NCBI GenBank assembly: GCA_903831255.1
Contig: CAIKWZ010000059.1
Location: 1 to 32,704 of the forward strand
DNA: 32,704 nt
Origin: an uncultured Alphaproteobacteria bacterium
GTDB taxonomy: Bacteria > Pseudomonadota > Alphaproteobacteria > Caulobacterales > Hyphomonadaceae
Direction: 5' to 3'
Shown: piece by piece, positions 1 through 32,704 of the stretch
How positions within the stretch are numbered: the stretch's first letter is position 1
Layout: the number at the start of each line of letters is the position of its first letter
Position numbers and translations under genes: made by a program
The notes under the pieces: generated by a model
The model's database searches: none
The model's input: the letters and a program-made list of their open reading frames with translations, nothing else
What the model was told of the DNA's origin: nothing

Positions 1-177
1 CACCTCCACGTCGACCTCGCCAAAACGACTAACCCCTCCAACGCTGAAGAGCTTTGCTTTGATCTGAGTGCCGGTTGAGGCCTCGTCGATACTCTCGCCG
101 AAGGTTTTTTCCTGAACGAGCGAACACCCTGCCCCCAGAGTGGCCGCCAGCGCCACTATCGCGATCCGAAAAGCCAT
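1..177 (-). CDS. BON-domain lipoprotein, C-terminus cut by window edge
   Basis: Only the first 59 codons are in the window. The product begins MAFRIAIVALAATLGAGCSL, a short hydrophobic signal peptide ending in a probable lipobox with Cys18, followed by a stretch (EKTFGESIDEASTGTQIKAK) typical of the start of BON-domain envelope proteins, which bind phospholipid surfaces and are often stress-related. The start is supported by a strong ribosome binding site (GGAAGGA, 184-190) six bases upstream of the ATG. It lies downstream of rsmI on the same strand, a neighbourhood common in alphaproteobacteria. The rest of the protein, including most of the BON fold, is outside the window, so the family call rests on the N-terminal pattern and context. 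Confidence 0.75.
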   Translation of the reverse strand, partial: MAFRIAIVALAATLGAGCSLVQEKTFGESIDEASTGTQIKAKLFSVGGVSRFGEVDVEV

Positions 178-183
178 GATCGG

Positions 184-190
184 TCCTTCC
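184..190 (-). promoter_or_regulatory. Ribosome binding site of the BON lipoprotein
   Basis: GGAAGGA on the minus strand, six bases before the ATG at 177. It decides the start of a reading frame that is open to the window edge. Confidence 0.6.
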
Positions 191-282
191 GCCTCCAAAC
201 CCATACTGCAGCCGCCTCGGCCAAGAGACACCCTCCACGAGGTTCCCGAGATAGTCTAAGGGATCTTCGCAAGCGCGCCTAA

Positions 283-1302
283 TCAGCCAGCTTCACTCGT
301 CGTCTGTCTCCGAAGAACCAGCATCCTGTCGTAGACGGTCCGACGGGATAAACCTAGTCGCATGGCGATCTCCGAGGCAACCTCGCCGAGCTTTCGCTCA
401 AAACCAGCCGAAAGAATGGCGGCGTCAAGTTCATCCTGTGAAGGCTCACCGGCCTGATCGGCGTTCGGGGGGGCCAATATGATCACCAGCTCTCCCCGGG
501 GCGGACCTAAATGGGTATAATGTGCGGCGAGGTCGGAGAGTGAGCCTCGCCGGGTTTCCTCGAAAACCTTGCTGATTTCCCTCGCCACCGCCGCCTCACG
601 ATTTCCGAACACCTGGGCCATGTCCTCGAGGCATTCCGCCAATCGAGACGGTCCTTCAAAAAAAATGAGCGTGGATGAAAAAGGAGCGAGATCGAGAAAG
701 AAGCGCCTGCGCGCCGCGGAACGCGCTGGGGGGAACCCGACGAACATGAACCTGTCGGTCGGCAGACCTGAGACGGCCAATCCGGCAAGAACCGCTGAGG
801 CCCCTGGAATCGCCGTCACACGAATTCCGTCTCTGGCGGCTTCGCGGACCAGTTTGAAACCCGGATCAGACACCAAAGGGGTGCCGGCGTCGCTTATCAA
901 GGCCACAGACGCGCCGCCTCTAAGCTCTGATAAGATATGAGGTCTCATCTGCGCGCCGTTATGGTCGTGGTAGGACTTAACGGGGGTCGAGATCCCGTAG
1001 GCGGCCAGCAGTCGGGCGGCCACTCGCGTATCTTCCGCGCAGATGAAACGAACCGATGAGAGGACATCAAGCGCTCTGAGCGTGATATCGCGCAGATTAC
1101 CTATTGGAGTGGACACGACATAAAGTCCCGGATCGAGGTCGGGATCCTGGCGGATCACAGAATGGGATAAAGTCTGTACGGACCCTGGTTCCGCACCTGG
1201 GACTGGCGTTGCGCCTTGTGTCGACTCGAGCCGAGCCCTAGTCTCCGACCTGCTCCTCGGCGGTATCTGTGCCGAACCACGAGGGGTCATCGGGCGCGCC
1301 AT
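283..1302 (-). CDS. rsmI: 16S rRNA (cytidine1402-2'-O)-methyltransferase RsmI
   Basis: RsmI uses S-adenosylmethionine to 2'-O-methylate C1402 in the decoding centre of 16S rRNA. The tetrapyrrole-methylase fold is clear: STPIGNLRDITLRAL, CAEDTR, the glycine loop SDAGTPLVSDPG, then IPGASAVLAGLAVSGLPTD. A C-terminal helix-turn-helix tail (LGLSRRTVYDRMLVL) matches the RsmI-specific extension. From the ATG at 1302 the protein has 339 residues, with about 55 Arg/Pro-rich residues before the conserved start of the fold. A GTG at 1158 would give 291 residues, much closer to the family's usual length, and would leave about 175 bp for the divergent promoter of the LppC gene instead of 32 bp. I therefore suspect the shorter form but cannot prove it, since neither start has a convincing ribosome binding site. 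Seven consecutive G (467-473) lie near the 3' part of the gene. Confidence 0.95.
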   Translation of the reverse strand: MARPMTPRGSAQIPPRSRSETRARLESTQGATPVPGAEPGSVQTLSHSVIRQDPDLDPGLYVVSTPIGNLRDITLRALDVLSSVRFICAEDTRVAARLLAAYGISTPVKSYHDHNGAQMRPHILSELRGGASVALISDAGTPLVSDPGFKLVREAARDGIRVTAIPGASAVLAGLAVSGLPTDRFMFVGFPPARSAARRRFFLDLAPFSSTLIFFEGPSRLAECLEDMAQVFGNREAAVAREISKVFEETRRGSLSDLAAHYTHLGPPRGELVIILAPPNADQAGEPSQDELDAAILSAGFERKLGEVASEIAMRLGLSRRTVYDRMLVLRRQTTSEAG

Positions 1303-1334
1303 AGGGTCCTCACTATCTCGAACGGGAAGCCGAC

Positions 1335-2627
1335 ATGATTCTCAGCCTCAGCTGGAAGCCTCTCATCCTGACCTGCCTAGTCACTCTGACAATGGCGTCA
1401 GGATGCGCAAGCGGAACTGTAAGGCCGACCACCCCCACCTATACAGGCAATGAGCGCCCCGAACCAAGCCGACCCATTCGTCCTGCAGCCCCGACGGAAA
1501 CGGGAGCCGTTTCGGATCGATATGCAGACAGTCGCTCAGCATACATACCTCGCCACCTGCCCCGCGCAGACGTCGTGGGAATGCATCGCGTCGCCGTCCT
1601 ACTTCCCTTCTCATCCAACGATCCGAACGTTCGTCGGCTTGCCCGAGGGCTCTTCAACGCCGTGCAGCTCGCGATGTTTGAAGTCGGGTCCGACAGGGTG
1701 GTGCTGATGCCGAAAGATACCGGAGGAGACGCCCAACTCGCGGGCAAGGCGGCCCGAGAGGCTATTCAGGATGGTGCGGTAGCTATCATTGGTCCGCTGT
1801 TCTCCCAGCAGATCGCGACAGTCGCTGCGGAGGCTCAAACGATCAATGCGCCGGTCCTGTCGTTTTCAACTGATATCGGCTCGCTCGGAAAGGGGGCCTA
1901 TCTTGTTTCGCTGACACCCCGAACCGAGGTCGAAAGGATCGTCGATTACGCCGTTGAAGCAGGCATCACGCGGTTCGCGATGTTCGGCCCCAACTCCGCC
2001 TACGGGCGCACCGTGGAGACCGCCCTTCGAGAGGAAACCGCCAAGAAGGGCGCGCTGGTTGTCGCAGTGGAGTACTACAGTCCAGGCGAAAGCTCTCCGC
2101 AACAGGCCGCCAGACGACTCGCTGGCGTCGTGAAATCAGAAGACCGTTCCTCACCTGGAAAGGTGGCGGTGCTGATTCCGGAACGAGGCGTGCAGCTGAG
2201 GACCGTCGCGTCCCTTCTCCCCTATTTCGACGTCAACGTCCGTCAGGTGAAGTTCCTGGGAACCGGCGCATGGAACGATCCGGAAGTCTGGCGCGAACCA
2301 TCACTTTTCGGGGGGCTGTTTCCGGCGCCCGACCCCGCGTCCGTAGCGGACTTTGACAAACGATATCAGGAGGTCTTCGGTGAAGCGCCTCCCTCTCTGT
2401 CATCGTACGGCTATGACGCCGGCGCTCTCGCAGCGACCCTAGCAGGCCTCGATCAGATAAGCAGCTCAATGATCGAACGGGACGAGGGCTGGCAGGGGAT
2501 CACAGGCCTGTTCCGTTTCCGAAGCGACGGCGGCGCTGAACGCGGTCTCGCGGTGATGCAAGTCCAGACCCAGGGCGGGGTCCGGACCATTTCGCCCGCG
2601 ATAGCGAGTTTCGGACCCGTTTCCTGA
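1335..2627 (+). CDS. LppC/LpoA-family penicillin-binding protein activator lipoprotein
   Basis: A 430-residue exported lipoprotein: hydrophobic signal peptide ending in the lipobox ASGC (residues 21-24), a Pro/Thr-rich linker, then from about residue 83 a periplasmic-binding-protein type I fold (HRVAVLLPFS, AIIGPLFSQQIATVA, VLSFSTDIGSLG, FAMFGPNSAYGRTVETAL). This is the YraM/LppC C-terminal domain, which in gamma-proteobacteria activates penicillin-binding protein 1A. The alphaproteobacterial versions lack the N-terminal TPR domain of E. coli LpoA, as here, so their exact partner is less certain. The gene is divergent from rsmI, a conserved arrangement. The frame ends at a TGA, and the downstream gene hemW is convergent. 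Confidence 0.88.
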   Translation: MILSLSWKPLILTCLVTLTMASGCASGTVRPTTPTYTGNERPEPSRPIRPAAPTETGAVSDRYADSRSAYIPRHLPRADVVGMHRVAVLLPFSSNDPNVRRLARGLFNAVQLAMFEVGSDRVVLMPKDTGGDAQLAGKAAREAIQDGAVAIIGPLFSQQIATVAAEAQTINAPVLSFSTDIGSLGKGAYLVSLTPRTEVERIVDYAVEAGITRFAMFGPNSAYGRTVETALREETAKKGALVVAVEYYSPGESSPQQAARRLAGVVKSEDRSSPGKVAVLIPERGVQLRTVASLLPYFDVNVRQVKFLGTGAWNDPEVWREPSLFGGLFPAPDPASVADFDKRYQEVFGEAPPSLSSYGYDAGALAATLAGLDQISSSMIERDEGWQGITGLFRFRSDGGAERGLAVMQVQTQGGVRTISPAIASFGPVS

Positions 2628-2663
2628 TCTTCGATGCCAGCTCGATGACGAGGCCGCTCCGGG

Positions 2664-3812
2664 TCAGGGCGAGAGCAGCAGAGAAATGCGATCAGCCGCT
2701 AACCGGCCGGTGAGCGTCAATCTGATGCGATCCGTCACTCGATCTAGGAAGCCCAGCTCCTGAAGATCGGTGATCTCTCGTTCAGACGGCTGGAAGCCAA
2801 GGGCATTTAGGTCGTCCATCCTGAGCCCCTCTGTCATTCGTAACCCCATCGAAACCCGCTCCCGGATCTGGTCCAGACGGCTTAACGACTGAAGCACGGA
2901 TCGACCATGTCCGCGTGACGCGACCTGTTTCTGGTAGGCGACAGGATTCTCTTCCGTTTCAATCGCAAGTCGTTCATCTCCCACCGTCAAGCGCCCGTGT
3001 GCGCCCGGGCCCACACCCACCCAGTCTCCGCTTTCCCAGTAAATCCGATTATGCCGCGAAACGTCCGATGGCTTCCGCGCGTGGTTGGATATCTCATAGG
3101 CTGGATAACCTGCGTCCTCGCACCGGCGCTGAGTTGCCTCATAGAGGTCGGCGGCAAGATCTTCGTCCGGAGGAGTCCAATCACCCCTCTTCACTGAACG
3201 GGCGAAAGCTGCGCCCTTTTCAATCGTGAGCTCGTACAGCGACAAATGACCGACGGGAAGCGACAGAGCGAGCGACAGTTCGGCCTCCCAGTCCCTGACT
3301 GTCCGACCAGGAAGGGCATAGATCAAATCGAGAGACACACTTGGAAAATGGCTGCAGGCGACATCCAGAGCGCGTAAGGCGTCCTTCGCCGAGTGGGTTC
3401 GCCCAAGAAAGGCGAGGTTTTCGTCATTGAGCGACTGAACTCCGAGAGAGAGCCTGCCGACCCCGGCCTCACCGACAGACTGAAATCGGCCGAAATCGTC
3501 AGGATTCGCCTCGAGTGTGATCTCAGCTCCGGCCTTCAGGCCCCAAAGATCACGAATACACTCGAGAACCCGCGTTATGTGCTCTCCGGACATAAGCGAC
3601 GGCGTCCCTCCGCCGAAAAAAACTGTATCGACGAGCCTTGGGCCCGTCATATCTCTAGATGCGCGAAGATCTCCGCATAGAGCATCCAGAAGAGGATCTG
3701 GACGGCGAAGCTTCGCAGCGTAGACGTTAAAGTCACAATAGGGGCAGACCCGGGTGCAGTAAGGCCAATGGATGTAGACGCCAAAACCGCGGGCTGGTTC
3801 GAAGTCCGCCAT
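2664..3812 (-). CDS. hemW: HemW, radical SAM haem chaperone (coproporphyrinogen III oxidase-like)
   Basis: A 382-residue radical SAM protein. The iron-sulfur motif CxxxCxxC is Cys19, Cys23, Cys26 (YCTRVCPYCDFN), followed by the SAM-binding FFGGGTPSLM. HNRIYW within RHNRIYWESGDWVG is the HNxxYW haem-binding motif that marks HemW rather than the true oxidase HemN. HemW binds haem and hands it to membrane proteins. It is the last gene of the minus-strand run rph, beta-lactamase, rdgB, hemW, with 60 bp between rdgB and hemW. RdgB-HemW adjacency is very common in alphaproteobacteria. Older annotation as oxygen-independent coproporphyrinogen III oxidase should be avoided. Confidence 0.93.
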   Translation of the reverse strand: MADFEPARGFGVYIHWPYCTRVCPYCDFNVYAAKLRRPDPLLDALCGDLRASRDMTGPRLVDTVFFGGGTPSLMSGEHITRVLECIRDLWGLKAGAEITLEANPDDFGRFQSVGEAGVGRLSLGVQSLNDENLAFLGRTHSAKDALRALDVACSHFPSVSLDLIYALPGRTVRDWEAELSLALSLPVGHLSLYELTIEKGAAFARSVKRGDWTPPDEDLAADLYEATQRRCEDAGYPAYEISNHARKPSDVSRHNRIYWESGDWVGVGPGAHGRLTVGDERLAIETEENPVAYQKQVASRGHGRSVLQSLSRLDQIRERVSMGLRMTEGLRMDDLNALGFQPSEREITDLQELGFLDRVTDRIRLTLTGRLAADRISLLLSP

Positions 3813-3872
3813 AGTCAGACCTTCACCTGAATTCGAAAACAGACATCGTACTTCGCAAAGCAGGCGGCGGGA

Positions 3873-4529
3873 TTATCCACCGTCTGCGTTCCTGACAGCG
3901 TCAACCATCTCTGGCTCGGAAAGTCTAACCAGCAGCTTCTCGAAGGCGCGCGCCCGATGACTTATGCGATGCTTGTAATCCGGGTCCATTTCACCAAAAG
4001 TCATCTCCTCGCCTTCCGGAACAAAGACAGGGTCATAACCAAATCCCCGCTCGCCTCTTGGAGGCCAGACAAGATGGCCGGCGATTTCCCCCTGGAAGGT
4101 CTCAACCTGACCGTTGGGCCAGGCAAGAGATAAAGCGCAGATAAATCGAGCTCGTCTGTCAAGGACACCTTCCTTCGCCTCTGCCTGAAGCGCCTCCTCA
4201 ACTTTTCTCATTGCGGATTGAAAGTCCTTTTCCGGACCAGCCCAACGCGCCGAATAGATTCCCGGCGCTCCGCCCAATGCATCAACCGAGAGACCTGAGT
4301 CGTCCGCGAGGGACACACGGCCAGCCGAAAGGGCGGCTGCAAGAGCCTTCAACTCCGCGTTTCCTGCGAAGGTATCAGCCGTTTCCTCAGGCTCAGCCAG
4401 ACCGAGATCGCCAGCTGAATCACAAGACAGGCCGAGTTCGCTGAGAAGAGCGCCAATCTCCCGGACTTTTCCCGAATTATGGCTTGCAATAAGTATTCGC
4501 CCGCCGGGCGTCAGCTGCTTCGTGTTCAT
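3873..4529 (-). CDS. rdgB: RdgB/HAM1 non-canonical purine NTP pyrophosphatase
   Basis: RdgB hydrolyses ITP, dITP and XTP to monophosphates, keeping deaminated purines out of DNA and RNA. Family motifs are all present: [14 protein letters not shown] at the N-terminus, [25 protein letters not shown] in the middle, [11 protein letters not shown] and [10 protein letters not shown] near the end. I place the start at the ATG at 4529 (218 residues) because an AAGGG sits six bases upstream. An in-frame ATG at 4574 would add 15 residues that the family lacks and has only a weak ribosome site, although it would shorten the gap to the beta-lactamase from 58 to 13 bases. It belongs to the rph-bla-rdgB-hemW operon. 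Confidence 0.93.
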
Positions 4530-4587
4530 CGTCCGCCCTTGCGCAAACCCCAGACCTACGCCCTCGGTTCCCATAGCACATGTCCGC

Positions 4588-5502
4588 TTATGAAGGCGCT
4601 CCGATAGCCTCGGAACCCAAAACGGCCCGATGCGCGAGGGTCGCTACCTCCGCGTGCACGTCGTCCCTCAGGGACGATGGAGCGGAACCTCCCGAGATAA
4701 AGCACACGATGATAATCGGTCTTCGCCGAGGGGGCCACACCACTGCAACGTCGTTATGAGCGCCGTTTGATCCCGTGCCGGTCTTGTCGCCAGCCCTCCA
4801 CGATGACGGTAATCCCGCTCGAAGTCTCGAGAGACCGGTGGTGCTGGACTGAAGCCACTCCGCCAGAAGATTTTGGGATCTCGGGCTGAGAACCCCACCC
4901 GTCATCACTCTCGAGAGCGAAGCCGCCATTGCTTGAGGGGTGGTCGTATCACGAATGTCTCCCGACGCATTCTCGTTCAAAAACGGCTCTAATCGGTCCA
5001 GTCGCGTGGCGTTATCTCCCATTTTTCTCAGGAAACGCGTTACCCCGGCGGGCGGCAAAACCCGGGTCATGAGCAGGTTAGCCGCGCCGTTATCGCTTGT
5101 GATCACGATGGCGGCGCAAAGATCTGCAAGAGAAATGGTCGTCGAGGCGCCGTCACCGGCGCGCGACAAACGATCCCTGAGCACGGGGGAATAGGAGAGC
5201 AAGTCCGCCTCGACGAATCTTAGTGAATCGTCCAGCGACAACAATCCCCGATCGCTAAGCTCCAAAACAGCCGCTGCAAGGATCCACTTGAAGGTGGAAG
5301 ACATCGCAAATCGCTCATGTGGTCGATAGGACTGAGTCCGCCCGGTCTGGGTGTCGATTATGAAGGCTCCGAGACGGCCCCCGCCTAACCGCGCCTCCAA
5401 GCCCTCGAAGCTGCCGCTTTCGACCTCCCCCGGGGTCGTCCAACAGGACGAAAGAGCCGCACACGAGCCTAGCGTAAGCAGCATCCGTCTTGACGGCGTC
5501 AT
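4588..5502 (-). CDS. Class A serine beta-lactamase, predicted lipoprotein
   Basis: A 304-residue protein with every class A landmark: catalytic S69-T-F-K72, SDN loop S136-D-N138, general base E172 in EPFLN (the Ambler E166xxxN170 motif), and K240-T-G242. It should hydrolyse beta-lactams in the periplasm; the substrate range cannot be read from sequence. The N-terminus (RRMLLTLG, then LSSC with Cys20) combines a twin-arginine pair with a lipobox, so it is probably exported folded through Tat and lipid-anchored. Its ATG overlaps the rph stop by four bases (ATGA, 5499-5502), implying translational coupling. That ties expression to a housekeeping operon rather than to an AmpR or BlaI-type regulator, none of which is nearby. 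No transposon ends or integron sites are visible. Confidence 0.93.
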
Positions 5503-6215
5503 CTCCCCAGAGCCGTCCTCTGCAAATCAAACAGCTGAGCGCATCCCTGCTCAGCCAGATCCATCAATTGACCAAATTCATCGCGGGAGAAGGCCCGCTG
5601 CTCTCCCGAGCCCTGAACCTCAACCAGGCGACCGTCTGACGACATAACGAAGTTGGCGTCCACTTCAGCCCGACTATCCTCGGAGTAATCAAGGTCAAGA
5701 ATCGGCGCACTGGCGAAAAGGCCGCACGACACGGCAGCAACCTGCGCCACGATCGGGTCTGACTTTATGACCCCCTCCTCTCGCAGATATCGCATCGCCA
5801 ACGCCATAGCCACATAGCCCCCTGTGATCGCCGCAGTTCGTGTGCCGCCGTCGGCCTGCAGGACGTCGCAGTCTATGGTGAGGGTGTTGTCACCTAGGGC
5901 CTTGAGATCTGTCACCGCGCGAAGCGAGCGACCGATGAGACGCTGGATCTCCTGTGTCCGACCCGACTGCCGTCCCTCCGCCGCCTCCCGACGACCGCGC
6001 GTGTGGGTTGCGCGAGGGAGCATGCCATACTCCGCTGTCACCCAACCCTCGCCGCTTCCCCTCTTCCATCTGGGTGTCTCGGCAGCCCAACTGGCTGTGC
6101 AGAGGACATGAGTGTCGCCGAACCGAGCGAGACACGAGCCTTCTGCGTAACGAGCCGCCCCCGGCTCGAAGCTCACTGCCCTGAGCTGGTGGGACTGTCG
6201 ACCGGATGGACGCAT
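5499..6215 (-). CDS. rph: Ribonuclease PH
   Basis: Rph is a phosphate-dependent 3'-5' exonuclease that trims tRNA 3' ends. The protein (238 residues, the usual size) starts [19 protein letters not shown] and carries the RNase PH signature regions: [25 protein letters not shown], the phosphate-binding Arg-rich [38 protein letters not shown]. The start at 6215 is preferred because GAGGT lies about eight bases upstream. A TTG at 6230 would be in frame but falls at the ribosome site itself. It is divergent from hrcA across 79 bp and heads the operon with bla, rdgB and hemW. The rph/hrcA divergence is a conserved alphaproteobacterial arrangement. Confidence 0.96.
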
Positions 6216-6294
6216 GATACCTGACCTCAAAGCAAATATCGGGTCTTCAGGACAGATTGAAAATCGGCAGGATCGCCCTTAGCTTCCCCACGTC

Positions 6295-7431
6295 ATGACC
6301 TCCGCCCCGACCCGAACCGCCCCCGGCATAACCTCCCCTACTCAGCCGTCAACCTTTGCGGCCATGGACCAGCGGTCCAGGGACATCTTCCGTGAAGTGG
6401 TGCAGTCCTATCTGGACACCGGCGAGCCCGTCGGTTCGCGAACCATTTCAAGGCGAGGGGTCTCTTTATCCCCTGCTTCGATAAGAAATGTGATGTCGGA
6501 CCTGGCGGACCTCGGTTTGCTGGACGCGCCCCACATCTCATCGGGCAGAATCCCGACCCATGCGGGACTTCGGATGTTTGTGGACTCGCTCCTTCAGATC
6601 GGCGAACCCGCGGATGCCGATAAACAGGCTATTGAGGGGCGGCTCGCGGGCAGCCGCGGAAAACGACTGGAAGCCGTTCTTGCGGATGCATCCGAGCTGC
6701 TGTCGGGGCTCGTCGGCGGCGCAGGCCTGGTAACCACACCGACCCATGACGGCCCGGTACGGCACGTGGAGTTTGTTCGCATTTCCTCCGAACAGGCCCT
6801 TGCGGTCATTGTTGCGGAAACGGGCGATGTCGAAAACCGGTTGCTGGCCCTGCCGCCGGGCCTTCCGGCCTCAGCTTTGGTGGAGGCCGGAAACTACCTC
6901 AACGCCCGCATGAAGGGTCGAACTCTTTCAGAGGCTCGAGAAGCTGTCACACTCGAGATCCGGTCGCGGCGCGCCGCTCTCGACGAAGCAACCTCTCAAC
7001 TCGTCGAGGATGGATTGGCCCAGTGGTCGGGAGAGGATCCGGGCCGTGGCCGATCGCTCATCGTGCGGGGGCGCGCCAATCTCCTCGATGAAACCGGTGA
7101 GCCCCAATCGCTTGACCGGGTTCGTGACCTCTTCGCCGAGCTCGAGCGGTCGGAAAACCTTCTAAATATTCTGGACACAGCCCGGCTCGCCGAGGGTGTC
7201 AGGCTTTTCATCGGATCGGAGAATCCCCTGTTTTCGCTATCTGGCTCGGCAATGATTGTCGCTCCCTATATCAATGCGGAACGAAAGATCGTAGGCGCTT
7301 TGGGCGTGATCGGACCGACCCGGTTGAATTACGCTAGGGTTATCCCGATGGTAGACTACACAGCACAAGTGGTCGGCCGTCTGGTCGGCGATCCCTCCCG
7401 AAAAGGTCCCGGTTCGACTATCAGAGAGTAG
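6295..7431 (+). CDS. hrcA: Heat-inducible transcription repressor HrcA
   Basis: A 378-residue HrcA: N-terminal winged helix (REVVQSYLDTGEPVGSRTIS, SLSPASIRNVMSDLADLGLL, HISSGRIPTHAGLRMFVDSLL), GAF-like middle domain (VRHVEFVRISSEQALAVIVAETG) and C-terminal dimerisation region (LFIGSENPLFSLSGSAMIVAPY, GALGVIGPTRLNYARVIPMVDY). HrcA represses chaperone genes by binding the CIRCE inverted repeat, with GroEL as co-repressor. I see no CIRCE (TTAGCACTC-N9-GAGTGCTAA) in this window, so its targets, typically groESL, should lie elsewhere. The ATG at 6295 has no clear ribosome site; an ATG at 6364 would remove a 23-residue Thr/Pro-rich leader. grpE follows after five bases. Confidence 0.96.
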   Translation: MTSAPTRTAPGITSPTQPSTFAAMDQRSRDIFREVVQSYLDTGEPVGSRTISRRGVSLSPASIRNVMSDLADLGLLDAPHISSGRIPTHAGLRMFVDSLLQIGEPADADKQAIEGRLAGSRGKRLEAVLADASELLSGLVGGAGLVTTPTHDGPVRHVEFVRISSEQALAVIVAETGDVENRLLALPPGLPASALVEAGNYLNARMKGRTLSEAREAVTLEIRSRRAALDEATSQLVEDGLAQWSGEDPGRGRSLIVRGRANLLDETGEPQSLDRVRDLFAELERSENLLNILDTARLAEGVRLFIGSENPLFSLSGSAMIVAPYINAERKIVGALGVIGPTRLNYARVIPMVDYTAQVVGRLVGDPSRKGPGSTIRE

Positions 7432-7436
7432 ACATA

Positions 7437-8012
7437 ATGACCGACGCAATCGATCCCTTGGATACGCCCGACACCCAAGACGCAGAAAACGCGGCCGCAG
7501 AGGCCGCTACGGATAATGGGCAGGATGCCTCACTGTCAGGCAAAGTTCAGTCGCTCGAAACTGAACGGGACTCTCTGAAGGAACAGCTTCTACGTGTCCT
7601 CGCGGAGACCGAAAACGTCCGTAAGCGCGCCAACAGGCAAATCGCCGATGAGCGGATCTATGCGGTCGAAAAGTTCGCGCGCGATGTGCTTACGGTGTCG
7701 GATAATCTGGCGCGCGCCCTCTCTGCGGTACCCTCAGATGTCCGCGGATTATTGCCGGAGGCGGCGCGAAACCTCATTGACGGCGTTGAGCTCACTCAAA
7801 AGGAGCTCCATTCGGTGCTCGCCCGCCATGGGGTCACGGTGATCAACGCGACGCCTGGAACTGAATTCGATCCGGCACTCCATCAGGCGGTGACTCAGAT
7901 CCCTTCCGACCAGGCCTCAGGCCTGGTTGTCGAGACATTCCAAAGCGGGTGGAGGATCGGAGAAAGGACGCTTCGCGCCGCAATGGTGGCGGTCAGTTCG
8001 GGCCCCGGCTAA
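7437..8012 (+). CDS. grpE: Nucleotide exchange factor GrpE
   Basis: A 191-residue GrpE homodimer subunit that releases ADP from DnaK. It has an acidic, Ala-rich N-terminus, a long coiled coil (about residues 35-70, LETERDSLKEQLLRVLAETE), and the beta-wing core (VELTQKELHSVLARHGV, FDPALHQAVTQIPSD, VVETFQSGWRIGERTLRAAMV). It starts five bases after hrcA stops, so both are probably co-transcribed. It ends facing the flagellar gene at 8047, with a short inverted repeat between them. Confidence 0.96.
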   Translation: MTDAIDPLDTPDTQDAENAAAEAATDNGQDASLSGKVQSLETERDSLKEQLLRVLAETENVRKRANRQIADERIYAVEKFARDVLTVSDNLARALSAVPSDVRGLLPEAARNLIDGVELTQKELHSVLARHGVTVINATPGTEFDPALHQAVTQIPSDQASGLVVETFQSGWRIGERTLRAAMVAVSSGPG

Positions 8013-8030
8013 CGTCTGACATCGGCGGGG

Positions 8031-8056
8031 GACCGCTATGCGCCCGTTAAGCGGTC
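8031..8056. terminator. Inverted repeat between convergent grpE and DUF1217 gene
   Basis: GACCGCT (8031-8037) and AGCGGTC (8050-8056) form a perfect 7-bp stem with a 12-base loop. It spans the stop codon of the flagellar gene and lies 18 bases after grpE stops. Its position between convergent genes suits a bidirectional terminator, but there is no T tract on either side, so the call is weak. Confidence 0.25.
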
Positions 8057-8859
8057 AAGCCGCTCGCTCCCCCGTTCAGCTGGATCAGGTATCTCTGAGC
8101 GATCTTGTCGGCGAAAGCGGGTTCCTTAAGCTTGGAGGCGTCCATCCTTTGCCGGATGGCCAACTGCTGGGCTTCGAGGGATTGCACCGCCAACTGTTTG
8201 GGCAGGCCCAGAGCCGTCGTCACAACCTCACGCCCCAGGGCGTTTCCAAGTATCTTGATCGGAGTATCCAAAGTCGAAGCGACCCGCTTAAACAATACTG
8301 CCGACCCAAGACCAGGTAGTTGCTTATCGAGCATGTCGAGGCGTTTTTCCTCAACATAATTGGAGACTATTTCTTCTGTCCCTGCAGTCGTGATAAGCTT
8401 CGATATGCCAAATTGGGCGAAGTTATACTTCGACACCATGTCGAGCCAGCGCCCATTTACACCCTTGATCTTGTTAGCGACCGAATCTGCTTTAGTCGGA
8501 TCGGACAGCAAGGCCTTCTTGACCAAACCGAGATACTCAGACTGATCGCCCAGCCCGTTCGCCCCGAGAAGCACCTTCCGGGCAATCGGATCTTTCAAGA
8601 CGTCGTCCAGCGTCTTGGCGCGGCTGATGACCTTGCGGTAGCGGGCGATGTCGCGAGCGACATCCGGCGATTTTCTGGTCGTCTCGAGCTGCCGAGCTTC
8701 GTCACGTTCGGCCTGCTTCAGCGCAACCCCCACCGAGGCGGGCCCAAAGGAGCTTTGGGACCCCGACGCTGTCGAAAAAACAGCTGAATAGTCAAAGCCC
8801 TTCGACGACGACTGCAGCAGGCCCGCGGCGATATTCATCGAGGAAAGCGCTGAAACCAT
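8047..8859 (-). CDS. DUF1217 flagellar-associated protein
   Basis: A 270-residue protein matching the DUF1217 family, which occurs in flagellar regions of alphaproteobacteria and whose role is not established. Visible pattern: an N-terminus MVSALSSMNIAAGLLQSSSK, a charged helix (GVALKQAERDEARQLE), repeated DUF1217 blocks (ARYRKVISRAKTLDDVLKD, PIARKVLLGANGL, LDMVSKYNFAQFGI, NYVEEKRLDMLDKQLPGL, ILGNALGREVVTTALGLPKQLA). There is no signal peptide or membrane segment. It stands alone among heat-shock genes, opposite in strand to grpE and dnaK. A CtrA-like box lies 22 bases upstream of its ATG, fitting cell-cycle control of flagellar genes. I see no good ribosome site, so either a near-leaderless message or a start at the next ATG (8838) is possible. 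Confidence 0.85.
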   Translation of the reverse strand: MVSALSSMNIAAGLLQSSSKGFDYSAVFSTASGSQSSFGPASVGVALKQAERDEARQLETTRKSPDVARDIARYRKVISRAKTLDDVLKDPIARKVLLGANGLGDQSEYLGLVKKALLSDPTKADSVANKIKGVNGRWLDMVSKYNFAQFGISKLITTAGTEEIVSNYVEEKRLDMLDKQLPGLGSAVLFKRVASTLDTPIKILGNALGREVVTTALGLPKQLAVQSLEAQQLAIRQRMDASKLKEPAFADKIAQRYLIQLNGGASGLTA

Positions 8860-8881
8860 GTTTTACGGTCGCAATCGCCCC

Positions 8882-8897
8882 CTAATTTTGTCTTAAC
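8882..8897. promoter_or_regulatory. CtrA-like binding box upstream of the flagellar DUF1217 gene
   Basis: CTAA-TTTTGTC-TTAAC matches the CtrA consensus TTAA-N7-TTAAC at all but the first base, with exact 7-base spacing. It lies 22 bases upstream of the DUF1217 start, where it could overlap a -35 region. CtrA is the response regulator that drives many flagellar genes in alphaproteobacteria. Confidence 0.5.
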
Positions 8898-8927
8898 ATT
8901 CCCAACGGAGGCCGGATGAGGATAGGC

Positions 8928-8941
8928 CTGACGGCCGTCAG
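8928..8941. promoter_or_regulatory. Perfect 14-bp palindrome, candidate operator
   Basis: CTGACGGCCGTCAG is self-complementary over all 14 bases. It sits between the divergent flagellar and dnaK genes, 69 bp upstream of the former's start. The lack of a loop and of a T tract argues for a dimeric protein-binding site rather than a terminator. The protein that would bind it is unknown. Confidence 0.35.
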
Positions 8942-9020
8942 ACGCGGATAACGGATGCCCTGATGGCCCGTGACGAACCGGGGTGAAGAGTGATCCTTTT
9001 TTCAATTTTGAAGGTTGCAT

Positions 9021-9048
9021 CTTCACAGATGAGCAGATTCGCCTATTG
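9021..9048 (+). promoter_or_regulatory. Weak sigma-32-like promoter candidate for dnaK
   Basis: CTTCACA (9021-9027) and CCTATTG (9042-9048), 14 bases apart, loosely resemble the heat-shock promoter pattern CTTGAA ... CCCATNT. The -35 part has clear mismatches. Listed because dnaK needs a promoter in this gap and no better heat-shock match was found; transcription would start about 160 bases before the dnaK ATG. Confidence 0.22.
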
Positions 9049-9218
9049 AGCCTGTGCATTAGCATCCCATATCAGCCCGGAAGCCACTGGCGGCCTCTCC
9101 AGGAGCCGTGGACCTAAACAAGACTGTTAACATCAGAGGGCCGTCTCGGCCGGGCGCCGCCCAGCGGGCCAGCAAACAGGCGAGGACGGTCGCCGCAAAA
9201 GAGGACTTTGGACATACC

Positions 9219-11135
9219 ATGGCCAAGATTATCGGTATCGACCTCGGCACCACAAACTCTTGCGTCGCCGTTATGGATGGGGCGAACGCAAAGGTCCTTG
9301 AAAACTCCGAAGGGGCGAGAACCACCCCCTCGGTCGTCGCTTTCAGAGATGGCGGAGAGAAGCTCGTCGGGGTTTTGGCCCGCAGGCAGGCGGTCACCAA
9401 TCCCAAGTTCACCTTCTCCGCGATCAAGCGACTCATTGGCCGAACCTTCGCCGACCCCACCGTGGCCAAGGACCGAGACCTTGTCGCCTATGAAATCGTG
9501 AGAGGCCCTAATGGAGACGCTTGGGTTAAGGGTCGAGATAAGGATTACTCGCCGCAGGAGGTGTCAGCGTTCATCCTTCAAAAAATGAAGGAAACGGCTG
9601 AGAATTTCCTCGGCGAGAAGGTTTCGCAGGCGGTGATCACGGTTCCTGCTTACTTCAACGACGCTCAGAGACAGGCGACGAAAGACGCTGGCCGTATCGC
9701 GGGTCTGGAAGTTCTCAGGATCATCAACGAACCCACTGCGGCGGCGCTCGCCTATGGCCTTGAGAAAAAAGATGGAAAGGTGATCGCCGTGTACGACCTC
9801 GGCGGCGGCACCTTCGACGTCTCTATACTTGAAATCGGGGAAGGCGTTTTTGAGGTTCTTTCAACGAACGGGGACACGTTCCTCGGCGGAGAGGATTTCG
9901 ATAATCGACTGGTCGATTACATCTGTGATGAATTCAAGAAGGAAAACGGAATCGATCTGAGGAAGGATCCGATCGCCCTTCAGAGAGTTCGTCAGAAAGC
10001 CGAAGAGGCAAAAAAGGAACTTTCGGAATCGCAGCAGGTCGAACTCAACGAACCCTTTATCGCCATGAACATGGATACAAGGGCGCCGGTCCACCTCAAT
10101 CTCCGCCTGACCAGAGCGAAGTTCGAAAGCCTTGTGGAGGATCTCGTCAAGAGAACCATCGAGCCCTGCAAGAAGGCCCTTTCGGACGCTGGCAAGTCTC
10201 TGGCCCAGATCGACGAAGTCGTTCTCGTCGGCGGGATGACGAGAATGCCTAAGGTGCAGGAAGCGGTGAAGTCCTTCTTCGGAAAAGAACCCCATAAGGG
10301 GGTGAACCCGGACGAGGTCGTCGCGATCGGCGCGGCCATTCAGGCGGGTGTGCTTCAGGGCGATGTCAAGGATGTCGTCCTTCTTGATGTTACCCCACTG
10401 TCGCTCGGCATTGAGACCCTGGGCGGGGTGTTCACACGACTGATCGATCGAAACACAACCATCCCCACCAAGAAGAGCCAGGTCTTCTCGACTGCTGACG
10501 ACAATCAGGGCGCAGTGACCATTCGCGTCCTGCAGGGCGAACGAGAAATGGCGGCGGATAACAAGTTGCTTGGAAACTTCAACCTTGAAGGGATCCCCCC
10601 TGCTCCGCGGGGCATTCCCCAAATCGAAGTGACCTTCGACATTGATGCTAACGGCATCGTCAACGTTTCCGCGAAGGATAAGGCGACGTCAAAGGAGCAG
10701 AAAATCACCATCCAGGCTTCCGGAGGACTTACGGAAGAGGAAATTCGGCAGATGGTGAAGGATGCCGAAGCCAACGCCGCCGCTGACAAGGAAAGACGCG
10801 AGGCCGTTGAATCCAAGAACCAGGCTGAATCCCTTATTCACACCACCGAGAAGCAGCTCGCCGAGCATGGGGCGGCCATCGGTGCTGCCGTGAAAAGCGA
10901 AATCGAAGCCGCGATCGCCAACCTTAAGACAGCGCTCGAGGGCCAGGACACTGCCGATATCAAGGCCAAATCTCAGGCCTTGGCTCTCGCCGCTATGAAA
11001 ATGGGTGAGGCCATCTACGCCAAGGAGGGCGATGCGAACGACAGCGGTGACCAGAAGGGTCGCGCTGCGAGCGGAGATGATGAGGTGGTTGACGCGGACT
11101 TCGAAGAAGTCGACGAGGGAAAGAAGAGCGCCTAG
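9219..11135 (+). CDS. dnaK: Chaperone protein DnaK (Hsp70)
   Basis: A 638-residue Hsp70, exactly the usual alphaproteobacterial length. ATPase domain: [15 protein letters not shown] (phosphate 1), [15 protein letters not shown]-type motif (phosphate 2), [25 protein letters not shown]. The interdomain linker [18 protein letters not shown] leads to the substrate-binding domain and the acidic C-terminal tail ending [17 protein letters not shown]. The start at 9219 fits the conserved [10 protein letters not shown]; an in-frame ATG at 9108 would add 37 residues not found in the family. It acts with DnaJ and GrpE on unfolded proteins. dnaJ follows 162 bp downstream on the same strand, the standard arrangement. 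Confidence 0.98.
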
Positions 11136-11221
11136 GCGGACTACGGGCCAGTCGGGGCGGGAAGGCCATCGGCGGCTGCCCCCCGCCCCCTCGCTCGGGT
11201 CTCTTACCCGACGACGGCTGG

Positions 11222-11243
11222 CCGGGCGGCTTGCGCCGCTCGG
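11222..11243 (+). other. GC-rich hairpin in the dnaK-dnaJ intergenic region
   Basis: CCGGGCGGC (11222-11230) can pair with GCCGCTCGG (11235-11243) across a TTGC loop: nine pairs including one G-U. No T tract follows, so it is not a classical terminator. It lies 54 bases before the dnaJ start and could mark an mRNA processing or stability site that lowers DnaJ relative to DnaK. Confidence 0.3.
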
Positions 11244-11297
11244 ACGCACGAATCGGTTTAGGCGCATCTTCGATGTGATCGGGGTTCGACCAGAAAC

Positions 11298-12434
11298 ATG
11301 ACTGAACGATCCTATTACGAAATCCTTGGCGTCCAGAAGGACGCGGATGAGAAGGCCCTCAAATCAGCCTTTCGCAAGAAGGCGATGGAGCATCATCCCG
11401 ACAGAAATCCCGGCAACGCCGATGCTGAGGCGAAGTTCAAGGAAATCAGCGAGGCCCACGAAGTTCTGTCGGATCCGCAGAAGAGAGCTGTTTACGACCG
11501 TTTTGGAAAGGCGGGACTGAATGGCGGGGCGGGCGGCTCAGGAGCTGGGGGCGGTCGACCGGAGGATGTCTTCAGGGACGTGTTCGGAGATGTTTTCTCG
11601 GAGTTCTTCGGCGGCCAGAGACAGCAGCGAGGGGGCGCCAGCCGCGGTGCGGACCTCCGTTACGATTATGAAATCAGCCTCGAAGAAGCCTATTCAGGAA
11701 AGCACGCCGAGATCGTCGTTCCCTCGACGGAAAAGTGTGAGGCCTGTGCGGGCGTCGGGGCCGAAGCGGGGACTGTACCAGAGACGTGCTCGACCTGCGG
11801 CGGACATGGAAGGGTACGCGTCCAGCAAGGGTTCTTCACGATGGAAAGAACCTGTGGTCGGTGTCAGGGGTCGGGTCAGATTATCAAGTCCCCCTGCAAG
11901 GTCTGTACTGGTCGCGGTGCGGTAAGAAAGGACCGGACATTATCGGTCAACATTCCAGCTGGAATTGAAGACGGCCAGCGTATCCGCCTCGCAGGAGAGG
12001 GCGAACTCGGATCCAAAGGCGGCCCCAAGGGGGATCTCTATATTTTTGTATCTGTCCGGGAGCACGACATCTTTGAACGAGACGGCCAGACGCTTTACGC
12101 ACGAGCGCCTGTGCCCATGTGCACGGCAGCCCTGGGCGGAGATATCGAACTTCCAACCATCGACGGAGGACGGACCCGTATCTCTATTCCCGAGGGGGCC
12201 CAGACAGGGAAGAAAATGAGGCTCAAAGGCAAGGGCATGCCCTCGCTGAGAGGGGGACCTACCGGAGATCTGTTTGTCGAACTTTTTGTGGAAACCCCTC
12301 GTGACCTGAGCTCTCGTCAGAAAGAACTGCTTCGACAGTTTTCGGCTGAGTGCAAAGACAGCTCTCATCCGGAGAGCCACGGCTTCTTCAATCGGGTGAA
12401 GCGTTTCTTTGATCAAGAAGACACACGAGCCTGA
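11298..12434 (+). CDS. dnaJ: Chaperone protein DnaJ (Hsp40)
   Basis: A 378-residue type I Hsp40. The J domain starts SYYEILGVQKDADEKALKSA and contains HPD in EHHPDRNPGN, the contact that stimulates the DnaK ATPase. A Gly-rich stretch follows (GGAGGSGAGGGRPEDVF), then four CxxCxGxG zinc repeats (CEACAGVG, CSTCGGHG, CGRCQGSG, CKVCTGRG) and the C-terminal substrate-binding domains. All parts are intact. It is downstream of dnaK on the same strand and converges on the flippase gene after about 200 bp. Confidence 0.98.
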   Translation: MTERSYYEILGVQKDADEKALKSAFRKKAMEHHPDRNPGNADAEAKFKEISEAHEVLSDPQKRAVYDRFGKAGLNGGAGGSGAGGGRPEDVFRDVFGDVFSEFFGGQRQQRGGASRGADLRYDYEISLEEAYSGKHAEIVVPSTEKCEACAGVGAEAGTVPETCSTCGGHGRVRVQQGFFTMERTCGRCQGSGQIIKSPCKVCTGRGAVRKDRTLSVNIPAGIEDGQRIRLAGEGELGSKGGPKGDLYIFVSVREHDIFERDGQTLYARAPVPMCTAALGGDIELPTIDGGRTRISIPEGAQTGKKMRLKGKGMPSLRGGPTGDLFVELFVETPRDLSSRQKELLRQFSAECKDSSHPESHGFFNRVKRFFDQEDTRA

Positions 12435-12631
12435 TGATCTGAGAACGACTCAAATCATTGATCGGTCGCGACCAAACTGGCGCCATCTAGTCGAGACTGA
12501 TCAGCGCATTTCATGGCGACGTCATCCTTCATATAATCGGTTCCGGAAGGACTGACCGCTTAAACAGTGGGCCGGTCATCTGGCCAAACCTAACAGTCCA
12601 CCCCAACGGGCTGCTCCCTCCCCGATCCCAC

Positions 12632-14101
12632 TTATCGGGCCGCGACCGCGCTCACGGCTCTAAAAGTCCAACTCCTGAATGCTATGAGCAGAGTCGCTGC
12701 GTACAAAACGGCCCCAAGGACAGCCTTCATGACAAAGGACATCCATACGGCGAGCCCGTCGAACAGGGACTGGGATAAAATCAGACCGAGAGCCATTACG
12801 CCAACAGCAACGTAGGCCGGACTTACCGCCCTCATCAGATCAACCAGCCTGACATTCATGTGTCGCAGAACAATCGGCGCCGCTATCAGAGCAGACGCGA
12901 CAGCGGGCGCTCCAGTGGCCCAGAGCGTGGCGTCAGGCCCAAATCGAACCACCGAAAACATGGCGAGCAGCAGCACAGCTAAATCCATCGCGGAAAAAGT
13001 CAGCAGCAGACCTGTCTGGTTGAGCGCTGTCAAAATGGCGTTCCGGGAATTGACGAGAGGGGTTAGGATTCCAATGCTGCAAAGTATCGCAAGAAAAGAC
13101 GCCACCAGGGCATATTCGGGCCTCAGTGCGAGTTCTGTGATTTCACCAGCTACGAACGCAAGGCCGACATAACCGGGCAAACACAAGAGAGCTACCAGCC
13201 GGGAGAGCTGAATGAAGACAGCGCTTCTCGCTTCACGGGAGCTTCCTGCCTTCGAAATCAGAACGACCCACATCTGATTAATCGGATTGACGAGAACTGA
13301 GACCGCCATCTCGGACAACCGAAACGCGACGCGAAGGCAACCAAGCACGGCGGGGCCGAACGAGATCCCGAATACGAGATCTGTAAGCCGCGGACCCGAC
13401 GCCCCGACACCGTGACTGAGAAAAATCCGACCCGCCACCGACAAGAGAGCGCGGGCTCGCAGGGGATCAAACTCCCAAGTCGGAAAGACGCGTGCATGAA
13501 GACTCATAAGAGCCGCGGCGAGTGCAAGGGTCAGGCAGCGCTGCACAACGAGCGCCCACTCAGCCCATGCTGTGAATGCAATCGTCAGTGCGACGAGCCC
13601 GCCCAGGAATGATGCGAGCATTCCTCTCAGGGCAATTCCCTTAAAATCCAGATTCTGCCGCATTCGCGCGTAAGGCGCGATTGAAAATGGCAAGGGAAGC
13701 AGGCTCAGCGACAACGCGGCGAAAATGGGCGCGACATGAGGCTCGTTGACCGCCCCAGCGAAAAGGCTCCCCGCTGCAGCCACCAGCAGACAGACCGGCG
13801 CCGTCACGGCGGCCACCGCCCAGAACGCTGTGGACAGGGTCCGTCGATCGAACTCCTGACGTTGAACGACTGCGTCAATGGCGGCAGTGGTCGCCAGCAC
13901 ATAAAAAAGGTCGGTTACAGCCGCCGCCATGGCGAACAACCCGAAGGCTTCGGGCTCCAGGCGCTGAGTCAGCAGGATAAAAATGCCCCCCTGAGCCAGC
14001 TGACTCACCGCCATGCTGACAAGGTTCCAGACCATCGCCGAACGAACCGCCATTCCGACGACCGCTTGGCCGCCCCTATCCGGAGATGCGTGATCCGACA
14101 T
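12632..14101 (-). CDS. Oligosaccharide flippase family protein (Wzx/PST type)
   Basis: A 489-residue integral membrane protein with about 12-14 hydrophobic segments spread over its whole length and almost no large soluble part. The N-terminal pattern (AVRSAMVWNLVSMAVSQLAQGGIFILLTQRL shortened to its ends: AVRSAMVWNL and ILLTQRLEPEAFGLFAMA) is characteristic of the polysaccharide transporter family in the MOP superfamily. Members flip undecaprenyl- or lipid-linked sugars across the inner membrane for capsule, exopolysaccharide or O-antigen. No glycosyltransferase, polymerase or chain-length regulator is next to it, so its substrate cannot be inferred. It lies between dnaJ and dapB, convergent with the first and divergent from the second. 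Confidence 0.85.
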   Translation of the reverse strand: MSDHASPDRGGQAVVGMAVRSAMVWNLVSMAVSQLAQGGIFILLTQRLEPEAFGLFAMAAAVTDLFYVLATTAAIDAVVQRQEFDRRTLSTAFWAVAAVTAPVCLLVAAAGSLFAGAVNEPHVAPIFAALSLSLLPLPFSIAPYARMRQNLDFKGIALRGMLASFLGGLVALTIAFTAWAEWALVVQRCLTLALAAALMSLHARVFPTWEFDPLRARALLSVAGRIFLSHGVGASGPRLTDLVFGISFGPAVLGCLRVAFRLSEMAVSVLVNPINQMWVVLISKAGSSREARSAVFIQLSRLVALLCLPGYVGLAFVAGEITELALRPEYALVASFLAILCSIGILTPLVNSRNAILTALNQTGLLLTFSAMDLAVLLLAMFSVVRFGPDATLWATGAPAVASALIAAPIVLRHMNVRLVDLMRAVSPAYVAVGVMALGLILSQSLFDGLAVWMSFVMKAVLGAVLYAATLLIAFRSWTFRAVSAVAAR

Positions 14102-14297
14102 GCTTCTGCTGAACTCAGAACCCGACCTGACTGCCTAAAGTGGGACAGCCCGACCCAACTGGTCGTGAGTAACACAATGAACGGGGACAAGCCGACAGGA
14201 TTCTCCTCCAAACGTCGTTGCCGCCCTCCCCTGAATGACGTCTATAGTCCACGTGATGTGGGGTCGGCTCCCCCCAAGATCGGTACGGACGGTGGGT

Positions 14298-15095
14298 ATG
14301 AAGATTGCGATTGCCGGGATCGGCGGAAAAATGGGGCAAGCCATCGCTCGCGCCTCAGAACCAGAATTCACCGTGGTTGGGGCTACCGAGCGGGCCGGCT
14401 CGCCTATAGCAGATACAGAGATAAGCCTTGAGACGGGCGCAGGGCTGCTCAGTATTCGTGTTTTCACTGATCCGGCCGCCGCTGCCCGCCATGCAAGGGC
14501 CTGGATCGATTTCACGACGCCTGATGCGACGCTGAACGCTCTCGACCGTTTGCTGGAGACACCAGTTCGTTCCGCTGTCGTCGGAACGACGGGCTTCTCG
14601 CCAGAACAGGAGGAGAGGCTGGCGGGGTTCAGCTCAGAGTTCACCATAGTCAGATCAGGAAACTTCTCTATTGGGGTCAATCTCATGCTCAAGCTGGTCG
14701 AGGACTCGGCCGCAGCCCTTGGCGTCGACTGGGATATCGAAATCTCTGAAGCGCATCATCGTTTCAAAACTGACGCCCCGTCAGGCACGGCGCTGATGAT
14801 CGGCGAAGCCGCTGCGAAGGGTCGAGGAGCGCGACTCTCCGAGCTGGCCACGACCCACCATGCGGATCGCAAGGAGCCCCGCCGCCCCGGCTCAATCGGC
14901 ATGTCGTCTCGTCGGGCCGGCGGCATCATTGGCGACCATGACGCGTCTTTCGCGTCTGATGCTGAAATGCTGACCATAAGCCACCGGGCTTTTGACAGGT
15001 CCATATTCGCCCGTGGAGCGCTCCGAGCCGCGCGTTGGGCGCTTAATGCGAAGCCGGGACTGTATTCGATGCAGGATGTCCTGTCCGAGACGTAA
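14298..15095 (+). CDS. dapB: 4-hydroxy-tetrahydrodipicolinate reductase
   Basis: DapB reduces 4-hydroxy-tetrahydrodipicolinate with NAD(P)H in the lysine and meso-diaminopimelate pathway, feeding peptidoglycan. The start at 14298 gives 265 residues beginning MKIAIAGIGGKMGQAI, the nucleotide-binding glycine loop. Other landmarks are IDFTTPDATL, VVGTTGFSPEQ, the catalytic region EISEAHHRFKTDAPSGTAL (His-His-Arg-Phe-Lys) and a C-terminal SHRAFDRSIFARGALRAARW. An in-frame ATG at 14235 would add 21 non-conserved residues. The 196-bp gap to the divergent flippase presumably holds the promoter; TTGCCG and TATAGT there are 19 bases apart, a poor sigma-70 fit. Confidence 0.96.
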   Translation: MKIAIAGIGGKMGQAIARASEPEFTVVGATERAGSPIADTEISLETGAGLLSIRVFTDPAAAARHARAWIDFTTPDATLNALDRLLETPVRSAVVGTTGFSPEQEERLAGFSSEFTIVRSGNFSIGVNLMLKLVEDSAAALGVDWDIEISEAHHRFKTDAPSGTALMIGEAAAKGRGARLSELATTHHADRKEPRRPGSIGMSSRRAGGIIGDHDASFASDAEMLTISHRAFDRSIFARGALRAARWALNAKPGLYSMQDVLSET

Positions 15096-15132
15096 CCAGG
15101 GTCAGCATTTCCTATTCTGGTTTTCTCCACCT

Positions 15133-16611
15133 ATGGCCGACCTGCCCTTTCCTTTTCCATCTGCGCAATTGCTGGCGAGTGATATTCGCACTGGCGCTCT
15201 TACAAGCGTCGAGGCGCTGGAGATGCATCTCAAATGCTTCGAGAGCCGAAACGGCCGCTTAAACGCGATTGTTCGAACGGACATCGCAGCAGCGCGCACG
15301 CGCGCGCGGGAGCTGGATCGAATGCAGAAGGACGGTCGCCTCGCCGGCCCCCTTCATGGCGTGCCGTTAACTCTCAAAGATACCTTTGACGTCGACGGTA
15401 TGCCGGCCGTCGCTGGCGCGCCCGAGCTTGTTTCGCGCCCTAACCGAACCGCGGATTCCGCGATCGCGGCGCAACTCAAGGCGGCCGGGGCGATAATCTG
15501 GGGAAAATCCAACACGCCCTACCTCGCCGGAGACAGCCAGACCTACAACGCTGTCTACGGTTTGACCCGTAATCCATGGGACCTGAATCTCACGCCGGGG
15601 GGGTCATCTGGGGGGGCCGCTGTCGCACTGGCGGCGGGCATGACCCCTTTGGAGGTTGGATCCGATATTGGAGGATCGCTTAGGATTCCCGCACATTTTT
15701 GCGGTGTTGCGGCCCTGAAGACGACCTTTGGCCGATTGTCTCTTACCGGGCATGTACCACCCCAACCCGGCGTCTTGGCGACCCGGGATCTGAATGTAGC
15801 CGGTCCCATGGCGCGGACGGTGGATGATCTGATGCTGCTGCTCTCAGTTCTCGCTCCCGCAAGCGATTTCGAAGACACCCGTCGAGACTTAGATTCCCTG
15901 CCGGTCGGCTTGTGGTCCGAATCGACCTTCTTTCCTTTGAGCGGAGCCTGCAGGCAGGCGGTCGAGATAGCAGCCGACAGCCTGAGAGATCTCGGTTACG
16001 GAGTGGTAAGAGCGCGGCCGGACATAACGGACGAGGAGTTGCTCGACCTTTATCTGAGACTCTTGTTACCCATCCTCGCGCTCGACATGCCCAGACCACT
16101 TGCGCGGCTCATCGAAGCGTCGCGTCCCCTCGCATCGTTACTCGGACGGACGAAGACCTTCTCTCGGTCACGCTGGCTCAGATACAGCGGCTGCAGCCAT
16201 AGAGAGTGGCTCCTCGCCCACGATCGCCGTTTGCGTCTTAAAGTCCGCATGCAAGAGCTTTTCTCCAAGCGGAGCGTGCTGATAGCACCCGTATTTCCAA
16301 CGACCGCTTTCCCGCACGACCCATCTGGGGATTCCCTTTCGCGCACCCTGAATGTGGATGGACGACCGTACTTCCACTACCTATCCCACGGCTGGATCGC
16401 TCTTTCGAGCCTTTGTCATCTTCCATCCGTGGTTATCCCGACCCCAAGATCTCCTGGCAGCCCACCTTGCGGAATTCAGATCATAGGACCCGAAGGTGGG
16501 GATCTGACAGTCCTGCGGATCGCCAAATTGCTGGAGGCTCACTGGGGACGCCCCCCCTCCCCCCCACCTTTGGCCGATTGGCCAACCTTCAAATCCCTGG
16601 GCACATCATGA
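15133..16611 (+). CDS. Amidase signature family hydrolase
   Basis: A 492-residue amidase-signature enzyme with the Ser-cisSer-Lys triad: Lys in VPLTLKDTFDVDG, the first Ser in the signature PGGSSGGAAVALAAG, and the nucleophile Ser in GSDIGGSLRIPAHFCG. It hydrolyses a carboxamide; the substrate is not readable from sequence. The Gln/Asn-rich GatA-specific features are not obvious, and gatB/gatC are absent nearby, so I do not call it GatA. The start at 15133 (MADLPFPFPSAQ) is chosen because the frame upstream runs inside dapB. It starts 37 bases after dapB and may be co-transcribed. Four 7-base homopolymer tracts occur in it, two of G within the catalytic signature and two of C near the 3' end. 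Confidence 0.87.
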   Translation: MADLPFPFPSAQLLASDIRTGALTSVEALEMHLKCFESRNGRLNAIVRTDIAAARTRARELDRMQKDGRLAGPLHGVPLTLKDTFDVDGMPAVAGAPELVSRPNRTADSAIAAQLKAAGAIIWGKSNTPYLAGDSQTYNAVYGLTRNPWDLNLTPGGSSGGAAVALAAGMTPLEVGSDIGGSLRIPAHFCGVAALKTTFGRLSLTGHVPPQPGVLATRDLNVAGPMARTVDDLMLLLSVLAPASDFEDTRRDLDSLPVGLWSESTFFPLSGACRQAVEIAADSLRDLGYGVVRARPDITDEELLDLYLRLLLPILALDMPRPLARLIEASRPLASLLGRTKTFSRSRWLRYSGCSHREWLLAHDRRLRLKVRMQELFSKRSVLIAPVFPTTAFPHDPSGDSLSRTLNVDGRPYFHYLSHGWIALSSLCHLPSVVIPTPRSPGSPPCGIQIIGPEGGDLTVLRIAKLLEAHWGRPPSPPPLADWPTFKSLGTS

Positions 16612-16654
16612 TGACGCGCGGGAACAGGCGACCCAGGCCGAACGTCGACTGTCG

Positions 16655-17128
16655 TCACCACTCGCCAATATTGGGGGCGCTCTTCCACGGTTCGACGAGA
16701 GGTTTGGGCGCCCCTTTCTGGAGAAGCTCAACTGAAATCCCATCCGGCGATCGGACAAACGCCATTCGCCCATCGCGCGGCGGTCGGTTGATGACAACCC
16801 CCATGGACGCCAGCTTCTCAACAGCCGCGTAGATATCCGATACCTGATAGGCAAGGTGGCCAAAGTTTCGGCCGCCTGAGTACTCGGTTTCATCCCAATT
16901 GTGCGTGAGCTCGATCATGGGCAAACCGGGAGCGAGCGAGGATGTTAGAGGCGTCTCCATCCCGTAACGCTCCAGGTCCGTCGGTGATGCAAGAAAGATC
17001 AGAGTGAATCGTCCTGCCGAATGGTCCGATCGGCGCACCTCTTTTAATCCAAGGCCATCGCAGAAAAAGGCCAAGGCGGCATCGAGGTCGCCAATTCTCA
17101 ACATCGTATGCAGATACTCGATTGTCAT
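16655..17128 (-). CDS. gloA: Lactoylglutathione lyase (glyoxalase I)
   Basis: A 157-residue VOC-fold enzyme closely following E. coli GloA: YLHTMLRIGDLDAALAFF, MIELTHNWDETEYSGG, NFGHLAYQV, RSPDGISVELLQK. These supply the four metal ligands His (HTMLR), Glu (IELTHN), His (FGHLA) and Glu (SVELL). It isomerises the methylglyoxal-glutathione hemithioacetal to S-lactoylglutathione. A C-terminal extension (PLVEPWKSAPNIGEW) is typical of alphaproteobacterial members. The ATG at 17128 has GAAGGAA eight bases upstream, overlapping the stop codon of the DUF2244 gene 13 bases away. The two are therefore likely co-translated. Confidence 0.93.
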   Translation of the reverse strand: MTIEYLHTMLRIGDLDAALAFFCDGLGLKEVRRSDHSAGRFTLIFLASPTDLERYGMETPLTSSLAPGLPMIELTHNWDETEYSGGRNFGHLAYQVSDIYAAVEKLASMGVVINRPPRDGRMAFVRSPDGISVELLQKGAPKPLVEPWKSAPNIGEW

Positions 17129-17136
17129 CCGGGACG

Positions 17137-17143
17137 TTCCTTC
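17137..17143 (-). promoter_or_regulatory. Ribosome binding site of gloA
   Basis: GAAGGAA on the minus strand, eight bases before the ATG at 17128, overlapping the TGA of the upstream DUF2244 gene. It decides the start against a longer frame open to 17203. Confidence 0.6.
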
Positions 17144-17627
17144 AATACGAAACCTGACGGGTCGCTTCCCTGAGCGCGAGCCGCAACCGCCTGGCGAGAT
17201 CACGTCGTTCGCTGTCGGTCAGACAATCGCCTATTGCAACTTCATCGTTCGGCCCCCGGATGCGCAACACTCCAGCCCGACCGGCGTCTATGATCTCCAC
17301 ACTCCTTAATGGCGCCGGAATTCTCTTCGAACGGACCCGCTCCGCGTCGTCGACATAATCGATTTCCACGGCCCGCGAGGTCACGCGCACATGCGTCCGG
17401 ACACTTCTACTCCGAATGACACGCTTGAAACAAATAAAGAGAAGCAGGATCTCCCCGCCCAGAAATCCCGCCACCGGGTACGCCCCGACGACTAAGAACA
17501 CACTGGCGAGAGCGAGACTCCAGGCGCCGATAAGCGTCATCATCCATCGAAAACCCGTCGGGCTCAGCGACCGGGAGTGCCATAGAACGGCATCCATATA
17601 GACAAAGCTCGATGACATGACGACCAA
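17142..17627 (-). CDS. DUF2244 membrane protein
   Basis: A 161-residue protein fitting DUF2244: the sequence DAVLWHSRSLSPTGFRWMM just before a pair of membrane helices (about residues 28-46 and 49-67, separated by GAYPV), then a cytosolic beta-rich domain (VEIDYVDDAERVRSKRIP ... VLRIRGPNDEVAIGDCLTDSERRDLARRLRLAL). Its function is unknown. Starts at 17627, 17618 or 17597 (MDAVLW) are all possible; the last matches the conserved region best. It is divergent from nth, a pairing seen in many alphaproteobacteria, and is followed by gloA after 13 bases. Confidence 0.82.
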   Translation of the reverse strand: MVVMSSSFVYMDAVLWHSRSLSPTGFRWMMTLIGAWSLALASVFLVVGAYPVAGFLGGEILLLFICFKRVIRSRSVRTHVRVTSRAVEIDYVDDAERVRSKRIPAPLRSVEIIDAGRAGVLRIRGPNDEVAIGDCLTDSERRDLARRLRLALREATRQVSY

Positions 17628-17680
17628 CGGCCTTTGAACGGATCAACGATCCCCCATAGACTGTCGCACGACAACATGAC

Positions 17681-18409
17681 TTGAACCGGGACCCAACCCC
17701 CTTGCGCAAAAAAACTCCCTTAGCACCCGGCGCCGAGCGCGCCCGTCCCAGGCCACGGACCAGGCAGCTCCTGACCCTCGTGGAGACAGCCGAGGTGTTT
17801 GAGCGCCTCGCAGCCGACCGTCCAGACCCACGGACAGAACTCGTCTTCTCAAGCCCGTATACGCTTCTTGTAGCCGTGGTTCTCTCAGCGCAGGCGACAG
17901 ATGTCGCCGTCAATCGAGCAACAGCCGGCCTCTTCCGCGCCGCGGACACACCCCAGAAGATGGTGGAGCTGGGCGAAGACAAAGTGGCGGACCATATCCG
18001 AACCATAGGCCTGTGGAGGATGAAAGCTCGAAACGTGGTCGCCCTTTCTCGGATCCTGATAGACGAGCATGGGGGGATCGTGCCGAAGGATCGCACATGT
18101 CTGGAAAAGCTGCCCGGAGTGGGCCGCAAGACGGCCAGCGTTGTTCTCTCAGAAGCCTTCGGAGAGGCGACAATCGCTGTCGACACCCATGTATTTCGGG
18201 TCGCTAACCGAACTGGCCTGGTCAAGGAAACTTCGCCAGACAAGGTCGAGGCGCGTCTTATGAAACGTACCCCTGAAGCGTATCGCCAAGGCGCCCATCA
18301 CTGGCTCATTCTCCATGGGCGATACACCTGTATTGCCCGACGACCCCGCTGCGGAGACTGCGTCATTTCAGATCTCTGCGTGTACCCCGAGAAGACCGAC
18401 ACAAACTGA
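17681..18409 (+). CDS. nth: Endonuclease III (DNA glycosylase/AP lyase)
   Basis: Nth removes oxidised pyrimidines from DNA and nicks the abasic site. The protein has up to 242 residues with FSSPYTLLVAVVLSAQATD, the helix-hairpin-helix LEKLPGVGRKTASVV with the catalytic Lys, VDTHVFRVANR with the catalytic Asp, and the 4Fe-4S loop C-x6-C-x2-C-x5-C (CIARRPRCGDCVISDLC). The start is uncertain: the first possible codon after the in-frame stop at 17657 is a TTG at 17681, another TTG lies at 17702, and there is no ATG before the core. No ribosome site is visible. It converges with the ATP-grasp gene. Confidence 0.95.
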   Translation: MNRDPTPLRKKTPLAPGAERARPRPRTRQLLTLVETAEVFERLAADRPDPRTELVFSSPYTLLVAVVLSAQATDVAVNRATAGLFRAADTPQKMVELGEDKVADHIRTIGLWRMKARNVVALSRILIDEHGGIVPKDRTCLEKLPGVGRKTASVVLSEAFGEATIAVDTHVFRVANRTGLVKETSPDKVEARLMKRTPEAYRQGAHHWLILHGRYTCIARRPRCGDCVISDLCVYPEKTDTN

Positions 18410-18478
18410 TCCCCCTTCGATGGTCCAAGGGCGCCACGGGCAGTCGGCGATCTGAGCGTTCGGTTCAGATTGAGCCTG

Positions 18479-19369
18479 TCAGCCTGCTGAAAGACGATCG
18501 CTTAAGGCCCGCGCGAACATCTTCCCGAACTGATCTCCAAGGTGCGCGAAGAGAAAAGGCTCAAAAACCTCAAGTTCCATCAGGCGTAAAACGCCGTGAC
18601 TATCACGAACCATGTCGACCCGAGCATAGAGCGGACGTTCCGGCGCCGCGCCTAGAACCTGACGCGCCTGTTCAAGGTCTTTTTCTGTCGGAGTGTAAAG
18701 TGTGGACGTTCCACCAAACCTCGTCTGAATCCGATAATCATCTGGCGCCGGCCTTTTAACCACAGCATGGCTGAACCGACCTTCGACGAAGATAAAGGCA
18801 TACTCTCCCTCATCGCGGATGGAGGACATGAATGGCTGGATCATTCCAGGACGATCAAGAACCCGCCCTTCAGATGGCGGGGATGATCGAGACAAAAGAA
18901 CCTGACCACGCGCGCCTGCGCCAACTTGCCGTTTGACGACCACGGTCTCTGTTTCAAATGCCGCAAACGCGGCCATTACCTCGTTTGCAGTGGGTTCCTC
19001 AGACCATATGGTCGGCACCACTGGCACCCCGGCGGCCTCAAGCTCCTGCAGATATGTCTTTCGACTATTCCAGCGGATAAGGGACAGGGGGTTGAAAACC
19101 GGAACGCCTGCGTCAGTCAGGGATTGCAATAAATCCATGACCGCTTCCGGCTGTTCCTGATAATCCCATACAGTAAGAGGGAGCACCGCCTCCCCTTCAA
19201 ATGAGGAAGGGTCCAAATCTGACCAGACCGCCGATTGAACCCGAATTCCGTAAGGGCGACTCGCGATGTCGAGAAGCTCCGCCTGCCGGTCAACGAGATC
19301 TGCGTCAGAGCGACGATCGGACGCCCCTGGTCTAAGATTGCCCGCCGTGAGGATAAAAGCCGTCTTCAT
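18479..19369 (-). CDS. ATP-grasp domain protein of unknown specificity
   Basis: A 296-residue single-chain ATP-grasp enzyme. The N-terminal part (residues 1-95) resembles a pre-ATP-grasp Rossmann-like domain (LPLTVWDYQEQPE, AGVPVFNPLSLIRWNSRKTYL). The ATP-grasp part has a nucleotide-binding Lys146 (VVVKRQVGAGARG), MIQPFMSSIRDEGEYAFIFVEG, and the acidic metal-binding end ARVDMVRD ... LMELEVFEPFLF (Asp252, Glu265, Glu267). The overall pattern is that of RimK/DcsG-like carboxylate-amine ligases and not of GshB, whose longer fixed motifs are missing. Such enzymes join a carboxylate to an amine, thiol or similar acceptor using ATP. No partner gene suggests the substrate. It is divergent from the PfkB-family kinase. 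Confidence 0.75.
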   Translation of the reverse strand: MKTAFILTAGNLRPGASDRRSDADLVDRQAELLDIASRPYGIRVQSAVWSDLDPSSFEGEAVLPLTVWDYQEQPEAVMDLLQSLTDAGVPVFNPLSLIRWNSRKTYLQELEAAGVPVVPTIWSEEPTANEVMAAFAAFETETVVVKRQVGAGARGQVLLSRSSPPSEGRVLDRPGMIQPFMSSIRDEGEYAFIFVEGRFSHAVVKRPAPDDYRIQTRFGGTSTLYTPTEKDLEQARQVLGAAPERPLYARVDMVRDSHGVLRLMELEVFEPFLFAHLGDQFGKMFARALSDRLSAG

Positions 19370-19455
19370 TTAGGAAAACCCGAACATCTTGCATTAGGAA
19401 ATCGATCAGTCCTAAAGACCACCGTGACGATGTTTCAGGTTGATCGTCCTGATTC

Positions 19456-19461
19456 AAGGAG
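19456..19461 (+). promoter_or_regulatory. Strong ribosome binding site of the PfkB-family kinase
   Basis: AAGGAG seven bases before the ATG at 19469. It fixes the start although the frame is open back to 19235 inside the opposing ATP-grasp gene. Confidence 0.75.
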
Positions 19462-19468
19462 AAAACCG

Positions 19469-20467
19469 ATGGGCGCAGCATACGACGTCGTGGCTCTAGG
19501 AAACGCTATCCTGGACGTTATCGCCCCGGTGGACGATTCGTTTCTGGTGAAACATGAGATTCCCAAGGCGAGAATGAACATGATCGATGAGGCGCGCTGC
19601 GCCTATCTCTACGGTGTGCTTCCCGACAACAGAACCGAAACATCCGGGGGTTCAGCGGGCAATACGATCGCCGGTCTTTGCAGCCTTGGGGCAAGAGCAG
19701 CGTTTCTCGGCAAGGTCGCAGACGATCAGACCGGAGCGATCTATATCTCAGACATGAGGCGCGTCGGAGCTGACTTCTTTGGCGACCCGCTGATCGGTGG
19801 TCCCGCGACGGCCAGATCGATGATTGCAGTGACGCCCGACGGCGAGCGGTCGATGAACACCTTTCTTGGGGCTTCGACGGAGTTTGCAGCGGCCGATGTC
19901 CGCACGGATGTTATCGCGGGGGGAGAATGGCTTTATCTTGAGGGATATCTGTTCGACAAACCGTCGGCACAGCGAGCCTTCGTTCATGCCTGCGAAATAG
20001 CCAAAGCATCTGGGCGTAAAGTTGCGCTGACTTTGTCAGACGTGTTCTGCGTGACGCGTCACCGAAGCAGCTTCATACACCTGGTGAAATCACATGTTGA
20101 TCTTGTTTTCGCCAATGAAAGCGAACTACTCGCGCTTTACGAGACCGAGAGTTTTGACGAAGCGGTCTCCGCCGTGCGCCGGGATAGCCGGCTGGCGGCA
20201 GTCACCCGTTCAGAGCTCGGTTCGGTCGTCATCGCGGAATCCGAAACCTGGACGGCTCCAGCCAATCGAGTGGATAAAGTCGTCGACGCCACAGGGGCCG
20301 GGGATCAGTACGCAGCCGGATTTCTGTTCGGACTGACTCACGGCCTGTCTCTCCCGGACTCAGCCAGATTGGGAAACCTTGCAGCGCACGAGGTGATCAC
20401 TCATATCGGGCCGCGTCCCGCAACATCTCTTCACGCGCTGGGCAAGGCGTCAGGCCTCGTCACCTAG
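19469..20467 (+). CDS. PfkB-family carbohydrate/nucleoside kinase, probably adenosine kinase
   Basis: A 332-residue ribokinase-fold enzyme. It starts MGAAYDVVALGNAILDVIAPV and has SGGSAGNTIAGLCSLGARAAFLGKVADD (substrate lid region), VFANESELLAL, and the signature DATGAGDQYAAGFLFGLTHG with the catalytic Asp in GAGD. Alphaproteobacterial homologues of this exact pattern are usually annotated adenosine kinase (ATP + adenosine to AMP), and that is my first choice; a sugar kinase role cannot be excluded from sequence alone. The start is set by AAGGAG at 19456-19461. It is divergent from the ATP-grasp gene across 99 bp and converges on hslU. Confidence 0.85.
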   Translation: MGAAYDVVALGNAILDVIAPVDDSFLVKHEIPKARMNMIDEARCAYLYGVLPDNRTETSGGSAGNTIAGLCSLGARAAFLGKVADDQTGAIYISDMRRVGADFFGDPLIGGPATARSMIAVTPDGERSMNTFLGASTEFAAADVRTDVIAGGEWLYLEGYLFDKPSAQRAFVHACEIAKASGRKVALTLSDVFCVTRHRSSFIHLVKSHVDLVFANESELLALYETESFDEAVSAVRRDSRLAAVTRSELGSVVIAESETWTAPANRVDKVVDATGAGDQYAAGFLFGLTHGLSLPDSARLGNLAAHEVITHIGPRPATSLHALGKASGLVT

Positions 20468-20499
20468 GACAAACATCTCCCCAGGGTCCCAAACACCGT

Positions 20500-21807
20500 T
20501 TAAAGAATGTATTTGGACGCCTCGGGATCGTCGACAAGCGACGAGAGGCGCTCGAACACATAGGTGGCTGAGATCACAATATTCTGTCCTTCAGACTGAG
20601 GGGCATGAAAGCTGACCTCCTCGAGGAGGCGCTCCATGACCGTCTGAAGACGACGTCCGCCAATATTCTCAAGTCGATCGTTGGCGGCAACGGCAATCTC
20701 GGCGATCGCGTCGATGGCTTCCGGCTCGAAGGAGAGGCTGACATTTTCTGTAGCGAGAAGCTGCGTGTATTGAAGCGTAAGGTTCGCTTCCGGCTCGGTC
20801 AGGATCCGCCGGAAATCGTCCTTTCCCAGGGGATGAAGCTCGACACGTATCGGCAGTCGCCCCTGCAGTTCTGGCAGAAGGTCGGACGGTTTGGACACGT
20901 GAAACGCACCCGAGGCGATAAAGAGGATGAAATCGGTCCGTACCTGCCCATACTTGGTTGAGACCGTTGTGCCTTCAATGAGGGGCAGCAGATCTCTCTG
21001 GACCCCCTCCCGCGAGATGTCGGTTCCACCCCTCTCGGCTCTGACCGCTATTTTGTCGATCTCATCCAGAAAGACGATTCCCTCCTCTTCGGTGAGCTGG
21101 ATGGCCTCTTTCGCCACGGCATCAGGATCGAGGAGCTTGTCGCCCTCTTCGACCAGAAGCGGTTTGAACGCCTCTCGCACCTTAAGGCGCACGCGACGGG
21201 TTCGCGTTCCGAATCCTTTGGTCAGAAGCTCGCCAAGATTCATCATGCCTACATTGGATCCCGGCTGGCCAGGGATCTCAAACCCTCCAAGCGCGGGAGA
21301 GGCTTCCGCCAGATCTACGTCGATATCCTTGTCGTCAAGTTCGCCTCGCCTAAGCTTCTGGCGAAAGGCCTCCCTAGTCGACGGCTGCGCTCCGGCTCCA
21401 ACGAGACTTGTCAAAACTCGTTCCTCCGCTGCTTCATGCGCTCGGGTCTGCAGCTGACGGCGATGACTGTCTCTAACCATCGTCACCGCCGCTTCGATAA
21501 GATCGCGGACTATCTGCTCGACATCCCGACCAACATATCCGACCTCGGTGAACTTAGTTGCCTCAACCTTCAGAAATGGGGCGCGGACCAGCTTGGCCAA
21601 ACGTCTGGCGATTTCCGTTTTCCCGACGCCTGTCGGCCCAATAAGGAGTATATTCTTGGGCGTCACCTCTGAACGAAGGCTTTCAGGAAGCCGCTTTCGC
21701 CGCCATCTGCTTCGCAGCGCCAGGGCGACAGACCGTTTGGCCTCCGCCTGACCGACGATATGTCTATCGAGTTCTGCGACTATCTCTTTTGGTGTCAGAT
21801 CCGACAT
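20500..21807 (-). CDS. hslU: ATP-dependent protease ATPase subunit HslU (ClpY)
   Basis: A 435-residue AAA+ unfoldase that feeds substrates to HslV. It begins [20 protein letters not shown] and has Walker [19 protein letters not shown], the pore-loop region [14 protein letters not shown] (GYVG motif), Walker [12 protein letters not shown] and sensor/arginine regions [15 protein letters not shown]. The inserted I domain (about residues 110-230) is present. The ATG at 21807 is the family start; an upstream ATG at 21846 adds 13 non-conserved residues. It follows hslV by 150 bp on the same strand. Confidence 0.97.
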
Positions 21808-21957
21808 GAAGCCTATTCCGGAAACAAGATTACTAAACAGGGACACCGCACTTACAGGGCAAGGCCGCCGGCGATCCTATGGTGACCGTTCAAAGGTGAA
21901 GTCTCCTGCGATCGTCACTCGCAGCTGAACGAATGGAGCTGGGGTAAACGGCGATGA

Positions 21958-22518
21958 TCATTCTGCCGACCGGGCGCCGATCGTTTCGAGCACTAGATTA
22001 TTGTTCGTATAAACGCATATCTCCGAGGCGATCTGCATCGCTTGCCTCGCAATCTTTTCAGGGTCGGGTTCATACTCGTACAATGCCCTCGCTGCGGCGA
22101 GGGCGTAGTTTCCTCCAGATCCGATTGCGGCGACTGGGTGCTCCGGCTCAAGAACATCTCCGCGGCCAGTCAGGATGAGGAGGTTGGCGGCGTCGCCGAC
22201 TATAATCAGAGCGTCCAGATTCCTAAGGTAACGATCCGTTCTCCAATCTTTCGCCAGCTCCACGCTGGCTTTGAGGAGATTGGCAGGGAATCGTTCCAGC
22301 TTCTGCTCCAATCGTTCAAACAGAGCGAATGCATCCGCCGTGGCGCCAGCGAAGCCCGTAATGATTTCTCCGCGTTCGCCCAATCGGCGAACCTTTTTCG
22401 CGTTCCCCTTCATGACGGCATCTCCCATGGAGACCTGACCATCACCCACGATAACCAACTTCCCAGACTTTCTGACCGCCAGGATGGTGGTTGAGTGCCA
22501 TTCAGCCGATTTGGTCAT
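21958..22518 (-). CDS. hslV: ATP-dependent protease subunit HslV (ClpQ)
   Basis: A 186-residue threonine protease that forms a double hexamer with HslU caps. The conserved [21 protein letters not shown] identifies the catalytic Thr as Thr10, exposed after removal of a nine-residue propeptide (MTKSAEWHS). [45 protein letters not shown] and [17 protein letters not shown] follow. The ATG at 22518 is chosen over 22665. Directly upstream is a tandem repeat of ACGGAAACG that supplies the purine-rich ribosome site. The gene is divergent from hisB. Confidence 0.97.
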
Positions 22519-22523
22519 AGGTT

Positions 22524-22541
22524 CGTTTCCGTCGTTTCCGT
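22524..22541 (-). repeat. Tandem 9-bp repeat at the hslV ribosome binding site
   Basis: Two adjacent exact copies of ACGGAAACG (minus strand; 22533-22541 and 22524-22532) end five bases before the hslV ATG. Each has a GGAA core, giving two tandem weak Shine-Dalgarno elements. Confidence 0.6.
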
Positions 22542-22770
22542 CAGCTCGACAGCTAGGGCCTGATCGCGACGTGCGCAACGGAATTGCGATAGGCGGCTGC
22601 GATGGTCGCCATCTCCCAAAACGGCCCTTCCCGGCTGGCGCACCAGCTTGCGAAGGATTAAGCAATAGCAGCTAGAGAGACGGGTCAACTCTCAGAATAT
22701 CGCGCGCCAGGAGCGGTTGAACTGAGGGGCCGACAGGCCACTTTTGGACCATAGGGATACGCAGGGCGAC

Positions 22771-23370
22771 ATGAGCCAGTTTGTAAGATCAGCTGCAGCA
22801 AACCGGGCGACGCGCGAAACACGCATCTCCCTGAGTGTGAATATCGACGGGCATGGCGTTTCCGAGATCAGCACGGGTGTCGGATTTTTTGACCACATGC
22901 TCGAGAGTTTCTCAAAGCATTCTGCAATAGACCTGAGCCTGAAAGCGGAGGGGGACCTCCATGTCGACGCCCATCACACCGTTGAGGATGTCGGGATCGT
23001 CCTTGGGCAGACCATAAGAGAGGCCGCCGGGTCCTACTCTGGGATCACGCGTTTTGGTCACAGCTACGTTCCGATGGATGAAACGCTGGTGCGGGCGTCC
23101 GTCGACTTGTGCAATCGTCCTTACCTGATCTGGCGGGTGGCGTTTGGTCGCGACAAGGTGGGAGACCTTGATACGGAATTGTTCAAGGAGTTCTTCCAGG
23201 CCCTCGCCATGAACTCCGGGGCCTGCCTTCACCTGGAGCTTCTTTACGGCGAAAACTCTCACCACATCGCTGAGGCGTCATTCAAGGCCGCAGCCCGGGC
23301 CTTTAGGTCTGCGCTCGTCATCGATGATAGGTTGAACGGATCGGTTGCCTCAACCAAGGGTTCACTCTAG
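22771..23370 (+). CDS. hisB: Imidazoleglycerol-phosphate dehydratase
   Basis: A 199-residue, single-function HisB (no N-terminal histidinol-phosphatase domain). It dehydrates imidazole glycerol phosphate to imidazole acetol phosphate. Landmarks are RISLSVNIDGHGVSEISTGVGFFDHMLES, the metal-binding DAHHTVEDVGIVLG, and ENSHHIAEASFKAAARAFR. The ATG at 22771 has a CAGGGCG upstream; an earlier ATG at 22744 adds nine non-conserved residues. First gene of hisB-hisH-hisA-hisF-hisE. The 252-bp gap to the divergent hslV must hold both promoters; no clear match was found. Confidence 0.96.
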   Translation: MSQFVRSAAANRATRETRISLSVNIDGHGVSEISTGVGFFDHMLESFSKHSAIDLSLKAEGDLHVDAHHTVEDVGIVLGQTIREAAGSYSGITRFGHSYVPMDETLVRASVDLCNRPYLIWRVAFGRDKVGDLDTELFKEFFQALAMNSGACLHLELLYGENSHHIAEASFKAAARAFRSALVIDDRLNGSVASTKGSL

Positions 23371-23414
23371 GGGGAAACGCGAAGCCAGCAGCTTTTGTAC
23401 GTTCAAGAAAATCC

Positions 23415-24062
23415 ATGACGCGAATTGCAATAGTGGACTACGGATCCGGAAATGTGCGGTCCGTACGAAAGGCTCTCGAGCGAGCCGCCTTGTCGGGCAC
23501 CGGAAACGTGTCCACGATCGTAACGGACGATCCTGACGAACTGAGGTCTGTCGACGGGATCGTGCTTCCGGGCGTCGGGCACTATGCGGACTGTGCGACA
23601 GCTTTGCGCAACCGGTCAGGGCTTATCGAAGCCATTCACGAAGCGGTGTTCACCCATGGCAGACCGTTCATGGGGATTTGTGTCGGGATGCAGCTCCTGG
23701 CGACCTTCGGCGAGGAAGACCAGATCACACCCGGACTCGACTGGATCTCAGGATCCGTAGGACGACTTCGTCCCACCCCCTCTCATCTTCCCGTCCCCCA
23801 CATGGGCTGGAACACGCTGATCACGGTGAACGACCATCCTGTTCTTGCCGGTTTGGGAGACGGCCCCCACGTTTATTTCACCCACTCGTACGCGATGACT
23901 CCTTTGGAGGAGCAAGACATTGCCGCCCGAACCGATTATGGCGGTTCCATCACTGCTGCGATTGCTCGGGGGCCTTTGTTCGGAACGCAGTTTCATCCGG
24001 AAAAAAGTCAAGCAATCGGCCAGAGGATTCTTGCGAATTTCCTGAACTGGCGGCCCGGATGA
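23415..24062 (+). CDS. hisH: Imidazole glycerol phosphate synthase subunit HisH
   Basis: A 215-residue class I glutamine amidotransferase that supplies ammonia to HisF. The nucleophile is Cys89 in GICVGMQLL, and the other two triad residues are His194 and Glu196 in QFHPEKSQ. The start (MTRIAIVDYGSGNVRSV) is the family start. It lies 44 bp after hisB and 40 bp before hisA. Confidence 0.96.
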   Translation: MTRIAIVDYGSGNVRSVRKALERAALSGTGNVSTIVTDDPDELRSVDGIVLPGVGHYADCATALRNRSGLIEAIHEAVFTHGRPFMGICVGMQLLATFGEEDQITPGLDWISGSVGRLRPTPSHLPVPHMGWNTLITVNDHPVLAGLGDGPHVYFTHSYAMTPLEEQDIAARTDYGGSITAAIARGPLFGTQFHPEKSQAIGQRILANFLNWRPG

Positions 24063-24102
24063 GCAATACAACGGCCCTCACCTCTGACGGAAACTCAACA
24101 TC

Positions 24103-24825
24103 ATGATCCTGTTCCCCGCCATTGATCTGAAAGACGGTCAATGCGTTCGATTGCTTCATGGCCGGATGGATCAGGCCACAACCTTTAATGACAATCCATC
24201 GGAGCAGGCCGCGGCCTTTTTCAGGTTGGGTTTTGATCATCTACATGTTGTCGATCTCAATGGCGCGTTCGCAGGCCATCCTGTGAACGAGGATGCGGTA
24301 GCGGGCATTCTGTCCTCGACAGGCGCACGGGTGCAGTTAGGTGGGGGCATCCGGGATCTCGCCATGATCGAACGGTGGTTAACCGCGGGCGTCTACAGGG
24401 TCGTGCTCGGGACTGCCGCGGTCAGAGATCCTGACCTGGTGAAATCTGCAGCCAGAATGTTTCCGGATCGCATTGCTGTTGGCGTCGACTGTCGGAACGG
24501 TCAGGTTGCGGTAGCGGGCTGGGGTGAGGACACGACTGTCTCGGCCGTTGAGCTAGCCAAGGTCTTTGAGGGTTGCGGGGTGTCCGCCATCATCGTTACA
24601 GACATCGGACGAGACGGAGCAAAAACCGGCGTAAACATCACCCTTACAGGATCGATTGCTGATGCGGTGACAATTCCAGTCGTAGCGTCAGGGGGCGTCA
24701 GAGATGTTCAGGATCTGATTGATCTGAAAAGGCGCACGGGTCGACCTATTGGCGGGGCCATTTTGGGTCGGGCGCTTTATGACGGCGATATCCAACCTGC
24801 CCTCGCTCTTGAGTCGGTGCGCTAG
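24103..24825 (+). CDS. hisA: ProFAR isomerase HisA
   Basis: A 240-residue (beta/alpha)8 barrel enzyme, 1-(5-phosphoribosyl)-5-[(5-phosphoribosylamino)methylideneamino]imidazole-4-carboxamide isomerase. Catalytic Asp8 is in FPAIDLKDGQCVRL. The second catalytic Asp is in IVTDIGRDGAKTG, and phosphate-binding loops are RVQLGGGIRD and VVASGGVRDVQDL. It precedes hisF by 44 bp. Confidence 0.96.
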   Translation: MILFPAIDLKDGQCVRLLHGRMDQATTFNDNPSEQAAAFFRLGFDHLHVVDLNGAFAGHPVNEDAVAGILSSTGARVQLGGGIRDLAMIERWLTAGVYRVVLGTAAVRDPDLVKSAARMFPDRIAVGVDCRNGQVAVAGWGEDTTVSAVELAKVFEGCGVSAIIVTDIGRDGAKTGVNITLTGSIADAVTIPVVASGGVRDVQDLIDLKRRTGRPIGGAILGRALYDGDIQPALALESVR

Positions 24826-24869
24826 CGGAGGGATGACCGAGGTCGTTCCATGAGGCCAGAGAGACTGAC

Positions 24870-25655
24870 ATGCTAAAAGTTAGAGTCATTCCATGCCTGG
24901 ACGTTAAGGACGGACGCACCGTGAAAGGAGTGCAGTTCGTTGATCTGAAAGATGCTGGAGATCCTGTATCCCTCGCCCGCGCCTATGACTCCCAAGGAGC
25001 GGATGAACTCTGCTTTCTCGACATCACAGCGTCTGTAGAAGGACGCGGCGCCATGCTCGAGGTTATTGAGAGAACAGCGGATGAGTGTTTCATGCCCCTG
25101 ACCGTCGGGGGCGGAGTGCGTACCCCTGACGACATGGTCACGATGCTACGAGCGGGGGCGGATAAGGTCGCGATCAATACCGCCGCCGTCATCGAACCCG
25201 AGATCGTATCCGCATGCGCGCGAAAAGTGGGAAGACAGGCGGTGGTTGTTGCGGTCGATGTCCGACGAAGCCCCGAGAGTGGAGATCCAAAGTGGGGCGT
25301 CTATACCCATGGAGGCCGGCGGTCTGCCGGGATCGACGCGATTGAGTTCATCCGAAATGTCGTGTCGCTGGGAGCGGGAGAAATACTCCTCACCTCTATG
25401 GATCGTGACGGCACCAAGGAGGGATATGATCTTCAGCTGCTGCAGGCCGCTCGAAGGGTGTCGTCAGTCCCCATTATTGCGTCCGGTGGGGCTGGAAACG
25501 CCGAGCATATGGCCCAAGCCATCGTCGTAGGCGGGGCAGACGCCGTTTTGGCGGCCTCAATATTTCATTTCGGCGAGGTGAGCGTATCGGAAGCCAAAAA
25601 GGCGATCGCACGAGCTGGCGCACCGGTTCGATTGCCCAGAAAGGAAACCTCATGA
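24870..25655 (+). CDS. hisF: Imidazole glycerol phosphate synthase subunit HisF
   Basis: A 261-residue (beta/alpha)8 barrel that closes the imidazole ring using ammonia from HisH. Catalytic Asp11 is in [15 protein letters not shown], and the second Asp is in [15 protein letters not shown]. Phosphate loops are [13 protein letters not shown] and [13 protein letters not shown]. Its stop overlaps the hisE start by four bases (ATGA at 25652-25655), so the two are translationally coupled. Confidence 0.97.
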
Positions 25656-26020
25656 CAATCCCCACCCCGCCGCTTGGATCCGGGGATCGGCTGGCGGCCG
25701 CCATTGGAGATCTTGCCAAGACGATTGACGATCGCGCTAGCGCTCCAAACAATCGGTCCTACACCTCTCAACTTCTTGGCTTGGGACCCTCCGCGTGCGC
25801 AAAAAAACTCGGTGAGGAAGCCGTTGAAACCGCCCTTGCTATCGCCGGTCAGGATGCCGGATCAGTCGCCGCGGAGGCTGCAGACCTTCTCTATCATCTT
25901 CTGGTCGGCCTCCGGTCGCGGGGGGCAAGTCTTGACGCCGTGGCGGACATTCTGATCAGTCGATCGTCCCGATCCGGGCTTGAGGAAAAAGCGGCCCGCA
26001 CCCTTACTTCGCCGACCTGA
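25652..26020 (+). CDS. hisE: Phosphoribosyl-ATP diphosphatase
   Basis: A 122-residue HisE of the MazG-like all-alpha fold, catalysing the second step of histidine synthesis. The pattern [28 protein letters not shown] with the metal-binding EExxE motif, then [15 protein letters not shown], is typical. No hisI domain is fused and hisI is not in the window. The last 17 bases overlap the end of the convergent Smr gene. Confidence 0.94.
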
Positions 26021-26588
26021 AGAACAGATAATAAGCGCCCTCACCACCGTGCCGATGACCTGCGATCGAGTAGCCAGATACCGCAGGCCTTATGTCGGGG
26101 ACAGATAACCAGTCCACGAAGCGTCGTTTGAGAAGTCCCGCCCCCTGGCGTCCCTTCCCTGTGATGACAAGCCCGCAACGACACCCAACGGCCTGCTGAC
26201 GAATGACAAAGCTCGTCAACTCACGAATAGCTTCATCCTCAGTCAATCCATGAAGGTCCAGGCGCGCCGTCACCTCGACGCGACTTCTGCGAACCCGCTT
26301 CAGCCCGGACATGTTCGCCGGCGGAGACTGTGGTTTTCCACCGATGGAGTTTAGCCGTCCGGGTCGCGTGACCGGCAGGCTTTTAACGACGACGGGCGTC
26401 TTCCTTCGGGCGCTAAGAGGCCCATTGCCTGGGGGTGGCGTCTCATCTGTCGTCAGAAGAGCACCGAATTCCGTTTCAAGCTCACTTACGGACGACACCC
26501 GGACTGGCTCGCGCTCCTCCAATGGGCGAACGGTCCTCGCGACCCGCCGCCACAATCCAAGCTCCTGATCGCCCAGACGTCGGACCAT
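26004..26588 (-). CDS. Smr-domain protein (MutS2 C-terminal-like)
   Basis: A 194-residue protein. The N-terminal half is a basic, Pro-rich, low-complexity linker. The C-terminal half is a stand-alone Smr domain: ARLDLHGLTEDEAIREL, then the LVITGKGRQGAGLLKRRF block and [22 protein letters not shown]. Smr domains bind or cleave nucleic acids, and recent work links related proteins to ribosome rescue, but this subfamily's role is not established. It sits downstream of the Tim44-like gene as in other alphaproteobacteria, but without the lytic transglycosylase gene often found between them. The 58-bp gap to that gene suggests co-transcription. Confidence 0.88.
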   Translation of the reverse strand: MVRRLGDQELGLWRRVARTVRPLEEREPVRVSSVSELETEFGALLTTDETPPPGNGPLSARRKTPVVVKSLPVTRPGRLNSIGGKPQSPPANMSGLKRVRRSRVEVTARLDLHGLTEDEAIRELTSFVIRQQAVGCRCGLVITGKGRQGAGLLKRRFVDWLSVPDIRPAVSGYSIAGHRHGGEGAYYLFFRSAK

Positions 26589-26646
26589 GAACTCCTACAC
26601 CCAAACCCTTGCACCCTCGTCCTTCAATGATCGGCGAGGAAGGCCT

Positions 26647-27255
26647 TCAGGCCATGGCGGACACTTCATCCAGAAGCCAGTTGGGATCCTTGCTCGAGAG
26701 GTTACGTTTAAAGGTCCAAATTTCGCGAGCCTCTCTTGTCGTTTCACCATCGCTCAGCTCTGCCTCAAAGGATACCGAGACCAAACCCGTACGGCCTCCC
26801 GCGAGTTCGGCCTCCGCTATTGAGGCCTTCCTTATCCGGAGCAGACGCATCGGCTCGGACGGCGTTTCTTCTCGCGCGGATATAGCGTCGCTGTAGGCCT
26901 CGAATACATCCTGATCGACCAGTGTCTTCAGAGCTTCACGATCGCCATCAGCGAACGCCGACACGATCAACTCATAAGCCCGGCGCGCCCCTCGGATGAA
27001 TTCATCCGGCGAGAATGTCGGATCAATCGACGCGATGGCTTCAAGGCCTGCAGCCGCTTCGCCCGTGAACGCGGGCCTGAGCCTGACCGGCGACGCCGTC
27101 TCTGCCCCATCCTCTGACGGCTCCGGCGCCCGTCGTACTGACTCTCGGCGCGTGCGCGCCGGCGGCTCCGCTCCCGTCTTCTGTCCAAGAACAGAATAAA
27201 GGCGGGATATCACAAACACCGCGACGGCGGTAAGGATAATGATCTCGATGTTCAA
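26647..27255 (-). CDS. Tim44/TimA-family inner-membrane protein
   Basis: A 202-residue protein: an N-terminal membrane anchor (IEIIILTAVAVFVISRLYSVLG), a charged linker (about 25-75), then the Tim44-like domain (FTGEAAAGLEAIASIDPTFSPDEF, ARRAYELIVSAFADGDREALKTLVDQDVFEAY, EIWTFKRNLSSKDPNWLLDEV). Bacterial members are related to mitochondrial Tim44 and thought to act in membrane protein handling. Divergent from secB across 157 bp, the usual alphaproteobacterial arrangement. Confidence 0.9.
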   Translation of the reverse strand: MNIEIIILTAVAVFVISRLYSVLGQKTGAEPPARTRRESVRRAPEPSEDGAETASPVRLRPAFTGEAAAGLEAIASIDPTFSPDEFIRGARRAYELIVSAFADGDREALKTLVDQDVFEAYSDAISAREETPSEPMRLLRIRKASIAEAELAGGRTGLVSVSFEAELSDGETTREAREIWTFKRNLSSKDPNWLLDEVSAMA

Positions 27256-27328
27256 GGTGCGCCTTCTTGTGTCTCTAGCCGTCCCGCTTCCAGTTCGGGA
27301 TGTGTACGCAATATAAGCACAAATGGCC

Positions 27329-27357
27329 TTGAGTCAGCCTTTGGTTGCTCGTATCGC
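27329..27357 (+). promoter_or_regulatory. Weak sigma-70-like promoter candidate for secB
   Basis: TTGAGT (27329-27334) and TATCGC (27352-27357), 17 bases apart, in the gap between the divergent Tim44-like gene and secB, about 55 bases before the secB ATG. Spacing is right but the -10 is poor. Confidence 0.2.
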
Positions 27358-27412
27358 CTGCACATGATAGCCGCCTCGTTCGTCTTTCCCGATAAACTCC
27401 CCTGGAATCTTC

Positions 27413-27928
27413 ATGACCGACGCCACTCCAGACATCGATCAACAGACGTCTCAACCGGGCTCTGAGCTAAAAACGCCGATGATCCGCGTGCTGGCGCAGT
27501 TTGCAAAAGACCTTTCGTTTGAAAATCCTGGTATTTTGGCTTCTCAACAGGGCGCTCAATCACCGGAGATTGAGTTGGGGATCGATGTTCGGGTTGATCC
27601 CGGTTCTCCTCAGGAGGGAATATTCAGCGTCGATCTGAGGCTCTCGGCCAAGGCCAAGCGCCAGGAATCGGTCGTTTTCATCATTGAGCTGATCTATACG
27701 GGCATATTCCAGCTACAGGATGCCCGTCAGCAGGATATTGAGCCAATGCTCCTCGTAGAGTGCCCGAGGCTTCTTTTCCCCTTTGCGCGCAGAGTGATCG
27801 CCGAAATCACGCGTGAAGGAGGTCATCCGCCTCTGCTCATAGATCCGATCGACTTCGTCGGCCTCTATCGCCAACAGCTGTCCGCTCAAAGACCTTCATC
27901 TGGCGCCGAGCAGCCTACCTCTGCGTAA
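27413..27928 (+). CDS. secB: Protein-export chaperone SecB
   Basis: A 171-residue SecB. It keeps preproteins unfolded and delivers them to SecA. Matching regions are IRVLAQFAKDLSFENPG, VFIIELIYTGIFQLQ, LLVECPRLLFPFARRVIAEITREGGHPPLLIDPIDFVGLY (in parts). N- and C-terminal tails are acidic or polar, as usual. It converges with dnaQ, with only six bases between the stop codons. Confidence 0.96.
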   Translation: MTDATPDIDQQTSQPGSELKTPMIRVLAQFAKDLSFENPGILASQQGAQSPEIELGIDVRVDPGSPQEGIFSVDLRLSAKAKRQESVVFIIELIYTGIFQLQDARQQDIEPMLLVECPRLLFPFARRVIAEITREGGHPPLLIDPIDFVGLYRQQLSAQRPSSGAEQPTSA

Positions 27929-27934
27929 TTGGAA

Positions 27935-28639
27935 TCATCGGTCGACCGCGTAGTCGGAAAGCCAGATGGCGTCAGGTATCATGCCTTCTATGAACCTCTG
28001 GTGAGCTTTGGCTTCGTCAGAGGTCAGTCTTGACCGGTTCTTGCTATGACGCTGTGCGCGTCGTTCCGATGGAGCGCGTTCCTGATCCGGTCTGACGTGG
28101 TATGAGAATTCAAAGGCGTGCTCGCGCCCGCCCGTCAGTTCCAGATAAACCATGGAGAGAAGACGGGCGTCTTTCAAAGCTCCATGCAACTCCCGTCCCT
28201 CGATGGAAACGCCAAAGCGTTTGCATACCGCATCCAGCGATGCGGGTGATCCAGGCCGGTGCTGGCGAGCAAGAACAAGGGTGTCAATAAAGCGATCTTT
28301 GGGCACTTCAGAGCGCCCCAGCAGGCAAAGCTCTGAATTCAAAAACATCCTGTCAAACTCTGCATTATGAGCGACGATCGGATCGGTTCCCAGAAAGTCC
28401 ATTAGTCTGTCGACGACGTCAGGATGGGAGAACGGAGGCCTATTTCGGAGAATTTCATTGGTGATCCCGGTGATCCTCACCGTCGCCTCGCTGACGGGAC
28501 GACCAGGATTCACGTAGATCTGGAACTCTCGCCCCGTCGGCATGCGATTGATCATTTCCACGCAGCCGAGCTCTACAATTCGATCTCCCGACTTAGGGTC
28601 GAGACCGGTCGTCTCCGTATCGAACGCGACCTCTCTCAT
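27935..28639 (-). CDS. dnaQ: DNA polymerase III epsilon subunit (3'-5' proofreading exonuclease)
   Basis: A 234-residue DEDDh exonuclease: Exo I VAFDTETTGL (Asp7, Glu9), Exo II VAHNAEFDRMFLN, Exo III HGALKDARLLSMVYLEL. The C-terminal 70 residues, after a basic linker, should bind the alpha subunit (DnaE). The ATG at 28639 lies seven bases after the coaE stop. AAGGGG ten bases upstream, inside the end of coaE, is the ribosome site; a GTG one codon earlier is an alternative. Last gene of the ppsR-maf-aroE-coaE-dnaQ run. Confidence 0.95.
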   Translation of the reverse strand: MREVAFDTETTGLDPKSGDRIVELGCVEMINRMPTGREFQIYVNPGRPVSEATVRITGITNEILRNRPPFSHPDVVDRLMDFLGTDPIVAHNAEFDRMFLNSELCLLGRSEVPKDRFIDTLVLARQHRPGSPASLDAVCKRFGVSIEGRELHGALKDARLLSMVYLELTGGREHAFEFSYHVRPDQERAPSERRAQRHSKNRSRLTSDEAKAHQRFIEGMIPDAIWLSDYAVDR

Positions 28640-28646
28640 CACCGTA

Positions 28647-29279
28647 TCACCCCTTGCGATCCTCACTCCAAACGCCTGCAGTCGCCACATCGCTCCTGAG
28701 CGTACGCAGAACTGCGTCGACCTGAGCCTCTGCGTATTCAAGGCCGAGACTGGTGTCGATCACGAAATCTGCCCGCTGACGTTTCTCTTTATCTGGAAGC
28801 TGACGCGTCAAAATCTCACCCAGCTGCGCGGGGGTTAACTGACCTCGAGCCAGGACACGTTCACGCTGAACATCCTCTGGGGCCGTGACGACAACCACAT
28901 AATCGACACGCTTATCGCCACCGGTCTCGTAAAGCAGAGGCACGTCCAGAACGATGATTTCAGCACCCTGCGACACCGCCTTTTCGAGAAACGATACCTG
29001 AAGACCCGAAACTATCGGATGAATGATTTGTTCCAGACGCTTCATCGCTTCAGAATCGCCAACTACCCGCTCACGCAGTTTCGAGCGGTCAATACCGCCC
29101 TGAGCGTCGAGGACATCTGGAAACGCCTCACTCACCGCCTTAACAGCCGCTCCTCCAGGGGCGTAGACTTGATGAACCGCCGCATCAGCGTCGTAAACCG
29201 GCACGCCTCGAGCTGAAAACATCGACGCAGTTGTCGACTTGCCCATCCCTATGGAGCCGGTGAGACCCAGCTTGATCAT
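28647..29279 (-). CDS. coaE: Dephospho-CoA kinase
   Basis: A 210-residue P-loop kinase for the last step of coenzyme A synthesis. Walker A is [38 protein letters not shown] and [14 protein letters not shown] follow. Its ATG directly abuts the aroE stop (TGA then ATG, no gap), and dnaQ follows after seven bases. Confidence 0.96.
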
Positions 29280-30116
29280 TCAAGCTCCTAATGACACCGC
29301 CGACCGACAGCGGACCAGTGCGTCTTCAACATCGGGCTCACAGTTAAACCACAGTCGGAAGGACGCTGCCGCCTGATACACTAACATCGGTAAGCCATCA
29401 TGGGCTCGCCAGCCCGCGTTTGAAGCTATTTGTAGGCCGTTCTGAGCCGCCGGGCCGTACGACATGTCGAAAAACAGTCTCCCCTCGCCTGGCGATAGCT
29501 GGAGTTCAATGGAACCGGAATGTCCGAAACTTGCGCTGTTCACGATAAGCGCTGCGTCCTCTGAAAACGCCTGCAAATCAGATAATCCCCCGATCTCCGG
29601 TGATATTCCGAGATCTCCCGCCATTTCTTCTGCGCGCTCTGGGGTGCGATTTATCAGTCGAATAATTGCCCCTAAACGTTCAAGCGTCACGCTGGCAGCC
29701 CTCGCTGCGCCGCCAGCTCCGATCACGACAATGGGCTTTTTGTTCACTGCCTTTATATTGAGGTGTCCAAGCGCCCGATCCAACCCTTCCACATCCGTAT
29801 TATGCGCAATCCAGTCTCCGTTATCCCTTCCCACAAGCGTATTCGCAGCTCCGATACGTTCGACAAGGTCCGTTCGTTCGGAGGCCGCTTGTGCTGCATC
29901 GAGTTTGTGGGGGAGGGTCACATTCAGACCCATAAATCCCGATCTTCTCAATGCCTGGAGATCGTCTGAGGCTTTCGGTGAGCTCAGCCTCAGTGGGACA
30001 TAAACCGCATCAATGGCCTGCTCTTGCAGCCATCGGTTGTGGATCAGCGGTGAGAGAGAATGAGATACCGGATCTCCGACAACTCCATAAAGCTGCGTGC
30101 GTCCCGAGATCTTCAT
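29280..30116 (-). CDS. aroE: Shikimate dehydrogenase (NADP+)
   Basis: A 278-residue AroE: substrate site GDPVSHSLSPLIHNRWL, catalytic Lys in LNVTLPHKLDAA, NADP-binding VIGAGGAARAA and the basic NRTPERAEE that favours NADP+. It reduces 3-dehydroshikimate to shikimate. Its ATG overlaps the maf stop by four bases (30113-30116), and coaE follows with zero spacing. Confidence 0.96.
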   Translation of the reverse strand: MKISGRTQLYGVVGDPVSHSLSPLIHNRWLQEQAIDAVYVPLRLSSPKASDDLQALRRSGFMGLNVTLPHKLDAAQAASERTDLVERIGAANTLVGRDNGDWIAHNTDVEGLDRALGHLNIKAVNKKPIVVIGAGGAARAASVTLERLGAIIRLINRTPERAEEMAGDLGISPEIGGLSDLQAFSEDAALIVNSASFGHSGSIELQLSPGEGRLFFDMSYGPAAQNGLQIASNAGWRAHDGLPMLVYQAAASFRLWFNCEPDVEDALVRCRSAVSLGA

Positions 30117-30727
30117 GTGCGTACCGCACCGATTTCCCGAAGCCAGGCTAGCAGGGGCAATAGCGGCAGGCCTAAGATTGAGAAGTAATCTCCCTCTATA
30201 CGTTCGAACAGATGAATTCCGGTCTTTTCGATCTGATAAGCTCCGACGCTGGCTAGTATGTCGTCGCCTTCAGCCTCCACAAAATCGTCTATAAACTGAG
30301 GTGCCAGCCGTCTCATTGTTAAGCGTGGCCGGACCAGGTGTTTCCAGACCACCCGTCCCTCGATGCACCCAACGACCGCCGTTTGAAGATAATGCGATCT
30401 GCCAGATAACTCCAAGAGACGCTCCTTGGCTTCATGGCGGGTCGATGGTTTGTCGAAACCTTTGCCATCAAGATCGAGGATTTGGTCTGCGCCAATCACA
30501 ATTCCTTGCATTGTCTGACTTACCCGAAGGGCTTTCATCTCAGCGAGAATGACAGCCTGATCCGATAGACTTACGCCATCGCTTCGCATCGCGTCTTTCG
30601 CGGCGACTTCATCAACGTGAGATGTCATCGTTTCGAAATCAATCCCGGCGTTCGACAGCAGTTCACGTCTGATTTTGCTCTGGGAAGCAAGGATCAGACG
30701 CCTGTGCGAGGTTGCGTCTTGGGTCAT
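30113..30727 (-). CDS. Maf-family nucleoside triphosphate pyrophosphatase
   Basis: A 204-residue Maf protein: LILASQSKIRRELLSNAGIDFE at the N-terminus, VIGADQILDLDG with the catalytic Asp, KPSTRHEAKERLLELSGRSHYLQTAV, and GAYQIEKTGIHLFERIEGDYFSILGLPLLPLL. Maf enzymes hydrolyse modified or canonical pyrimidine NTPs (dTTP/UTP or m7GTP subtypes); I cannot assign the subtype. It overlaps both neighbours by four bases (ATGA). Confidence 0.93.
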   Translation of the reverse strand: MTQDATSHRRLILASQSKIRRELLSNAGIDFETMTSHVDEVAAKDAMRSDGVSLSDQAVILAEMKALRVSQTMQGIVIGADQILDLDGKGFDKPSTRHEAKERLLELSGRSHYLQTAVVGCIEGRVVWKHLVRPRLTMRRLAPQFIDDFVEAEGDDILASVGAYQIEKTGIHLFERIEGDYFSILGLPLLPLLAWLREIGAVRT

Positions 30728-31542
30728 CGCCTGCTCTCCTGAATGATGTTCAGGATTGCTGCGGCTGTTTCCTCAACTGATCGCCGGCTGACATCAATTG
30801 TCGGCCATTTCATTCGCACAAACAGCCTGTTGGCGTGAACGAGTTCATTCTTCACCGCATCTTCGTCAGCATAAACCGTTTCATGCTGTTCTTGCAGCGA
30901 CAAAAGACGATGCTTTCTGATCTGAACGAGACGATCAGGGGTTATCTTCAGGCCGACAACCAATGGAGCGTTATCCGACAGAATTTCCTCGGGAAGCTCA
31001 ACTCCCGGCACGATTGGAATGTTGGCGGCCTTCACTCCGCGATTTCCAAGGTAAACACAGGTCGGCGTCTTGGACGTGCGGCTAACGCCCACCAGCACCA
31101 CATCAGCGTTTCTCAAGGTCAAAGTGTTTTGACCATCATCGTGCTGGAGGGCGAAGTTGATCGATTCCATCCGTGCAAAGTACTCCGCATCAAGGTGATG
31201 CTGACCAGCGACTTTGTGAGCGGATTTGAGGCCCAAGTATCGGCTTAGAACATCAACAGCTGAATCAATGACGGGTAACGTCGGACACGATATGGCTCTG
31301 CAGTAGTTCTCGAGATAGGTTCTAAGTTCCTCATTCGTGATGGTGTAGAAGACCACCCCAGGTGCGCTTTCTATCTCCTTCAGGACTCGCTCGAGCTGCC
31401 GTTTCGAACGGATCAGGTAGTAGTTATGTTCGAGAGGTGCGACGTGATCGAACTGAGCGCAAGCAGCCCTCATCACAGCATTCAAAGTCTCCCCGGTGGA
31501 GTCAGAAACGAGGTGAACGTTGAAATACGTTTCTAGCGACAT
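30724..31542 (-). CDS. ppsR: Pyruvate, phosphate dikinase regulatory protein (DUF299)
   Basis: A 272-residue bifunctional serine/threonine kinase and pyrophosphorylase family that switches PPDK or PEP synthetase on and off. Typical elements are VHLVSDSTGETLNAVMRAA at the N-terminus, AGQHHLDAEYFARMESINFAL, the P-loop GVSRTSKTPTCVYLGNRG and RMKWPTIDVSRRSVEETAA. Whether the target is PpdK or PpsA is not decidable here. It is the first gene left of the putative origin, the same position as the DUF299 gene beside the Caulobacter origin. It overlaps maf by four bases. Confidence 0.95.
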   Translation of the reverse strand: MSLETYFNVHLVSDSTGETLNAVMRAACAQFDHVAPLEHNYYLIRSKRQLERVLKEIESAPGVVFYTITNEELRTYLENYCRAISCPTLPVIDSAVDVLSRYLGLKSAHKVAGQHHLDAEYFARMESINFALQHDDGQNTLTLRNADVVLVGVSRTSKTPTCVYLGNRGVKAANIPIVPGVELPEEILSDNAPLVVGLKITPDRLVQIRKHRLLSLQEQHETVYADEDAVKNELVHANRLFVRMKWPTIDVSRRSVEETAAAILNIIQESRR

Positions 31543-31685
31543 GCGCCGGTCCTGACTGAATTACTCAATGGACTGGTTAGCCTTCTGAGGAGCTTCTGTT
31601 AACAACTTTCGATGGAGTCGGCTCACCACTTTTCGTTCACAGCGTTCTCGACATGTGAGCTCCATGACGAGTGGTCGTTCGTCTG

Positions 31686-31701
31686 TTAATCACTTTTTAA
31701 C
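31686..31701 (+). promoter_or_regulatory. CtrA binding box 1
   Basis: TTAA-TCACTTT-TTAAC: exact match to the full CtrA consensus TTAA-N7-TTAAC, inside the putative origin. Confidence 0.7.
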
Positions 31702-31720
31702 CAGTCGCCAAAAGGCGTTC

Positions 31721-31736
31721 TTAAGACGCTGTTAAC
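31721..31736 (+). promoter_or_regulatory. CtrA binding box 2
   Basis: TTAA-GACGCTG-TTAAC: second exact full CtrA consensus, same orientation as box 1 and 35 bp downstream of it, measured start to start. Confidence 0.7.
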
Positions 31737-31791
31737 TATGTTTTTTCGTGACAGCGCTTATGGGGTGTCGACCCCGCACCACAATCATTGA

Positions 31792-31812
31792 TGTGAATGA
31801 GGCTGTGGGTAA
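31792..31812 (-). promoter_or_regulatory. Pair of DnaA-box-like nonamers
   Basis: On the minus strand TTACCCACA (31804-31812) and TCATTCACA (31792-31800) each differ from TTATNCACA at one position. They share orientation and are three bases apart, about one helical turn from start to start. Weak individually, more credible as a pair in a putative origin. Confidence 0.4.
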
Positions 31813-31911
31813 CCAGCCGCCTGTCAGCGATGATCAAGTTATCGACCGACTAGAAGACACTAGAATCTCTCTTTAAGAGTCTTATTCCTTAATCAGACAA
31901 GTGAAGCCGAA

Positions 31912-32704
31912 ATGCGCGACAAAAAACTTTTGAGAGCGCTGCGTGGCGTGAAGGACGAAACGCCTCCGGTCTGGCTCATGAGGCAAGCAGGACGACATCT
32001 CCCGGAGTATCGCGAACTCAGAGCAAGAGCTCGTGACTTTCTGGACTTTTGCTACTCCCCTTCCCTTGCTGCCGAAGCGACACTTCAGCCTGTCAGACGC
32101 TATGACATGGATGGCGCTATCCTGTTCGCCGATATTCTGCTGGTTCTTGACGCTCTGGGACGGGGTGTACGATTTCTCGAAGGTGAAGGCCCCCGAGTTG
32201 ATCCGGTCGAGCGCGGTCGAGATCTAGAGGCCGTTAGTCTTTCAACAGCTATGAATCGATTGGCTCCTATTGGAGAGACTGTGTCTCGCGTTCGCGCTGA
32301 ACTTTCTAACGATGCGACGCTTATAGGTTTTGCAGGAGCTCCCTGGACCGTCGCCGTTTATGCGATTGAGGGAAGAGGCGGCACTGATAAAACCCTGGCT
32401 CGTCAGTTCGGTTATCGAAATCCATCTGAATTGGAGCGGATCCTCGATCGCCTTGTAGATGTGTCCGCTCATTATCTTCACATGCAGGTGGAAGCAGGCG
32501 CCGATGTCGTCATGTTGTTTGACAGCTGGGCAGAGGGCCTACCTGAAGATGTTTTTGACGCTTGGGTGATTGAGCCGACGAGAAAACTGATCAGTCGATT
32601 ACGTGACCTTGGGGTGAAGGCGCCCATTATTGGTTTTCCCCGTGGTTCCGGCGGTATGATGCCTGAGTATGCAGAACGTACGGGTGCTGATGCGATAGGT
32701 TTGG
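31912..32704 (+). CDS. hemE: Uroporphyrinogen decarboxylase, 3' end cut by window edge
   Basis: The first 264 codons of about 345 are present, with no stop before the edge. HemE converts uroporphyrinogen III to coproporphyrinogen III in haem synthesis. Landmarks are VWLMRQAGRHLPEYRELRA (substrate-binding arginines), ILFADILLVLDALG with the catalytic Asp, FAGAPWTVAVYAIEG, DVVMLFDSWAEGL and IGFPRGSGG. The start at 31912 (MRDKKLLRALRG) has only a weak GTGAAG upstream. It is divergent from ppsR across the putative origin, as in Caulobacter. Confidence 0.96.
   Translation, partial: MRDKKLLRALRGVKDETPPVWLMRQAGRHLPEYRELRARARDFLDFCYSPSLAAEATLQPVRRYDMDGAILFADILLVLDALGRGVRFLEGEGPRVDPVERGRDLEAVSLSTAMNRLAPIGETVSRVRAELSNDATLIGFAGAPWTVAVYAIEGRGGTDKTLARQFGYRNPSELERILDRLVDVSAHYLHMQVEAGADVVMLFDSWAEGLPEDVFDAWVIEPTRKLISRLRDLGVKAPIIGFPRGSGGMMPEYAERTGADAIGL

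Follow-up and report, generated by a model that had tools for sequence, protein, structure and literature searches.

The gap between the divergent ppsR and hemE genes (31543–31911; 369 bp) is very probably the chromosome origin in this member of the Hyphomonadaceae, as the original prediction had placed it. Both the location and the targeting of the gap by CtrA are well supported by synteny, parS, comparative conservation, data from Hyphomonas neptunium and, weakly, GC skew; that CtrA binds and represses the origin in this organism we infer. Judged from the gaps compared across the family, a CtrA-box origin is the norm here.

Gene context and location of the probable origin

The window (the whole 32,704-nucleotide stretch of DNA that was analysed) corresponds to contig C59 of a 3.32-Mb draft genome in 76 contigs. 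Its open reading frames leave exactly 31543–31911 free between ppsR (30724–31542, minus strand; a pyruvate phosphate dikinase/PEP synthase regulator matching NF003742 above its cut-off) and hemE (31912–32703, plus strand), so that gene calls on both sides bear out the Caulobacter-like context claimed for the gap: hemE opposite ppsR, or the ppsR/RP001 gene, as in Caulobacter-type (Cori-like) origins. The score of hemE is slightly under its family cut-off because the gene is truncated by the contig end. The assembly breaks inside hemE at 32704, and the C-terminal remainder of the gene lies on the 4.2-kb contig C51 (L236), where it is followed by hemH, a hemJ-like gene (our label) and rho. On the other side, profile searches gave the order ppsR-maf-aroE-coaE-dnaQ-secB, with maf under its cut-offs. 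The gap has a GC content of 0.47, vs. 0.61 in a sample of the same genome, and a divergent gap of 353–427 bp is found at 99 of 101 loci in the family, the remaining two being truncated by a contig end.

All four perfect parS sites detected genome-wide are located on a 7-kb contig (L287; C4:67–350), directly before gidA-gidB-parA-parB-holA (the gid, par and holA names were assigned from the sequences, without a family search). The Cori-like placement of parABS on the hemE side is therefore seen here in two parts: parS and parAB on their own contig, C4, and the linkage to hemE in two single-contig relatives, where the whole order falls within about 10–12 kb of hemE and parS is 5–9 kb away. Within the window, one place resembles parS with three mismatches, which is chance level. 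The only dnaA match in the genome (full-length, E 5.8e-93, 311.9 bits vs. a curated cut-off of 343.9) is on contig C75, apart from the hemE and parS contigs; an origin beside dnaA, the outcome that would have told against the prediction, is thus not indicated.

Of the eight 4-kb bins of the window, seven have a negative GC skew; C51, read hemE-forward, has a skew of +0.09. In one relative (G078) negative skew gives way to positive around hemE and returns near the antipode; three of the 20 samples (at 0.51, 2.21 and 2.72 Mb) depart from this pattern. The skew of another (G042) is noisy and unclear, with a weak sign change at hemE itself in the wrong direction. According to excerpts of a study of H. 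neptunium, skew gave no clear result in that organism either, and the marker-frequency maximum lies close to hemE with parAB about 7 kb away (PMC6650430); an excerpt of a second study has a CtrA ChIP site adjoining ori (PMC7200025).

CtrA boxes in the gap and across the family

Two full (strict) CtrA boxes, defined as TTAA-N7-TTAAC, stand in direct orientation 35 bp apart, start to start, just as predicted: box 1, TTAATCACTTTTTAAC, at 31686–31701 on the plus strand (also perfect on the minus strand at 31685–31700), and box 2, TTAAGACGCTGTTAAC, at 31721–31736 on the plus strand (one mismatch on the minus strand). Box 1 starts 226 bp ahead of hemE and 144 bp ahead of ppsR; for box 2 the distances are 191 bp and 179 bp. 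When the gap was shuffled 5000 times with its dinucleotides preserved, two full boxes arose in none of the shuffles and at least one in seven. Across the whole 3.32-Mb genome the pattern has nine strand matches at seven places, two of which are in this gap, vs. two matches for the reversed control pattern. The other five places adjoin fliX/flgI, a Sel1-repeat gene (which we take to be PodJ-like) and two PAS histidine kinases, one of them with an EAL gene alongside; the fifth is near pcm. These neighbourhoods presumably resemble the CtrA regulon. The prediction depended on a ctrA gene being present, and an orthologue scores 409 bits (NF045991; cut-off 350). Exactly between the two boxes, at 31706–31717, there is also an inverted repeat, CGCC-AAAA-GGCG.

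From 105 genomes of the family we obtained 99 gaps, leaving out G091 and G001 (no hemE match), G072, G067, G098 and G042 (the last two pieces without ppsR). At least one full box was present in 76 of the 99 (63 with exactly one, 13 with two, 23 with none), vs. at most three genomes in any of 200 shuffles. A wider set of 80 hemE-relative loci yielded 72 divergent gaps, the other eight lacking a divergent ppsR inside 2.5 kb (for at least one, L046, owing to a contig end). With classes assigned from the record titles, and with “others” including titles that name no order, 20 of 24 Caulobacterales-titled gaps held a full box vs. one of 48 others. That single exception, L049, comes from a record titled “Alphaproteobacteria bacterium” and is possibly an unlabelled member of the Caulobacterales. 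An origin in this family can do without the strict box, since 23 of the 99 gaps, that of G078 included, are without one, as is the gap of G042. Genera differ in where the box stands relative to hemE (about −80, −155 to −160, −185 to −195 or −200 to −226), although their gaps are all of nearly the same length.

The two boxes had been read as a simplified variant of the five sites of Caulobacter, and this reading did not hold up: a single full box is usual in the family (63/99), and this lineage exceeds most of its genus by one, so the second box is better described as a gain than as a reduced Caulobacter set. Box 2 (31721) aligns with the CtrA box common to the other members of the genus compared, and box 1 (31686) is shared, among these members, only by this genome and its sister G094. 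One further member, G100, has a second box at a different place. Using paired boxes by themselves to locate origins was also considered and rejected: the pattern matches in 19 of the 105 genomes (reversed control, one), and 12 of the 19 matches are in the hemE gap.

DnaA-like boxes and other elements

The predicted DnaA-like boxes are present, and they are weak. In a scan allowing up to three mismatches, the best match, TTACCCACA (31804–31812, minus strand), has one mismatch and the others two or three; among these, TTCTCGACA (31645–31653, plus strand) falls at a family-conserved block with the consensus TATCCACAG, and TTATCGACC (31839–31847, plus strand) at another conserved block. Family-wide, DnaA-like boxes exceed their number in shuffles. 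The TTAAC half-site that had been noted is indeed at 31599, within a GTTAAC palindrome (31598–31603). In most other members of the genus the aligned position is occupied by a TGTGGACAA DnaA-like box, so the palindrome may be what is left of a DnaA box and not a CtrA half-site. The most AT-rich stretch, a candidate unwinding region, is at 31851–31900, where 40-bp windows go down to a GC content of 0.30. No match to the IHF consensus was found in the window.

CcrM sites: few here, dense in many relatives

The gap has the three GANTC (CcrM) sites that had been noted, at 31615–31619, 31863–31867 and 31877–31881, and no weight can be placed on them: three or more occur in 1897 of 5000 shuffles of this gap, which is chance level. 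A GANTC density far above chance, the mark of a methylation-dense origin, is absent from this gap and present in 56 of the 99 family gaps, each of these exceeding all 200 of its own shuffles. Together the 99 gaps hold 660 GANTC (shuffle mean 176.5, maximum 214), vs. 73–177 for seven control palindromic words of the same make-up. The enriched gaps come mainly from three of ten genera (this genus 11/13, g5 36/39, g6 1/1, g3 7/29, g4 1/3), and none of the 14 gaps of g2, g7, g8, g9 and g10 exceeds all of its shuffles. In this genus there are 25.9 GANTC per kb in the gap vs. 2.4 per kb in the flanks. Dense examples (L129 from G100, L127 from G092 and L122 from G078) carry 12–14 sites in about 400 bp, the highest count being 14 in 389 bp (G100). 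The wider set gave 21.7 per kb in five Hyphomonadaceae vs. 4.3 in 19 other Caulobacterales and 5.6 in 47 others, the last figure leaving out L071 with its 2.4-kb gap; the highest count among those 47 is that of Azospirillum lipoferum (L024), with 10 GANTC in 489 bp. Sampling 20 stretches of 20 kb from each of G078 and G042, with the origin deliberately included, we found the origin gap to be the densest 390-bp stretch in both (12 vs. 6 and 9 vs. 5).

Several of these sites are also conserved in place. GANTC is kept in at least 80% of sequences at six alignment columns in this genus (11 members) and at five in g5 (39 members), and no control word reaches more than one such column; g3 (29 members) has none. 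At the conserved sites of g5, variation at the free middle base is close to that of the background (0.380 vs. 0.356), suggesting that selection acts on the methylation motif as such. For this genus the middle base is less variable than the background (0.179 vs. 0.329) and gives no help to that argument. Members of this genus also carry a tandem GACTCGACTC 2–3 bp from the shared CtrA box.

The two exceptions to enrichment in this genus are this genome, with three GANTC in its gap, and its sister G094, with two. A midpoint-rooted PpsR tree, from which four of the 99 genomes with short PpsR pieces were left out, places both inside the genus beside a genome with 10 GANTC (support 0.84; genus node 0.62), and because of this position loss of the sites is the simpler reading. 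Loss of ccrM can be ruled out as its cause, since the gene is present (contig C42, 69% identity), as is gcrA. As a reader of the GANTC clusters, GcrA was rejected: of 1320 strand-GANTC, 34 fit its motif, which we take to be YGAKTCG, fewer than the roughly 6% to be expected. Nor is there a general trade-off between CtrA boxes and GANTC, as five two-box genomes of g5 have 6–8 GANTC and seven genomes of g8 have one box with 1–2 GANTC. What can be said is that the loss of GANTC coincides with the extra CtrA box in one lineage, that of this genome and its sister; being a single event, the coincidence cannot prove a link.

Discussion

The genome has all of ctrA, dnaA, gcrA and ccrM, and we consider it likely that the gap works as an origin under direct CtrA control. 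DnaA would load onto the several weak boxes and open the AT-rich stretch adjoining hemE; phosphorylated CtrA would occupy both full boxes in mid-gap, excluding DnaA and so holding non-replicating cells in G1, and initiation would go ahead once CtrA is removed. The binding and repression by CtrA, the exclusion of DnaA and the site of unwinding are the predicted parts of this scheme.

It is rather unlikely, though the most serious of the alternatives, that the boxes are instead CtrA-controlled promoter elements of hemE or ppsR with no role in replication, the gap still being the origin or near it. Their distances (226/191 bp before hemE, 144/179 bp before ppsR) would suit such a role, the other strict boxes in the genome adjoin genes, and CtrA may serve promoter activation at the Caulobacter origin too, according to an excerpt of PMC4468827. 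Promoter elements should sit uneasily with a box-to-hemE distance that depends on genus at a nearly constant gap length, and with the absence of full boxes from 47 of the 48 non-Caulobacterales-titled gaps that have the same gene pair.

An origin elsewhere, for example near dnaA, with the gap merely a conserved syntenic block, seems to us very improbable. The noisy skew of the sampled relatives G078 and G042 would allow it; against it stand the flanking of hemE by parS and parAB, dnaA on C75 away from both the hemE and the parS contigs, the concentration in the gap of CtrA boxes and (in relatives) of GANTC clusters, and the marker-frequency peak close to hemE in H. neptunium, as given in excerpts of PMC6650430. 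Least credible of all is that AT-rich sequence produced the boxes by chance: the gap does have a higher AT content than the window, yet two boxes never arose in the 5000 shuffles and the boxes are conserved family-wide. We therefore retain the CtrA-controlled origin as our reading of the gap.

The GANTC clusters raise a further, more tentative idea. Several Hyphomonadaceae genera could carry a selected cluster of CcrM sites, so that initiation is also gated by methylation, and this lineage could have stripped the cluster and added a second CtrA box, one “brake” being swapped for another; we regard this as possible and rather doubtful. The origins of C. crescentus and its close relatives contain several GANTC, and initiation control stays normal in a C. 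crescentus ccrM deletion, both according to an excerpt of PMC3973325 (the former citing Shaheen 2009); GANTC effects at a repABC origin appear in an excerpt of PMC11514494. Among the matches listed from the open literature, mostly titles and abstracts, there was no description of GANTC clusters at Hyphomonadaceae origins; Shaheen 2009 or other papers may include some of this. With ccrM kept, the near absence of GANTC here vs. the cluster in relatives is a natural comparison for whether CcrM ever controls initiation at a chromosome origin, a question that the deletion in C. crescentus answered in the negative. The distribution of full boxes, present in most family and Caulobacterales-titled gaps and in one of 48 others, likewise allows a test of how far in evolution CtrA control of the origin extends.

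In Caulobacter crescentus, hemE flanks the origin and parABS lies on the hemE side. The gap described here resembles Cori in being flanked by hemE and in having full CtrA boxes, weak DnaA boxes and parABS on the hemE side; it differs in having two full boxes vs. five high-affinity CtrA sites. Cori has those five CtrA sites together with G-boxes and W-boxes, according to an excerpt of PMC4468827. At 369 bp the gap is also shorter than 18 other Caulobacterales-titled gaps (Hyphomonadaceae and Robiginitomaculum excluded), which measure 478–574 bp. The oriC of Escherichia coli is dense in adenine-methylation sites, with GATC, Dam and SeqA. Many relatives of this genome are like it in having dense adenine-methylation sites, and differ in using GANTC and CcrM vs. 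GATC and Dam; a role of SeqA at the E. coli origin is given in an excerpt of PMC2865523. H. neptunium, of the same family, likewise has an origin close to hemE, parAB nearby and a CtrA ChIP site (excerpts of PMC6650430 and PMC7200025). A Caulobacter-type CtrA-box origin is of an ordinary kind, already indicated by experiment in this family, and what sets this genome apart is its two boxes and only three GANTC vs. family gaps that, among those examined, have zero to two full boxes and often many GANTC.
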